Source: Spartobacteria bacterium (GTDB lineage Bacteria; Verrucomicrobiota; Verrucomicrobiia; Chthoniobacterales; UBA10450). From it: a stretch of DNA of 64,000 nt. The DNA lies in the NCBI GenBank assembly GCA_003167555.1, contig PMSN01000009.1, positions 124,001 to 188,000 of the forward strand. The letters are read 5' to 3'. The notes beneath the pieces were generated by a model. That model searched no databases, was not told the DNA's origin, and saw only the letters and a program-made list of their open reading frames with translations. Each line of letters starts with the position of its first letter. Position 1 is the stretch's first letter. The translations under genes were made by a program, and so were the position numbers. Below are positions 1 through 64,000 of the stretch, piece after piece.

Positions 1-49
1 GATCGGCGGGGGGCTGAACGCTCGTCAGCTCGAAACGATACCAACCCCG

Positions 50-75
50 TCCGGCGGAACGAATATTCCGCCGGA
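50..75. terminator. Perfect 10-bp hairpin downstream of the TonB-like gene
   Basis: A TCCGGCGGAA arm and its exact complement are separated by six bases (50-59 and 66-75). It lies 37 bases past the stop of the minus-strand TonB-like gene, so it may end that transcript; no clear T-run follows, so intrinsic termination is not proved. I see no supportable gene in 1-112. A frame open on the plus strand there runs antisense into the TonB-like gene and has no recognisable product. Confidence 0.45.
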
Positions 76-112
76 AATTCTCCAGCATGTCGCAATCAAG
101 CGACGCTGGTCT

Positions 113-520
113 CTACCTCAACTGCGCCCAGTAGGGCCGTGCGTCGGGAAGAATCTGCTTCGGCGGCGTCGGATTCTTGAACGTAATCAACTCGACCCGG
201 CCTTTGCTTATGTCCGAAGGCAGGACCGAATCTGGGCTCAGGCGCCAGTTCAAGGCGGCGTCGCGCGCGAGTTCATCCAACGCGGGATGCCCGCTGCTCC
301 GCAGCACTGAAGTGCCAGTGACGTGACCGCTCTTGTCGAGTGTCAGCGACAAAACGACTGAACCCTGTAACCCTTGGAAATAGACGCCGAATGGTAACAT
401 CGGCGTTTCTTTCGCAAGCCATTTTGCATTTGCCGTTGCCAGCGGCAATGCGACTAACACCACTACAACCATTCCGCAAAGTGCGGAACGAAGCGCTGAT
501 AAGCGCGTCTTTGTTTGCAT
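113..520 (-). CDS. TonB C-terminal-domain (energy transducer-like) periplasmic protein
   Basis: A protein of about 135 residues. It has an N-terminal hydrophobic signal or anchor (MVVVVLVALPLATANA), then a compact domain with the TonB/TonB-family pattern: GSVVLSLTLDKSGHVTGTSVLRSSGHPALDELARDAALNWR. That matches the beta-strand, 'G.v....v..SSG...LD.aA..a...W.f' signature of TonB_C proteins. It is far shorter than a true TonB and lacks the proline-rich spacer, and no exbB/exbD lies nearby, so a role in outer-membrane energy transduction is not shown. I chose ATG at 520; the frame can extend to TTG at 544, but that places polar residues ahead of the signal. It is divergent from fabD across an AT-rich 91-bp spacer that probably holds both promoters. 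Confidence 0.7.
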   Translation of the reverse strand: MQTKTRLSALRSALCGMVVVVLVALPLATANAKWLAKETPMLPFGVYFQGLQGSVVLSLTLDKSGHVTGTSVLRSSGHPALDELARDAALNWRLSPDSVLPSDISKGRVELITFKNPTPPKQILPDARPYWAQLR

Positions 521-611
521 ATGCAAATTATTTGATTCCGCCAAGAAATTGCAAGCTTATTTTATTACATTCTCGTGACCTAACGACACTCACGCGTTAC
601 CTTAAACTCTA

Positions 612-1547
612 ATGGAAAAGAAAATTGCGTTGCTGTTCGCTGGTCAGGGAGCGCAATCGGTCGGGATGGGGCGCGATCTGGCGGCGCACCATCCGGCGGC
701 TGGGGATTTGTTCCAGCAGGCGGACCAGATTCTCGGACGTTCCCTCAGCGGCATCGCCTGGAACGGACCGCTCGAGGAATTGACCAAGACTTCGAATTGC
801 CAGCCGGCGCTTTACGTTCACGGGCTCGCCTGTCTGGCCGCCTTGCGCAATGTCGCGGGCGATTTCCGGGTCGAGGCGGCGGCCGGGCTGTCGTTAGGCG
901 AATGGACCGCGCACGCCGCTGCCGGCACTTTTAGTTTCGCGACGGGACTGAAACTTGTCGAAACGCGCGGGCGTTTGATGGATGCGGCCTGCGCGGCCAC
1001 AGCCGGCGCGATGGCCGCGATGATTGGCGCGGATGAAAGCACCGTGCGGAGTTTGGCCGCCGACACCGACGTGGATGTCGCAAATATCAACGCGCCGGGC
1101 CAGATCGTCATTTCCGGTGAAAGCGCGAAGGTGGAGCTGGCCGTGAGCCTGGCGAAAGAACATGGCATTCGCCGCGCGACCCTGCTGAACGTCGCGGGCG
1201 CCTACCATTCTCGTCTGATGAATTCGGCCTACGACGCACTGGACGAGCCGTTGCTCGAAGCGGAATTGCAGGTGCCGCGTTTTCCCGTGATCAGCAACGT
1301 CACCGGCGAACAGGTGGTGGCGTTGCCGGATATCCGGAGCACACTTCGAGAGCAGGTCACGAGCACGGTGCGCTGGAGCGAGTGCATGGAGAATTTGCTC
1401 TCGCGCGGCTGCGATCTCTTCATCGAACTCGGCCCGGGCGAAGTGCTGGCCGGATTGCTGCGCAGAGTCCGCAAGGATGTCGACGTGATCAGCGTGAGCG
1501 ATCCCGCGTCGGTGCACGCGTGCGTTGAAAAGTTGCGCGCGCTCTAG
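612..1547 (+). CDS. fabD: Malonyl-CoA:ACP transacylase
   Basis: It moves the malonyl group from CoA to acyl carrier protein, supplying extender units for type II fatty-acid synthesis in the cytoplasm. The 311 residues are full length for FabD. The oxyanion-loop motif GQGAQ is at residues 11-15. The nucleophile serine is Ser94 in GLSLGEW (GHSLGE in the textbook enzyme; the Leu variant is also seen in other phyla). The catalytic histidine motif is AYHSRLM near residue 197, and the GPG motif is in ELGPGEVLAGL. No other fab gene is adjacent, so the usual fabH-D-G-acpP cluster is broken here. It starts at ATG 612 after an AT-rich leader. Confidence 0.95.
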   Translation: MEKKIALLFAGQGAQSVGMGRDLAAHHPAAGDLFQQADQILGRSLSGIAWNGPLEELTKTSNCQPALYVHGLACLAALRNVAGDFRVEAAAGLSLGEWTAHAAAGTFSFATGLKLVETRGRLMDAACAATAGAMAAMIGADESTVRSLAADTDVDVANINAPGQIVISGESAKVELAVSLAKEHGIRRATLLNVAGAYHSRLMNSAYDALDEPLLEAELQVPRFPVISNVTGEQVVALPDIRSTLREQVTSTVRWSECMENLLSRGCDLFIELGPGEVLAGLLRRVRKDVDVISVSDPASVHACVEKLRAL

Positions 1548-1585
1548 GGGCTTGCCCTCGCTGGCCCCTGCTCTAGCTTGCTCGC

Positions 1586-2038
1586 ATGACTTTGCCGGAG
1601 CGCATCGATTCCGATTTGAAAGACGCCATGCGCGCCAAAGATGCCGCGCGGCTCGGCGTTCTCCGCCTGCTCAAATCCGCGCTGAAATATTCCGCGATCG
1701 AAAAAGCGGGCGCGGACGGACAACTCGATGACGTGGAAGCGGCGCAGGTAATCCGGAAGCAAGTGAAGCAGCGGCAGGACTCGATTGAGAGTTTCGAAAA
1801 AGGCGGGCGCCCTGAGCTCGCTGCGAAAGAAAAAGACGAGCTGGCGATTTTGAACGCGTATTTGCCGAAGGGTCTCGAAGCGGACGAACTGACGAAAATT
1901 GTGCGTGAAACAATCAGCGAGATCGGCGCGACTTCGAGAGCGCAGATGGGCGCGGTGATGAAGGCGCTTCAGGGGAAAGTGGCGGGGCGGGCGGATGGGA
2001 AGACGCTGAGTCAGGAAGTGCAGCGGCAGTTGGGATGA
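1586..2038 (+). CDS. yqeY: GatB/YqeY domain protein
   Basis: A 150-residue protein covering the whole YqeY family: N-terminal helices with the typical 'i..dlk.AMraKD..rL.vlR.lksa' start (DLKDAMRAKDAARLGVLRLLKSA) and the C-terminal MGAVMKAL..K..GRADGK motif. The family resembles the tail domain of GatB and is thought to bind tRNA or assist amidotransfer, but its precise role is unproved. It begins 38 bp after fabD and is probably co-transcribed with it. A heptamer-built inverted repeat follows the stop directly. Confidence 0.92.
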   Translation: MTLPERIDSDLKDAMRAKDAARLGVLRLLKSALKYSAIEKAGADGQLDDVEAAQVIRKQVKQRQDSIESFEKGGRPELAAKEKDELAILNAYLPKGLEADELTKIVRETISEIGATSRAQMGAVMKALQGKVAGRADGKTLSQEVQRQLG

Positions 2039-2040
2039 AG

Positions 2041-2133
2041 AAAACGCCGAACGCCCAACGTCCAACGCCCAATGCCGAACTAAAGGCCTCTGAATTCAGC
2101 CTTCGGCGTTCGGCGTTGGGCGTTCGGCGTTTT
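2041..2133. repeat. Inverted repeat built of AACGYCC heptamers, upstream of ispD
   Basis: The left arm (2041-2079) is a run of 7-bp units of AACGCCC/AACGTCC type. The right arm (2102-2133) is its complement except that one heptamer (7 bp) is missing. A 22-bp loop containing AAAGGCCTCTGAATTC separates the arms. The element fills the yqeY-ispD gap and ends 11 bp before the ispD ATG, where no good Shine-Dalgarno sequence is visible. It could act as a terminator, attenuator or simple repeat. Confidence 0.85.
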
Positions 2134-2144
2134 CTCATATATCC

Positions 2145-2828
2145 ATGTTGAGCGCGATCATTGTCGCTGCGGGCAGCAGCCAGCGGATGGGGTTCGACAA
2201 ACTGTTCGCCTTGCTCGGAGAAAAGCCGGTGGTGGCACACACGCTCGAGGCCTTCGAGCGGACAGATTCTGTGACCGAAATCATTTTGGTTGGGCGAGCG
2301 GAGCGGCTCGCGGAATTGCAAGCACTCGTTAGGTCGGCCGCGCTGAAGAAGGTGCGCCACGTCATTGCCGGCGGCAGCCATCGGCAGGATTCTGTTCGCG
2401 CCGGCCTGAACGTTCTCCACGCCGAGGCGCGCTACGTCGCGGTGCATGACGCCGCTCGTCCGCTCGTCACGCCGGAGCAAATCGAGCGCGTCTTTGCCCT
2501 TGCCCGGGAACATCAGGCGGCCGCACTGGCAGAGCCAATCACCGACACGTTAAAGCGGGCGGATGAAAATCGTTTTGTCACCGGCGGGGTGGAGCGCGCG
2601 GGACTTTATGCCATGCAGACGCCGCAGATTTTTTTGCGCGATCTTCTCGTGCAAGCGTATGGCGCGGTTGCCGCAAACAACCTTTCGATCACCGACGAAG
2701 TTTCGGCGGTCGAACATCTGGGCACGAAAGTGCTGCTCGTGCCTAACGAACAGTTCAATGTGAAGATCACCTACCCGCGCGACTTATCGCTCGCTCAATC
2801 CGTCCTCAACCGCCGCTCGTCCCCATAA
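2145..2828 (+). CDS. ispD: 2-C-methyl-D-erythritol 4-phosphate cytidylyltransferase
   Basis: It catalyses the third step of the MEP isoprenoid pathway, joining MEP and CTP to give CDP-ME. The 227 residues match the family length. The nucleotide-binding start is IIVAAGSSQRMGFDKLF (G-x-S-x-R-M-G...K). VHDAARPLVTPEQI is the conserved 'vHDaARP' block, and TDEVSAVEHLG is the substrate-contact 'TDdas.vE..G' block. The isoprenoid product feeds UppS (53.3 kb) and the squalene/phytoene synthase (49.2 kb) in this window, though they are unlinked. Its 3' end overlaps the convergent GT9 gene by 23 bp. Confidence 0.95.
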   Translation: MLSAIIVAAGSSQRMGFDKLFALLGEKPVVAHTLEAFERTDSVTEIILVGRAERLAELQALVRSAALKKVRHVIAGGSHRQDSVRAGLNVLHAEARYVAVHDAARPLVTPEQIERVFALAREHQAAALAEPITDTLKRADENRFVTGGVERAGLYAMQTPQIFLRDLLVQAYGAVAANNLSITDEVSAVEHLGTKVLLVPNEQFNVKITYPRDLSLAQSVLNRRSSP

Positions 2829-3822
2829 GATTCGGATCGGCGGCGTCATCCCATGATGCGCGGACGAGGTCGACAACCTGCGCGACGTCTCCATTCACAA
2901 ACGCACGGCCTCTCTTCATTTTCCCGGCATCCGGAAGGTCCTGCATCCGCGCCAGTTCGCCTCTGCGCCAGATCCAGGCGTCGGGATTGTAGGGACCGAC
3001 GCGGCGCGGATCGGACCAGGTATGAATCGAAATGAGCCGCGACGTGACGGCGGCGGCAATGTGCATGGGACCGCTATCGACGCTGATGATGAAACGGGCC
3101 GCGCGAATAACCCAGATGAGCTGGAGCAGTGAGGTCTGGTTTGCCAGATTCACGCAGTTGTCCGGCTCTGCAATCCGCCGGGAAGATTTGCCGACGACCA
3201 CGACACGCACCGGCGCGAGCGCATCGCAGAAGTTCCGAATCACGGCGTTGCCCAACGATTTGCCCGCGCCCCGCGAGAAGGGATGCAGAAGAACGAACGG
3301 CGGATAAGTGTCGAAGCGCGGCAGGGCATCGCCAGTGGGCAATGGAAAACGGAGCGGTTCCTGGATTGTTGCGCCAAAAGCTTCGGCCAGCTTCAAGTAG
3401 CGTTCGACGGCGTGGGCACGGCGATTTACCCGCGCGACATGATGATAAAACAAGCGCGAGCCTTCGCGGCTATCGCTCATTCCCCAGAACTCGCGCGCAT
3501 GACTGATCCGTCCGATCATCGCGCTTCGGAGCAAGCCCTGAAAATCGAGCGCCACATCGGGCCGCAGCGTTCGCGTCTTTTTCAGCCACGGCAGCAAACT
3601 CGCCGGAGCACTTAAGCCGCGAAAATCGCCCCGCGGGAAAATGTGGAGGTGATCGACGTCGGGATTGCCGCGGAGCAGCGTCGCCCACTCGGGATTAATC
3701 ACCCAAGTAATCTCAGCCTGCGGGTGCGCCTCGCGGATCGCCGCCACCGCGGGCAACGTGTGCACGACATCGCCAAGCGAACTCGGCTTGATGATGAGAA
3801 TGGAACCAATTGCAGATTTCAG
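2806..3822 (-). CDS. Glycosyltransferase family 9 (heptosyltransferase-like), probable CTG start
   Basis: It probably transfers an ADP-heptose-type sugar to lipopolysaccharide core or a similar glycan at the inner face of the membrane. The C-terminal domain has the GT9 pattern (FVLLHPFSRGAGKSLG; then FIISVDSGPMHIAAA with the acceptor-site SGPMH). The first ordinary start (GTG at 3765) would cut off the N-terminal strand and the conserved K-P-S-S-L-G-D motif, which is encoded in frame just upstream (SILIIKPSSLGDVV). No ATG, GTG or TTG exists in frame before it. An AGAGGA box lies nine bases before a CTG at 3822, so I place the start there; an ATT at 3810 is the alternative. It is last in the 3-7 kb minus-strand run. 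Confidence 0.82.
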   Translation of the reverse strand: MKSAIGSILIIKPSSLGDVVHTLPAVAAIREAHPQAEITWVINPEWATLLRGNPDVDHLHIFPRGDFRGLSAPASLLPWLKKTRTLRPDVALDFQGLLRSAMIGRISHAREFWGMSDSREGSRLFYHHVARVNRRAHAVERYLKLAEAFGATIQEPLRFPLPTGDALPRFDTYPPFVLLHPFSRGAGKSLGNAVIRNFCDALAPVRVVVVGKSSRRIAEPDNCVNLANQTSLLQLIWVIRAARFIISVDSGPMHIAAAVTSRLISIHTWSDPRRVGPYNPDAWIWRRGELARMQDLPDAGKMKRGRAFVNGDVAQVVDLVRASWDDAADPNLMGTSGG

Positions 3823-3835
3823 ATTTGCAATTCCT
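3808..3835. repeat. AATC-type heptamer-like stretch at the GT9 start
   Basis: On the minus strand the sequence reads AATTGCA-AATCTGA-AATCTGC-AATTGGT: four heptamer-like units of the nuoJ/mutL family. The gene's likely start codon (CTG 3822) falls inside the array, as if the repeat had overwritten the original start region. Confidence 0.72.
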
Positions 3836-4558
3836 CTACCTTCCCAGTTCGAGGCGCTCAGCGAGCAGGCGGGGCAAGCCGGCTTGAATGATTTTCTTTT
3901 GAGTGGTGGCGAGGTCGTATTTTATTCGCCGCTGTTCGACCACGTTTTTGTCGATGTGGTAAATGCAGTAGGCCGCGCGCCAATCGCCATCGCGCGGCTG
4001 GCCGACACTGCCTACGTTGATGAAATATTTTTTCGATTCCTCGATCATGAGCTGATCGACCTTCACCCGTTTCACGCCTTCATCGCGCACGAACGCACCC
4101 GGCACATGGGTGTGACCGAAGAAACAGACGGTCGTGTGCTGATAGGTGAAACTCGCGGCCGCATCGAGATTATTAAAGACGTAGGCCCACTGGTCGGGCC
4201 TATCGAGGGTCGCGTGCACGATCGTGAAATCGCGCACCTGGCGCGACATGCGCATTTGGCGAAGCCACTCCTTGTCTTCTTCCGTGAGGTGTTCGCGCGT
4301 CCAGTTGATCGCGGCCTCCGCCAGCGCGTTGAAGCCGCGGGACGACTCCGCCAGGGAGGCCTGTTCATCGTGATTTCCTTTCACGACCGGACAATCCATT
4401 TTCCGCACGATCTCGACGCATTCGTGCGGGTTCGCGTTATAGCCGACGACGTCGCCCAGGCAAACGAAGTGGGTGCATTCGCGCTCGCGCGCGTCCGCCA
4501 GAACGGCCTCGGTCGCCTCGAGATTGGCGTGAAGATCGCTGAAAATCGCAAAGCGCAT
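3836..4558 (-). CDS. Metallophosphoesterase (YfcE/calcineurin-like)
   Basis: A 240-residue calcineurin-like phosphoesterase with the full set of metal motifs in order: FSDLHANLEA (D-x-H), GDVVGYNANP (GD-x-x-G), KGNHD (GN-H-D/E), and GHTHVPG (G-H-x-H). This form is typical of small cytoplasmic phosphodiesterases; the substrate cannot be told. The open frame extends far upstream, but MRFAIFSDLH at 4558 is the natural start because the first metal motif begins at residue 8. It starts seven bases after the TPR gene stops, consistent with one transcript. Confidence 0.9.
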   Translation of the reverse strand: MRFAIFSDLHANLEATEAVLADARERECTHFVCLGDVVGYNANPHECVEIVRKMDCPVVKGNHDEQASLAESSRGFNALAEAAINWTREHLTEEDKEWLRQMRMSRQVRDFTIVHATLDRPDQWAYVFNNLDAAASFTYQHTTVCFFGHTHVPGAFVRDEGVKRVKVDQLMIEESKKYFINVGSVGQPRDGDWRAAYCIYHIDKNVVEQRRIKYDLATTQKKIIQAGLPRLLAERLELGR

Positions 4559-4565
4559 GAGCAGG

Positions 4566-5324
4566 TTAGGGTACGCGATCAGGGATTCGTTGATCGAGCG
4601 GAATTTCCAGCTTGCTCTCCAAATCCTGCAAGCGGAGAAGCAAAGTGGGAAGCCGTTCATTCTCGCCGAGATCGTAAAGGCGGCGCAGATGCTCGTAGGC
4701 TTCTCGTTCGCGGCCCGCACAATGCGAAAGCTCGTAGGCGGCGAATCGTTTCTCGTAACTCGGCGCGCCCGGCAACGCGGCGGCTTTCGCGAAGAACTCG
4801 GCGGCATGTTCGTGGTCGATGTACTTGTCTCGATAAAGGCGCGCGAGGGCTTCGTAGAGTTGCGGACGCTCGGGATTGTTCTGGATTCCGCGCTCGAGGA
4901 AATCCTTCCCGACCTGGAAATATTCGCGCTGAGCTTTAATCCGGAGAGCGAGCCTCGGCTGCGTGGAATCATTCAACGCCGCGACGCTCGCGTTCCAGGC
5001 CATGTGCCACGCAGCCATGTCCCAGAAAAGAATCGCGCGCGGTTGCAATGTGGTGACCTGCCGGAAAAGAAGGAGAACGCGGCCCCATTCCGTTCGTTCC
5101 CAGGCGACGTGCGCCTGAATAAAGAGAGCATCGGCGACCAGCGAACGAAAACCACTCAGCGCCGCAACGAATCCCAGCTGGCCGAGTTGCTCGCGCAATC
5201 CCAGATTGAAATCGACCGCGCGGAGATGCAGCTCTCGATGCGCCGTGGAGATCGCATGTTCCAGCGGGAATCTGGCCGCCCCGAAAAGCGCCACGCTCAT
5301 CAGCACCAGGAAGAAACGCATCAT
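4566..5324 (-). CDS. Exported or membrane-anchored TPR-like protein of unknown function
   Basis: A 252-residue protein with a short hydrophobic N-terminus (MMRFFLVLMSVALFGAA) followed by all-helical sequence. It contains tetratricopeptide-like segments such as FLERGIQNNPERPQLYEALARLYRDKY and HAAEFFAKAAALPGAPSYEKRFAAYEL. Its start overlaps the permease stop by four bases (ATGA), so it is translationally linked to the ABC transporter. Helical repeats suggest protein binding in the envelope. I do not recognise a named family. Confidence 0.8.
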   Translation of the reverse strand: MMRFFLVLMSVALFGAARFPLEHAISTAHRELHLRAVDFNLGLREQLGQLGFVAALSGFRSLVADALFIQAHVAWERTEWGRVLLLFRQVTTLQPRAILFWDMAAWHMAWNASVAALNDSTQPRLALRIKAQREYFQVGKDFLERGIQNNPERPQLYEALARLYRDKYIDHEHAAEFFAKAAALPGAPSYEKRFAAYELSHCAGREREAYEHLRRLYDLGENERLPTLLLRLQDLESKLEIPLDQRIPDRVP

Positions 5325-6208
5325 AATTCCTTACGATAAAAAACGGACCAGGCGAGGAGTAGATAAAAGCCGGTGTAGAAGATTCCAAGCGTAGCGGTTT
5401 TCGCGAGAAGCGCCAGGGGGATGGCGGTGCCGGCCACAACGTCATCCACGAGATTGAAGGTTTGCAGGTCGGGAAAAAGAAGCGCCACGAACGCGAGAAA
5501 TATTCTCGTGATCCAGCCGGCGCCATTGGTTTGCAGCCAATATTCCCGCGCGATCGCCTGGAGATGGCCGATGAAATAAACGAACACCATCACGACGATC
5601 GTGAAAATGGTCGACGTGGCGAAGGTCGAGACAAACAAAGTGAGCGACGCGAGCAAACAACCTTTGAGATAGATGATCGCGATGCCCGAAAATAAATTCG
5701 GGTTGAAGGCGGAAGCCTGCACCGCGCGCAACGCCTCCGCGAGCTGCTCGGGCGGCGCGGCGCTCATTTGCTGCGTCGTTTCGCGCAAGACCGTGTGCTC
5801 GCGAAAGCTCAGGACGAGGAAAAAAAGCGCGCCCATCACGAGCAGGCTGATCGCCAGAAGCAGGAGCACACCGGCCAGTTTCCCGGCGAGATATTCGAAC
5901 CGCGTCACCGGCTTCGCCAAAATCGTGTAGACCGTGCGGTCCTCGACATCCTGCGGCAGCAAACGCGCCGTCGCGACGATCGCCAGCAGCGACGTGAAGA
6001 GGCTCATCGCGCCGAGCCCGATATCTTTCAGCACCTGAAATTCCTGCTGAAACGTGAACTGCGCCATGAAGATCGAATTCCCGATCAGAACCAGCGCGAA
6101 CAGAAGCAGCACATAGAAAACTTTCAGCCGTGTCAGCTCGGTGAGCGTGTTCCCGGTGATCGCCGCGATGCGCCGGAAAGAAAATGCGCGGTGAGCGGAT
6201 GCGTTCAT
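5321..6208 (-). CDS. ABC-2 type transporter permease
   Basis: A 295-residue integral membrane protein with about six hydrophobic segments. The first follows a basic leader (RLKVFYVLLLFALVLIGNSIF), and the arrangement is typical of ABC-2/NosY-like permeases ('LTRLKVFYVLLLFALV', 'DVEDRTVYTILAKPVTRFEYLAGK'). The phrase about strain-type rearrangement after the first helix (the R-T-v-y-t-i-L-a-K-P motif) is a strong family mark. It overlaps the ATPase gene by four bases (ATGA), so the two are made together. The substrate is unknown; such pairs move polysaccharides, lipids or drugs, or act in gliding and maturation. Confidence 0.9.
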   Translation of the reverse strand: MNASAHRAFSFRRIAAITGNTLTELTRLKVFYVLLLFALVLIGNSIFMAQFTFQQEFQVLKDIGLGAMSLFTSLLAIVATARLLPQDVEDRTVYTILAKPVTRFEYLAGKLAGVLLLLAISLLVMGALFFLVLSFREHTVLRETTQQMSAAPPEQLAEALRAVQASAFNPNLFSGIAIIYLKGCLLASLTLFVSTFATSTIFTIVVMVFVYFIGHLQAIAREYWLQTNGAGWITRIFLAFVALLFPDLQTFNLVDDVVAGTAIPLALLAKTATLGIFYTGFYLLLAWSVFYRKEL

Positions 6209-7077
6209 TCGGAATCCTTCCGCTCGCCTTTTTTCGGCGTTTCCGTCGCTTCGAGGAAGAGACGCTCTAGCGAGGTCCGCGGGCGGCCACGCTCGATCAA
6301 ACGAGCGCCGGATTTCGCCGCGAGAGCTTCGACTTCGTTCACCAGCGCGGTCGAAGCATTCTCAAGAACAAATTCAGTCTGATTCTCGATCGCGAGCAGA
6401 TCGTCGAGGGCGCCTTCGCGCACCAGCACGCCGTTCGCAAGAATGCCGACGCGATCGCAAATTTCCTGAACTTGCTCGAGGAGATGCGACGACAGCAGGA
6501 CCGTGATGCCGCGGCGTTTGAGATCGAGAATGAGATCGCGGATTTCCCGGGCGCCGACCGGATCGACTCCGGCCGTCGGTTCGTCGAGGACGATGAGTTT
6601 GGGTTCCTGGACCAGCGCCTGCGCGAGCCCGATGCGTTGCAACATCCCTTTCGAATAACCGCCCAGGCGACGATCGGCTGCACTCGTTAGGCCAACGAGT
6701 TCGAGCAATTCTTCCACGCGTTCCCGCAGCCGCGCGCCGCGCAGCCCGCAAAGTTTTCCGTAGAATCGCAGCGTCTCCTGGCCCGTGAGATATTTGTAGA
6801 AATAAGGATTCTCTGGCAAAAAGCCAACCGCTTCGCGGCTCGCGACCAGATTGCTGTCGCGCCCGAAAATGGCGGCGCTTCCCTGCGTCGGCGGGACAAG
6901 GCCGAGAATGATTTTCAAGGTCGTGCTCTTGCCCGAACCGTTCGGTCCGAGCAGGCCGTAGATCTGCCCGGGCGCGACGCGCAGATTCAAATCGCGCACC
7001 GCGACGATGGAGCGCCGTTGAAACGGAACCGGAAAAACTTTGGTGACGCCGTTGACGGCGACAGCGGGTTCAGTCAT
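6205..7077 (-). CDS. ABC transporter ATP-binding protein
   Basis: A 290-residue ATPase that drives the ABC-2 permease encoded directly after it. It has Walker A GPNGSGKSTT, the Q-loop/FLPENPYFYKYLT region typical of the NosF/CcmA group, signature GGYSKGMLQRIGLAQAL, Walker B LIVLDEPTAGVDP, and the switch histidine in SSHLLEQV. A C-terminal accessory domain of about 70 residues follows. I used MTEPAVAVNG at 7077 as the start; the open frame runs further up but has no homology-like sequence. It overlaps the acylphosphatase gene by eight bases. Confidence 0.94.
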   Translation of the reverse strand: MTEPAVAVNGVTKVFPVPFQRRSIVAVRDLNLRVAPGQIYGLLGPNGSGKSTTLKIILGLVPPTQGSAAIFGRDSNLVASREAVGFLPENPYFYKYLTGQETLRFYGKLCGLRGARLRERVEELLELVGLTSAADRRLGGYSKGMLQRIGLAQALVQEPKLIVLDEPTAGVDPVGAREIRDLILDLKRRGITVLLSSHLLEQVQEICDRVGILANGVLVREGALDDLLAIENQTEFVLENASTALVNEVEALAAKSGARLIERGRPRTSLERLFLEATETPKKGERKDSE

Positions 7078-7348
7078 GTCGAATTTCGAAACCGCGAAAA
7101 GCCGGTGGATTTGGCAGAGGCGCTTCGGACTGTTTCCTGATGTGCGCGTGCAGCTCGCTCTGCATGATGGCTTCGAGGAACGCGCGCACTTCGTCTTCTT
7201 CGCCGGCGGCGAGAAGTTCGACGCGGCCATCGCGCAGATTGCGCACCGAGCCCGTGATGTCGAATCCCTTCGCGACGTGCCGGACGGTGTAGCGAAAACC
7301 GACGCCCTGAACGTTCCCTTCGTAGAAAACCTGGATGGAAGCTGTCAC
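7070..7348 (-). CDS. acyP: Acylphosphatase
   Basis: A small cytoplasmic enzyme that hydrolyses acyl phosphates such as acetyl or carbamoyl phosphate. The 92 residues match the family. The two catalytic residues are present: Arg19 in GNVQGVGFRYTV and Asn37 in GSVRNLRDGRVE. It is first in a tightly packed minus-strand run with the ABC transporter, TPR protein, phosphoesterase and GT9 gene. Link to transport is by position only. Confidence 0.93.
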   Translation of the reverse strand: MTASIQVFYEGNVQGVGFRYTVRHVAKGFDITGSVRNLRDGRVELLAAGEEDEVRAFLEAIMQSELHAHIRKQSEAPLPNPPAFRGFEIRHD

Positions 7349-7401
7349 GCCATCCGAAGATTGATCCGGCCTGCGCCGGCAGCAACCGCCACGCGCGGTT
7401 T

Positions 7402-7896
7402 TTATTGTCCCGGCGTTGGCGCCGGCAGCGGAAGGTCTGAAGGAGGCAAATCCTCCGGCGGCGGAACGAGACGCGGGTCGTTGGAATTCAAATTGAACTG
7501 CTCTCCCGCGGGCTGGTTCGACGGCGGCGACAAAACTGAATCCATCGGCGCCGGTGTTGCCGCCGCGATCAATGTGGATGGCGCCGGCTTGATGTCCTCG
7601 CTCGCGACGTAACCTTGTTCGCCCGAAGCGACGAGCTGCACTTTGCTGAAACCGAACGAAGGCCGGATCACTTTCACCAGCGTATCTTTGGTCAACTTCA
7701 AATCGGGATCGCGCCCTGGCTGCGGACCGTGGCGGAAAAATGGCGCCGCTTCGCTGGTCACCACGAAAAATTTGGCGTCGCGGCGGGTCGATTGACTTGT
7801 CTTATTCGTGCTCGTGCAGCCCGCGCCGATGAGAGCGAAGAGAACTGCGGCGAGAGCGGCTCGTCGAGAGTAAATCACTCCCGGAAATAAGCACAT
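7402..7896 (-). CDS. Lipoprotein with SH3-like domain and proline-rich tail
   Basis: About 164 residues. An N-terminal signal ends in a lipobox (ALIGAGC), so it is probably anchored in the membrane by lipid. A short SH3b-like segment follows (KFFVVTSEAAPFF...DTLVKVIRPSFGFSKVQLVASGEQGYVASEDIKPA), with the typical closing 'G.GYVa..di.p' strand. The last 60 residues are rich in Pro, Ala and Ser and look disordered. I chose ATG 7896 because a GAGGTG box precedes it by seven bases; a GTG at 7911 would overlap the previous stop. It is the last of three overlapping genes. Confidence 0.7.
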   Translation of the reverse strand: MCLFPGVIYSRRAALAAVLFALIGAGCTSTNKTSQSTRRDAKFFVVTSEAAPFFRHGPQPGRDPDLKLTKDTLVKVIRPSFGFSKVQLVASGEQGYVASEDIKPAPSTLIAAATPAPMDSVLSPPSNQPAGEQFNLNSNDPRLVPPPEDLPPSDLPLPAPTPGQ

Positions 7897-7907
7897 GCCG
7901 CGCCACC

Positions 7908-8335
7908 TCACTTATAGGAGTAGACGAGGCAGAACGTCGTCGGCTCGCCCTCGAGCAGGCTGACCGACACGAAATATTGTCCGCTGCTCGACGGCGAGAA
8001 ACCAGCCGATGCTCTTTCGCCGTCGTTATAACTTTCCGTCGTAAGCGGCCGTCCCGTTTCATCGTAAAGATCCACCGCGATTTTTTTCGCCTTGGAGTTC
8101 GCCGCCGCGGAAAACCAATACTGATTACCCGCGTAGAGATTCACGGCAATGAGCGCGTGCTCGCGCGGCTTCACGGTCCCGGTCCAATGACCGTCGCGCA
8201 GCTTGAATCCGTCATTGGTGAACGCGCCCGTCAGGTCGAGGACCAGTTTGTGGGCCTCCACTTCCTCGTCCGTCTCGGCGCGGAGAGGCACGCCGGCGAC
8301 AACGATGACGCTGAATAAAATCGCGAGGAGCCGCT

Positions 8336-8339
<4 letters not shown>
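7908..8339 (-). CDS. Exported protein of unknown function
   Basis: A 143-residue protein with a clear signal peptide (MKRLLAILFSVIVVAGVPLRAETD). The mature part is beta-rich and resembles the C-terminal pre-peptidase style domain: 'LYAGNQYWFSAAANSKAKKIAVDLYDETGRPL...GFSPSSSGQYFVSVSLLEG'. That resemblance is by eye. The neighbour genes on both sides overlap or nearly overlap it, and all three products are exported. Confidence 0.72.
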
Positions 8340-10534
<2,195 letters not shown>

Positions 10535-10535
<1 letters not shown>

Positions 10536-10885
10536 TGGATCATCCCGGCTACGGCGATTTTCGCGCGCGACGTGAAGCCACGGTCTGGCAGCGTCTCAAC
10601 ACCATCCTGCGCTTCTTTCTCGTCATCGCGACTGTGCTCGTCATCGTCAGTCTCTTTCTGCCGCCCTACAAAAAACTGACGCAGAGCCGGAGCGAGATCG
10701 AGAATTTGCAGACGCAGGTGAACGAGCAAAAGACGTTGCTCGCGCGCCAGACCCGCGAGGTGAATCTCCTCAAGACCGACCCGACATATCTGGAAACGCT
10801 CGCGCGCGATCGCCTTGATTTGATGAAGGACGGCGAAACAGTTTTCCGCCTCGAGCCGGCGCCCGCGCCGAAGCGGAAACCTTAG
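10535..10885 (+). CDS. FtsB/DivIC-type septum formation initiator protein
   Basis: A 116-residue bitopic membrane protein: short cytoplasmic head, one membrane helix (FFLVIATVLVIVSLFLPPY), then a coiled coil (SRSEIENLQTQVNEQKTLLARQTREVNLLKTDPTYLETLARDRLDLMKDGE). The closing 'DP.yle.lARe.l.l..pGE.vf' block is the FtsB/DivIC mark. It bridges divisome proteins during septation. Its GTG start overlaps the enolase stop, the same eno-divIC order found in many bacteria. Confidence 0.9.
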
Positions 10886-10963
10886 TCATCCCGAGCGAAG
10901 TCGAGGGGGCCCGTGGAGCGTCGCTCGACTTGCCACGGGGTCCCTCGACTCCGCTCGGGATGA
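10886..10963. repeat. Inverted repeat with TCATCCCGAGCG arms
   Basis: The left arm begins TCATCCCGAGCGAAGTCGAG directly after the divIC stop, and the right arm closes with CCCTCGACTCCGCTCGGGATGA. An inner pair (CCCGTGG / CCACGGG) continues the stem. This is a long imperfect palindrome of the type scattered between genes in many soil bacteria. Here it could terminate the eno-divIC transcript ahead of prfB. Confidence 0.8.
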
Positions 10964-11006
10964 CGAAAGCAACTGGCGCGCAACTGCCTCATCGTTATCT
11001 TCCCGC

Positions 11007-12150
11007 ATGGCTACGGAAGTTCCGGTGATCGATGCAGAAGCTCTCCAGTCGCGCGTGCGCGCGTTGCGGAGGTTTCTTTGACGTCCCGAAGCTAGAGAGC
11101 CAGCTCGCCGCGCTCGAAGAGCGAATGAGCAGCACGGATTTTTGGTCGAATCGGGAACGCGCCCAGGCCGATGTCGAGGAAGTGTCGCGCATCCGTTCCT
11201 TGCTAAACCCGCTCCGCGAACTCGAGCGCGCGCAGGAAGATTTCGAAGCGCTCCGGCAGCTCGCTGCGGAAGAACCAGACTCCGCACAACGTGCGCAGGC
11301 GGAAAAAGACGTCGCGACAGAATACGCCAAGCTCCTTCACCAACTCGAAGAATTCGAACTGCGCCAGTTTCTTTCCGGCGAAAACGATCGCGCGAACGCT
11401 TTTCTCACGATTCACTCCGGCGCAGGCGGCACGGAGTCGTGCGACTGGGCCGACATGCTTCTGCGAATGTATCAACGCTGGATCGAGCGCAGCGGTTTCA
11501 CTTCGCAAACGATCGACGTGCAGGTCGGCGAAGAAGTGGGAATCAAATCGACGACGTTGCTCGTGCAAGGCGAATACGCTTACGGCTATCTCAACACGGA
11601 GCGCGGCGTGCATCGGCTCGTGCGCATCTCGCCCTTCGACGCGAACAAGCGCCGGCACACGTCATTCGCCAGCGTGGACGTTGTACCGGAAATCGCCGAT
11701 TCCACCCCCATCGAGATCAATCCGGCCGACATCGAGGTCGACACTTTTCGCGCCGGCGGCAAAGGCGGCCAGAACGTGAACAAAGTCGAAACCGCCGTGC
11801 GCATCGTGCACAAGCCGACTGGCATTGTGGTCGCGTGTCAGGCCGAGCGAAGCCAGGGACGCAATCGCGAGCTGGCGATCAAAATGTTGAAAGCGAAACT
11901 CTACGAAATCGAGCAGGACAAGAAACGCGCGGAGATCGATCGGCAGTACGGCGAGAAAGGCGACGTGGCATGGGGCAGCCAGATTCGCTCGTATGTTTTT
12001 CAACCTTACCAGATGGTGAAAGATCACCGGACCGGCGCTGAGACGAGCGACGTGCAGGCAGTGATGGACGGCGCGATCGATCTTTTCATCCAGGCGAAAT
12101 TGCGCGGGCAGAAAGCGAAGAAGGGCGACGCGAGCGAGGACGACGTTTAA
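11007..12150 (+). CDS. prfB: Peptide chain release factor 2, expressed by programmed +1 frameshift
   Basis: It recognises UGA and UAA stop codons and triggers peptide release. The gene has two frames. Frame one runs from ATG 11007 for 24 codons ([19 protein letters not shown]...) to an in-frame TGA at 11079-11081. The ribosome must skip T11079 and read GAC, continuing to 12150 for a protein of about 380 residues. Landmarks after the shift are the stop-codon reading motif region ([17 protein letters not shown]) and the hydrolysis motif [10 protein letters not shown]. The shift makes output depend on RF2 level, since poor UGA reading favours the shift. Its stop overlaps the convergent sprT stop through a shared TTAA. 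Confidence 0.96.
11068..11082 (+). promoter_or_regulatory. prfB programmed +1 frameshift site
   Basis: The sequence GGAGGTTTCTTTGAC contains a Shine-Dalgarno-like GGAGG, one spacer codon (TTT), the slippery CTT and the in-frame stop TGA followed by C. That is the same order and spacing as the classical bacterial RF2 autoregulation site (SD, one codon, CTT TGA C). Upstream and downstream frames both encode RF2 sequence, which confirms the shift. Confidence 0.95.
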
Positions 12151-12713
12151 GGCTCGGGCTCGACCAACCGCAGCTGCGCGCGGCGATAAAATTTTCCGCG
12201 GTTGAATTTCCGGCAGCATTCCAGACACGCGATCGCGCGTTTAATCCGATGGACTCGCGGAAAATCTTTTCCGCACCGCGGACACCGATAAAGAAATCGA
12301 CGCGTCCGCCGTTGAATCGGAAATGGCAGCGTGTGACATCTCGATTCATCGCCGATGCCGAGATCGCGGCAGGCCTTGCGCCATTCGGTTCCGTGCGGCG
12401 GGACACGCCGGCGGCCGGCGCGGAATTGCGCAAGAAGATGGGCCAGCTCGTGCCGCAGCGTGCGATCGATTTCGAGCGCGTCGTGTTCGCGCAAACGCGG
12501 ATTCAATGAGACGAGCTTTCGACGAAAATCAGCACGGCCGGCGGCGCTGAAAAGCCGCGCGTTCCATTCCACGTGGATGGCGCGCGCCAGCTCCGTGGCG
12601 TCGAGTTGTTGCAACATCTCGCGCGCTTTTGCTTCGAGTGCGAAATCGCGCCCGAGCACCACGAGCGACGGCCCGGTTGGCAAACTAAGATCGAGCTGCT
12701 CAAACAACGGCAT
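12147..12713 (-). CDS. SprT-like zinc protein
   Basis: A 188-residue protein with the SprT/Spartan-type metallopeptidase motif His88-Glu89-x-x-His92 in [13 protein letters not shown], a following conserved His in [15 protein letters not shown], and a C-terminal four-cysteine zinc ribbon ([10 protein letters not shown] ... CLECCRKF). Bacterial SprT members are cytoplasmic and poorly studied; the eukaryotic relative cleaves DNA-protein crosslinks. It overlaps the end of the cysteine desulfurase gene by 14 bp, so the two are co-transcribed. Confidence 0.87.
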
Positions 12714-13866
12714 AGGCGTGGCTCGATTGCGTCTCGCGGAGGCGATTCATGACGCGCGCGATGATTTCTCCGGCGCGCTCGATTTCTTCTTTGGTCGTCC
12801 CCTGCCCCAAGGAAAAACGAACCGCCGAACTGGCGAGACGTTCCGGCAATCCCATCGCGAGAAGCACGTGTGAAGCGACAACCGATCCCACCATGCACGC
12901 CGAACCACTCGACGCGCAGACGCCTTCGAGATCGAGCGCCATCAGGATCGTTTCCGAACTCAGTCCGTCGAAACTGACGTTGAGTGTGTTCGCGAGGCGG
13001 CGCGTCGCATCGCCGTTTTGCGTGGCCGCGGGAAAAGCCTCGACGACGCGCTCCCACAAATGGTCGCGTAACGCGCCCTGGCGCTCCTGTTCCGGCGCGC
13101 GCTCGCGCAACGTCCATTCCGCGGCCGCGGCCATTCCCACGATCGCGGGCACGTTTTCAGTTCCAGGCCGGCGCTGATTTTCGTGCGCCCCGCCAAATTG
13201 CACAGCCTCGATCGGCAAACCCGCGCGGAGATAAAGCAGGCCCGCTCCTTTCGGCCCATAAAATTTGTGCGCGGCGAAACTTGCGGCAGCCAGGCCGCTT
13301 TCCGCCAGGTTGGTTTCCAGTTTCCCAAATGATTGCACCATGTCGCTATGCAACAAAACGCCGCGCTCTTGGCAGACTCGCGCCAGCTCTTCCATCGGCT
13401 GGAGCACGCCGGTCTCGTTGTTCGCGGTCATGATGGAAACGAGCGTGGTGTCATCGCGAATCGCGCGCGCGAGTTCATCCGGATCGACCAGACCGCGTTC
13501 ATCCACCGGGAGAATCGTGACCTCGAAGCGCTCGCGTTTCCCCAAATGTTCGAAGGCGTGCAGGACCGCGTGATGTTCCGTGCTCGCGCAAATCAAATGA
13601 CGGCCGCGTTCGGCGTGCGCATGAGCAAGACCGAGCACGGCGAGATTGTTCGATTCCGTCCCGCCGCTCGTGAAAATCAGCTCGTGCGGTTTCACGCCGA
13701 GCAGGTGTGCGAGCCGATCGCGCGCATCATCCACTCCGGCACGCGCTTCGCGTCCGGCCGCATGAATGCTCGATGGGTTCCCATAATCCCGCTCCAGAAA
13801 CGGCCGCATCGCTTCCAGCGCCGGCGCGCAGAGCGGCGTCGTCGCGTTATGATCCAGGTAAATCAT
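12700..13866 (-). CDS. Cysteine desulfurase (NifS/IscS type)
   Basis: A pyridoxal-phosphate enzyme that takes sulfur from cysteine to a persulfide for Fe-S clusters and thio-modified tRNA. 388 residues. MIYLDHNATTPLCAPALEAM is the standard start. The PLP lysine is near residue 200 in FAAHKFYGPKGAG, and the persulfide cysteine is near residue 325 in CASSGSACMVGS. It lies 11 bp after the serine acetyltransferase gene: cysteine supply and use are side by side. No iscU or sufC is next to it; an A-type carrier is at 62.9 kb. Confidence 0.95.
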   Translation of the reverse strand: MIYLDHNATTPLCAPALEAMRPFLERDYGNPSSIHAAGREARAGVDDARDRLAHLLGVKPHELIFTSGGTESNNLAVLGLAHAHAERGRHLICASTEHHAVLHAFEHLGKRERFEVTILPVDERGLVDPDELARAIRDDTTLVSIMTANNETGVLQPMEELARVCQERGVLLHSDMVQSFGKLETNLAESGLAAASFAAHKFYGPKGAGLLYLRAGLPIEAVQFGGAHENQRRPGTENVPAIVGMAAAAEWTLRERAPEQERQGALRDHLWERVVEAFPAATQNGDATRRLANTLNVSFDGLSSETILMALDLEGVCASSGSACMVGSVVASHVLLAMGLPERLASSAVRFSLGQGTTKEEIERAGEIIARVMNRLRETQSSHAYAVV

Positions 13867-13877
13867 TCCGGTTCTCT

Positions 13878-14789
13878 CTACGCGGTGAAATCGCTCGCGC
13901 CGGCGCGACGCTTCGGGACGATTTGGAGCTGCTTCTCCTCGTAATAAACGAGCGAATCTGGCGGCACGCTGTGAATCAGGAACACATTTCCGCCAATCGT
14001 GCTGCGGGCACCAATCACGGTTTCCCCGCCGAGGACGGTTGAGTTGGGATAGATCGTCACGTCGTCTTCCAGGGTCGGATGACGTTTCCCGCCTTTTATG
14101 ATTTTGCCATGCTCATCTTTTTGAAAACTGCGCGCTCCCAAGGTCACGGCGTGATACAATTTCACTCGCGAACCGATCTCGCAGGTTTCGCCCACCACCA
14201 CGCCGGTCCCGTGATCGATGAAAAAATGCGGGCCGATCCTGGCGCCCGGATGAATATCGATGCCGGTGCGGGTATGGGCCCATTCGGTCATGAGCCGCGG
14301 AATCAGCGGCACCTTTTTTTCGTAGAGAAGATGGGCCATGCGCTGGATCGCGATCGCTTCCGTGGCTGGGTAGGCGACAATCACTTCTTCGTAACTGGTG
14401 GCCGCTGGATCGCCTTCGTAGGCCGCGTCGACATCAGTCCAGAGTACCTGGCGCAAACGTCCGAGCTGCGACATGAACCAAGTGAGGACCTGGTCCGCCT
14501 TTGCATCCGCCGCGTCGCGGTCGAGCTGGTTAAAGCTCTTGGCAATCTCCGGTTTCATTCGCAGATGCAGGCTCTTGATTCGGCTGCGGGTCACAGCCGG
14601 CAGATCGCTCGAATCGGCCAGCGCTGCCCCGTGAAATCCGGGAAACATCAGGCTCATCAAATCGACACAAGCCGATTCGATCGCCGGTCGCGAAGGCAAC
14701 ATGGCCGCGGCGGCGAGGTAATTGATTCCGCCGCTCTCCTCGTAGGTGCGAAGAAGTTCATCGGCTGCGTCATTCACCGGCGGTTCCAT
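13878..14789 (-). CDS. cysE: Serine O-acetyltransferase
   Basis: It makes O-acetylserine, the precursor of cysteine. From ATG 14789 it has 303 residues: an N-terminal helical domain, then left-handed beta-helix hexapeptide repeats (TGIDIHPGARIGPHFFIDHGTGVVVGET...). The active-site motif is FFIDHGTGVVVGETCEIG, and the acetyl-CoA region is GGKRHPTLEDDVTIY. This longer type with an extended N-terminal domain matches the EpsC/plant-like SAT group. The longer frame to 14909 runs through an inverted repeat (MVGRDSVEP...) and is not credible as coding. First gene of cysE-nifS-sprT. Confidence 0.93.
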   Translation of the reverse strand: MEPPVNDAADELLRTYEESGGINYLAAAAMLPSRPAIESACVDLMSLMFPGFHGAALADSSDLPAVTRSRIKSLHLRMKPEIAKSFNQLDRDAADAKADQVLTWFMSQLGRLRQVLWTDVDAAYEGDPAATSYEEVIVAYPATEAIAIQRMAHLLYEKKVPLIPRLMTEWAHTRTGIDIHPGARIGPHFFIDHGTGVVVGETCEIGSRVKLYHAVTLGARSFQKDEHGKIIKGGKRHPTLEDDVTIYPNSTVLGGETVIGARSTIGGNVFLIHSVPPDSLVYYEEKQLQIVPKRRAGASDFTA

Positions 14790-14882
14790 CGCACAAACTA
14801 TGCGACGGCTGCGAACGCAAGGGAAACGGAAAGTCGCGTGCGGGCATGTTCGAGATGGAATGGGGTAGCGGTTTTCCCCGGC

Positions 14883-14947
14883 CGGCTCGACCGAGTCTCG
14901 CCCTACCACGTGACATCTTTTTGGTAAGGCGAGACTCGGTCGAGCCG
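14883..14947. repeat. Inverted repeat, CGGCTCGAC / GTCGAGCCG family, copy 1
   Basis: Arms at 14883-14908 and 14922-14947 are complementary over 26 bases with one mismatch (CGGCTCGACCGAGTCTCGCC and its complement). The loop is 13 bases. Two more copies occur at 42118-42196 and 60935-60994. This one lies in the divergent spacer upstream of cysE, unlike the others, which sit between convergent genes. Confidence 0.9.
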
Positions 14948-14996
14948 CTGTGGATACCGGCCGCGATTTTTCTCGGCGGCGCGCGTTTGGTCTTGT

Positions 14997-15377
14997 ATGT
15001 CAGCGCGCATGAAATTCCTGCGCACGCTCCATCTTTTTCTCGGCTGTTTGTTCGCGCCGATGCTGATCTTTTTCGCGGTGACAGGCTCGTGGCAGTTATT
15101 CAATTGGCACGAGTCAAAGAAGGACAAGACCTACATCGCGCCGCCCGCACTGGCCGCGCTTTCCTTCGTGCATAAGGACGCGCACGTTCCCGGCACGCCG
15201 GGACGGCAGCCGACGCCGCTCCGCTATTTCATGCTCGCCGCCGCCGCAGGATTGGTGGGGACGGCTCTGATCGGAATTGTGATGGCGTACAAGTTCAGCC
15301 GGCAGCCGGTCGTCGCCACGGTTTGTTTGCTCGCGGGAATTGCGCTGCCGGGATTGCTGCTCTGGATTTACAGGTAG
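14997..15377 (+). CDS. Small membrane protein, PepSY-associated-TM-like
   Basis: 126 residues with about three membrane helices: LHLFLGCLFAPMLIFFAVTGSWQLF, FMLAAAAGLVGTALIGIVMAY, and VATVCLLAGIALPGLLLWI. The first helix with 'H...G....p.l.f...TG' resembles the start of PepSY-associated membrane proteins, which are much longer, so this may be a reduced or unrelated member. An inner ATG at 15009 (MKFLRTLH) is an equally possible start. Function unknown. Confidence 0.68.
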   Translation: MSARMKFLRTLHLFLGCLFAPMLIFFAVTGSWQLFNWHESKKDKTYIAPPALAALSFVHKDAHVPGTPGRQPTPLRYFMLAAAAGLVGTALIGIVMAYKFSRQPVVATVCLLAGIALPGLLLWIYR

Positions 15378-15393
15378 GGCGAGATTTTCCGCT

Positions 15394-15530
15394 GGGGAGC
15401 GCAGGCTGCCAGCCTGCGGTTCGTGGCAGCTTGCCACGAACATCCGCGGGAACGCGGAGTGAACATTCGCCACCAGAAGATCCGCCCGGCAAGCTGCCGG
15501 GCGGGACAGGCTGGCAGCCTGTGCTCCCCA
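15394..15530. repeat. Compound inverted repeat with nested hairpins
   Basis: The outer arms are TGGGGAGCGCAGGCTGCCAG at 15394 and its near-complement ending at 15530 (CTGGCAGCCTGTGCTCCCCA). Inside lie further hairpins: TTCGTGGCAGC/GCTTGCCACGAA near 15420-15441 and CCCGGCAAGCTGCCGGG near 15484-15501. The 137-bp element fills most of the gap between the small membrane protein and glgB. It is a candidate REP/MITE-like repeat; it encodes no protein. Confidence 0.85.
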
Positions 15531-15588
15531 AGGCTCGAAAATCCGCGCACGACATTCTTAGGAGACGCCCTAAATTACTGACTCGCGC

Positions 15589-17805
<2,217 letters not shown>

Positions 17806-17891
17806 AAACCGCCGTTCCTTGATGGACCCACTTCATTCTGCTTGACCCGCGGCACTGGCATTCGCCATCCTCCTGCCCTGCTCAACTTCTC

Positions 17892-18608
17892 ATGAAACGA
17901 AACTCATCCCCTGCCTTCACCCTCATCGAACTGCTGGTGGTGATCGCGATCATCGCCGTCCTCGCGAGCATCGCCGTGCCTGTCTTCAGCACCGTGCAAG
18001 AGCGTGGCGCCCAGACAAAAGATTTGTCGAACGCCAAGCAAATCGCGCTCGCTTGCAAACTGTATGCGGCGGACAACGACGGGAAGTATCCGGACAAAGA
18101 TGGAACTGTCGATCCGCCGGTTGCGCTCACCAGCGCCGATACGTCCAACAAAGCTCTCGCCCTTCTGGTTCCCCTATATCTACCCGCCGAGAAATTGTTT
18201 TACCTTGGTAAGTCGGCATGGTCGCCAAAGGTTCCGGACGAAAACATGACGCTTCCAGCCGATCGTTGCGAAGCCTCGACAAACAATTTCGCCTACGAAC
18301 TGGGGATGACGGAAACTTCCAACCCAAGCTTCCCACTGATCGCAGACGCTCCTAACACCGGCGGAACAAGCGCTGTCTACAAAACAGATCAAACGGTGAA
18401 GGGCGGAGTCTGGAAGGGAAGAAAAGCAATCGTCATTCGCTGCGACCAAAGCGGAACAGTCGAAACCTGCAAAGTTGATACCACAGCAGGGACTTCCACG
18501 GTTGTAGGCCCCACCGGAGGAACTACGCAGACGGACATTTTTGCGGCGAACGGGGCCACCTGGATTTCAGCCACGGGCAACTCGTTGCTGCTCCCAAACA
18601 CTCCGTAA
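17892..18608 (+). CDS. Type II-secretion-like pseudopilin (prepilin N-terminal methylation)
   Basis: 238 residues. The type III leader and helix are classic: PAFTLIELLVVIAIIAVLASIAVPVF, with Glu5 after the cleavage point and an unusual Ala rather than Gly before Phe1, a form common in this phylum and in Planctomycetes. The 'QERGAQTKDLSNAKQIALACKLYAADNDGKYP' section is the usual pseudopilin stalk. It pairs with the next gene, 16 bp away. Pilus ATPases of the PilT class are at 31-34 kb; no secretion ATPase or secretin is in the window. Confidence 0.9.
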   Translation: MKRNSSPAFTLIELLVVIAIIAVLASIAVPVFSTVQERGAQTKDLSNAKQIALACKLYAADNDGKYPDKDGTVDPPVALTSADTSNKALALLVPLYLPAEKLFYLGKSAWSPKVPDENMTLPADRCEASTNNFAYELGMTETSNPSFPLIADAPNTGGTSAVYKTDQTVKGGVWKGRKAIVIRCDQSGTVETCKVDTTAGTSTVVGPTGGTTQTDIFAANGATWISATGNSLLLPNTP

Positions 18609-18624
18609 TTTTTTTCCTCACGCG

Positions 18625-19320
18625 TTGAGACCGCGCCTTCCGAGGAATTCCTCCGCTGCTTTTACATCCACGGAACTCGTGGTTGTGATTTTGATCGCGG
18701 CCGTTGTCCTGGTGCTGGCCTGGCCGGCGCTCAAGGATGCGCGCAACAAACGGCAGATGACCCGCACGATGAACAATACGCGGGAACTCTACCTGGCCGG
18801 ATTCCACATGGCCACGGACGGAGCGGCCAGCAAGCACGTGAATTATAAGTGGCCGGGCGATTATACTGTGGGCGTCGCCACGCTGGCCGACTATTCCAGC
18901 AAACTCGTCCAAAATGGTTATCTGAAACCGGACGACGTGGAGAGAATCCTGAGTGCGCCCGGCGCAAACTGCTCGGTCAAGACTTCCGAGAGCATGCCGG
19001 TCGCAGTGTCGTTGAGCGGCAGAAGCGCTCTCAAAATTTACAAAATCAAGAGCACGGATCCTTCCACCGCAATTTTCGCCGCGAGCACGAACTATGTTTA
19101 CGACACCGATCTCGCTGCCACGGCCGCTCCCTTCGGCGACAAGGGTTTTGTGATCATGCGGAAAGGCGGCGACGCCGGCGTTTACAAGAAGAACCAGGCG
19201 ACGACTGCGGGTTGGGCAAATGCCGCCGAATTTCAAGCCAAGATTGGCAGACTTCCCAGTGCGACGGACGGCAGCGTCGCCGCGGGCGACGACGGGAGCG
19301 TCCTGGTTGCTCCCCAGTAG
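18625..19320 (+). CDS. Second pseudopilin-like protein, TTG start
   Basis: 231 residues from TTG 18625, 16 bp after the first pseudopilin. The signal is SAAFTSTELVVVILIAAVVLVLAWPALKDARNKRQM: again Ala before Phe1 and Glu5, but with a polar TST in place of TLI. The body has no family that I recognise beyond 'TMNNTRELYLAGFHMATDG', a pseudopilin-like stalk. The frame is open from 18541, but that would overlap the previous gene by 68 bp, so I prefer TTG. The two may form a minor pseudopilin pair. Confidence 0.8.
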   Translation: MRPRLPRNSSAAFTSTELVVVILIAAVVLVLAWPALKDARNKRQMTRTMNNTRELYLAGFHMATDGAASKHVNYKWPGDYTVGVATLADYSSKLVQNGYLKPDDVERILSAPGANCSVKTSESMPVAVSLSGRSALKIYKIKSTDPSTAIFAASTNYVYDTDLAATAAPFGDKGFVIMRKGGDAGVYKKNQATTAGWANAAEFQAKIGRLPSATDGSVAAGDDGSVLVAPQ

Positions 19321-19335
19321 AGCAATCCGCGCCAA

Positions 19336-19420
19336 GGTGGATCGAGCGCTCCGCCGCTCGATGATGCCAAACAAATGGCGTTGGGAAACAAACATCGCGC
19401 GACGGAGCGCACGATCCACC
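19336..19420. repeat. Inverted repeat with GGTGGATCGAGCGCTCCG arms
   Basis: Arms at 19336-19356 and 19400-19420 are complementary with two mismatches; an inner pair (ATGATGCCAAACA with TGTTTGTTTCCCAACGCCAT region) is weaker. It lies between the pseudopilin stop and the xseA stop, i.e. between convergent genes, so it could end both transcripts. Confidence 0.75.
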
Positions 19421-19461
19421 CCGCTGAAACGCACTTCGTCATCAAAAATACGGACGGAACG

Positions 19462-20823
19462 CTACGGCGTCACTTGCGATTCAAACTCGCCGTCCGCGAC
19501 GCGTGTTCTGATCTTCGCTTTCGGACGGACGGCCGCGACGGACTGGATCACCTTCCCTTCCAGATCGCTCGTGATGCTATAACCGCGCCGCAGCGTCGCT
19601 TCCGGACCGAGCACGCGCAAGATTCCGTCCACGCGATGGAAACGCTCGCGCGCAGTCTGCAAATATCGTGGGGCCTGCGCGGTGATGCGACGCTGGAGAT
19701 CGCTCCACTGATTCCGCCTCACGAGCAGTTCGCGCCGGGGATCGTGCGCCTTCAATGATTGCGCGTGTGTGGAAAGCGCGGCGCGCGAATCCACCACGAA
19801 CTGCTTCAGCCGCCGCAAGAGAGAGTCCGACGTGAGGTCGAGGCGCTGCTGCGCGTCGCGCATCCGCTGCATCAGCTCACGCGCGAGCGTCCGCTCGGAG
19901 AGAAAGCGCAGCCGCGTCTGGTTCTGCTGGAGAAAATTGCGCAAATATTTTTGGAGACAGTTCGCCAGGTCATTCACGCGTCGCCCCAGCTCTGCCGAAT
20001 CGGAGACGATTAATTCCGCCGCGGCGCTCGGCGTCGGCGCGCGCAGATCGGCCACGAAATCGGAGATGGTGAAATCGATCTCATGGCCCACCGCGCTCAC
20101 GACCGGAATCGCCGAATGGAAAATCGCACGCGCCACGATTTCCTCGTTGAACTCCCAGAGGTCCTCGATGCTCCCGCCCCCGCGCGCGATCACGATCACG
20201 TCGATCGGTTCCCAAAGCGGATTTGGCGCGGCGAGCTCGTTGAGCGCCGTCGCAATTTCCGCCGCGGCGCCGCTGCCTTGCACGCGCACCGGGCTGATGA
20301 GCACCTCGACATTCGGAGCGCGTCGCCGGAGCACATTCAGCATGTCGCGGATCGCGGCGCCGCTCGGCGAGGTGACGATGCCAATGCGTTTCGGAAACCG
20401 CGGCAGCGGACGCTTGCGCGCGGAATCGAAAAGACCTTCCGCTTCCAATTTTCGCTTGAGCGCTTCGAACTTCGCCTGGAGCAAGCCGGCTCCGCGCGTC
20501 TGCAAAATCTGGACGCTGAGCTGGTACTGTCCGCGCGCTTCGAACACGGAAACGTTGCCGTAAACCTGGACCTGCGCGCCATCGGCGATAGGCGGCGCGC
20601 CCGGCGGCAGAGTATTCCGGAAGATGACGCACGCGATCGCGGCCCGCTGATCTTTCAGGGTGAAATACTGATGGCCCGACGGATGCAGTTTGTAGTTGGA
20701 AACTTCACCCTGCACCCAGACCGCGCCGAATTTTGTCTCGAGTGTCGCGCGGATGGCGCGCGTCAATTCCGCGACCGTGAAGACCTTCGAGGTGCTCTGG
20801 AAAAAATCGGGCGTGACTTCCAT
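19462..20823 (-). CDS. xseA: Exodeoxyribonuclease VII large subunit
   Basis: It degrades single-stranded DNA to acid-soluble oligonucleotides together with XseB. 453 residues from MEVTPDFF at 20823. It has the N-terminal OB-fold (AVWVQGEVSNYKLHPSGHQYFTLKDQRAAIACVIFR), the catalytic region (IGIVTSPSGAAIRDMLNVLRRR, IARGGGSIEDLWEFNEE, SAVGHEIDFTISDFVADLRAPTPSAAAE) and a long coiled C-terminal part. The open frame reaches back to 20913 through a heptamer array, which is not real coding sequence. No xseB follows, which is unusual but not rare. Confidence 0.95.
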   Translation of the reverse strand: MEVTPDFFQSTSKVFTVAELTRAIRATLETKFGAVWVQGEVSNYKLHPSGHQYFTLKDQRAAIACVIFRNTLPPGAPPIADGAQVQVYGNVSVFEARGQYQLSVQILQTRGAGLLQAKFEALKRKLEAEGLFDSARKRPLPRFPKRIGIVTSPSGAAIRDMLNVLRRRAPNVEVLISPVRVQGSGAAAEIATALNELAAPNPLWEPIDVIVIARGGGSIEDLWEFNEEIVARAIFHSAIPVVSAVGHEIDFTISDFVADLRAPTPSAAAELIVSDSAELGRRVNDLANCLQKYLRNFLQQNQTRLRFLSERTLARELMQRMRDAQQRLDLTSDSLLRRLKQFVVDSRAALSTHAQSLKAHDPRRELLVRRNQWSDLQRRITAQAPRYLQTARERFHRVDGILRVLGPEATLRRGYSITSDLEGKVIQSVAAVRPKAKIRTRVADGEFESQVTP

Positions 20824-20830
20824 TCGAGCT

Positions 20831-20872
20831 AACGTCCAACGTCCAACGTCCAACGTCCAACGCTGAACGGAT
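20831..20872. repeat. AACGTCC heptamer array, upstream edge of xseA
   Basis: Four perfect AACGTCC units (20831-20858) and two diverged ones (AACGCTG, AACGGAT). Seven bases separate the array from the xseA ATG on the minus strand, so the repeat occupies the ribosome-binding region. Confidence 0.93.
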
Positions 20873-20874
20873 CC

Positions 20875-20943
20875 TGTAGCGGCGGTCTCAGACCGCCGAA
20901 CGATTTCACGCAACGGGCTCGGCGGTCAGAGACCGCCGCTACA
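20875..20943. repeat. Inverted repeat, TGTAGCGGCGGTC family, copy 1
   Basis: Arms at 20875-20899 and 20919-20943 pair nearly perfectly. Each arm is itself a hairpin (GGCGGTCTCAGACCGCC). The distal arm holds the stop codon of ruvB (TAG, 20939-20941 on the minus strand). A second copy is at 59794-59864. Confidence 0.92.
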
Positions 20944-21937
20944 GAAGCTCCGCCTGCGCGCCGGCGGGCGGCTTGAGCCCGAGCTTGCGATACGCGTTCG
21001 GCATCGCGACGCGGCCTTGCGGCGTTCGCTTAATGTAACCTTCCATGATCAAATACGGCTCGTTCACTTCCTCGAGTGTCCCCGCTTCCTCGCCGACCGC
21101 GACCGCGAGCGAGCTCAGGCCAACCGGGCCGCCGTTGAATTTATGGATCAACGTTTCGATGATCCGCTTGTCCCATTGATCGAAACCGTCGCGGTCGATC
21201 TCGAGCATGGTGAGCGCGCGGTCGGCCAACTCAGCGGTGATTTTTCCATCCGCTTTCACCTGCACGTAATCGCGCACCCAGCGAAGGAGGTTGTTCGCGG
21301 TCCGCGGCGTGCCCCGAGTGCGCGACGCGATCTCCGCCGCGCCGGCGCTGTCGATTTCCACCCCGAGCAACCCGGCGCTGCGCGTGATGATTTTGTGCAT
21401 CTCCTCCGCGCTGTAGTAATCGAGCCGCGCGGTCATTCCGAAGCGCGATCGCAACGGCGCGCTCACCATCCCCGCCCGCGTGGTCGCGCCGATGAGGGTG
21501 AACTTCGGCAATGGCAGCCGCAGACTCCGCGCCTGCGGCCCTTGATCGATGATGATGTCGAGCCGGTAATCCTCCATCGCGGGATAAAGATATTCTTCGA
21601 TCGTCGGCTGGAGCCGATGGATTTCGTCGATGAAAAGCACGTCGCCTCTTTCGAGACTCGTCAGCAACCCGGCCAGCTCCCCGGCCTTTTCGATCACCGG
21701 GCCGCTCGTGTTCTTCACGTTCACGCCCATCGCGTTTGCGATGATGTTGGCCAGCGTCGTTTTTCCCAAGCCGGGCGGGCCGCTCAGTAGGATATGCTCG
21801 AGCACGTCGCCGCGCTTTTTTGCCGCGGCCACAAGGAGCTCGAGACGTTCGCACACTTTCACCTGGCCGGTGAACTCGCTGAACATCGGCGGCCGCAGCG
21901 AAACTTCGAAAGCGGGATCAGGCTCGGGCGGTTTCAT
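20939..21937 (-). CDS. ruvB: Holliday junction branch migration ATPase RuvB
   Basis: Hexameric AAA+ motor that drives Holliday-junction branch migration with RuvA. 332 residues. Walker A is [13 protein letters not shown], Walker B is [10 protein letters not shown], sensor I is [10 protein letters not shown], and the C-terminal winged helix includes [24 protein letters not shown]. RuvA and RuvC are not nearby. The last codons (GAG CTT CTG TAG) run into a TGTAGCGGCGG repeat that supplies the stop. It follows the RsbW-like gene by seven bases. Confidence 0.97.
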
Positions 21938-21944
21938 GTTGTCG

Positions 21945-22349
21945 CTAGATTTCCAACTTCTTCGTCATGACCAGTTCGGTGCCGCGCGCTCTCAAGATGT
22001 AATCGACTTTGTCGAAGGCGTGCCGGATCAGGTGCATTCCGAGACCGCCCGGCTTGATCAAATCATGCGCGCGGCCTTGCATCCTGTGGCGTTTTGTTTG
22101 TTTGCCGTAGTCGCGCAGTCGCATCCGAATGCAATGGCGCAGACCTTCGAGCGACAGGGAAATCAATTGATCGTCCCGCAAATGATAGGCGTGGCGAATA
22201 ATGTTCGTGCAGGCCTCGTCTACTCCCAAGACCATGAACGTGCGTTCCTTTTCGGAAAATGGATACGCGTCGAGAAATTTTCTCACGAATTTCCGCATCG
22301 GCGCGAGATTGCCGGTGTGGCTGGAAAACTCGACCTTCTTTTTTTTCAT
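21945..22349 (-). CDS. RsbW-like anti-sigma/serine kinase (HATPase domain)
   Basis: 134 residues from [10 protein letters not shown]. It is a compact GHKL ATPase of the anti-sigma type: N-box [15 protein letters not shown] and G-box [19 protein letters not shown]. Proteins of this kind bind sigma factors or phosphorylate anti-sigma antagonists. No antagonist or sigma gene is adjacent, so its partner is unknown. The frame is open to 22508, but the upstream part is proline/glycine-rich junk. Stop lies seven bases before ruvB. Confidence 0.85.
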
Positions 22350-22444
22350 CAAACGAAGTGCAGGCTGAACATATGACGCAGTCCATTCAAGCGCAGAACC
22401 GAAATCTCGGTGGACAGCCGGAGCAAGCATAGCTCTCTTTCGCC

Positions 22445-23161
22445 ATGTGGAAATTACTGCCGGCCCTCCTCCTCCTGGCGGCGCCGGCTTTGGCCCAGGA
22501 AAACCCAAGCGCGTATGAAGCCTTGCGCGTCATCGGCACACAACTGAATCGCGACCTCGTCACCCGGGTCGTTTCCGTGACGGGCGTCGATGGCGAGCCC
22601 CAGCCGCGTTCCTGGAAGATTCTCGTGGCGGACCGCCGCGCACCGAACCACGTGCGGGAGATCATCGTCGAAGACAACAAGATCCTGTCCCAGCGGGACC
22701 CGAATCGTTCGGTCGCCGGTTCCACGGAAGGCGCCACGATCAACACCACGCGGCTCAATCTCGATTCGACCGGCGCTTACACAGTGGCGAGCCACACCGC
22801 GGAAACATCGCACGTCACTTTCACATTCGTAAGTTACACGCTCCGCACGGACGAGCGGGGCAACCCGGTTTGGATCGTCACGCTGGAGGACCGGTCGCGA
22901 AAGCCGCTGGGGACGATTCACATCAAGGCGAACGACGGCCGGGTCACGCGCGTCGAGGGCATGTATCAGGGGCGGAACATGGACCAGGTCGAGGATGAGC
23001 GCGACCAAGTCCAGAAGTCGGACACAGATGAAAACGAAGACGCCGACGAGAACATCGTGAAGAGAAAAATCAAAAAGCTCTTCTTCAAGACGAGGGATGA
23101 CGCGCACCGAATGTTCGAGCGCGTGCACCGCTCCTTCGTCGATTTCTTCAATCGCCGTTAA
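22445..23161 (+). CDS. Exported protein of unknown function
   Basis: 238 residues with a signal peptide (LLPALLLLAAPALAQ). The middle is beta-rich ('SWKILVADRRAPNHVREIIVEDNKI', 'TFTFVSYTLRTDERGNPVWIVTLEDRSRKPLGTIHI'). It ends with an acidic run (DEDERDQVQKSDTDENEDADE-like) followed by a basic, aromatic tail (KRKIKKLFFKTRDDAHRMFERVHRSFVDFFNRR). No family is recognised. It is divergent from the RsbW-like gene. Confidence 0.8.
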   Translation: MWKLLPALLLLAAPALAQENPSAYEALRVIGTQLNRDLVTRVVSVTGVDGEPQPRSWKILVADRRAPNHVREIIVEDNKILSQRDPNRSVAGSTEGATINTTRLNLDSTGAYTVASHTAETSHVTFTFVSYTLRTDERGNPVWIVTLEDRSRKPLGTIHIKANDGRVTRVEGMYQGRNMDQVEDERDQVQKSDTDENEDADENIVKRKIKKLFFKTRDDAHRMFERVHRSFVDFFNRR

Positions 23162-23186
23162 CGGAAAATCCTGCAAGATTGCAGGC

Positions 23187-24131
23187 ATGGAATCGAAAAA
23201 TATCTGGCCCTCGCTTCCCTTCCACGAATGGAAAGAGACGAGCGAAACACTGCACATGTGGACGCAGATCGTCGGGAAGATCCGGCTTGCGCTCACGCCG
23301 TGGACGAATCATTCCTGGCACGTCACGCTCTATCTCACCGCGCGCGGCCTAACGACCTCTCCGATCCCATTCGGAACACGTGTCTTTGAAATCCGATTCG
23401 ATTTCGTCTCGCACGAGCTGCGATTGCTCACGAGCGATGGCGGGATGAAGGTAATTCCGCTCGTGCCGCAGAGCGTGGCGCAGTTTTACCGCGCCGTCAC
23501 GGGCGCTTTGCGCGAGCTGGGCATCGAGGCCCACTTCTCCACGACTCCGAACGAAGTGCAGGACGCAATCCCATTCGAGCAGGACAACAAACACGCCGCC
23601 TACGATCCTGAATACGCGAACCGTTTCTGGCGCGCGCTCCTGCAAAGCGACCGCGTCTTCAAGGAATTCCGCGCGGACTTTTGCGGTAAATGCAGCCCCG
23701 TCCATTTTTTCTGGGGCAGCTTCGATCTCGCTGTGACGCGCTTTTCCGGCCGGCCCGCGCCACAACATCCCGGCGGCGTGCCGCACCTGCCCGATTCCGT
23801 CGCACGCGAAGCCTATTCGCATGAAGTGAGCAGCCTCGGCTTCTGGCCCGGCAACGCGCTGATGCCGGACCCCATTTTTTATTCCTATGCGTATCCGGAA
23901 CCGAAAGGAGTTCCGGAGGCAAAAGTGAATCCAACAGCGGCGAGCTACAACGCGCAGCTCAAGGAATTCGTGCTGCCTTACGAGGCGGTTCGCACCGCCG
24001 CCGCGCCCGACGAAGCGCTGCTGGCTTTCGCGCGGAGCACCTACGATGCGGCTTCGACTCTCGGCGGTTGGGACCGGGCCGCCCTCGTGGAAATCAAACC
24101 CGACTTGCATTCCCATCGGCGAACCTCGTAA
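23187..24131 (+). CDS. DUF5996 family protein
   Basis: 314 residues from MESKNIWPSLPFHEWKET. The opening (W..LP...W..T..TLH.w.QIvGKvrLaL.P..NHwWhv.LYvt.rGLtT), with WHVTLYLTARGLTTSPIP and FEIRFDFVSHEL, and the block CGKCSPVHFFWGSFDLAVTRFSGRPAP, is the standard DUF5996 signature. The biochemical role is unknown. The next gene, an AraC regulator, begins nine bases later and may be made with it. Confidence 0.9.
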   Translation: MESKNIWPSLPFHEWKETSETLHMWTQIVGKIRLALTPWTNHSWHVTLYLTARGLTTSPIPFGTRVFEIRFDFVSHELRLLTSDGGMKVIPLVPQSVAQFYRAVTGALRELGIEAHFSTTPNEVQDAIPFEQDNKHAAYDPEYANRFWRALLQSDRVFKEFRADFCGKCSPVHFFWGSFDLAVTRFSGRPAPQHPGGVPHLPDSVAREAYSHEVSSLGFWPGNALMPDPIFYSYAYPEPKGVPEAKVNPTAASYNAQLKEFVLPYEAVRTAAAPDEALLAFARSTYDAASTLGGWDRAALVEIKPDLHSHRRTS

Positions 24132-24140
24132 GTTCGCGCG

Positions 24141-25079
24141 ATGATTTCGATCGACGAGGCGGTCGCGGAACGCGGCGCGTGGCGGAATGTGCCCCAAGGC
24201 TGGCGGCAACTCTATGGCGACTTCGAACGTCTCGGCGTCAGCATCGAATGGCATGATTTCCGGACGGAGCGTCCGCTCGATTGGGGACGAAGCTTTCATC
24301 CGCACAGCGTGGAGTTCTGTCTGAACGTGGATGGCCGCGGCGCGGTCGGTAGCCGTTCCCAAACCGATTACGTCGCCGGCACCGCCGGTTTTTATGCGCC
24401 GGCCGACCAGGCGTTGCAGGCCTCACGCGAGGCGCGCGATCATCACCAGTTCGTGACCCTCGAATTTTCCCGCGCGCATTTGCAGGAGCAACTCGTGGAT
24501 TGCGAAGCCGATTTGGACGCGCAGCTTCGCGCGGCGGTTTTCCCGGAGCGCGAACGTTCGATCGTCTCCGCCGTCCAGCCGATGTCGCTCGCGCAACAGA
24601 ATCTTGTCACGAGCCTGCTTCATCCGCCGGTCGCAAAAGCGGCGCAAAGCCTCTGGTATCAAAGCAAGGCGCTCGAATTGATGGCGCACTTTCTTTTCAC
24701 GCCGAAAGATCCCGAATTCTTTTGTATGCGGCAGAAGCGCGTCGCCCGCGACCGCGTTGCGCGGACGAAGGAGCTGCTCGCGCGCGATCTCGCGCAACCG
24801 CCCACCCTCGAAATGCTGGGGCGCGAAGTCGGGTGCAGCCCGTTTTATCTGAGCCGGATTTTTTCGAAAGAAGTCGGCCTCACCATTCCGCAGTTCCTGC
24901 GCAAGCTGCGGATGGAACGTGCCGCCGAACTTTTGCGTGGTGGAAAACACAACGTCACAGAAGCCGCGACCGAAGTGGGCTACGCGAGCCTGAGCCATTT
25001 CAGCAAGGCGTTTTGCGAAACGATCGGCTGCTGCCCGGTGCTTTATCCGATGGCGAAGAACGTCATCATCCCGCGCTAA
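24141..25079 (+). CDS. AraC family transcriptional regulator
   Basis: 312 residues. The C-terminal 100 residues contain two helix-turn-helix units: TLEMLGREVGCSPFYLSRIFSKEVGLTIPQFLRKLRMERAAELLR and VTEAATEVGYASLSHFSKAFCETIGCCP. The N-terminal half is a beta-rich sensing domain (SFHPHSVEFCLNVDGRG...). Its target cannot be read; the tightly linked DUF5996 gene or the nuo block behind it are candidates by position. Confidence 0.92.
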   Translation: MISIDEAVAERGAWRNVPQGWRQLYGDFERLGVSIEWHDFRTERPLDWGRSFHPHSVEFCLNVDGRGAVGSRSQTDYVAGTAGFYAPADQALQASREARDHHQFVTLEFSRAHLQEQLVDCEADLDAQLRAAVFPERERSIVSAVQPMSLAQQNLVTSLLHPPVAKAAQSLWYQSKALELMAHFLFTPKDPEFFCMRQKRVARDRVARTKELLARDLAQPPTLEMLGREVGCSPFYLSRIFSKEVGLTIPQFLRKLRMERAAELLRGGKHNVTEAATEVGYASLSHFSKAFCETIGCCPVLYPMAKNVIIPR

Positions 25080-25101
25080 TTCCCTCACTGCCAGCGCCGC
25101 C

Positions 25102-25129
25102 AATCCAAAATCGAAAATCCGAAATCGAT
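25102..25129. repeat. AATC-type heptamer array upstream of nuoJ
   Basis: Four tandem 7-mers: AATCCAA, AATCGAA, AATCCGA, AATCGAT. The array ends two bases before the nuoJ ATG at 25132, taking the place of a Shine-Dalgarno box. Same family as the arrays at the mutL and GT9 starts. Confidence 0.9.
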
Positions 25130-25131
25130 AG

Positions 25132-25635
25132 ATGTCGCCCATTCTTTTTTGGCTCTTCGCTTTCGTGATGCTGGTTTTCGGCGCGGCCGTCGTGATCAAT
25201 CGCAATCCGATCGCGAGCGCGCTCAGTCTTGTTGTTTGCTTCATGGGCCTCTCGGCACTCTTCATCTCGCTCGACGCCTTCTTCATCGGCATCATTCAGG
25301 TGCTCGTCTACGCCGGCGCAGTCATGGTGCTCTTTCTCTTCATCATCATGCTGCTCGATTTGCGCGTGGAAGAGCGCCGTAAAATCAATCTCGTCGCTTT
25401 CGTCGGCGGACTCGCGGTGGCGTTTGCGCTTTTTGTGCAAATCTGTTTTGTCGTCGATCAATTGGGCGCAGCCAAGCAGGCTTTCCCTTCCCTGCGCGCG
25501 GCGAAGATGGACGACGTCCACAATGTCGGCCTTCTTCTTTTCACGAATTACAATCTGCCATTTCAAATCATCGGCGTGCTGGTCCTGGTCGCGACGATCG
25601 GCGTCGTCGTCCTGAGCAAACGCGAGCTTCGTTGA
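25132..25635 (+). CDS. nuoJ: NADH-quinone oxidoreductase subunit J
   Basis: 167 residues with five membrane helices. The conserved third-helix region ([25 protein letters not shown]) is the NuoJ pi-bulge region of complex I. It is first in a nuoJKLMN run; nuoA-I, which normally precede it, are absent, and the gene instead follows an AraC regulator and a heptamer array. Confidence 0.95.
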
Positions 25636-25637
25636 GC

Positions 25638-25958
25638 ATGGTGACGCTGGGCCAATATCTGATCGTCAGCGGATTGCTTTTCACGATCGGTTTCGCCGGC
25701 GTGCTGTTGCGGCGCAACATCATCATTATTTTCATGTCGCTCGAGCTGATGTTGAACGCGGCCAATCTTTCACTCGTCGCCTTTTCGCGCTTCCGCCTCG
25801 GCGTGGACGGAATGCCGAATTACAACGCGCAGGTCTTCGTTTTCTTCATCATCACCGTCGCGGCTGCCGAAGTCGCGGTGGGTCTCGCCATCATCGTGGC
25901 GCTTTATCGCGCGCGTCAGACGACTCACGTCGAAGACATCAACAGTTTGAAGTTCTGA
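25638..25958 (+). CDS. nuoK: NADH-quinone oxidoreductase subunit K
   Basis: 106 residues, three membrane helices. The helix-2 glutamate lies in [19 protein letters not shown], and the helix-3 one in [17 protein letters not shown]. It is the MrpC-like antiporter-linked subunit. I used ATG 25638, two bases after nuoJ ends; TTG 25632 would overlap it. Confidence 0.95.
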
Positions 25959-25967
25959 CGCGCCAAA

Positions 25968-27764
25968 ATGATCAGCAGCCTACCCTGGTATATTTTGCTC
26001 CTGCCGCTCGCCGCTGCAGTTGCGATCGTTTTGCTGACGCGATCCTGGCCACGCCTTAGCAGCTCCATCTCGGTCGCGGCAGTGCTCGGCAGTTTTGTTT
26101 GCAGCTGTTTCGTTTTCGTCCAACCGGACATCCGCGCGCTTGAGCTGACCTGGATCGACGTTCGGCCTCTTCTCTACGTCCCGCTGGGATTCGTGCTCGA
26201 TGAGCTGAGCAAAACGATGCTCGTGCTCGTCTCCGGCATCGGCGCGCTCATCCACATCTACTCGTTAGGCTACATGCGCGAGGACGACGGCAACTCCCGC
26301 TACTTCGCGTCGCTCTCGTTCTTCATGTTCTCGATGCTCGGCATCGTGCTCTCGAACAATTTCGTGATGATGTTCATCTTCTGGGAACTGGTCGGCGTCA
26401 GCTCCTACCTGCTGATTGGTCATTGGTTCGAGCGCGACACCGCGGCGGAGGCGGCGAAGAAAGCGTTCCTGACCAATCGCATCGGCGACTTCGGATTCAT
26501 GCTCGGAATCCTGATGGCCTGGACGGCGACCGGCACCGTTGTCTTTTCCGAGATGAGTCATCAGCTCGGCCGAATCACGAGTTATCCCGGTTACCTCACG
26601 GTCTCGGCGCTGCTGATCTTTTGCGGCGCGGTGGGAAAGTCCGCGCAATTTCCGCTGCACGTCTGGCTGCCGGACGCGATGGAAGGTCCGACACCGATCT
26701 CCGCGTTGATCCACGCCGCGACGATGGTGGCGGCCGGCGTTTACATGCTGGTGCGCGTCGGCTTTCTCGTCGAAGCCTCACCGCACGCGCTCTCAATCAT
26801 CGCCTGGATCGGAACGATCACCGCCGTGATGGCCGCGCTCATCGCGACGCAACAAAACGACATCAAACGCATCCTCGCCTACTCGACGATCTCGCAGCTC
26901 GGCTACATGGTCATGGCCGTAGGACTGGCATCGGGCCAGGCGGCGATGTTCCATTTGTTCACGCACGCCTTTTTCAAGGCGCTCCTTTTCCTCGGCGCCG
27001 GCTCGATCATCGTCATGCTCCATCACGAGCAAAACATTTGGAAAATGGGCGGACTCGCCGGCCGTCTCGGAATCACCTTTCTCACCTTCATGGTCGGCAC
27101 GCTCGCGCTGATTGGGTTCCCGCCATTCAGCGGATTCTTCAGCAAAGACGCCATCCTTGCGCTCGCTCATGAAAAAAATTCGGCGATATTTTGGCTCGCG
27201 CTTTTCACGGCGTTTCTCACCGCGTTTTACATGTTGCGCCTCGTCGTCGTGGTTTTTTTCGGCCGGCCGCGCAGCGATCAAGCCCGCGCCGGGCGGGAAG
27301 CGCCGTGGGTGATGATCGGGCCGCTGATACTTCTTGCGCTGCCGGCTTTCGCGTCCGGTTTCAATTTCTTCGCGAAGATTTTTGTCCAGTTGCCCGGTGA
27401 AACGGAAGCCGGTTGGCTCATTCCGGGAATGGCCCTCGGCGCGACGCTCACCGGCGTCATTCTCGCGATCGTCCTTTACCGCGGCCGCGAAACCGATCCG
27501 GTAAATTTCGCTCCGTTTCGAAATCGTTTTTACTTCGATGAGATCTACGCTTTTCTGATCGCCGCCACGCAGGGCGCCCTCTCGAAAATCTCCGCGTTCC
27601 TCGATCGCTGGGTCCTCGATGCCGGTTTCGTCCGCGGCACGAGCACGGCCACCTGGGGCGTGGGCTCGTTGCTCAGGCTCCTCCAAGTCGGAAACCTTCA
27701 GGCGTATTCGTTTCTCTTCGGATTGGGAATCGTCGTCCTGATTTACTTCACGCTTTTCAAGTGA
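25968..27764 (+). CDS. nuoL: NADH-quinone oxidoreductase subunit L
   Basis: 598 residues, antiporter-like proton-pumping subunit with about 14-16 helices. The key signature is FWELVGVSSYLLIGHWF (helix-5 Glu), HVWLPDAMEGPTPISALIHAATMVAAGVYMLVR, and the lysine-bearing FLTHAFFKALLFLGAGSIIV. The C-terminal amphipathic arm (NRFYFDEIYAFLIAATQGALSKISAFLDRWVLD) is present, so it is the complete NuoL. Its stop overlaps nuoM by four bases. Confidence 0.96.
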   Translation: MISSLPWYILLLPLAAAVAIVLLTRSWPRLSSSISVAAVLGSFVCSCFVFVQPDIRALELTWIDVRPLLYVPLGFVLDELSKTMLVLVSGIGALIHIYSLGYMREDDGNSRYFASLSFFMFSMLGIVLSNNFVMMFIFWELVGVSSYLLIGHWFERDTAAEAAKKAFLTNRIGDFGFMLGILMAWTATGTVVFSEMSHQLGRITSYPGYLTVSALLIFCGAVGKSAQFPLHVWLPDAMEGPTPISALIHAATMVAAGVYMLVRVGFLVEASPHALSIIAWIGTITAVMAALIATQQNDIKRILAYSTISQLGYMVMAVGLASGQAAMFHLFTHAFFKALLFLGAGSIIVMLHHEQNIWKMGGLAGRLGITFLTFMVGTLALIGFPPFSGFFSKDAILALAHEKNSAIFWLALFTAFLTAFYMLRLVVVVFFGRPRSDQARAGREAPWVMIGPLILLALPAFASGFNFFAKIFVQLPGETEAGWLIPGMALGATLTGVILAIVLYRGRETDPVNFAPFRNRFYFDEIYAFLIAATQGALSKISAFLDRWVLDAGFVRGTSTATWGVGSLLRLLQVGNLQAYSFLFGLGIVVLIYFTLFK

Positions 27765-29242
27765 TCTTACCCTTTATCGTCTTCTGTCCGATTGTGGCCG
27801 CCCTCGCGATTTTGTGCGGCGCGCCCGCTCGTCGCACCGCGCTGTGGGCCGCGGGCTTTACCCTTGCCGCGACGCTGCTCGTGTATTTCGAATTCGACGC
27901 CGGCCGGCGCGGCTTCGATTTCGTCGTCTCCTATCCGATCAGCGATGCCTGGCGGCTCAATTTCACGCTCGGCGTCGATGGCTTGAGCCTCATCATGCTG
28001 CTGCTCACGGCGATCGTCACCTTCGCCGCGATCTGGTTCACCGGGCCAATCGCCACGCACGAACACGCGTTCCATGCGTGTCTTCTCCTCATCGCGGGCG
28101 GCGCACTCGGCGCGTTCGCTTCGCTCGATCTCTTTTTCTTCTACGCCTTTCACGAGCTGGCGCTGATCCCCACTTTTCTTCTCATCGGAATCTGGGGCAC
28201 CGGCAATCGTCATGCGGCCGCCTGGAAGATTACGATCTATCTCGCCACCGGCAGCTTCATCCTTCTGCTCGGTTTGATCATGCTTTATCGAAGCGTCCCG
28301 GACGGGGCGCGCAGCTTCGATATTCGCGCGCTCCAAAAAGCAGCGGCGCTCGGAATGATTCCAACGGACGCGCAAGGGACCATCTTCCTCGTGCTCCTGA
28401 TCGGTTTCGGAATTCTCGTTTCGCTTTTCCCATTTCATACCTGGGCTCCCGAGGCGTACGCCTCCGCCCCCGCCCCCGCCGCGATGCTGCACGCCGGCGT
28501 CCTCAAGAAATTCGGGCTTTACGGATTGCTGCGCGTCGCGATCCCGCTTCTGCCGCAAGGCGCGCAGCAATGGACCACGCTTTTGCTCGTGCTCCTTCTC
28601 GGCAACATCATTTACATCGGGCTGGTCACGATCGCGCAGAAGCGTCTCGACTGGATGCTCGGCTATTCGAGCGTCATGCACATGGGTTACATCTTTCTCG
28701 GGATCGCCAGCGGCACTCTGCTCGGAATGAATGGCGCCGCCGTCCTGATTTTCGCGCACGGAATTTCGATCGCGTTGCTCTTCGGCATCGCCGGAGAAAT
28801 TCGGCAGCGCACCGGCACGTTGTTGCTCAGCGACCTCGGCGGGCTCGGAAAGATAATGCCGCGAGCCGGACTCGCGTTTGGTCTGGCCGCGTTCGCATCG
28901 ATCGGTCTGCCGGGGTTCGCGAATTTTGCCGGCGAAGTGATGGTCCTCTTCGGCGCGTTCCGCAACGGCGCCGAACCATATCGGTTCCACATCTTCCAGA
29001 TCGCGACCGTGCTCGCGCTCTGGGGTGTCGTGATCTCGGCGGTCTACATGCTGCGGGCCTATCGCAAGGTATTCATGGGAGCCATGCCTGAAAACTGGAG
29101 CGGCGTCACGGATTTGCGCCGGAGCCTGCACGTGCCGATCGGGCTTCTCGTCGCGGTAACGCTTTGGTTCGGGTTCTTCCCGCAATCCCTTGTCCGGATC
29201 GTTTCGCCCACCTTCAAAAGTTATTTCACCCAGAAACCATGA
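27761..29242 (+). CDS. nuoM: NADH-quinone oxidoreductase subunit M
   Basis: 493 residues from GTG 27761, overlapping the nuoL stop (GTGA). NuoM marks: FFYAFHELALIPTFLLIGIWG, PFHTWAPEAYASAPAPAAMLHAGVLKKFGLYGLLRV, and SSVMHMGYIFLGIA. Fourteen helices are expected and the hydrophobic pattern agrees. It pumps protons within the membrane arm. Confidence 0.96.
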   Translation: MILPFIVFCPIVAALAILCGAPARRTALWAAGFTLAATLLVYFEFDAGRRGFDFVVSYPISDAWRLNFTLGVDGLSLIMLLLTAIVTFAAIWFTGPIATHEHAFHACLLLIAGGALGAFASLDLFFFYAFHELALIPTFLLIGIWGTGNRHAAAWKITIYLATGSFILLLGLIMLYRSVPDGARSFDIRALQKAAALGMIPTDAQGTIFLVLLIGFGILVSLFPFHTWAPEAYASAPAPAAMLHAGVLKKFGLYGLLRVAIPLLPQGAQQWTTLLLVLLLGNIIYIGLVTIAQKRLDWMLGYSSVMHMGYIFLGIASGTLLGMNGAAVLIFAHGISIALLFGIAGEIRQRTGTLLLSDLGGLGKIMPRAGLAFGLAAFASIGLPGFANFAGEVMVLFGAFRNGAEPYRFHIFQIATVLALWGVVISAVYMLRAYRKVFMGAMPENWSGVTDLRRSLHVPIGLLVAVTLWFGFFPQSLVRIVSPTFKSYFTQKP

Positions 29243-30663
29243 CGATCGGCGCTCCTATTCTCGAAGTTGAAGTGCTCGTCATCGGCTTGTTTGTGCTGAT
29301 GGTCGAAGCGTTCTTCGAGCGGATCGATAAACGGACGCTGGCTTTCGCTGCCATCTTCGGTCTCGCGGCCGTTCTCGCCGCCAGTTTCTTTCTCGCGCCC
29401 GCGCCCACGGACGTTGCGACCACGGGCTTCTGGAGTTTCTACACGGCCGATCTGCTCGCGATCTTTTTCAAACGCTTCGCTCTCGTCACAACCATCCTCG
29501 TTCTCGTCATGATGGTCGATTACGCACCGGTCGTTAGGCAATCAGTCCACGGCACGACGCATCAATCCGGTCTCGGAGAATTTTTCGCGCTGCCGATTTT
29601 CACCTGCGTCGGATTGATGTGGATGGCGTCGGCGATCGACTTCGTCATGATCTTCGTCTCGCTCGAGCTGGTGACGATGTCGTTCTACGTGCTGGTTAGT
29701 TTCACCCGGCGCAATCCCGCTACGCTCGAAGCCGGCGTGAAATATTTGATCCTGAGCGCGCTCTCCACGGGCTTTCTGGTTTACGGCATCACCTGGATTT
29801 TCGGCGTGACCGGCGAGACGAATCTGGCGCGCGTCACGGCGGTGCTGGCCGATCCCGCGCTCGAAAGCGGGCCCGCGCTCTTCGGCATGGTGCTGGTGCT
29901 GGTCGCGCTCGGATTCAAGATCGCCGCGGTTCCATTCCAAATGTGGGTGCCGGATGTTTATCAAGGCGCTCCGACACCGGTGACCGCGTTTCTTTCCGTC
30001 GGCTCGAAGGCCGCGGGCTTCGTCGTCCTCCTCCGCGTGCTCCAACCATTTTTCATGATGCCGCAAATGGTGAAAGCGCTCACGATCATCGCGCTCCTCA
30101 CGCTCCTTTACGGAAATCTGGCAGCGCTCCCGCAAACCAATTTGAAGCGTCTGCTCGCGTATTCGAGCATCGCGCACGCGGGTTATTTGCTCATCGGCGT
30201 CGTCTCTTTCGCGGGCGAGGCGGTCGCTTATTACCTCGTCGCGTATCTCCTCATGACGCTGCTCAGCTTCGCGGTGCTGGTGGTGGTGGCGAATCAGACC
30301 GGCGACAACATTGAAGACTTCAGCGGCCTCGCGAAGCGCTCACCCTTTCTCGCTTTCGCCATGCTTGTCGCGATGGCTTCACTCGCCGGCGTTCCATTCA
30401 CCGCCGGATTTCTCGGTAAGTTTTACATTTTCGACGCAGCGCTGCGGCAGCATCAAACCACGCTGGTCGTGGTCGGTGTGATCACCGTCGCGTGTGGGTT
30501 TTACTACTATCTCAAAGTGGTGCGCGCGATGTATTGGGACGGCTCGTCGATCGATGCGCCCGTGCCGGTGAGCCGCTTGTCGCGCGTCACGATGACGGCG
30601 ATGATGGTTGCTATCGTAGTGCTCGGCGTTTATCCCCAGCCGATTCTGAATGCGTTGAAGTAG
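29239..30663 (+). CDS. nuoN: NADH-quinone oxidoreductase subunit N
   Basis: 474 residues from ATG 29239, which overlaps the nuoM stop by four bases. The third antiporter-like subunit: VSLELVTMSFYVLVSFTRRNPATLEAGVKYLILSALSTGFLVYG, QMWVPDVYQGAPTPVTAFLSVGSKAAGFVVLLRV and SSIAHAGYLLIGVV are typical. The longer open frame from 29164 overlaps nuoM out of frame and is rejected. It ends the nuo block; a long inverted repeat follows. Confidence 0.95.
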   Translation: MTIGAPILEVEVLVIGLFVLMVEAFFERIDKRTLAFAAIFGLAAVLAASFFLAPAPTDVATTGFWSFYTADLLAIFFKRFALVTTILVLVMMVDYAPVVRQSVHGTTHQSGLGEFFALPIFTCVGLMWMASAIDFVMIFVSLELVTMSFYVLVSFTRRNPATLEAGVKYLILSALSTGFLVYGITWIFGVTGETNLARVTAVLADPALESGPALFGMVLVLVALGFKIAAVPFQMWVPDVYQGAPTPVTAFLSVGSKAAGFVVLLRVLQPFFMMPQMVKALTIIALLTLLYGNLAALPQTNLKRLLAYSSIAHAGYLLIGVVSFAGEAVAYYLVAYLLMTLLSFAVLVVVANQTGDNIEDFSGLAKRSPFLAFAMLVAMASLAGVPFTAGFLGKFYIFDAALRQHQTTLVVVGVITVACGFYYYLKVVRAMYWDGSSIDAPVPVSRLSRVTMTAMMVAIVVLGVYPQPILNALK

Positions 30664-30680
30664 TCAGCGCTAATCTACGA

Positions 30681-30764
30681 TTAACCGCGGATTACGCGGA
30701 TAACACGGATAGGAATCAGAAATCCCTTTCCCCATCAGTCTAAATCCGCGTAATCCGCGGTTAA
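30681..30764. repeat. Inverted repeat with TTAACCGCGGATTACGCGGA arms
   Basis: Arms at 30681-30701 and 30743-30764 pair exactly over about 21 bases; the left side continues with a second partial unit (TAACACGGAT). It sits between the convergent nuoN and HNH genes, 17 and 13 bases from their stops, so it could terminate both. The CCGCGGATTACGCGGAT core is a repeat type seen between genes of many soil bacteria. Confidence 0.88.
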
Positions 30765-30777
30765 AAAACTCCCCGTT

Positions 30778-31389
30778 TCAATCGCTCAGCTCGACGTTCC
30801 AGTAGGCCAGATCCACGAAATGCCGCCAGCTCTCGTGGTGCTGCGACGTGAAGGTCACGTGCACGAACGGTCGCCACTTCGGGCGTTTCGGTTTGCGAAT
30901 CAGCGTCATGTGAGCCTCATGCGGCAGGCGATTTCCCTTCCGCGTGTTACACGGAATGCACGAGCAAACGACATTTTCCCAGGTCGTCAGCCCGCCCTTA
31001 TCCCGTGGCAGGACGTGATCGAGATTCAGCTCCGTCCGCTCGAAAACCTCGCCGCAATATTGGCAAGTGCTCTTGTCGCGTTCGAAGACATTGTGCCGGG
31101 TGAACTTCACTTCCTTCTTTGGCAAGCGATCAAAAAGCAGGAGCACGATCACGCGCGGCACCCGGATCTTCCACGAAATGGTCGTGACCACTTCATGATC
31201 TGGCGCGGTCGCGGAAAAATCACGCCAACTGGCGAAATCGTGGGTGAGGAAATTATTCGCGAGATCGGAGGAGACGACCTGAGCATGCCCCTGATAGAGG
31301 AGGGTGAAAGCGCGCCGGGCCGAACAGATATTGACCGCCTGCCACAGGCGGTTGAGCACCAGCACCTGACTGTTTAGTAGCGTATGCAC
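30778..31389 (-). CDS. HNH endonuclease family protein
   Basis: 203 residues from GTG 31389. N-terminal part resembles the widespread 'vL..rlyqa...is.rRAl.LL..GkA.v' family (VLVLNRLWQAVNICSARRAFTLLYQGHAQVV). The HNH core is STCQYCGEVFERTELNLDHVLPRDKGGLTTWENVVCSCIPCNTRKGNR, with both CxxC knuckles and the catalytic DH. Housekeeping proteins of this type are common in cyanobacteria and Verrucomicrobiota; the target is unknown. No methylase or phage gene is near. Confidence 0.88.
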   Translation of the reverse strand: MHTLLNSQVLVLNRLWQAVNICSARRAFTLLYQGHAQVVSSDLANNFLTHDFASWRDFSATAPDHEVVTTISWKIRVPRVIVLLLFDRLPKKEVKFTRHNVFERDKSTCQYCGEVFERTELNLDHVLPRDKGGLTTWENVVCSCIPCNTRKGNRLPHEAHMTLIRKPKRPKWRPFVHVTFTSQHHESWRHFVDLAYWNVELSD

Positions 31390-31450
31390 GAGGGCTTAAA
31401 TTGCGGCGACGGTATCACCCCCCCTTTTTCCTGTCAATGCGTGCGCCCCA

Positions 31451-31483
31451 AGGTAAGGACGCCTCGAAGAGGCGTTCCTACCT
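31451..31483. terminator. Hairpin overlapping the stop of the PilU-like gene
   Basis: AGGTAAGGACGCCTC pairs with GAGGCGTTCCTACCT around a GAA loop, one mismatch. The TAG stop of the minus-strand PilU-like gene (31478-31480) lies in the arm that reads AGGTAGGAACGCC. A strong 15-bp stem, so a good candidate terminator or repeat. Confidence 0.75.
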
Positions 31484-32632
31484 GCTTTGTCGATGTTTCG
31501 CCTTCACGAAATCTCCCGACGCGCGCTTATGGTCTTCGGGCGCTGCGCCGGCAGCGTTGCTCAGCGCTTGCTCATCCGTGGGAAGGAATTCCTTGAACCG
31601 GCTCTTGTCGATCGCCTTCATGAAAGCCTCGTGCGCTGAGACGGCGCCGCTTTGGAGCAGGGCGAAAATGGCGTCGTCCATGAATTGCATCCCCTGCCCT
31701 TTCCCGGCCACGATCACGTCCTGCAATTTTTGCGTGGCGCCTTCGCGGATGATGGCGGAGACCGCGGAGCTCGCGATCAGGATTTCGTTCACGGCGAGCC
31801 GGCCGGAGCCATCCGCTTTCTTCAAGAGCAATTGCGCCAGCACACCGCGCAATGAATTCGCGAGCATCGCGCGCGCCTGCGCCTGCTTGTTCGCGGGGAA
31901 AACGTCGACCAGGCGATCGATCGTCTTGCGCGCGTTGTTCGTATGCAGCGTTCCAAAAACGAGCAGGCCAGTCTCCGCCGCCGTCAACGCGAGCGAGATC
32001 GTCTCCAGATCACGCATCTCGCCCACGAGGACGATGTCGGCATCCTCGCGCAAGGCGGCCTTGAGCGCGATCGGGAACGAGACGGAATCGACCGGCACTT
32101 CGCGTTGCGTGATGATGCTGCGCTTGTTTCCATGCACGAACTCGATCGGCTCCTCGATCGTGACGATGTGCCTGGAGAAATTTTCGTTTATGTAATCAAT
32201 CAACGCCGCCAGCGTCGTCGACTTGCCCGAGCCCGTCGGCCCGGTCACGAGCACGAGACCGCCGCGGAGATGACAAAACTCCTTCACGATGGGCGGAATG
32301 CCAAGCTGCTCGAGGCTTGCGATCTTCGTCGGGATCAATCGAAAAACCGCGCCGTAGCCGTTCGCCTGCTTCAAAAAATTGCAGCGAAAACGCGACCGCT
32401 CATCCATCTCGTAAGCGAAATCGAGATCGCCGCGCTCTTCGAAAATCTCCCAGCTCTGCGGCCCGCAAATCTCGCTTAACATTCGAGCGGCTTCGTCGCG
32501 CTCGACCGGCTCCTCGCGGATCGGCATCACGTCCCCGTGCTTGCGCATCTTCGGTGGTTGCCCTTCGCCGATGTGCAGATCGGAGCCGCCTTGCGCGACA
32601 ATGACACTGAGAAGCTGATCAATTTCGGCCAC
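31478..32632 (-). CDS. PilT/PilU-type pilus retraction ATPase (second copy)
   Basis: 384 residues from GTG 32632, directly after the upstream pilT stop. Hexameric secretion ATPase fold: HIGEGQPPKMRKHGDV, Walker A VTGPTGSGKSTTLAAL, Asp-box TIEEPIEFVH, Walker B VLVGEMRDLETISLALTAAETG, and His box FGTLHTNNA. A C-terminal block (AIIREGATQKLQDVIVAGKGQGMQFMDDAIFALLQSG) differs from its neighbour in lacking the AIRNLIRE-like form. It probably acts with the first ATPase in twitching motility; the stop is inside a hairpin. Confidence 0.92.
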   Translation of the reverse strand: MAEIDQLLSVIVAQGGSDLHIGEGQPPKMRKHGDVMPIREEPVERDEAARMLSEICGPQSWEIFEERGDLDFAYEMDERSRFRCNFLKQANGYGAVFRLIPTKIASLEQLGIPPIVKEFCHLRGGLVLVTGPTGSGKSTTLAALIDYINENFSRHIVTIEEPIEFVHGNKRSIITQREVPVDSVSFPIALKAALREDADIVLVGEMRDLETISLALTAAETGLLVFGTLHTNNARKTIDRLVDVFPANKQAQARAMLANSLRGVLAQLLLKKADGSGRLAVNEILIASSAVSAIIREGATQKLQDVIVAGKGQGMQFMDDAIFALLQSGAVSAHEAFMKAIDKSRFKEFLPTDEQALSNAAGAAPEDHKRASGDFVKAKHRQSR

Positions 32633-32633
32633 G

Positions 32634-33743
32634 TTAGTTTCCGAGATGCTGCCGCATCGTCTGCTTTTGTTCCGCACGGGCGTAGGCTTCCTCGACGCTG
32701 ATCGCCCCGGCGTCGTACAAGGCCATCAAGGCATCGTCCATCAACTGCATCCCTTGTTTCTTGCCGGTCTGAATGATGCCGGGGAGCATGAAGGTCTTGG
32801 CTTCGCGGATGACGTTCGCCACCGCTGGAGTGTTCGTGAGCGTTTCCAAGGCGAGCACGCGCGAGTTGCCGTCCACGCTCGGCACCAATTGCTGGCTGAT
32901 GATGCCGCGCAACGATTCGCTCACCATGATGCGGATTTGTTCCTGTTGATCGACCGGGAAAACATCGAGGAGCCGGTCGAGCGTGCGCGCGGCGTTGCCG
33001 GTGTGCAGCGTGCCCAGGACCAGATGCCCCGTTTCCGCCGCGGTGATCGCGAGCGAGATTGTTTCCAGATCGCGCATCTCGCCCACCATGATCACGTCGG
33101 GATCTTCCCGGAGCGCGCCGCGCAACGCCGCACTGAACGAGCGCGTATGCGTATGCACTTCGCGTTGCGTGATGTGGCAACCTTTCGGCTCGAAGATGTA
33201 TTCGATCGGATCTTCGAGAGTGATGATGTGCTCGCGCCGTTCGAGATTCACTTGCTCGACCAGAGCCGCCAGCGTCGTCGATTTCCCGCTCCCAACCGAG
33301 CCCGTCACGAGAATAAGTCCGTTTTGATACCGCGTCAGCAATTTGAGAGTCTCGGGTAACCCGAGATCGTCCATGTTCCGCACCTGCGTGTTGATGATCC
33401 GGAAAACCAAATCGATCCCGAGCCGCTGGCGCACGACGCTGGTGCGAAAACGTCCGAGGCTGTTGGCGTAGGCGAAATCCGCATCGCCGCGCTCGTTTAG
33501 TTGCGCTTTCTGCGCGTCGGAAAGAAAACCTTCGGCCAGCGCAGTTGTGTCGTTCGCGGTGAGTTTCGCCGCGTCGGGCCAGATCGGTCGCAGGATTCCG
33601 TTGAGCCGCCAGATCGGCGGCGCGTTCACGCCGAGATGAATGTCGGATGCGCCCGCGCGCTCGCCGAGGGCGAGATATTCGTCGACATGGCCAAGAGGCC
33701 GCGCTCCCTTCGCGCCTGGCGTTTCGCTAGAGTCTGCGGTCAT
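32634..33743 (-). CDS. pilT: Type IV pilus retraction ATPase PilT
   Basis: 369 residues. SDIHLGVNAPPIWRLNGILRPI at the N-terminus, Walker A LVTGSVGSGKSTTLAAL, TLEDPIEYIFEPKGCHITQREV, Walker B VIMVGEMRDLETISLAITAAETG, LGTLHTGNAARTLDRLLDVFP and GIIQTGKKQGMQLMDDALMAL are typical PilT landmarks. It powers pilus retraction. The neighbour copy begins one base after its stop; the pair resembles pilT-pilU, but no pilin assembly gene is here except the two pseudopilins at 18-19 kb. Confidence 0.95.
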   Translation of the reverse strand: MTADSSETPGAKGARPLGHVDEYLALGERAGASDIHLGVNAPPIWRLNGILRPIWPDAAKLTANDTTALAEGFLSDAQKAQLNERGDADFAYANSLGRFRTSVVRQRLGIDLVFRIINTQVRNMDDLGLPETLKLLTRYQNGLILVTGSVGSGKSTTLAALVEQVNLERREHIITLEDPIEYIFEPKGCHITQREVHTHTRSFSAALRGALREDPDVIMVGEMRDLETISLAITAAETGHLVLGTLHTGNAARTLDRLLDVFPVDQQEQIRIMVSESLRGIISQQLVPSVDGNSRVLALETLTNTPAVANVIREAKTFMLPGIIQTGKKQGMQLMDDALMALYDAGAISVEEAYARAEQKQTMRQHLGN

Positions 33744-33797
33744 GGGGGTGCAAGATCATTACGCGCCGCGCGCAACCGCGTAAAACCTAAAACGAAA

Positions 33798-34202
33798 TTA
33801 TGATCTGCGCCGGTCCGCTCCGGTGCCCGCCGCGTAGCCGCTCATTTTCTGGGAAACGAATTTCACCACGACCGGCTTGAGCAGAGTGGCCGCCAGCTTT
33901 AGCGCGCCCAAGGCCAAACCTGCGCCGAGGATTCCTTCTTTCTCGTTCTCGCTCTTGCTTCTCGATTTCGCTTTTACTTTCGCCTTCTTCTTTCGGGCCG
34001 GTGCCATGGCCACGAGCACTCCGAGCACAACCGCGGCCGCGACCCAGACGGCGGTCGAGCGCTGGAACGATTTGCGAAACTTGAGCGGAAAATCCAGCTC
34101 GTAACGCAGCCCGGCCAGATCGCGCGCCAGACGATCACGCGAATGCGCGACTTCCTGCCTTAATTCGTGGAGGGATTTTTCTTTTCCAGATTCTTTAGCC
34201 AT
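33798..34202 (-). CDS. DUF3618/YqjK-like small membrane protein
   Basis: 134 residues from MAKESGKEKSLHELRQEV. A polar, coiled-coil N-terminus (SRDRLARDLAGLRYELD) leads to a membrane segment (STAVWVAAAVVLGVLVAMAP), a basic KKKAKVKAKSRSK stretch, and a second hydrophobic segment. This is the usual layout of the third gene in yqjD-yqjE-yqjK style cassettes. Overlaps the holin-like gene by 43 bp. Confidence 0.78.
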   Translation of the reverse strand: MAKESGKEKSLHELRQEVAHSRDRLARDLAGLRYELDFPLKFRKSFQRSTAVWVAAAVVLGVLVAMAPARKKKAKVKAKSRSKSENEKEGILGAGLALGALKLAATLLKPVVVKFVSQKMSGYAAGTGADRRRS

Positions 34203-34600
34203 TCGCGATCCTTCTTCAATTCGAGAGCGGTGGATTGGAACATCGATTTCTTCATGCGACTGCGCGCGATGAGCAGACAAATGAGCGCGAGCAGAAAATG
34301 GAAACCGGCCGCCATCAGCGCGACCCAGATCCACGACTTATGCAACGCGTGCGCAATCCCCGCGACTGCGCTCGCGAGCAGAAACAGATATCCGAAGAGT
34401 GCCAGTACCGCCGCTGCTCCCAGGCACGCGACCAGCACCAACACCTGGACGAGCGCCGTCTTCGATTCTTTCGCGAAAAGCGCAGCCCGGCTCTCCAGAA
34501 AACCGGCCAGTGCGCTGAGCAACGCGACCAGATTATGGAGCAAACCGGCGTGTCCCGCGGGATTGCGGAACCGCATCGTGTCGCCAGCCATTCCGCCCAA
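34160..34600 (-). CDS. Phage-holin-like (YqjE/DUF1469) membrane protein
   Basis: 146 residues. Polar amphipathic start (HNLVALLSALAGFLESRAALFAKESKTALVQ) and two close membrane helices (VLVLVACLGAAAVLALFGYLFLLASAVAGIA, WIWVALMAAGFHFLLALICLLIA), a YqjE-type arrangement. The start could be an inner ATG (34591 or 34576). Despite the name, it is not evidence for phage; such genes occur in envelope-stress cassettes. Confidence 0.82.
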   Translation of the reverse strand: MGGMAGDTMRFRNPAGHAGLLHNLVALLSALAGFLESRAALFAKESKTALVQVLVLVACLGAAAVLALFGYLFLLASAVAGIAHALHKSWIWVALMAAGFHFLLALICLLIARSRMKKSMFQSTALELKKDREWLKNLEKKNPSTN

Positions 34601-34603
34601 TCG

Positions 34604-34933
34604 TTAGCGGCGGAAAATCAGCCCGAGAACGAACCCGATACCGAGCGCCGTGACGACAGCCTTGACCGGATTCTCGCGCACGTATTGCTCGCCATCTTCC
34701 TGCAACGTGCGGGCACGATCGCGCGCATCGCCCCAGACTTGCTCGGCCTTGTCGCGATATTCCCCCGCCATCGACGTCGCGGCAGACTTCAAGTCCTCCG
34801 CCATCACGCCAGCAGCGGACTTCAAGTCGTCCGCGGCCTTGCGTGCGTGGGTTTTGCTGCTCTCAAATTTTCCCTGAGCGGTTGCCGGACCGGTGCCGCC
34901 ACCCTGTGTCGTAGTTTTGTTTTCTTCAGCCAT
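34604..34933 (-). CDS. YqjD/ElaB-like (DUF883) membrane-anchored protein
   Basis: 109 residues from MAEENKTTTQGG. A long amphipathic, charged helix region (ARKAADDLKSAAGVMAEDLKSAATSMAGEYRDKAEQVWGDARDRA) ends in a C-terminal membrane anchor with the DUF883 signature VRENPVKAVVTALGIGFVLGLIFRR. E. coli members bind ribosomes in stationary phase and are stress-induced. It is first in the three-gene cassette (YqjD-, YqjE-, YqjK-like). Confidence 0.86.
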   Translation of the reverse strand: MAEENKTTTQGGGTGPATAQGKFESSKTHARKAADDLKSAAGVMAEDLKSAATSMAGEYRDKAEQVWGDARDRARTLQEDGEQYVRENPVKAVVTALGIGFVLGLIFRR

Positions 34934-35090
34934 GATATTCTCCAATCGAATTGTTACGCGACTATCTGTCGTCCTGCCCATTTCGGCAAATGCCGGGGCA
35001 AAGTAAGTCTTCCACACCGGAAACGTAACTCGCGGCTCAATTGCGCTTACGCCCGGCGATTTCGCTGTCGAATGTCTGCGCGGGCCGCTG

Positions 35091-35309
35091 TTATTTTTCG
35101 CGGAAAATAATCCGGGCCTTGGTCAGATCGTAGGGCGACAACTCGACTTCCACTTTGTCGCCGGGCACGATGCGGATGAAATGCTTGCGCATTTTCCCCG
35201 AGATATGGGCGAGGACATTGCGCTGCCCCGCCAGATCGACGCGGAACATCGTGCCCGGCAACACCTGGGTCACGGTGCCTTCCGTCACGATCTGCTCCTC
35301 CTTCGGCAT
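35091..35309 (-). CDS. infA: Translation initiation factor IF-1
   Basis: 72 residues from [13 protein letters not shown], exactly the family length, with the OB-fold motif [51 protein letters not shown]. It binds the ribosomal A site during initiation. The open frame extends upstream to 35723 across the divergent zinc-ribbon gene and is rejected. It is a solo gene here, away from the ribosomal protein operon where infA often lies. Confidence 0.96.
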
Positions 35310-35423
35310 TCGGGAGAATATCCCGACCCTGGCTTTTCTCAACCGGCGCGGGATGGGCCCGGAGCATATTGACTTGAGGACCTCTGCGACCGAGCCAAGA
35401 ATGGCGGCGGTTTTTTCTAACAA

Positions 35424-35726
35424 ATGGCCAAAGATAATCGGACGAAACTGGAAGCGCCCGAGGTCTGCCCGGTTTGTGGAGAGGACGTGCCTCGTCGCGC
35501 GCTGGCTTGCCCGGAATGCGGGGCGGATCACAATTCCGGCTGGCGCGACGACGCTCAAAACTACGATGGCGTCGATCTGCCGGAGGAAGGATTCGATTAC
35601 GATGATTTTGTGCGGCGCGAGTTCGGAACGTCGCGGAAGCCGGCGGGCATCCCGACCGTTTGGTGGGTCACGGCTTTGCTGCTGATCGTGTTGTCGATCG
35701 CGATCTACTTTCTCGCAGCGCACTGA
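35424..35726 (+). CDS. Zinc-ribbon membrane protein
   Basis: 100 residues. N-terminal zinc ribbon with two CxxC knuckles ([21 protein letters not shown]), an acidic and aromatic middle ([27 protein letters not shown]), and a C-terminal membrane helix ([21 protein letters not shown]). Small tail-anchored zinc-ribbon proteins of this type are conserved in the phylum but have no known role. Divergent from infA over 114 bp. Confidence 0.83.
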
Positions 35727-35835
35727 ATCGTCTCACGAAAAAGAGGCGGTCGCCGCAGCACGGCGTCGCTACCTGCGTTGACTTGATTCGGTTTGATTTT
35801 AGGTTGCTTTGCCGGCAGTTCGCCGGCTCCGAATC

Positions 35836-37641
35836 GTGAAAAGCGTCCTCTTCGTTTGTACAGGAAATATTTGCCGGAGCCCGATGGCGGAAGGTTTTTT
35901 CCGCCGCCTCCTCGGGAACCGGAAGGACATCGAGGTCGCTTCCGCGGGCGTGCATGCGGTGCGGGGTCAGCCGGCGAGTTTGCACGCGGTCGAGGTCTGC
36001 GAGCGGGACGGCGTCGACATTCGGGGACTGCGCAGCCAGCCGCTCACAGCCACGCTGGTGGAACGGGCCACGCATATCTTCGCGATGACGGGCGCGCATC
36101 TCGAAACGATTCACCTGCTCTTTCCGCATGGCGCCGAGAAAGCGTTCCTGCTCCGCGAATTCGAGGAGCCCGGCATGACGGTGTGGCGCGATGTGCCCGA
36201 CCCAATCGGGTGCAACCGCGATGTCTACAGCGCTTGCGCGGCCACGATTAAAAACGCTTTACCGACCGTGCTCGCGTTCGTAGAACAAAGCGAACTCGCG
36301 GTGCCGGCAAAATCGCGCGGCGGCGGAACGACATCCTTTACCATGGCAGATCAGCCGCACGACACCGGAACCACTCCCGCTTCCACCAACCCGCCCGCAC
36401 CCGCCGGGGGCGGCTTGTGCAAGGTCGATCCCGAAGTTTACGCCGCGGTGGTGGCGGAAGAGAAACGGCAATTCGAAAACATCGAGCTGATCGCCTCCGA
36501 AAATTTTACGAGCCGCGCGGTGATGGAGGCGCAGGGCAGCGTCCTCACGAACAAGTATGCCGAGGGCTATCCGGGCAAACGCTGGTACGGCGGTTGTGAG
36601 AACGTCGACACCGTCGAGCAGCTCGCGATCGATCGCGCGAAACAACTCTTCGGCGCCGAGCACGTCAACGTCCAGCCGCACAGCGGCGCGCAGGCGAACA
36701 TGGCCGTTTACTTCGCGATGCTGAAGCCGGGCGACAAGATTCTGGCGATGAACCTCGCCCATGGCGGCCATCTCACCCACGGCCATCCCGCGAATTTTTC
36801 CGGCAAATTTTACCAAGTCAGTCAGTACGGCGTTAGCGCGGAGACGGAGCAGATCGATTACGACGCTTTGCAGAAACAAGCCGAGGAAGTCCGGCCGGCG
36901 ATGATCACCGCGGGCGCCTCCGCGTATCCCCGCATCATTGATTTCCCGCGGCTCCGCCAAATCGCCGATTCCATCGGCGCGCATTTGTTCATCGACATGG
37001 CGCATATTTCCGGGCTCGTGGCCGGCGGTCAGCATCCCAGCCCGATTCCGCACGCGCAGTTTGTCACCACGACGACGCACAAAAGTCTCCGCGGGCCGCG
37101 CGGCGGCATCGTCATGTGCACCGCCGAATACGCGAAGGCGATCGACGCAACGGTGTTCCCCGGCGTGCAGGGAGGACCGCTCATGCACGTCATCGCGGCG
37201 AAGGCAGTTTGCTTTCACGAGGCACTTCAGCCGCAGTTCCGCGATTATCAGCGGCAGGTCGTCGTGAACGCGAAAGCGCTCGCCGCCAGCTTAACGAAGC
37301 ACGGCTATCGCATCACATCCGGCGGCACCGACAACCACCTCATGCTCGTCGATCTCCGCCCGAAGGACATCAACGGAAAGGTCGCGCAGGAAGTCCTCGA
37401 CCGCGCCGGCATCACCGTGAACAAAAACGGCATCCCCTTCGACACCTACCCGATCTTCAAACCTGGCGGCATCCGCGTCGGAACGCCCGCCGTCACAACG
37501 CGCGGGATGAAAGAAGAAGAGATGCTCGAGATCGCCGATCTCATGAACGACGCGCTGATCCGGCGTGATGATGCGGCCGCGTTGGAACAGATCCGCGGCA
37601 GGGTGCGAGAACTGACACGCAGATTTCCCTTACCGGCATAA
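35836..37641 (+). CDS. glyA: Fused low-MW protein-tyrosine phosphatase and serine hydroxymethyltransferase
   Basis: One uninterrupted frame encodes two enzymes. Residues 1-150 are a low-molecular-weight phosphatase: Cys8 and Arg14 in [14 protein letters not shown], acid Asp122 in VPDPIG. Ile12 matches tyrosine-phosphatase members rather than the Thr seen in arginine phosphatase YwlE. After a Pro/Thr linker, residues from about 170 on are full-length SHMT (glycine and 5,10-methylene-THF from serine): [18 protein letters not shown], the PLP lysine near 416 in [10 protein letters not shown], and GGIRVGTPA. An internal ATG at 36343 could start SHMT alone but has no strong Shine-Dalgarno. Start GTG 35836 (TTG 35809 also possible). 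Confidence 0.92.
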
Positions 37642-37649
37642 CAGAAGTC

Positions 37650-37669
37650 CCGAGCGTATAATAGCTCGG
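37650..37669. terminator. Hairpin after glyA
   Basis: CCGAGC and GCTCGG pair around GTATAATA, nine bases after the glyA stop; no T-run follows. It lies at the junction where base composition falls. In the remaining 37670-37802 I see nothing recognisable. Confidence 0.4.
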
Positions 37670-37802
37670 CCACGTTCAACACTAACCAAGGTTTCGTTAC
37701 TTACCAGACAGGTCGTGCTGCGCCGGGTAGCTGTTCAGAGAATCCTGCACCCCGGTCACGCTGATCTACATATAACCCATCATCTAACGGATACGCGGCC
37801 AT

Positions 37803-38471
37803 TCACTTGACAAGATGGGCACCGGCGAACGGCTTGTGGTGACGCTGCTCCGTCGGATACCAATGATTCCATGCTGCCTGTATCTCTTCAAAAGCGGCGA
37901 CAAAACGCTTGAGATCTTCATCTGCGCGCGTTTGCGCGACCTTAATCTGCGACATGAGGTTTGCTTCATCCGAAGCCGCAGCCTTAACGAGGCGTGATAT
38001 AGCGTGCAGCCGGCTCCGAACACGACGCAGTTTCTTGTAATACTGCTGACCTATCTGACGCGCACGCTGTTCGTATCCCGTAAGAACGTCCAGCGCGTTG
38101 GCAACGGCAAGTTTCTGAAAATCCGTCGGGTGTGCGGCATCTGGTGTAGAGATGGGAACTGCGCTCTTTAGTGTCTCCACGGTGCGCAACGCATCTGCGT
38201 AAATGGCACGAACGTCAGAGATAAACTTCAACAAAGCATTGACGTCATCGTTGACGGTCTCCGACAGAAACATTCCCTGCAACGCTGCACGAGCACGATC
38301 TCTGCCTTCGAGGGCCGAGATGTTGCCGAGAACAAGATCTTGTCGGAGTTGCACGAGGATTTCTTTGGTGTCAGATGCGCCGCTGGAGCCTCGCCCAAGT
38401 AGCATTACCATTAGTGCGCCTAACGCCAGTATCGTCCCGACCTTTACCTCCCCAAGTTGAAGGCTCCTCAC
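37803..38471 (-). CDS. Unknown membrane-anchored coiled-coil protein (low-GC insert)
   Basis: 222 residues. One N-terminal membrane helix (VGTILALGALMVMLLGRG) followed by a long helical, charged region ('DTKEILVQLRQDLVLGNISALEGRDRARAALQGMF', 'TGYEQRARQIGQQYYKKLRRVRSRLHAISRLVKAAASDEANLMSQIKVAQTRADEDLKRF'). No family is recognised. Codon use and base composition are clearly less GC-rich than the flanking glyA and zwf genes, which suggests later arrival. Its start overlaps the stop of the next gene by four bases, so the two are a unit. Confidence 0.72.
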   Translation of the reverse strand: MRSLQLGEVKVGTILALGALMVMLLGRGSSGASDTKEILVQLRQDLVLGNISALEGRDRARAALQGMFLSETVNDDVNALLKFISDVRAIYADALRTVETLKSAVPISTPDAAHPTDFQKLAVANALDVLTGYEQRARQIGQQYYKKLRRVRSRLHAISRLVKAAASDEANLMSQIKVAQTRADEDLKRFVAAFEEIQAAWNHWYPTEQRHHKPFAGAHLVK

Positions 38472-39055
38472 CTCCCCAGTTCTAAGTAGGCGTCAATCGA
38501 GCCGACGCATAATGCAAGTAACACGCCAAACACGATAACCCTGGGTATTACCGGGCCACGGTTTATAGGAAGCGGCAATTTGGCAGCTCTTGCAAAAACC
38601 ATCACAACAGAAAACACCGAAAAAAAAGCCAGGACCCAACCAACTGAGGTCAACGCGTAGCTGGTAACCGTTGCCCGGTGAAGAAAACAAGCCGCCGACA
38701 TAGCCCCAAACCAACACGCTAGAAGAAGAATACTTTCGGGAGTGCCGGTGCGTTCGAGGAACAGAAACCGGGGGCGACCCGCTTCTCGTTCAGTGATTGC
38801 GGTCAAGATTGATCGGCCCGCCAATACAGACACGATCACAAGAGATCCCATAATGAAACAAGCGCGAACTGCTTCTACACGAACCGGCCGCGCCCAAATC
38901 TCTTCGACGAGGACCGATGCCATGCTGGCGAGGGCAGCAAGAAGTAACCATGGGGTCCATCCCCTCAACTTGCTTGCGTCGTGGCGATCTTTGATTTCTT
39001 CTGTCAGCAGCCGAAACAGAAGGTCGTCCTCGTTCGGATTATTCTTGTCTGGCAT
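38468..39055 (-). CDS. Unknown four-helix membrane protein (low-GC insert)
   Basis: 195 residues from ATG 39055. A hydrophilic start (MPDKNNPNEDDLLFRLLTEE) precedes about five membrane segments (WTPWLLLAALASMASVLV, ACFIMGSLVIVSVLAG, SILLLACWFGAMSAACFL, GWVLAFFSVFSVVMVFA, VIVFGVLLALCVGSI). No family is recognised. Overlaps the coiled-coil gene (ATGA), so the products may work as a membrane pair. Confidence 0.72.
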   Translation of the reverse strand: MPDKNNPNEDDLLFRLLTEEIKDRHDASKLRGWTPWLLLAALASMASVLVEEIWARPVRVEAVRACFIMGSLVIVSVLAGRSILTAITEREAGRPRFLFLERTGTPESILLLACWFGAMSAACFLHRATVTSYALTSVGWVLAFFSVFSVVMVFARAAKLPLPINRGPVIPRVIVFGVLLALCVGSIDAYLELGR

Positions 39056-39145
39056 ATCTGGGAAACATCCACTCCAACTTCCGCTTTTACTCTAATGGAA
39101 CCTGAGGGCAGCGAAACAAGAAAATGGCGGAGCGATGCACGACAG

Positions 39146-39391
39146 TCATCCCGGGGCGACTCTACATGCGGAACTGAGCCTTCTCCCTGACTGCGAAACC
39201 AAATGGGAGATCGGCTCAAGGGCGAGTCGCATGGGCATTTGTGCGACCAGAGAAGGCGTGGGTTTGCCCGCACTTTCGGCGACGGCGGCTTCCAAATCAG
39301 TCAAATTTTCGAGATCTTCCACGCACTCTTGGAGGCGGGCGACGGTCTGATTGAGAATCTCGCTGTTTCGGAAAATCGCAACTTCGGTCAT
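39146..39391 (-). CDS. Small hypothetical protein (low-GC insert)
   Basis: 81 residues from ATG 39391. It starts with a possible amphipathic coiled coil (ILNQTVARLQECVEDLENLTDLEAAVAESAG). I see no domain match. An overlapping antisense frame and another minus frame (39004-39273) also stay open, so this call is uncertain; it has the best start context. Confidence 0.42.
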   Translation of the reverse strand: MTEVAIFRNSEILNQTVARLQECVEDLENLTDLEAAVAESAGKPTPSLVAQMPMRLALEPISHLVSQSGRRLSSACRVAPG

Positions 39392-39495
39392 GAGCTTCTT
39401 TCCCTCTTGCCTGCGCCACGTTTGTAGCGAGCATACACGCCTAAATTTTCCTCTTACCTAAGCGCGGGAATTCTGTCTAATCTGCATCTCGCGCG

Positions 39496-41040
39496 ATGAG
39501 CAAATCTTCCGAAACCCAAACAAATCCGCTCCGCGAAGGTCTGGCTACGCGGACGGTGCCGCAGGCCTGCAGCGTGGTGATTTTCGGCGCGACCGGCGAT
39601 CTCACGATGCGGAAATTAATTCCCGCCCTCTACAACATCGCGGCCGATGGCGAATTACCGCCGGCCGTTTCCGTGATCGGTTTCGCGCGTCGCAAAAAAA
39701 CGGACGAGGAATTCCGCAAGGAACAGGAGGAATCGACCCGCAAGTTTTCCCGCCAGGCGGTGCGCGATGAAATCTGGAACGGATTCGCGCAGGCGCTCTT
39801 CTATCACCCGAGCGAGTTTCACGATGCCGCCGGCTACAAGAGTTTGGCGGAACGCCTCGATAAGATCGATCGCGAACGCGGCACGGGCGGGAACCGGCTT
39901 TTTTATCTCGCGGTCGCGCCGGACCAGTTCGAGTCGATCCTGAAAAATCTCAAGGAAGCCGGCTTGAACAAAGCGCGCGAGGGAAGCTGGGCGCGCGTCA
40001 TCGTCGAGAAACCATTCGGCACCGACCTCGCGACCGCGCGCGAACTGAATGCCGTGGTGCACAATGCGTTTGCGGAAAATCAAACCTACCGGATCGATCA
40101 CTTCCTCGGGAAAGAGACGGCGCAAAACATTCTCGTTCTCCGGTTCGCGAACTCGATTTTCGAGCCGCTCTGGAATTCACGCTATGTCGATCACGTCCAG
40201 ATCACGGCTGCGGAAACGCTCGGAGTCGAGGGACGCGCCGGATATTACGAGGGCGCGGGCGCTATGCGCGACATGGTGCAGAACCATTTGCTCCAGCTCC
40301 TCTGCCTGGTTGCGATGGAGGCACCGACCGATCTCGGAGCCGATAGCATTCGCGATGAAAAAGTGAAGGTGGTGAAATCTCTCCGGCGATTGCAGCCCGA
40401 CAACATCGCGGAAGATGTCGTGCGCGGCCAATACGCGGAAGGCGCGATCAACGGCAAGAATGTTCCGGCCTATCGCACCGAGAAAAACGTGAACCCGGAG
40501 TCGAAGACCGAAACCTTTGTCGCGTTGCGCCTGCGCGTGGACAACTGGCGCTGGGCAAACGTGCCGTTTTACGTGCGGGTCGGCAAGCGCCTCCCGAAAT
40601 CCGGCACGGAAATCTCCGTCCATTTCAAGGGGGCGCCGCTCGTCCTGTTCAATAAGGAAGCGACATCACTCGATCAGAATGTGCTCGTGATCCGCATTCA
40701 GCCCGATGAAGGAATCTCGCTGCGGATGCAGGCGAAAATGCCGGGCACCAGTTTTCGGATCGAGCCAGTGAAGATGGATTTTCATTACGGAACATCTTTC
40801 GGCAAGGCGAGCCCGGAAGCGTACGAACGCTTGCTTCTCGATGCGATGAGCGGCGACGCGACGTTGTTCGCGCGCCGGGATGAAGTCGAGGAAGCGTGGG
40901 CTTTTGTCGATCCGATCGAGAACGCCTGGGCCCAGAAGGAAAACGCGCCGCCGTTGTACGATCATCCCGCCGGCTCGTGGGGCCCGGAGGAAGCGGACGA
41001 ATTGCTTGCCCGCGACGGTCGTGCCTGGCGACGGCTCTAA
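39496..41040 (+). CDS. zwf: Glucose-6-phosphate 1-dehydrogenase
   Basis: It opens the oxidative pentose phosphate pathway, producing NADPH. 514 residues. The NADP fold is VIFGATGDLTMRKLIPALYNIA, the substrate lysine and catalytic histidine region is IVEKPFGTDL...YRIDHFLGKETAQN, and RFANSIFEPLWNSRYVDHVQIT is typical. The next gene (opcA) starts nine bases downstream, the pairing seen in cyanobacteria and actinobacteria. Confidence 0.97.
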   Translation: MSKSSETQTNPLREGLATRTVPQACSVVIFGATGDLTMRKLIPALYNIAADGELPPAVSVIGFARRKKTDEEFRKEQEESTRKFSRQAVRDEIWNGFAQALFYHPSEFHDAAGYKSLAERLDKIDRERGTGGNRLFYLAVAPDQFESILKNLKEAGLNKAREGSWARVIVEKPFGTDLATARELNAVVHNAFAENQTYRIDHFLGKETAQNILVLRFANSIFEPLWNSRYVDHVQITAAETLGVEGRAGYYEGAGAMRDMVQNHLLQLLCLVAMEAPTDLGADSIRDEKVKVVKSLRRLQPDNIAEDVVRGQYAEGAINGKNVPAYRTEKNVNPESKTETFVALRLRVDNWRWANVPFYVRVGKRLPKSGTEISVHFKGAPLVLFNKEATSLDQNVLVIRIQPDEGISLRMQAKMPGTSFRIEPVKMDFHYGTSFGKASPEAYERLLLDAMSGDATLFARRDEVEEAWAFVDPIENAWAQKENAPPLYDHPAGSWGPEEADELLARDGRAWRRL

Positions 41041-41049
41041 ATCGATAAG

Positions 41050-42102
41050 ATGAGCACTGAAACTGTTGCGACCGGAATTCCCGTCGAGATCGGGAAGATC
41101 GATCGCGCGCTGAAAAAACTTTGGATGGACAACGATGGCGTGAAGACGCGCGCATCGCTCATCAACCTCGCCATCTACAGCGAAGCGCCCGGCTCGCTTT
41201 CTCAGAACACGGAGATCATTTCCAAAATCACGGAGAACCACGCCTGCCGCGCCATCGTGATCGGGGCGGATCCTGCGGCGAAGGAGAACCGCGTCGAAGC
41301 CTGGATCAGCGCGCATTGCCACGTGAGCGGTTCCGGGAGCAAGCAGGTTTGCTCTGAGCAGCTTTCGTTTTTACTCGAAGGTCCTTCCGCGCGGTTGCTC
41401 CCGAACATTGTTTTCTCCCACCTCGATTCCGACCTGCCGTTTTATCTCTGGTGGCAGGAGGAATTTCACGAACCGATGGATCCGCAATTCTGGGCCTGGG
41501 TCGATCGCGTCATCTACGACAGCCAGAAATGGAGCGCCTTCGGCGTGCAAATGAAGCGCGTCGAGACAGCGCAGGCCGAGGCGCAGCAGCGCATCATTCT
41601 CTGCGATCTAAATTGGACGCGTCTTTACCAAATCCGTCTGGCCCTCGCTCAATTCTTCGATCATCCCGCCTCGCACCGCCACCTGCGCGAAATCGAAAGC
41701 ATCGAGATTGATTTTGCGCCGGGCTATCGGTCGACCGCACTTCTCTTAACCGGCTGGCTCGCGGGACAGTTGGAATGGACGATCGCGAAAAGCTCGAAGG
41801 GCAACGCGCTGGAGTTTCGCGACGAATCAAACAAGACGATTCGGGTTTCGCTGAACGAAACCAAGGGCGAACCGATCAGCCGCTGCGTTTTGAAATGCGG
41901 GAAGATCGAAATGCGCGTGAGCCATTCGAAAACTGGCGATCTGCTGGACGTTGCGGTAGGCGTGCCCGGACAACCGGGAATGAGCCAACCGATGCCGGCG
42001 AGCTCCAACGATCCAACGGAGCTGATGAAGGAAGAGTTGATGCGTTGCGGCCAGCATCGCGTCTATCTGCGCGCGATGAATGTCGTGCGACATCTTCTGT
42101 AG
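41050..42102 (+). CDS. opcA: Glucose-6-phosphate dehydrogenase assembly protein OpcA
   Basis: 350 residues of the OpcA type, needed for activity or redox control of Zwf in cyanobacteria. Typical stretches: ALKKLWMDNDGVKTRASLINLAIYS, ...HCHVSGSGSKQVCSEQLSFLLEG, LPNIVFSHLDSDLPFYLWWQEEF, and the C-terminal QHRVYLRAMNVVRHLL. The last codons are CTT CTG TAG, with TGTAGCGGCG across the stop, the same ending as ruvB. Confidence 0.92.
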   Translation: MSTETVATGIPVEIGKIDRALKKLWMDNDGVKTRASLINLAIYSEAPGSLSQNTEIISKITENHACRAIVIGADPAAKENRVEAWISAHCHVSGSGSKQVCSEQLSFLLEGPSARLLPNIVFSHLDSDLPFYLWWQEEFHEPMDPQFWAWVDRVIYDSQKWSAFGVQMKRVETAQAEAQQRIILCDLNWTRLYQIRLALAQFFDHPASHRHLREIESIEIDFAPGYRSTALLLTGWLAGQLEWTIAKSSKGNALEFRDESNKTIRVSLNETKGEPISRCVLKCGKIEMRVSHSKTGDLLDVAVGVPGQPGMSQPMPASSNDPTELMKEELMRCGQHRVYLRAMNVVRHLL

Positions 42103-42117
42103 CGGCGCGCCTTCTTC

Positions 42118-42196
42118 CGGCTCGACAGAGTCTCGCCCTACCAGAAGAGCGATCATCGTCTGGCGTCCTTTGGTAGGGCGAGACTCTGTCGAGCCG
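42118..42196. repeat. Inverted repeat, CGGCTCGAC / GTCGAGCCG family, copy 2
   Basis: Arms at 42118-42143 and 42171-42196 are exact complements (CGGCTCGACAGAGTCTCGCC...), with a 27-bp loop. It lies between convergent opcA and the radical SAM gene, so it could terminate both. Confidence 0.92.
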
Positions 42197-42203
42197 AGAG
42201 GCG

Positions 42204-43658
42204 TTATGTTCGGGCCGCGCCGGGTGCTTTTGTCCGAGTAAAAACCTGCGGCTGCTTCAACAGCTCGGGATCGTTCAGCCGGCCGTCGTAAACTTCCGAC
42301 CACGTTTGCTGGTTCATCGAGCACATTGGCACGGCCACCCATTCGCCGTTGCGTTTCACGGCGCCTTTGAACACGCAGGAATCGAGGCGCGCCTTCACCA
42401 CTGGATCGGTGTCGGCCTGCGCGACCTTCTTCGCGTCCATGAAATTGTGCATGCCAACGCCAAGCGTGTGGACTTTCCCGCGCAGGAGCGAACGGAGAAT
42501 TTCCGGCGGCGCTTTTCGCGACGTGACGTAACGCAAAAGTTTGAAAACGAGTTTGGCCGCAAGAACCGGATGCTGGAACAAAACGCCCGCCAGTCGGTAG
42601 GGCGGCGTCCCGGCATCGTCGTTGACGAGCGAGAGGCCGCCAATCTTTCGCAGCACTTCGCCGAGGAGCGAATCGAATTTCTTATCGTCAGGCAGGAGCG
42701 GAAAGATTTTTCCCGAGGGCCGGGCGATGAGGAGCGAAGCCCAACTGTTGCAATCGGGATGACCGAAAATGGAAACGTCGCGCCGGAGCGGCAGGCCAAC
42801 ACCCGCGCAAATTTTTTCCCACACGTCCGCGGAGGTAATCGGGCGCTGCGAAAAAATTGTGCGCCCGGTGTCGGCTTCGGGTTGGAAGCTGAGCATCCGC
42901 CAGACATAGCTCCGTTGCGGGTCGGCCAGATACCAGCGGATCACTTCCGGCACGTCGTCGATGTTGCGGCGCGTGACCGTGAAGCTCAGCGCGTACTCGA
43001 GGAGCAGTCCCGTTTTTTCCCGGATGCGCAGCGCCAGATCGGTGAACGCCTGCCGGACCGGATGCAGATCGGCTTCGCATTTGATGCGGCCGATCGGAAA
43101 ACCGTGACGGCCAGCCTGGGTCATGTCGACGTGCACGGAGATTTGCCGCAAACCGCCCTCGACCATGAGGCGCTCGAGGAATTCCGGGTGTTCGATCAAG
43201 GTCTGCCCGTGCGTCATCAACATGGGGATGGAGCCGACGGAAATCGCATAACGAACGATCTCGATCAGCTCGTCGCCGCGGCCTGATTTCCAGTAGGCAT
43301 CGGCAACATCGCCGCCGGTGATTTGCAATCCACCGCCCGGGCCTTGGAGTCTTCGGTTCGCGTCGATCTGTTCTTTCACCTGCACGAGCGACGGAATCGG
43401 AATCTCGTTCGCGTTTTTTGGCAGGTAACAATGGGTGCAATGAAACGAGCAATAGCTCGCGCCAAGCGTGAAGCCGCAATGCGTCAGGTGCCGGCCGGAG
43501 ATTTGATTATTCGTGCGGAGCTCGAGCGGCAAAGATTCCCAGCGCTCTTTCAACACGCGCGCCTTTTCCTCGGCAATCGGGCGCCGGAACGCGTTCCAGC
43601 GTGCGCGCCAACGCGGTGACGGCACTTTCAGTTCCGGGTCGTGCGCGAGTGCAACCAT
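42204..43658 (-). CDS. Radical SAM protein of unknown function
   Basis: 484 residues. The 4Fe-4S cluster motif is Cys70-x3-Cys74-x2-Cys77 (SYCSFHCTHC), early in the barrel. GGLQITGGDVADAYWKSGRGDEL is the SAM-binding 'GGe' strand, and HVDMTQAGRHGF may hold a further strand. No C-terminal SPASM Cys cluster is obvious. Reaction unknown. DUF547 and a glycosyltransferase gene lie upstream on the same strand. Confidence 0.86.
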   Translation of the reverse strand: MVALAHDPELKVPSPRWRARWNAFRRPIAEEKARVLKERWESLPLELRTNNQISGRHLTHCGFTLGASYCSFHCTHCYLPKNANEIPIPSLVQVKEQIDANRRLQGPGGGLQITGGDVADAYWKSGRGDELIEIVRYAISVGSIPMLMTHGQTLIEHPEFLERLMVEGGLRQISVHVDMTQAGRHGFPIGRIKCEADLHPVRQAFTDLALRIREKTGLLLEYALSFTVTRRNIDDVPEVIRWYLADPQRSYVWRMLSFQPEADTGRTIFSQRPITSADVWEKICAGVGLPLRRDVSIFGHPDCNSWASLLIARPSGKIFPLLPDDKKFDSLLGEVLRKIGGLSLVNDDAGTPPYRLAGVLFQHPVLAAKLVFKLLRYVTSRKAPPEILRSLLRGKVHTLGVGMHNFMDAKKVAQADTDPVVKARLDSCVFKGAVKRNGEWVAVPMCSMNQQTWSEVYDGRLNDPELLKQPQVFTRTKAPGAART

Positions 43659-43662
43659 CAGG

Positions 43663-44403
43663 TCATTTCGCTTCGTTCAGGCCCCAATCGTATTCCTGGT
43701 AAGTGATCTTGGCATCGGCCGGAATCTGCGAGCTGCGGCGCTTATTGATGAAAGCCAGCGCGCCGCCGTCGCTTTTGAAGTCGTCCTTATACCAATCGAA
43801 AATCTTGGAGAGGTCTGCTGTCTTGCTGTCCGCCGCATACTTTACGCCCCGCTCCGAGTTCACGTAGCCCTTCGCCAGTTTCTCGAATTGGCCATCGAGC
43901 TTGTCCCCCGAGCACGCTTCGCGATTGAGCGGCGGACAACTCCGGCTGGCGCAGTTGAGCGCGAAGTGCACGCGCGGCTCGCCGAATTTCGATCGAATCG
44001 TTTCCTTCTCGAGCGCGTTGAAACTGGTTTGCTGTCCCGCGACTGTGAGCCGCCGGCCGGTGAAGAAAGTGAAGAGCGCGTCCTTCACACTCTTGGTCGG
44101 ATATTTCGCCAGCGCTTCGTGCAGGATCCACGCGTTATAGGCGTTAATGTAAAACGCGAGCTGCTGTTTTTTCTCCAGCGCCGAGACGTTCTCTTTCGCG
44201 ATCGCATCGACGACGGTCTGGAGCGCCTGGACATCGGCGGCGTTGCCTTTCCACTCGGCGTATTTCACGCCGCCAGCAGTGACGTATTTACCGAGCAGCC
44301 GGTTGTAAGTGTCCATCCAACTGTCGGATTTTTGAGCTGACGAAGTCGCGGCCGTGACGAGGAAGAGAGCCGCCCCACAAAGAACGCGCGGAAGTAAGTT
44401 CAT
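43663..44403 (-). CDS. DUF547 exported protein
   Basis: 246 residues from MNLLPRVLCGAALFLVTAATSSA, a signal peptide. The DUF547 core (YAEWKGNAADVQALQTVVDAIAKENVSALEKKQQLAFYINAYNAWILHEALAKYP) and FALNCASRSCPPLNREA (the conserved hNCaS.sCP.L) are present. Periplasmic or surface; function unknown. It sits four bases ahead of the radical SAM gene. Confidence 0.9.
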   Translation of the reverse strand: MNLLPRVLCGAALFLVTAATSSAQKSDSWMDTYNRLLGKYVTAGGVKYAEWKGNAADVQALQTVVDAIAKENVSALEKKQQLAFYINAYNAWILHEALAKYPTKSVKDALFTFFTGRRLTVAGQQTSFNALEKETIRSKFGEPRVHFALNCASRSCPPLNREACSGDKLDGQFEKLAKGYVNSERGVKYAADSKTADLSKIFDWYKDDFKSDGGALAFINKRRSSQIPADAKITYQEYDWGLNEAK

Positions 44404-44429
44404 CTCTCCATTTCGCACCCAAGGAATTG

Positions 44430-45614
44430 TCAGGGCAAGAGCAAAGTGCGAAGCTTTTTCACGTTTGCTTCGATCGAGAATTTTTCCCGCGCCATCTCCC
44501 GGCCGCGGTCGCCGAACTTTCGCGCGCGCGCCGGATCAGCGATGAGCCGTTCGAGCGCGGCGCAAATCGCAGCCGGATCGTGTTCCGGCACTAGCTCGCC
44601 ATTTTTTTCGTGCTCAATCATTTCGGGAATACCGCCCAGCCCCGTGGAGATCACCGGCAGGCCCGCCGCCATCGCTTCCATGATGACGGTCGGCAGATTG
44701 TCCATTCCCCCGCCCGGTTCGCGCATGCACGGCAAGGCGAAAATCGTGGCGAACGCCAGGCGCGATACGATTTCCGATTGCGTGAGCGGCCCGGCCAGTT
44801 TCACGCAAGACTCGAGGCCAGCCGCGGCGATTTGCGCGCGCAACGCCCCTTCGAGCGGGCCCTCACCGATGATCTCGCAAGCAAAAGGACGTCCACGCGG
44901 CTTGAGCAGACGGCAGGCTTCGATCAGATCGGCGAATCCTTTTTTCTCGATCAACCGGCCGATGGAAACGATCGCGGGAACGCCGCTGCCGAAGTCAGCC
45001 GGATGGAACTGCGCCGGATCGACTCCGTTGTAGACGCGATGAATTTTCCCGGCGCTCTCCGGGAATCGCTCCTTGAGCAGGCCGGCGGAGTAATCGCTCA
45101 CCGTCACGGCGGCCGCCGCGTTCTGGATTAATTTCGCCAATGAAATCGCAAAATCCCACGGCGCGAAAATGTCGTTGGCGTGGGCAGTGAAGCTGTAAGG
45201 AATGCCGAAGAATCGATCGATCCAATATGCGGTCCGCGCGGCCATGCCGGCGAAGTGCGCGTGCAGCCGCGTGAGTCCGTCCCGGCGCAAACGCATCCCG
45301 ACATACACCGCCTGATAAAGCCGCAGGAAATCAGTTTGCCGCCCCCATTTCTCGATCGCCTCCCGCGCGGCCGGCGAGACTTTGCCGTCGCGCAGCGCGC
45401 GATCGACTTCACGAACGAGCGCACTCTCCTCGGGCAGGTAATGCACCCGCCCGACCAACTCCCTGTCCCAATCCTGTTTCGGCTCATCGACCGGCCGCCG
45501 GATCGAGTGGACGTGGACCTTGGTGCCCTGCCGTTCCAGCTCCGCCACTTCGCGGTAGCAGAAGGTCTGGCCAAACGACGGGAATCGCTCGAAAAGATAA
45601 GCGATTTCGGGCAT
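44430..45614 (-). CDS. Glycosyltransferase family 4
   Basis: 394 residues with two Rossmann domains. N-terminal acceptor side: LFERFPSFGQTFCYREVAELERQG, HAHFAGMAARTAYWIDRFFGIPYSFTAHANDIF. C-terminal donor side: VYNGVDPAQF, IVSIGRLIEKKGFADLIEACRLLK, and the E-x7-E motif NLPTVIMEAMAAGLPVISTGLGGIPEMI. Likely makes cell-surface or exopolysaccharide glycans. It heads the GT4-DUF547-radical SAM run. Confidence 0.93.
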   Translation of the reverse strand: MPEIAYLFERFPSFGQTFCYREVAELERQGTKVHVHSIRRPVDEPKQDWDRELVGRVHYLPEESALVREVDRALRDGKVSPAAREAIEKWGRQTDFLRLYQAVYVGMRLRRDGLTRLHAHFAGMAARTAYWIDRFFGIPYSFTAHANDIFAPWDFAISLAKLIQNAAAAVTVSDYSAGLLKERFPESAGKIHRVYNGVDPAQFHPADFGSGVPAIVSIGRLIEKKGFADLIEACRLLKPRGRPFACEIIGEGPLEGALRAQIAAAGLESCVKLAGPLTQSEIVSRLAFATIFALPCMREPGGGMDNLPTVIMEAMAAGLPVISTGLGGIPEMIEHEKNGELVPEHDPAAICAALERLIADPARARKFGDRGREMAREKFSIEANVKKLRTLLLP

Positions 45615-45703
45615 GGCGAAGGTTCAACGGCGGACAACCGGGATGCAAGTTGGCTTCGAGCCGGCTCCGGAGAGCACGCGTCCTGCTATAGAGCACGCCG
45701 CCT

Positions 45704-46726
45704 ATGGCCGATCAGGACTTCTTTAGCTTTTGCATTTCGCTCAAGCCGCTCGAGCGGAAAGCGATTGGAGAGCTTTCCGAAGTCCGGCACCTGGCCCCGG
45801 GCCAAACGATCTATGCACCTGGCGACCCCGGGGATACTTTCTACATCATTATCCGCGGCGTGGTCGAAGCACTCCTGAGCAGCGCGGATGAAAAACCCGA
45901 GGCGTATCTTTCCCGGGGCGATATCTTCGGCGACGTCGAAGTCTTGACGGAGCTGCCCCGCAAATTTCTGGTCCGCACGCACGAGCGCGTCAGTCTGCAA
46001 TGTTTCCAGCGGAAAGATTTGCCCGAACTGATGCAGCGCGCGCCCTCTTTTTTTCTCTACCTGAGCGAACAGCTCGCCTTCCGGCTTTCGCGAGCGCGTG
46101 ATTTAGCCCTGGCGCAAAACCATTGCCTCGAACTGAGTGGCAGCCTTTCAAACTTCGACCTCGTCACCATTTACCAGACCATCGCCAATTCCGCGCAGAC
46201 CGGCCAGCTTAGGATTACGAACGAAAAATCGGAGCTGGTCTCCGCGTTCTTCTTCGAGAACGGCCAGCCGGTCTCCGGCCAGTTCGAGCATCTCACCGGC
46301 GAGGAGGCGTTCTGGCAGCTCTTCGTTAACGAAACGCTCTCCGGAACATTCTCCTTCTCCACCGGTGAGAGAACGCTCGATGGCTGGATTCAATCGGAGC
46401 GCATCAACCGCAACGCGGGCGAAATGCTCATCCACGCCTTGCAAGGGCGGGATGAATTCGATGACCTGAAGCAACGCCTCTCCGAGAGGACGGCGCCGCT
46501 GCATCGGCAACGAAACAATCTCGTCTGGCCGGCGGTGGCGCCACCCGATTTGCAACCCGTGGCGGAACAGGTTTGGCAGCTCGCGGCGAGCGGCCCGGTC
46601 ACTCTCGACGCGCTCTTCCGGCAATGTTCCGTTTGTGAGTTGAAAATTTACCGGGTCGTGGATGAGCTCATCCAATCACACCATTTCGCCTGGTCGTCCA
46701 TGTCGCTCCACGAAAAAGTTGCCTGA
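45704..46726 (+). CDS. Cyclic-nucleotide-binding and DUF4388 (PATAN-like) regulator
   Basis: 340 residues in three parts. Residues about 10-125 are a cNMP-binding beta-roll (RHLAPGQTIYAPGDPGDTFYIIIRGVVEALL...GDIFGDVEVLTELPRKFLVRT). The middle (LSGSLSNFDLVTIYQTIANSAQTGQLRI...SAFFFENGQPVSGQFEHLTGEEAFWQLF) is DUF4388, common in two-component and gliding systems. The tail resembles a winged helix (VTLDALFRQCSVCELKIYRVVDELIQSH). The canonical R of the phosphate-binding cassette is not clear, so cNMP binding is uncertain. Confidence 0.87.
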   Translation: MADQDFFSFCISLKPLERKAIGELSEVRHLAPGQTIYAPGDPGDTFYIIIRGVVEALLSSADEKPEAYLSRGDIFGDVEVLTELPRKFLVRTHERVSLQCFQRKDLPELMQRAPSFFLYLSEQLAFRLSRARDLALAQNHCLELSGSLSNFDLVTIYQTIANSAQTGQLRITNEKSELVSAFFFENGQPVSGQFEHLTGEEAFWQLFVNETLSGTFSFSTGERTLDGWIQSERINRNAGEMLIHALQGRDEFDDLKQRLSERTAPLHRQRNNLVWPAVAPPDLQPVAEQVWQLAASGPVTLDALFRQCSVCELKIYRVVDELIQSHHFAWSSMSLHEKVA

Positions 46727-46740
46727 AGAATTCTGCGTTG

Positions 46741-46965
46741 ATGAAATCACTGATCCTTCTCTGCGCCCTGCTCATGCCGGCCTGTTCGCATTTCACGGAA
46801 AGCGGGCGGATCGACCGGGCTTACGCGAAGCACATGAAACAATTGAAACAAGCGCGCCTTGCTCACGAACAGCGACGGGCACACTCGTTCCGCGAAGCTT
46901 CCAAACTGCCGCCGCCCCCGCCGGAAAGCCCGCTTACTGTTTCCGTCAGTTCCGGCGATCAATAA
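46741..46965 (+). CDS. Small lipoprotein
   Basis: 74 residues from MKSLILLCALLMPACSHF. The signal peptide ends in LMPAC, a weak lipobox. The mature part is short, basic and rich in Gln/Lys (HMKQLKQARLAHEQRRAHSF), then proline-rich. Function unknown. It starts 14 bases after the cNMP gene and may share its transcript. Confidence 0.68.
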   Translation: MKSLILLCALLMPACSHFTESGRIDRAYAKHMKQLKQARLAHEQRRAHSFREASKLPPPPPESPLTVSVSSGDQ

Positions 46966-46988
46966 ATCGATCGAACCGGCCTAACGAG

Positions 46989-47378
46989 TCAAATCTCGCG
47001 CCGGACGGGAATCGGCCTTCCCTCGCTATCGACCGCCACGTAGGTAAAAACGCCGTGCGTGACGCGAAGTTCTTCGCCGTGCATGTAGCGCTGCACCCAG
47101 ACCTCGACCGGAATCACCATCGAGGTGCGCCCGATTTTTTCCACCCACGCATAGCAAGCCACCGTGTCGCCAACGCGGACCGGATGAAGAAACGACATCC
47201 CTTCCATTGCCACTGTCACGACGCGTGTCTGCGCCGTTTTCGCGGCCAGGATTCCGCTGCCCAGATCCATTTGCGACATGAGCCAGCCGCCGAAAATGTC
47301 GCCATTCGGATTGGTGTCCTTCGGCATCGCGATCGTGCGGATGACCAGCTCACCTTTTGGTTGGGCGACGGGATCCAT
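46989..47378 (-). CDS. Acyl-CoA thioesterase (YciA-like hotdog fold)
   Basis: 129 residues from MDPVAQPKGELVIRTIAMP. The hotdog-fold core has NPNGDIFGGWLMSQMDLGSGILAAKTAQ (N-x-x-G-x-x-F-G-G, with the catalytic Asp) and FLHPVRVGDTVACYAWVEKIGRTSM. It hydrolyses acyl-CoA. The queA gene precedes it by 17 bp on the same strand. Confidence 0.9.
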   Translation of the reverse strand: MDPVAQPKGELVIRTIAMPKDTNPNGDIFGGWLMSQMDLGSGILAAKTAQTRVVTVAMEGMSFLHPVRVGDTVACYAWVEKIGRTSMVIPVEVWVQRYMHGEELRVTHGVFTYVAVDSEGRPIPVRREI

Positions 47379-47395
47379 CGCGAGAGGATACACGG

Positions 47396-48376
47396 CTACA
47401 GGATCAACATGCAATCGCCGTAACTGTAAAAGCGGTAGCGCTCGCGGATCGCTTCCGCATAAGCGGCCAGAATGAATTCCCGGCCCGCGAATGCGCTGGC
47501 GAGCATGAGAAGCGTCGAGCGGGGCAGATGGAAGTTCGTCAGGAGCACGTCGACGTTCCGAATCTCAGCCGGCGGATGAATGAAAATATCCGTGGCGCCA
47601 TTTTGCGCGTCGAGTTTGCCCTCATAGCGGGAAGCAGATTCCAGCACGCGGACGGTCGTCGTCCCGATCGCGACGACGCGCGCGGCGGAATTAATGGCGC
47701 GCGCGGCGGAAGACGAAATCGAAAATTCCTCCTTGTGCATTCGATGGCCGGTGATGTCCTCGCTCTTGACCGGCAGAAACGTTCCCGGGCCGACATGCAG
47801 CGTGATGAACGCGTGCGGGAGCGTCGCGAGAATTTCCGGAGTGAAATGCAAGCCCGCCGTCGGCGCGGCGACAGCGCCTGAAACTTCGGCGAACACAGTC
47901 TGGTAGCGCTCCACGTCCGCCGCATCGCTTGAGCGCCCGATATACGGCGGGAGCGGAACCAATCCTCCTTCAAAAAGATTTTCTTCGCGCTCGATCGAAA
48001 TCACCCGCTCGCCCTGTTCGCAAATTTCTTCCACCCGCGCCTGAGCGCCGCTGATCGCGAACGTGGCGCCAACCCGCATTTTCCGGCCCGGTTTCACGAG
48101 ACATTTCCAGCGCGCGGGCCCGAGCCGCTCGAGAAAAAGCAACTCGATCTTTCCGTCATCGGAGAATCTCCGCGCGCTCATGACGCGGGTGTTATTGAGG
48201 ACGAGCAAATCGCCGGGCGCGAGATATTCGCCGAGCTCCGTGAATTTGCGATGCTCGATGCGCTGTTCGCGCCGATGCAGCACCATCATCCGCGCATCTT
48301 CGCGCCGGTCGGGCGGCCGGCGCGCGATGAGTTCTTCCGGCAAAACGTAATCGTAGTCGGAAAGCCGCGAGCTCAT
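47396..48376 (-). CDS. queA: S-adenosylmethionine:tRNA ribosyltransferase-isomerase
   Basis: It transfers the ribosyl of SAM to preQ1-modified tRNA in queuosine synthesis. 326 residues from [21 protein letters not shown]. Typical blocks: [57 protein letters not shown], and [12 protein letters not shown]. No tgt or queC-F gene is next to it. The open frame extends back to 48796 over the UDG gene in antisense and is rejected. Confidence 0.95.
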
Positions 48377-48451
48377 TGCTGATGGTAGCACAGCCATCCT
48401 GGCTGCGTTCTGCTTGCCGTGCGGCGCAAAACTTCCGATTGTTTGGCCACC

Positions 48452-49219
48452 GTGAAGGACACCGCCCTCGATCTCGTCTTGAACGCGCTGGAAGCAATTC
48501 GCGACCGTGGCGAAAAACTCCCGAGCGCGTCGCGCATTTCGCTGGACCGCCTGGGTCGGCAAGTCATCGTCGATGCACCGGCGTCGCGCGCGCAGCCGAC
48601 CTCGAACAAAGAGGCATTGCTCGCGCCGATTCGAGCACGCGTCTCGGTTTGCGAGAAATGCCCGCACCTCGCCCGAACTCGCACGCAGACCGTTTTCGGC
48701 GTCGGCAATCCGGATGCGGAGTTGATGTTTATCGGCGAAGCGCCGGGCGCCGATGAGGACGCGCGCGGCGAACCGTTCGTCGGACGGGCCGGACAATTGT
48801 TAACGCGGATTATCGAAACGATGGGCTTTGCGCGGAGCGAAGTTTACATCGCGAACGTTTTGAAATGCCGGCCGGACATGCCGCGAGGCAGTGCCGGAAA
48901 TCGTCCGCCCACGCCGGTGGAGATGCAGACCTGCCTGCCGTATCTGACGGAGCAGATCGACATCATTCAGCCGAAGGTCCTGGTCGCGTTGGGCGCGACC
49001 GCCGTCGAGGGATTACTCGGAACCCGCGGCGTGATGCGGGAGCTGCGCGGCAAATGGCATTCGCATCAGGACACGCCGCTCATGATCACTTATCACCCCT
49101 CCTACTTGCTCCGAAATCAATCGCCCTCCGAGAAACGGAAGGTCTGGGAAGACATGCTCCAGGTGCTGGAACGCTTGGAGCGTCCAATCACCGAGAAGCA
49201 GCGCAATTATTTCCGGTAG
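48452..49219 (+). CDS. Uracil-DNA glycosylase family 4
   Basis: About 255 residues from GTG 48452 (GTG 48419 is also possible). Family 4 marks: cluster cysteines in CEKCPHL and [12 protein letters not shown], motif 1 [25 protein letters not shown], and motif 2 [12 protein letters not shown]. The N-terminal 70 residues, partly helical, are extra. It removes uracil from DNA. Its 3' end overlaps the convergent squalene/phytoene synthase by 13 bp. Confidence 0.92.
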
Positions 49220-50196
49220 GCCTTCCGCAGCGATCGACGCGATGCGAGCGTGAGCGCGGTCGAGGAAATGATTTTGCGAACTTCCGTGCGCGAAACCTTT
49301 ATTTTGCGCTCGAAGACTTCAGGGCCCGCTTCGCGCACGAGCGAGAGCGTGCGCGCGCCAATCAAAGCCGGAAGCGCGGTCGCAAAACGGATGCGCCGCG
49401 GGCGAATCGCGCACGCGTAATCGATCCCGGAGGCCAGGCCACGCTCCGCTTTCTCGAGCCACGGGCGCAGGATTGATTCTGCGCGTTTTGGGTTGCGCAA
49501 AATTTCCTCGGGCGTCAGGCCTAACGAGTGGAGTTCGCTCGCGGGAAGATAACACCGGCCATCCCGCAAATCGGCGCCGAGATCGCGCAGGATGTTGATG
49601 AGCTGCAATCCCTGGCCGTATTGCACGCCCAACTCCCGCATCTCCGCTTCGGGCCGGTCGCTGAAATCTTTCACGTGCGCGAAACAGAGCCGGGTCCAAA
49701 ATTTCCCGACGCATCCGGCCACGAGGTAAGTGTATTCGTCGAGATCCGTTGCGGTCGGAAGCGCCTGCATTTCCGCGCCGCTGAATCGCTCCAGGTCGAG
49801 CATCTGCCCTCGATTGATTTTCTGCAGAACAGCGCGCACCTCGCTTCGATCGCGCTCTTCCAGGGAATTAAGCCAGGCGAGCGCAGCGGGCAGCGCATCG
49901 ATCAACGCGCGCTCGGCCGCGTTGCTTTGCAAAGGCGCGAACGAATCGCGAACCGCCTCCGCTGTTTCAGCCGTGCCTTGAATCGCGTCGACTAGACTTC
50001 GCAGCGCGTCGGTGCGCACTTTTGCCGGGACGCCTGCCGTGTCCGCGATCGTATCCGTCGCGCGAGCCAGGAGGTAGGCCAGCGAAAGCGGATCGCGCAA
50101 GGCTCGAGGCAGAGCGCGCAGCGAAAGATAAAACGAGCGCGAAACCGCTCGCAGAATCGGCCCGCGCAAATGCTCGAAATCTCGCACCGTCTTCAC
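49207..50196 (-). CDS. Squalene/phytoene synthase family protein
   Basis: 329 residues. Head-to-head prenyl synthase marks: SRSFYLSLRALPRALRDPLSLAYLLARATDTIADT (first Asp-rich motif DTIAD), YLVAGCVGKFWTRL, and the second Asp motif QYGQGLQLINILRDLGADLRDGRCYLP. Product may be squalene (hopanoid precursor) or phytoene; no cyclase or desaturase is nearby to decide. Overlaps the DUF362 stop by four bases. Confidence 0.9.
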   Translation of the reverse strand: MKTVRDFEHLRGPILRAVSRSFYLSLRALPRALRDPLSLAYLLARATDTIADTAGVPAKVRTDALRSLVDAIQGTAETAEAVRDSFAPLQSNAAERALIDALPAALAWLNSLEERDRSEVRAVLQKINRGQMLDLERFSGAEMQALPTATDLDEYTYLVAGCVGKFWTRLCFAHVKDFSDRPEAEMRELGVQYGQGLQLINILRDLGADLRDGRCYLPASELHSLGLTPEEILRNPKRAESILRPWLEKAERGLASGIDYACAIRPRRIRFATALPALIGARTLSLVREAGPEVFERKIKVSRTEVRKIISSTALTLASRRSLRKAYRK

Positions 50197-51218
50197 CGGT
50201 GGACGTTGCGCACTTCAATGGCATCGGCGTTCCCGATCCCGAGCTGCGCCGCGATTTGCACGTGCGCGGCGAGCGGCGCAATCGGCGGAAATCTTCCCTT
50301 CACGCGCCACTCCTCGATTTGCCGGACGGCGAGCGCATCGATCGCGACCGGGTCCTTGCTCGCGAGCAACGTGGCGTGATGCACGGCGTAGTTGGGTTGC
50401 GATTGCGGGCCGCCGGCGTATTCCGCGATCAGCCCGTCCATGATGTTGAGAACGACCTTCTGGCCAAGCAACGGATTGCGATAAAGCTCGGCGATCCCCG
50501 GTGCGCCGTAGCGCGAGGCAAAGCGACGCCAGTTGTCGATGTTCGGAAGCGTCATGTTGTAAAGGCAGCCGGCGAGTCCGCTCGTCGAGCTGTCACTCAT
50601 CACGGGGACGTTAATGATTTTCGTAACCTCGCTGGAAACGATCCGCGCAAAGTGGCTGTCGTCGCTGGTGATTTCCTGGTCGGACTGCAGCGGGATCATG
50701 CCCCGGTCCGAGCGAAATTCGTAGTCGCCCCAGATGAGTCTCCCCGCGAGAGGCGCGGTGAAGATCACCTTCGGATCGTAGCCATCGCGCGGCGCGATCG
50801 ATTTCAGCTGATAGCCCTCCGCGTTGATCCGATAGCCGGCGTCCTTGATTCCATCCAGGCTCCGGTCCCATACGACAATGCTGCCACGAGGATGTCCCGC
50901 GGCGACCAGTCCGTCCACGATCGCGTTGACCACGTCGCGATGGGTGGTGAAAAGTTCGCCGCCGACCGCGCAAATCTTGATGCCGATCCGGTCGTTAGGC
51001 GAAACGAGCGAGCCCCAGGCGCGCGCCAAATCCGGCTGGCCGGTGACGGAGAGGACGAGACGATTCACCATCGCGCGGACGACGGCCGGATCTGTCCGGT
51101 ATTCCTTGATCGCGGCGGAATCCTGCACGGAATAAACGATCGAAGGCGCGGCGGGCCGCGGAGTTTGCGCGGCAGCGGACGCCGCCAAAAAAAAGAAAGC
51201 TAAAATTCGAATGGGCAA
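50193..51218 (-). CDS. DUF362 domain exported protein
   Basis: 341 residues from TTG 51218 with a signal peptide (ILAFFFLAASAAAQ). DUF362 marks: VVRAMVNRLVLSVTGQPDLARAWGSLVSPNDRIGIKICAVGG, TTHRDVVNAIVDGLVAAGHPRGSIVVWDRSL, and SSEVTKIINVPVMSDSSTSGLAGCLYNMT. Often a chaperone-like or ferredoxin-linked family, role unproved. Four-base overlap with the squalene/phytoene synthase gene suggests one operon. Only 25 bp separate its start from hemW. Confidence 0.85.
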   Translation of the reverse strand: MPIRILAFFFLAASAAAQTPRPAAPSIVYSVQDSAAIKEYRTDPAVVRAMVNRLVLSVTGQPDLARAWGSLVSPNDRIGIKICAVGGELFTTHRDVVNAIVDGLVAAGHPRGSIVVWDRSLDGIKDAGYRINAEGYQLKSIAPRDGYDPKVIFTAPLAGRLIWGDYEFRSDRGMIPLQSDQEITSDDSHFARIVSSEVTKIINVPVMSDSSTSGLAGCLYNMTLPNIDNWRRFASRYGAPGIAELYRNPLLGQKVVLNIMDGLIAEYAGGPQSQPNYAVHHATLLASKDPVAIDALAVRQIEEWRVKGRFPPIAPLAAHVQIAAQLGIGNADAIEVRNVHR

Positions 51219-51243
51219 GATAGTGAGCGGTGGAAGAGAGGTT

Positions 51244-52437
51244 ATGAGCGATTCAATGATTCACAACGGGATTGAACCCGCCAGGAAGGAAAACGTTCAA
51301 CGCCCAACGCTCAACGTCCAACGCCCAACTCCAGAAACCACTGTCGCGCACATCTACGTTCACATCCCTTTCTGCGCGCGGATTTGTCTGTACTGCGCAT
51401 TTTACAAGGAGCGAGCTGATAGCTCGCAGACGCAACGATTTTGCGAGGCGCTCCTGCGAGAATTGGATGAAACGCGCGGTGGAAATTTGCTGGTGCCTGA
51501 GACGATCTTCATCGGAGGCGGGACGCCCACGGCGCTGACCACGGCGCAGCTGGAGTTTCTTCTCGGCGGTTTTCGTGAGCGTCTCGATTTGTCGGCGCTG
51601 CGAGAGTGGACCGTGGAAGCGAACCCGGGCAGCGTTTCGTCCCACAAAGCGGCCGTGCTCCGAAACGCGGGAGTGAACCGGATCAGTCTCGGCGTCCAAT
51701 CCTGGGACGATGAATTGCTGAAGCTCCTCGGCCGGGAGCACAACGCCGCGCAGGCGGAAGCGTCGTTTCATCTTTTGCGCGAGGCCGGTTTCACGAACCT
51801 GAACATCGACTTGATGTTCGGTCTGCCCGGCCAAACGCTCGCGCAATGGGAAGAGACCTTGAGAAAGACCATCGCGCTCGGGCCGGAACACATCTCGACT
51901 TATTGTCTCACGTACGAGGAGGACACGGAATTCTTTCTGCGCCATGCGCGCGGCGAATTCCGCGAAGACCCCGAATCGGACGCACAGTTTCTCGAGGCCG
52001 CGATGCAGATGCTGGAGGGCGCCGGTTTTCAGCACTACGAGATTTCAAATTACGCGCGGCCCGGATTCGCCTCGGCGCATAACCGCGCTTATTGGGCGGG
52101 CGAAGATTACGTCGGCATCGGCCCGAGCGCCTTCTCCACCGTCGGCCTGCAACGCTTGCAAAACGTTTGCGATTACCGCGCCTATTCCGATCGCGTCCTG
52201 GCCCGCGAGTCCGCCGTAGCGACGACAGAAATCCTGACCCCTGAGATGAAGCGGGCGGAAAGAATCGCCCTCGCGTTACGGACCCGGGACGGAATTTTCT
52301 CCAGCGAACTCGAGTCCTGGCCAACCGAGAGCCGCGAGTTCATCGACCTCGGATTGCTGCGCGAAGTAAACGGCAATTTCATTCTCACCCCTCGCGGCAA
52401 ACTTCTCGCCGACTCCGTCGCCGAAGCATTCGTTTAG
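51244..52437 (+). CDS. hemW: HemW-type radical SAM protein (coproporphyrinogen III oxidase-like)
   Basis: About 397 residues from ATG 51244 (preceded by GGAAGAG). Radical SAM motif Cys44-x3-Cys48-x2-Cys51 (HIPFCARICLYCAFYKE), GGGTPTALTTAQLEFLLG, WTVEANPGSV, GVNRISLGVQSWDDELLKLLGREHNAAQA, and NLNIDLMFGLPGQT are typical. HemW moves heme and is often annotated as HemN. The first 33 residues are encoded by a heptamer repeat array (NVQRPT twice) and look non-native; the conserved protein begins near VAHIYVHIPFC. No start codon lies between the array and that point. Confidence 0.9.
   Translation: MSDSMIHNGIEPARKENVQRPTLNVQRPTPETTVAHIYVHIPFCARICLYCAFYKERADSSQTQRFCEALLRELDETRGGNLLVPETIFIGGGTPTALTTAQLEFLLGGFRERLDLSALREWTVEANPGSVSSHKAAVLRNAGVNRISLGVQSWDDELLKLLGREHNAAQAEASFHLLREAGFTNLNIDLMFGLPGQTLAQWEETLRKTIALGPEHISTYCLTYEEDTEFFLRHARGEFREDPESDAQFLEAAMQMLEGAGFQHYEISNYARPGFASAHNRAYWAGEDYVGIGPSAFSTVGLQRLQNVCDYRAYSDRVLARESAVATTEILTPEMKRAERIALALRTRDGIFSSELESWPTESREFIDLGLLREVNGNFILTPRGKLLADSVAEAFV
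51292..51333. repeat. AACGYCC heptamer array inside the hemW 5' end
   Basis: Six tandem units: AACGTTC, AACGCCC, AACGCTC, AACGTCC, AACGCCC, AACTCCA. Six times seven is 42 bp, so the reading frame is kept, and the array is translated as NVQRPTLNVQRPTP. Same family as the arrays at ispD and xseA. Confidence 0.93.
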
Positions 52438-52450
52438 TCGCTCTCAGCGC

Positions 52451-52480
52451 TGTAGCCGCGGCGCTCTGTCGCCGCGTCAG
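52451..52480. repeat. TGTAGC-headed hairpin, copy between hemW and the SIMPL gene
   Basis: TGTAGC is followed by CGCGGCG (52457-52463), CTCTGT and CGCCGCG (52470-52476). The same layout (TGTAGC, stem, CTCTGTCG, closing stem) recurs in reverse at 53281-53314. Confidence 0.7.
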
Positions 52481-52530
52481 GCACGGCTTCGATTCTTGCC
52501 CTTACAGAATCTTCCGGCCATTCTGGGGCC

Positions 52531-53269
52531 ATGAAACTCCTCCTCCTCCTGTGCCTCGTCGTGTCGACAAATATCCTGGCCCAAGACGGTTTGCCCTCAC
52601 AACCCTACCTCTACGTCGAAGGGAAAGCAGAAATCGAAAAACCGGCCGACATCGTGATACTTCGTTTCGACGTGGTGGCGCGCAACGCGGATCAAACCAA
52701 GGCGAACGAGGAGGTCCAGGCAAAAGCGATCAAGATTCTCGCCTTGCTCGACGAGAAAAAAATCGCAAAGACCGATACGATAGCGAGCGATCTGAGATCG
52801 GAGCCGCAGCATGAGAACGAAGAGGACCTCCCGCAGAGACGCGGCAAGATCATCGGTTACAGCGTCACACGACCTTTCTCGGTCAAGGTTCGAGATGTGT
52901 CCGTGTTCCCCAAACTGGTGGATGAACTGATCGCGTTCGGTGGCGTCGAGTTTTCCGGAATCGACGCCGGTCTCTCCGACGAAAAACCCATGCACGATGA
53001 GATCCGGAAAAAGGCTCTCGCAGATGCGCACGAGCGAGCAGACAAGACGCTCAAAGAAATGGGGATGAAGATCGATTCCGTCTTCGGTCTCTCCGGTGAG
53101 CTTTCCGATGATTCGCATAAGGATTTTTATTGGAGAGGGCACGCTAGGAATTGCCAGTTACGCCCCTGGCAAAGAACCACGGATTCCAGACCCTGCCCAA
53201 TACCGGCTCGCGCCCGTCGAAATCAGCCAGAGCGTCCACGTCATCTATCTCATTTCACCGCTGAAGTAG
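52531..53269 (+). pseudogene. SIMPL (DUF541) domain exported protein, frameshifted
   Basis: An exported SIMPL protein (signal peptide LLLLLCLVVSTNILAQ; DUF541 blocks VEGKAEIEKPADIVILRFDVVARNADQTKANEEVQAKAIKILALL, IGYSVTRPFSVKVRD, KALADAHERADKTLKEMG). At 53124-53128 there is a run of five T. After it the frame runs on in nonsense to 53325. If one T is removed, the correct family end follows (FIGEGTLGIASYAPGKEP...PDPAQYRLAPVEISQSVHVIYLISPLK) and stops at 53269, giving about 245 residues. Either a real one-base insertion or a sequencing error in the T run. Confidence 0.85.
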
Positions 53270-53280
53270 AACTTCTAACC

Positions 53281-53314
53281 GACGCCTCGACAGAGCGAGG
53301 CGGGGACAGCTACA
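53281..53314. repeat. TGTAGC-headed hairpin overlapping the uppS stop
   Basis: CGCCTCG (53283-53289) and CGAGGCG (53296-53302) pair around ACAGAG. On the minus strand the element starts TGTAGCTG, and its TAG (53310-53312) is the stop codon of uppS. It also separates uppS from the convergent SIMPL gene. Confidence 0.75.
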
Positions 53315-54023
53315 CCGCGCCATAGCGGCGGTTCCGTTGACCGAAATCTTCCACGGCGTCGAAAAGATCCTTCTTCGTAAAATCGGGCCAGAGCTTCGGC
53401 GTGACGTACATCTCCGTATAGGAAAGTTGCCAGAGAAGAAAATTCGAGAGGCGCATCTCGCCGGAGGTGCGCACGAGCAAATCCGGATCGGGATAGTAGC
53501 GCGTGTAAAGATGTTTGCTGAACATGTCCACGTCGATCATCGCGCGATCGATGTGGCCGGAATCGATCTGGCGCAGGAGGCTTTTGATTCCATCGATAAT
53601 CTCAAGCCGGCCTCCGTAACTGAGCGCCAGAATCAAAGTGAGCCCGTTATTTCCCGCCGTGCGCTCGATGGAATCGTGCAATTGCTTCTGGCAACCCTGC
53701 GGCAGATCCGTCAGGCGCCCGATCGCCTGCAAACGCACATTTTTTTCGAGCAACTCCGGCGTCTTCTCTTTCAGGAAACGCTCGAGCAATCGCATGAGCG
53801 CAAACACTTCCGTCTTCGGCCGCTGCCAGTTCTCGGCCGAAAAGGCGTAGAGCGTCAGGAACTCGACCTTCAACTCGCCGCACGCCTCGACGCACGCCCG
53901 CACGGCTTCCGCGCCTTTTTCGTGACCTTTGATCCGTGGCAATCCACGCCGGCGCGCCCAGCGGCCATTGCCATCCATGATGATGGCGATGTGGCGCGGA
54001 ACAATTTTGGCAGTCGGGGCCAT
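53310..54023 (-). CDS. uppS: Isoprenyl (undecaprenyl diphosphate) transferase
   Basis: It builds the C55 lipid carrier for peptidoglycan. 237 residues. HIAIIMDGNGRWARRRGLPRIKGHEKGAEAV holds the catalytic Asp; LTLYAFSAENWQRPKTEV, LILALSYGGRLEIIDG and PDPDLLVRTSGEMRLSNFLLWQLSYTEMYV are typical. It is separated by two bases from purA, which precedes it. Its stop lies in a repeat. UppP is at 58 kb. Confidence 0.96.
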   Translation of the reverse strand: MAPTAKIVPRHIAIIMDGNGRWARRRGLPRIKGHEKGAEAVRACVEACGELKVEFLTLYAFSAENWQRPKTEVFALMRLLERFLKEKTPELLEKNVRLQAIGRLTDLPQGCQKQLHDSIERTAGNNGLTLILALSYGGRLEIIDGIKSLLRQIDSGHIDRAMIDVDMFSKHLYTRYYPDPDLLVRTSGEMRLSNFLLWQLSYTEMYVTPKLWPDFTKKDLFDAVEDFGQRNRRYGAV

Positions 54024-54025
54024 GG

Positions 54026-55459
<1,434 letters not shown>

Positions 55460-55472
55460 CTATTCTCGCCTC

Positions 55473-55625
55473 ATGCGCAATATCCTCCTCATTATCCTCA
55501 TTCTTCTTCTCATCGGAGCGTTTCCAGGTTGGGGTTACAGCTCAGGATGGGGTTACTTTCCGTTTGGCGGACTCGGCCTGGTCCTCCTGATCGTGCTGAT
55601 TCTTGCCCTGACGGGAAGGTTGTAG
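55473..55625 (+). CDS. DUF3309 small membrane protein
   Basis: 50 residues from MRNILLIILILLLIGAFPGWGYSSGWGYFPFGGLGLVLLIVLILALTGRL-type sequence: two membrane helices joined by a Gly/Trp/Tyr loop, the exact DUF3309 pattern (P-x-W-x-Y-S-x-x-W-G-Y). Function unknown, often stress-linked. The stop TAG lies in TGTAGC followed by CTCTGTCGCGGCG, a repeat form also found elsewhere in the window. Confidence 0.9.
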   Translation: MRNILLIILILLLIGAFPGWGYSSGWGYFPFGGLGLVLLIVLILALTGRL

Positions 55626-55670
55626 CGTCCCTCTGTCGCGGCGGGCATTTTCTTGCCCCGACAAATCAGC

Positions 55671-57671
55671 CTAACGACCGGTGCTGGTGAGAGCGCGCCT
55701 AAGCGCCGCGGAGGATTCCGAAGTGCTGCGTTTGTGCGAAGAAAAGTCCCGCGCGGTATCGAAGTGAAAGGCGGAGTCATGCGCAAAGGTGTTCATGGCC
55801 ACCCGATAATTCGCACCGCCGCCGGAGAGATGCCGGTGTGACTCGATGAATTCGGTCGGCTGGTAATAATTGCTCAGGTTTTTCCCGAACTTCGACTTGC
55901 TCAGCCCGATCTCGATGTTCTTGCGGATTTCGAGATGCAAATGCGCATCGTATTGGCCGTGCGCCGTTCCCATCGTGGCGATCTGCTGTCCGCGAAAGAC
56001 TCTCTGGCCGCGGCCCACGAGCATTGTATTCAAGTGTCCGTAGAGCGAGTCGATATATTTGACCGCGCCCTTTTCACGGTAGGCGTGCCGGATGATCACG
56101 ACATTGCCCCAGCCCAGGTGCACGTCGCGCGCGAAGACCACGATGCCGTCGCCAATCGCATAGATCGGGTCGCCCAGGTCCGTATCGCCTCCGCCGATGC
56201 CGTCCCAATCTTCGCCCATGTGTCCATTCGTGCGGAAACCGCGGGCCTTGTAATAACCTTCCGCTTCCGGTTTACCCACGGGAAAATCGAAACCGTCCGC
56301 GAGCTTGGTGAAGGCCATCGTCAGCGGTCCGCTGGCGGTTTGCACGCTGACCACCGGCTCTTTCGGTGCCGTCGTTTTCGCGGGTTCGTTTTTCGCCACC
56401 TGAGGTTTCACCGCAGCGGCCGGTTCTTCTTTAACCAAAGGCGCTTTCACCGGTTGCGTCATCACTGGTTCGGGCTTCGGCGATTCGTTCTTGGCCACCT
56501 TCGTTTTCACTGGGGGCTCGGTCACCGGCGGCGCTTTCGCAGCTGGCGCTTTGGTGGATTCCACTTTCGCCGAATCGGCTTTTACCACCTTGTTCTTCGC
56601 GGATGATTCCGCGACTGATGGTTCCTTCGTCGTCGGCGCCTTGGCCTTCTCTGTCTTCGGCGGGTCAACCTTCGCCACTTTCGCCTTTGCTGAGACTTCA
56701 GTGACCTGTGGCCCCTCGGCAGGAGGCGCTTTTGCTACCTCGATCTTCGGCGAGTCGCCCTTTGGCACTTTCGTTTTCGCCGAAGTTTCGGTGACCCGTG
56801 GTTCTTTGGCCGGCGGCGCCTTTGCTGTTTCTGTCTTTGCCGGCTCGGCCTTCGCCACTTTCACCTTCGAAGACTCAGTTGCCGGCGCCTCCTTTGCTGG
56901 CGGCGCTTTGCCCGTGTCCGTTTTCGGCGTCTCACTCTTGGCTACTTTCGTTTTCGTTAAAGATTCCGCTAGCGATGGCTCCTTTGCCGCTTCTACCTTC
57001 GGCGTCTCAGTTTTCGCCACTTTCACCTTTGCGGAAGATTCAGTTACCGACGGTTCCTTGACCGGTGGCGCCGACTTGACGGTCTCTGTTTTGGGCGGCT
57101 CGGTCTTTGCAACTTTCACTTTTGCCGAAGGTTCAGTTGTCGACGGTTCTTTGGCCCGTGACGGTTTGGTTGTCTCCGCTTTCGGCACCTCGGTCTTCGC
57201 CACTTTCACTTTGGCCGAGGGTTCGGTTGGGGATTGTTCCTTTGCCGGAGGCGCTTTAGCTGACTCTGTTTTCGGCGCCTCGGTCTTCGCCACTTTTGCT
57301 TTCACGGAGGATTCAATCGATGGCTCCTTTGCCGATGCCTTTGGAGTTTCTGACTTCGCTCCCTCAGCCTTTGCCACTTTCACTTTGGCCGTGGGTTCGG
57401 TCAGCGGCGGCTCCTTGGTTGGCGGCGCCTTCGCTGATTCCGCCTTCGCCGCCTCGGCCTTCGCCACCTTCGTCTTTGCCGAAGACTCTTTTGAAGTCGC
57501 CTCCTTCGCGGAGCGGGATGAAGCGGGTTCGACCTTCGCCGGGTCTTCCTTCGCGGACGATGGCTTCACGGGAATGGCCTTCAATTCTCGCGGAACGAAG
57601 ACATCCTGGGCGCGAGCGTTGCCTATGAAAATCAGGCAGCAAAAGAGCGCGGTCGGGATCGTTCGCCACAT
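55671..57671 (-). CDS. Repeat-rich exported M23 family metallopeptidase
   Basis: 666 residues from MWRTIPTALFCCLIFIGNARAQ (signal peptide). Residues about 65-440 are 13 imperfect 25-31-residue units of the form A-K-x-K-V-A-K-x-E-x-P-K-x-E-x-A-K-A-P-P, highly basic and like linker histone tails. Residues about 450-610 are an M23 LytM domain with HMGEDWDG and DAHLHLEI metal ligands (H-x-x-x-D, H-x-H), so the enzyme is probably active on peptidoglycan. The final 60 residues are not recognised. The long frame to 57770 is not used. Confidence 0.88.
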   Translation of the reverse strand: MWRTIPTALFCCLIFIGNARAQDVFVPRELKAIPVKPSSAKEDPAKVEPASSRSAKEATSKESSAKTKVAKAEAAKAESAKAPPTKEPPLTEPTAKVKVAKAEGAKSETPKASAKEPSIESSVKAKVAKTEAPKTESAKAPPAKEQSPTEPSAKVKVAKTEVPKAETTKPSRAKEPSTTEPSAKVKVAKTEPPKTETVKSAPPVKEPSVTESSAKVKVAKTETPKVEAAKEPSLAESLTKTKVAKSETPKTDTGKAPPAKEAPATESSKVKVAKAEPAKTETAKAPPAKEPRVTETSAKTKVPKGDSPKIEVAKAPPAEGPQVTEVSAKAKVAKVDPPKTEKAKAPTTKEPSVAESSAKNKVVKADSAKVESTKAPAAKAPPVTEPPVKTKVAKNESPKPEPVMTQPVKAPLVKEEPAAAVKPQVAKNEPAKTTAPKEPVVSVQTASGPLTMAFTKLADGFDFPVGKPEAEGYYKARGFRTNGHMGEDWDGIGGGDTDLGDPIYAIGDGIVVFARDVHLGWGNVVIIRHAYREKGAVKYIDSLYGHLNTMLVGRGQRVFRGQQIATMGTAHGQYDAHLHLEIRKNIEIGLSKSKFGKNLSNYYQPTEFIESHRHLSGGGANYRVAMNTFAHDSAFHFDTARDFSSHKRSTSESSAALRRALTSTGR
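56350..57480. repeat. Tandem ~90-bp coding repeat (13 units) in the M23 gene
   Basis: Units follow one another as A-K-V-K-V-A-K-T-E and variants, each with a P-K-x-E, a K-x-P-P and a TEPS-like end. They differ in sequence, so they are not a recent expansion. The charge is strongly basic with Pro/Ala, suggesting an extended, wall-binding or spacer segment. Confidence 0.85.
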
Positions 57672-57771
57672 GCGAGCGTCCGTTTTAGCGTTCTGCACGC
57701 TCCCTGGCAAGCCCTCTCTTCTGATATTTGCCGGAAAACTATTGCGGCTATAGGGGCCGATTCGCGGCAAG

Positions 57772-58659
57772 CTAAATCAAACCGCGAGCGATCAAGACGA
57801 GCAACGCGACGCCGACAATGATGCGATAAATGGCGAAGGGGGCGAAACCACGGTCGCGCACCCAGCGTACAAACCAGGCGACGACGGCGAGGGCGACCAC
57901 AAAGGAAACGGCAAAGCCCAGCGCGAGCACGATCCATTGATGCGCGTCCACCGCGAGCGGCGCGAGGTTTCCCTCCGATGCCGTGTGCCGATTGGGTGCG
58001 ATCGTTTTGATCAAATCGTAGCCCGTTGCCACAATCATGGTGGGCATCGAAAGAAAAAACGAAAACTCCAGCGCCGCCCCCCTCGACAGTCCGACGGTTT
58101 GTCCCGCCGCGATCGTGCACATCGAGCGCGATGTTCCCGGAAAAACCGCCGAGAGAATCTGGACCGCTCCGATCCAGGCCGCCTGCGCCAGATTCATTTC
58201 TTCCATGTGCTCGGTGCGGGGCCGCGTGCAAATCGCATCCACGATCCACATTATGACGCCGCCCAGAAGAAGCGCCCACGCCATCACGCTAAGGTTTTCC
58301 AGGTTCTGGCCGATCTGTTTTTTCAGGAGGTAAGCGGGACCCGCGGTGATGACGAACGCGATGAGCGTGAGACTCAGCGGATGGGTGAGCAGCGTGCGAT
58401 CGCCGCGCTCTCCGCGCGGGAACGTCGAGACGAACTTTGCGATGCGCCGGGCAAAATAAACCGGCAAGGCCAGGATCGCGCCCAACTGAATCACGATCGT
58501 ATACATTTTCCAGTAACTGTCATCGAGACTGATCTGTGCAAGACCGAGCTTGGTCAGCGCTATCTCGACGACGCGGAGGTGGGCGGTCGAACTGACCGGC
58601 AGAAATTCGGTAAGCCCCTCGACGATTCCGAGCAAAACAGAGAGAAGAAAGTCGTTCAC
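57772..58659 (-). CDS. uppP: Undecaprenyl-diphosphatase
   Basis: It recycles undecaprenyl diphosphate to the monophosphate at the membrane; often annotated bacitracin resistance. 295 residues, eight membrane helices. LLGIVEGLTEFLPVSSTAHL (Glu-rich motif) and PGTSRSMCTIAAGQTVGLSRGAALEFSFFLSMPTM (G-T-S-R motif) are the catalytic blocks. With uppS it belongs to lipid-carrier metabolism. Confidence 0.96.
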   Translation of the reverse strand: MNDFLLSVLLGIVEGLTEFLPVSSTAHLRVVEIALTKLGLAQISLDDSYWKMYTIVIQLGAILALPVYFARRIAKFVSTFPRGERGDRTLLTHPLSLTLIAFVITAGPAYLLKKQIGQNLENLSVMAWALLLGGVIMWIVDAICTRPRTEHMEEMNLAQAAWIGAVQILSAVFPGTSRSMCTIAAGQTVGLSRGAALEFSFFLSMPTMIVATGYDLIKTIAPNRHTASEGNLAPLAVDAHQWIVLALGFAVSFVVALAVVAWFVRWVRDRGFAPFAIYRIIVGVALLVLIARGLI

Positions 58660-58715
58660 GGCGCCAAGCTAGAACTGGCGTCTCAAAGCGCAACGATGGA
58701 TCGCGCGCGTTCGGC

Positions 58716-59723
58716 TCATCCGCCGGTCGCGCCGGAATCGATCGCGGCCAGCTCGGCTTCCACCATCTCGCGGACAAGTTCGGCGAACGAGCCGGTCGGC
58801 TGCCAACCCAACGCCGCCTTTATTTTTTCCGCGGAGCCAACCAGATACGCCGGGTCGGTGGGCCGATCGAAGGCGGGATTGTGCTTTACGTATTTTTCCG
58901 AGGGCAACTTCACCACCGCGAAGGCAGCTTCGACAAAATCGCGGACGGAATGCGTCTGGCCGGTCGCGACGACATAATCGTCCGCCTTTTCGTGTTGCAG
59001 CATCAGCCACATGGCGGCGACATAATCCTGCGCCCGGCCCCAATCGCGCCGGCTTTCCAAACTGCCGAGGACCAGTTCGTGTTCGAGGCCGCGCGCGATT
59101 CGCGCGACGGCACGCGTGATTTTGCGCGTGACAAAATTTTCGCCGCGCCGAGGCGATTCGTGATTGTAAAGAATCCCGTTGCAAACAAAGAGGCCGTAGG
59201 AATCGCGGTAGACGCGGGCGAGCTGGGTGGCAAAAGCTTTCGCGCAACCGTACGGGCTGGAGGGCCGGAGCGGTGTTTGTTCCGTTTGCGGAGATTCCGC
59301 GGCATTCCCAAAAATCTCTGAACTGGAAGCATGGTAAAATTTTACCGGCTCCCTTTGGTCCCGCGCGATCTCGAGCAGCCGCAACGTGGCCATTCCGATC
59401 TCCTCGCAAGTCGACTCGGGAATTTCGAAGCTCAAACCCACATGGCTCTGGCCAGCGAGATGATAAATCTCCGCTGGGCGCACGTCGGAGAAAATGCGCC
59501 GGAGCGTGGTCCCATCGGAGAGATCGCCGTAATGCAAAAAGAGGCGCTGTCCGTAAACGTTTTCGTCGCGGCGCAAGTGCTCGATCCGGGAACGGAGAAG
59601 ATTGCTCGTTCGCCGGACGACTCCGTGAACAGCGTAGCCTTTCTCCAGCAGCAGCTCGGTCAGATACGAACCGTCCTGGCCGGTGATGCCGGTTATGAGC
59701 GCAGTCTTTGGATTGGGATTCAT
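58716..59723 (-). CDS. gmd: GDP-mannose 4,6-dehydratase
   Basis: It makes GDP-4-keto-6-deoxymannose for surface sugars such as fucose or rhamnose. 335 residues from MNPNPKTALITGITGQDGSYL (Rossmann G-x-x-G-x-x-G). Further marks: EIYHLAGQSHVGLSFE, ASSSEIFG, SPYGCAKAFA (Tyr-x3-Lys), and YNHESPRRGENFVTRKI. No GDP-fucose synthase is adjacent. Spacing of 56 bp to uppP. Confidence 0.94.
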   Translation of the reverse strand: MNPNPKTALITGITGQDGSYLTELLLEKGYAVHGVVRRTSNLLRSRIEHLRRDENVYGQRLFLHYGDLSDGTTLRRIFSDVRPAEIYHLAGQSHVGLSFEIPESTCEEIGMATLRLLEIARDQREPVKFYHASSSEIFGNAAESPQTEQTPLRPSSPYGCAKAFATQLARVYRDSYGLFVCNGILYNHESPRRGENFVTRKITRAVARIARGLEHELVLGSLESRRDWGRAQDYVAAMWLMLQHEKADDYVVATGQTHSVRDFVEAAFAVVKLPSEKYVKHNPAFDRPTDPAYLVGSAEKIKAALGWQPTGSFAELVREMVEAELAAIDSGATGG

Positions 59724-59793
59724 CTCCGGGAAATTCGTCAGACACAATTCATCGAAGCCACCCTCTCGCACAAGAACGAACGCGTTTCCCCTT

Positions 59794-59864
59794 TGTAGCG
59801 GCGGTCTCTGACCGCAGACGAACGCAGGCCTAACACGCTTCGGCGGTCAGAGACCGCCGCTCCA
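59794..59864. repeat. Inverted repeat, TGTAGCGGCGGTC family, copy 2
   Basis: TGTAGCGGCGGTCTCTGACCG at 59794 pairs with CGGTCAGAGACCGCCGCTCCA ending near 59864. Divergent spacer of gmd and the GH113-like gene; no stop codon involved here. Confidence 0.88.
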
Positions 59865-59908
59865 GCTTTGCAATTTTTCCGGGCATACACTACATCCGAG
59901 CTTCGAAG

Positions 59909-60925
59909 ATGGTTGCCCGAAATCTTTCGTTCCTGATTGCGCTCCTCGGCGCGACCGCCACCTCATCCGCGCAGCAAGCCGCACCCGCATTTTATAAAGG
60001 GGTCATCATCTCGTGCCAGACGTGGGGCATCGAATGGCAGACGCCGGAGATGGAGCAGACGCTGGACGAATTGAAGTCGTTAGGCGTGAACAGCATGGCG
60101 ATCCATCCCTACGCGCAAATCCGCGAGGATGGCCACGTCGTCAGCGGGCGGCGTGCCGGCACCATGACCAGCCACATCACCACGCCGCTGCGCTGGGCCC
60201 ATGAACGCGGCATGTCGGCCATGCTCATTCCGCACATCGCGTACTGGGGCACGAAGTTCAGTTGGCGCGGCGAAATCAATTTCGTCACGCCGGAAGAATG
60301 GGACCGGTTCTTTTCCGAATACGAAACCTGGATCGTGCAAATGGCGACGCTCGCCGAATCCGAACACGCTGAAGTTTTTTGCGTCGGGCTCGAGTTTACC
60401 TACGCGCAAAAATTCGAAGAACGCTGGCGCAAGATCATCACGGCGGTGCGAGCCGTTTATCACGGCAAGGTCACGTACGGAGCCAACTGGAACGAATACG
60501 CCGAAGTGAAGTTTTGGGACGCGCTCGATTACATCGGCGTGCTGGCTTATTTTCCGCTGACGAAGAGTGCGGACCCGAGCGCCTCCGAAATCTCGGCCGC
60601 GTGGGAGAAGCGCTGCGCGGAGCTGGAGAAATTCTCGCAGCAAAACGGAGGCAAGAAATTTCTCTTCACCGAGATCGGTTATAACGAAAGCTCGCGCGCG
60701 GCGGCCGAGCCGTGGGGATTCAAGACCGGCGGCGAACACTGCGTGGAAATCCAGGCGCGCTGCATCGAGGCGGCGCTGGATCTGCCCGCGCGCCATTCTT
60801 TTCTCGCCGGGATGTATTGGTGGAAGTGGTTCCCGGAGCTGCCGCGCCACGAAGAGGAAAACTACCGGTTGCAGACTGCGCCGATCAAAGCGCTCATCGC
60901 GAAGCATTGGAAAACTGAGCACTAA
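59909..60925 (+). CDS. Exported glycoside hydrolase-like protein (GH113-type)
   Basis: 338 residues with a signal peptide ending at SSAQ. The body has the (beta/alpha)8 feel of GH113 mannanases: KGVIISCQTWGIEWQTPEMEQTLDELKSLGVNSMAIHPYAQI, VFCVGLEFTYAQKFEERW (an acid/base Glu candidate), NWNEYAEVKFWDALDYIGVLAYFPL, and LFTEIGYNESSRAAAEPWGF (a nucleophile Glu candidate). Substrate not provable. Confidence 0.8.
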   Translation: MVARNLSFLIALLGATATSSAQQAAPAFYKGVIISCQTWGIEWQTPEMEQTLDELKSLGVNSMAIHPYAQIREDGHVVSGRRAGTMTSHITTPLRWAHERGMSAMLIPHIAYWGTKFSWRGEINFVTPEEWDRFFSEYETWIVQMATLAESEHAEVFCVGLEFTYAQKFEERWRKIITAVRAVYHGKVTYGANWNEYAEVKFWDALDYIGVLAYFPLTKSADPSASEISAAWEKRCAELEKFSQQNGGKKFLFTEIGYNESSRAAAEPWGFKTGGEHCVEIQARCIEAALDLPARHSFLAGMYWWKWFPELPRHEEENYRLQTAPIKALIAKHWKTEH

Positions 60926-60934
60926 TCCAAGCGT

Positions 60935-60994
60935 TGGTAGGGCGAGACTCTGTCGAGCCGAGTTGCTTGCCCTCCTCCGCCGGCTCGCCCTACC
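60935..60994. repeat. Inverted repeat, CGGCTCGAC / GTCGAGCCG family, degenerate copy 3
   Basis: The full arm is at 60935-60960 (TGGTAGGGCGAGACTCTGTC...). The opposite arm at 60980-60994 is shortened by an internal deletion (CGGCTCGCCCTACCA lacks the ACAGAGTCT part). Between convergent GH113 and mutL genes. Confidence 0.8.
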
Positions 60995-61011
60995 AGTGCC
61001 ATGGCTGCGTC

Positions 61012-62796
61012 CTACACTTTTCGCCCGAACTTCTTCTCCAGCTCCGCCAGCGAAATCTGGATCATCGTCGGTCGCCCGTGCGGGCAGCAGTAGGGCAAAT
61101 CGCAGGCGAGCAAATCCTGGATCAGTTTCTCGACCTCGAGATATTTCAACGGATCGTTCGCTTTCACCGCATGCCGGCAAACAGTTTTCGCGATCATGTC
61201 CTCGCCGAGCCGCAACGGGGAGCTGCCGTTGCTGGCGCTCTTAAGGCCGTCAATCACTTTGCGCATGAAAGTGACCGGATCCGAGACATCGAGAAAAGTC
61301 GGAAGACTGTCGATCTTGAAAGCATTCGGGCCGAACGGTTCGATCCCGATGCCCATCTTTTGCAACGTGGCCACATTGCGTTCGATCCATTCCGCGTCGC
61401 GCGGCGCGAGATCGAATGTCTGCGGCAGGAGCAAGCGCTGCGACGGGACGCCTTCCTTTTCCATGCGGCGGCGCAGTTCCTCGAACAAGATCCGTTCGTG
61501 CGCGGCGTGCTGATCGACCAGGACGAGCCCATCCTGATTTTCCATCAAGACATAAAGTTTGTTCAGGATACCGATGATCTGGAATTGCTGCGAAGGACCC
61601 GCGACACTGACCGCCGCTTCGGTGGGCCAGGCGTCACGTGACATGTGAGGTCCCTCGCCCCGAAAGCTTTCGGGGCTCGGAATGACACCGCTCAAGACAG
61701 GTTCGGCCAATTGCGGAAAGGGAGCCGGCTGCGGTGCGAATGAAGGGGACGGTACATTTTCCTGAGGCTCGACCGGTTTCTGAAATTGCTGCTGCCAATC
61801 GCGCCGCCCGCTTTCCAGGGTCTTGCGAATGGCCGCGACGACGGCTTCGCGCACGCCCGCGGGATCGCGAAAACGCACTTCGCGTTTCGCCGGATGCACA
61901 TTCACATCCACCGCCGCCGGATCGAGATCGAGAAAAAGAAACGTGACCGGAAACTGACCTTTCATGAGCGCGGTGTGGTAACCTTCCCGGAGCGCAGCCG
62001 TGAGAACGGGACTCTCGATGGCGCGACCGTTCACAAAAACAAGCTGCTGCGCGCGGGTTTGGCGGCTGACTCCAGCCTGACCGATCAAGCCGCGAATTCG
62101 AATTTTTGCCGAAGCAGATTCTTCGACGGCGAGAAGACGCTCGACCAGTTCGTTGCCGTAAAGATCGCGAATGCGTTCGAGCAAGCTCGCGGCCGCCGGA
62201 AGTTGAAACGCAACGCGATCGTCCCGGACAAAAACAAACGCGACCTGTGGATGACCGGTCGCTTGCAGATGAAGCTGGTGCTCGATGTTGCGGCTCTCGG
62301 TGTTCTCCGAGCGCAGAAATTTCCGGCGTGCCGGCAGATTGTAAAAAAGCGAGCGCACTTCCACTTGCGTGCCCGGCGCTTCGCCGGCGTCGCGCACCGT
62401 TTCGATCCGCCCGCCCGCGACGATGATTTCCGTGCCCGCGACCGCGTCAGTCTCGCGCGTGCTCAAGCGAAAGCGCGACACGCTTGCGATGCTCGGCAGC
62501 GCTTCGCCCCGGAAGCCGAGGGTCGCGATCGCCGCGAGATCAGCGGCTGTGCGGATTTTGCTTGTGGCGTGGCGTTCGAGAGAAAGAAGCGCGTCGTCGC
62601 GGTCCATGCCGCAGCCGTCGTCGACCACGCGGATCAATGAAATCCCGCCGCGCCGGATGATGACTTCGATCTTTCGCGCGCCGGCATCGAGGCTGTTCTC
62701 GACCAGCTCTTTCACGACGGAAGCCGGCCGCTCCACGACTTCGCCGGCCGCCACCTGGCTGGCAAGAATCTCGGGCAAAAGGCGGATGCGGCTCAT
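61012..62796 (-). CDS. mutL: DNA mismatch repair protein MutL (endonuclease type)
   Basis: 594 residues from MSRIRLLPEILASQVAAGEVVERP. GHKL ATPase blocks: KELVENSLDAGA, VDDGCGMDRDDA, ATLGFRGEALPSIAS. The C-terminal domain has the nicking-endonuclease motif DQHA-x2-E-x4-E (VLVDQHAAHERILFEEL) and CPHGRP, so it likely cuts DNA itself, as in organisms without MutH. The frame open to 63252 overlaps the sufA-type gene on the other strand and is not coding. MutS is not here. Confidence 0.96.
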   Translation of the reverse strand: MSRIRLLPEILASQVAAGEVVERPASVVKELVENSLDAGARKIEVIIRRGGISLIRVVDDGCGMDRDDALLSLERHATSKIRTAADLAAIATLGFRGEALPSIASVSRFRLSTRETDAVAGTEIIVAGGRIETVRDAGEAPGTQVEVRSLFYNLPARRKFLRSENTESRNIEHQLHLQATGHPQVAFVFVRDDRVAFQLPAAASLLERIRDLYGNELVERLLAVEESASAKIRIRGLIGQAGVSRQTRAQQLVFVNGRAIESPVLTAALREGYHTALMKGQFPVTFLFLDLDPAAVDVNVHPAKREVRFRDPAGVREAVVAAIRKTLESGRRDWQQQFQKPVEPQENVPSPSFAPQPAPFPQLAEPVLSGVIPSPESFRGEGPHMSRDAWPTEAAVSVAGPSQQFQIIGILNKLYVLMENQDGLVLVDQHAAHERILFEELRRRMEKEGVPSQRLLLPQTFDLAPRDAEWIERNVATLQKMGIGIEPFGPNAFKIDSLPTFLDVSDPVTFMRKVIDGLKSASNGSSPLRLGEDMIAKTVCRHAVKANDPLKYLEVEKLIQDLLACDLPYCCPHGRPTMIQISLAELEKKFGRKV

Positions 62797-62802
62797 TTCA
62801 TT

Positions 62803-62830
62803 TTCAATTTTAGATTTTGGATTTTGGATT
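62803..62830. repeat. AATC-type heptamer array upstream of mutL
   Basis: On the mutL strand: AATCCAA, AATCCAA, AATCTAA, AATTGAA, then AATGAA and the ATG (62794-62796). The repeat runs into the start codon, with no classical Shine-Dalgarno. Same family as at nuoJ. Confidence 0.9.
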
Positions 62831-62898
62831 GCGAAGGAAATCGCGCCGAGAGCGCCTGGTTTGACTTGACCCAGCCAAGCGATATTTTCGAGCGACCG

Positions 62899-63234
62899 AT
62901 GATCACCGTGACGGATAACGCAGTGCGCCAGCTTCGGACGCTGCTCGAAGCGCAACCGCCGAGCGAGCATAAGGGCCTGCGCGTCCAGATCGCGAAAGGC
63001 GGCTGTTCCGGTTTGCAATATGAGATGTCTCTCGACGCGCAGCGGGCGGGCGATTCCATTGTCGAAAAGGAAGGCGTCGAATTTCTGGTCGATAGCGAGA
63101 GCGCGGATTTTCTGCGCGGGGCGACGCTCGATTACCGCGACGGCCTCACCGGCGCCGGCTTTCATATCGAAAATCCGAATGCTGCCCGGACCTGCGGCTG
63201 CGGCACGTCTTTCGAAGCAGCGCGCCCCGCTTGA
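62899..63234 (+). CDS. A-type iron-sulfur carrier (SufA/ErpA/IscA-like)
   Basis: 111 residues from MITVTDNAVRQLRTLLEAQ. The three cluster cysteines are Cys36 (GGCSGLQY), Cys99 and Cys101 (TCGCGTSF), the full A-type signature. It carries Fe-S clusters to apoproteins, such as the radical SAM enzymes and family-4 UDG encoded here. Divergent from mutL. Confidence 0.95.
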   Translation: MITVTDNAVRQLRTLLEAQPPSEHKGLRVQIAKGGCSGLQYEMSLDAQRAGDSIVEKEGVEFLVDSESADFLRGATLDYRDGLTGAGFHIENPNAARTCGCGTSFEAARPA

Positions 63235-63266
63235 AAACGAATCGTTCGCCAAGCGAGCGCGTCTAG

Positions 63267-64000
63267 ATGGCTCGGGATTACATTCGCTACGAGGACGCGT
63301 ACCGGCGGCCGCGGCGCAAGAGCAACCTTTTCGGCTGGTCGGTTACAATTCTGCTCCTGACCGGATTCGCCTTCGCCGCGTGGCTCGGCAGCTTTTATAT
63401 TTTCTGGCAACCGGAGCGGCCCGAGAGCTATCGCATCCTCAAGAAGCTGCACAAAATCGAGCCGAGCAAGCGGTTTGAATTGACCGCGGCGCCCGCGGGC
63501 GAATTCCTCACCGCAAAACAACTCTACGATCGCTACATCGCCATGAGTCCGACCGAGCTGGCGAAAACAAATGCGGAGCTGGTTCGCAATTACATCCGGA
63601 ATTTCCAGCAAGTCCGCGGGCTCGTGCCTTACATCGTCGGGCGTTTCGACATCATGGAAGCACGCGAGCTGACGGCAAACGACGTCTTCACTTCCGGCAT
63701 GGTCACGCTCACGAATGCCGTCGATTACGGCGAATTGGTCATGGAGCATGTCTACCCGTCCGATCCGCAGGCGCTCCCGCTCATGAAGCAAACGCTCGCG
63801 ACCGGCCTGGAAATAAAACTCGAGCGGACGCACGATCTCTCGGCCATCATCCACGCGGAACGATTGTCTGATGGACGCGTGATGATCACGGCAATGCCGC
63901 TGCTCTACGGGCGCTATACGGTGACGCGTGGAAGCGGCACGTTCAGTCTCGAGCCGCCGCTCGATTTGAATCTGGCCGCCGGCTGGCCGCTCTATAAAGA
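63267..64000 (+). CDS. Membrane-anchored protein, truncated by the window end
   Basis: Opens at ATG 63267 (MARDYIRYEDAYRRPRRKS) and stays open to the last base, so at least 244 residues and incomplete at the C-terminus. A basic cytoplasmic head is followed by one membrane helix (VTILLLTGFAFAAWLGSFYIFW). The outer part (KIEPSKRFELTAAPAGEFLTAKQLYDRYIAMSPTELAKTNAELVRNYIRNFQQ...) has no domain I can name. It follows the A-type carrier by 32 bp on the same strand and could be co-transcribed. Confidence 0.75.
   Translation, partial: MARDYIRYEDAYRRPRRKSNLFGWSVTILLLTGFAFAAWLGSFYIFWQPERPESYRILKKLHKIEPSKRFELTAAPAGEFLTAKQLYDRYIAMSPTELAKTNAELVRNYIRNFQQVRGLVPYIVGRFDIMEARELTANDVFTSGMVTLTNAVDYGELVMEHVYPSDPQALPLMKQTLATGLEIKLERTHDLSAIIHAERLSDGRVMITAMPLLYGRYTVTRGSGTFSLEPPLDLNLAAGWPLYK

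Follow-up and report, generated by a model that had tools for sequence, protein, structure and literature searches.

The 5' end of hemW in a Chthoniobacterales genome contains a short dispersed heptamer repeat, very probably read through as a disordered leader

The window, by which we mean the whole 64,000-nucleotide stretch of DNA analysed here, contains a gene for the radical SAM heme chaperone HemW and, in the 5' part of this gene, a tandem array of heptamers. The predicted protein scored 292.3 bits against the HemW equivalog TIGR00539 (cut-off 205.4) and also matched PF04055, and the cysteines of its radical SAM CxxxCxxC motif, HIPFCARICLYC, are invariant across 32 aligned relatives. The features of the locus are as follows.

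51244 to 52437, + strand: hemW coding sequence, radical SAM heme chaperone HemW, 397 aa, counted from the likeliest start, ATG 51244
51238 to 51270, + strand: conserved upstream start block GAGGTTATGAGCGATTCAATGATTCACAACGGG with ATG 51244, recognised by comparison among relatives
51244 to 51333, + strand: leader of ~30 residues 5' of the radical SAM core, almost certainly translated, delimited by frame comparison and by pLDDT <50 for residues 1-30
51284 to 51337, + strand: complete dispersed heptamer element, with purine left border GGAAGGAA, five AACGYYC units, AACTCCA and right border GAAA, the borders being conserved over 49 listed copies, which include a few arrays counted twice, read on the other strand
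51292 to 51333, + strand: array as reported earlier, five units and a degenerate sixth, read as NVQRPTLNVQRPTP
50193 to 51218, - strand: DUF362 gene (PF04015), divergent, starting at a TTG 25 bp from hemW ATG 51244 and having a signal-peptide-like N-terminus

Since the DUF362 and hemW start codons (51218-51244) lie just 25 bp apart, at least one promoter would have to lie inside the coding region of the other gene. Four start codons are in frame with hemW 5' of the array: ATG 51211, GTG 51223, ATG 51244 and ATG 51256. The third is the ATG of the conserved block and is preceded by GGAAGAGAGG. Between the array and the conserved HIPFC region, in-frame ATG, GTG and TTG codons are all absent, in agreement with an earlier note on this DNA.

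The hemW array (51292-51326, + strand) consists of the five units AACGTTC, AACGCCC, AACGCTC, AACGTCC and AACGCCC, no two adjacent ones alike, followed by the degenerate sixth unit AACTCCA (51327-51333). The earlier note had described a bare tandem array of six units. The array is real and in frame with HemW, but only five of its units are full; the sixth is part of a conserved right border, so that the repeat is better described as a bounded element of ~54 bp. Two-unit matches with at most one mismatch numbered 13 in the window, where chance would give 0.59; in 100 shuffled sequences the number always stayed below 13. Further copies in the window lie at two intergenic sites.

2043 to 2131, no strand assigned: two further element copies, inverted relative to each other and together making a long hairpin, identified by copy comparison
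20831 to 20865, + strand: further antisense copy, separated by 7 bp from a predicted gene start downstream, and followed by a pair of GTAG-type palindromic repeats

Searches of the whole genome (G000; 4.2 Mb in 29 contigs) revealed two-unit matches at ~45 separate sites, with the consensus GGAAGAA-(AACGYYC)5-AAYNNNRGAA, ~54 bases long with a purine-rich left border. When the stretches around the copies were compared, sequence conservation was found to be gone outside the two borders. Exactly five units were present in 32 of the 46 arrays counted, and 61 perfect four-unit matches were found versus a single six-unit match. In several cases two copies make up an inverted pair, which folds into a long hairpin. 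Three-unit matches were detected in 33 of 58 relatives, nearly all of the same family, most of whose genomes carry the element, while a reversed control gave almost no matches. Those of the relatives that carry names are Chthoniobacterales assemblies, some of them labelled Candidatus Udaeobacter. The five-unit length is not universal, as pure arrays reach 14 units in G009 and 12 in G049. Pure arrays in these two genomes (contigs C1, C2, C37 and C55 of G009, C153 and C158 of G049) are built of AACGTCG or AACGCCG, and some stand at contig ends.

Dispersal of the element would be by insertion. A comparison with MITEs, which have terminal inverted repeats and target-site duplications, showed inverted pairs of the element and resolved no target-site duplication. 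At the site of the copy at 20831, G002 has a bare 21-bp gap, an empty site without a clear boundary, and the other congeners hold different dispersed repeats. As to a link with REP-associated transposases, genes for Y1_Tnp (PF01797) occur in nearly all genomes, with and without arrays, so their presence does not discriminate.

To determine whether the array lies within the translated part of hemW, its reading frame was compared among relatives. Outside the family, and in several family members, HemW starts at an ATG seven codons before HIPFC; in other members this proximal ATG is gone, and the conserved block TTTATGAGC...AATCACAAC is found upstream. The block was scored in every relative, and we checked whether the position of its ATG shared the frame of HIPFC. 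In relatives that had a good block and no ATG near HIPFC, the group to which the hemW of the window belongs, the block was in frame and stop-free in 26 of 26 (leader of 45 to 150 nt), versus only 3 of 12 with a good block and a proximal ATG (Fisher p = 1.3e-6, a value that ignores the kinship of the species, so that the true significance is lower, and that depends on a cut between good and poor blocks set by eye). Such a pattern would result if translation covered the leader in those relatives that need it and in no others. The distance from array to HIPFC in the nine array-bearing homologues measured was 66, 69 or 102 bases, in each case divisible by three, and G005 has a single in-frame start within 70 codons, located upstream of the array.

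Translation of the array was one of two alternatives left by the earlier note, and the frame test, together with distances divisible by three, indicates from sequence comparison that it almost certainly takes place. The earlier note's criterion of unit numbers in multiples of three is not exact, since it is the length of the entire insertion, flanks counted in, that has to be divisible by three. The likely start codon, judged by the same comparison, is ATG 51244. G003, G004 and G005 carry mutations in the upstream ATG itself, and for them a start still further upstream must be assumed. In the predicted structure of HemW, residues 1-30 have pLDDT <50 and most of the core >85, and the leader is thus probably disordered.

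The other alternative, that the array belongs to an untranslated leader and that HemW starts downstream of it at a non-canonical codon (e.g. ATC or GTC before HIPFC), is consistent with an ancestral start near HIPFC and with the little promoter room left by divergent starts 25 bp apart. An untranslated leader should, however, gather frame-breaking indels; none was found in the 26 relatives without a proximal ATG, whereas relatives with one do lose the frame. In addition, the congeners share no conserved alternative codon. On the frame comparison, such a start was judged unlikely, and we would be surprised to see it borne out.

Within the genus, the history of the array in hemW is patchy. Five units and a degenerate sixth are present in G000, G001, G005, G006 and G007, all of one genus, and in G033 of another, and the array is wholly absent from the hemW of three congeners (G002, G003 and G004). 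Species of the genus with and without the array are intermixed in the HemW tree, an arrangement compatible with one insertion or several, or with loss. The units have diverged among homologues by substitution, heavily in G001. No third-position bias was found among substitutions inside the array, and there is thus no sign of peptide conservation; by this comparison it seems to be the frame, not the peptide, that is kept. In other genera (L011, L012, L013 and L022) the HemW leader contains other repeat-like sequence (GTAGCGGC..., GTGTCGCC...), as if it often received dispersed repeats.

Seven further sense copies of the element were found at or inside long open frames. Family models identified three of these frames as CysS (cysteine-tRNA ligase), IspG and a UbiD-family menaquinone decarboxylase. 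The others, read from sequence alone, we take to be the carbamoyl-phosphate synthase large subunit (CarB), PrpB, an ABC transporter and a metal-binding protein; in the putative CarB, PrpB and ABC transporter the copies form C-terminal tails. In alignments, the loop that holds the copy in CysS, EENVQRPMSNVQRPIEE, varies in length; G001, G003, G004, G005 and G006 have homologous copies there, G009 has a decayed one, and more distant relatives have ordinary loops. The situation in the loop of UbiD is similar, with homologous or decayed copies in congeners and ordinary loops further out, and the IspG copy sits in a variable linker in the alignment.

All three reading frames are used among the in-frame copies. 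Read in the sense direction, AACGYYC units are free of stop trinucleotides in every frame, and since 7 leaves remainder 1 on division by 3, every sense frame of the repeats gives the same cyclic NVQRPTS-like heptapeptide. Insertions should therefore be easy to tolerate, and this heptamer arithmetic is likely the reason why all three frames are usable.

The occurrence of the same peptide in frame in several proteins could also suggest that NVQRPTS has a specific function in HemW, such as targeting or binding, and that the array owes its recruitment to the residues it encodes. The peptide is, however, missing from closely related species, is predicted to be disordered, and has accumulated substitutions without bias to silent positions, and the same leader is occupied by other repeat-like sequence in other genera. 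A specific function of the peptide is thus very improbable.

The earlier note had further considered hemW to be phase-variable, one-unit slippage shifting the frame and turning HemW off and on. The unit length is indeed not a multiple of three and the array lies inside the reading frame, a one-unit change does cause a frameshift, with out-of-frame stops ending translation after 27 or 67 further codons, and longer pure arrays of related units are known in G009 and G049. Compared between species, however, the array shows neither a varying unit number nor near-perfect tandem units, as would be expected of a contingency locus: the number is near constant in congeners and mostly five genome-wide, no one-unit change separates species, the units are imperfect, and adjacent ones are never identical in the hemW copy of the window. 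HemW is moreover a housekeeping protein and not a surface structure, and the same element lies inside CysS and further proteins that are presumably essential. Phase variation as the main reading was rejected on the unit numbers in congeners and genome-wide, and as an explanation of the array it has hardly any probability left.

We therefore favour, with good confidence, the explanation that the 5' end of hemW contains a copy of a short dispersed repeat of the family, which is read through from an upstream ATG as a disordered leader with its frame kept. In this lineage the ancestral start of hemW, the ATG seven codons before HIPFC, would have been lost. Translation would now begin at ATG 51244 and pass through the element, producing the disordered leader. 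Selection would hold the frame open without visibly holding the residues, and several housekeeping proteins would likewise tolerate sense in-frame copies, either in variable loops or at their ends. The role of the array in HemW would be that of a tolerated, probably disordered leader.

A broader reading can be proposed tentatively, and we hold it to be possible but somewhat doubtful: the five-heptamer element may be a mobile element of the family that has gone unrecognised and, being readable in any frame entered, may repeatedly give disordered loops and tails to essential proteins, while copies in fixed orientation upstream of starts hint at a regulatory or target-directed component. In 22 cases (L143, L151, L160, L163, L173 and others) an antisense copy precedes a predicted start codon by 4 to 57 nt (median 15), and apart from HemW no sense copy just upstream of a predicted start was counted in the same tally; these orientation counts come from a crude codon-usage gene finder, tallied by hand, and serve as a lead. 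The antisense copies put the pyrimidine-rich TTCTTCC where a Shine-Dalgarno sequence is expected.

To our knowledge, most documented cases of dispersed repeats inserted in frame in essential proteins of bacteria come from Rickettsia. Another, unrelated case from soil bacteria that live freely, with a simple arithmetic reason for the tolerance of insertions, would open to testing how new protein segments arise from repeats. For annotators it means that such leaders should be neither trimmed nor called phase-variable.

The Rickettsia palindromic elements (RPEs), which occur as in-frame insertions in coding sequences (Ogata et al. 2000, reviewed in PMC10969869), are palindromes of ~150 bp in ten families (PMC10969869). 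Both they and the heptamer element are short dispersed repeats lying in frame in unrelated metabolic genes, apparently translated, and also in intergenic regions; RPEs are often palindromic, and the heptamer element forms inverted pairs. In-frame insertion in unrelated protein-coding genes is seen for the heptamer element in HemW, CysS, UbiD, IspG and others. A ~150-bp palindrome is not, single copies being ~54-bp non-palindromic arrays of 5 x 7 bp, and the element also differs in its openness in every sense frame, which follows from arithmetic, and in belonging to another phylum. It acts like an RPE-type in-frame dispersed repeat without being a member of an RPE family, and RPEs are its closest precedent.

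Two further known systems are more distant. Intergenic heptamer repeats have been described as GGGAATC in Xanthomonas and GGGGA(C/T)T in Nostoc, where they are likewise dispersed, imperfect 7-bp tandem repeats, mostly intergenic and of widely differing length, those of Xanthomonas having 2 to 26 units and being G-quadruplex candidates (PMC4692102). The present element, in contrast, has the unit AACGYYC, mostly five units, conserved borders and several copies that appear to be translated. GTAG-tagged REP elements are abundant in the verrucomicrobium Opitutus terrae (PMC3733652); they too are small dispersed repeats, often in inverted pairs, and GTAG repeats adjoin several heptamer copies, but the heptamer element is an array without a GTAG tag and not a simple palindrome. 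The papers searched contained no report of the heptamer element and nothing on heptanucleotides in Verrucomicrobia, and neither NVQRPTSN nor any of three variants of this peptide was printed in them.

The intergenic copies in the window show some further features. The hairpin at 2043-2131 has a predicted energy of -65 kcal/mol over 116 nt and is followed by TTTTCTC, giving it a terminator-like appearance. At 20831-20944 the heptamer element is followed by the inverted pair of GTAG-type palindromic repeats, and CTGTAGC follows several other copies in the genome as well. In G007 (L182 and L188), the gap orthologous to window positions 20824-20954 contains a second heptamer family, AATGACG, arranged as an inverted pair.
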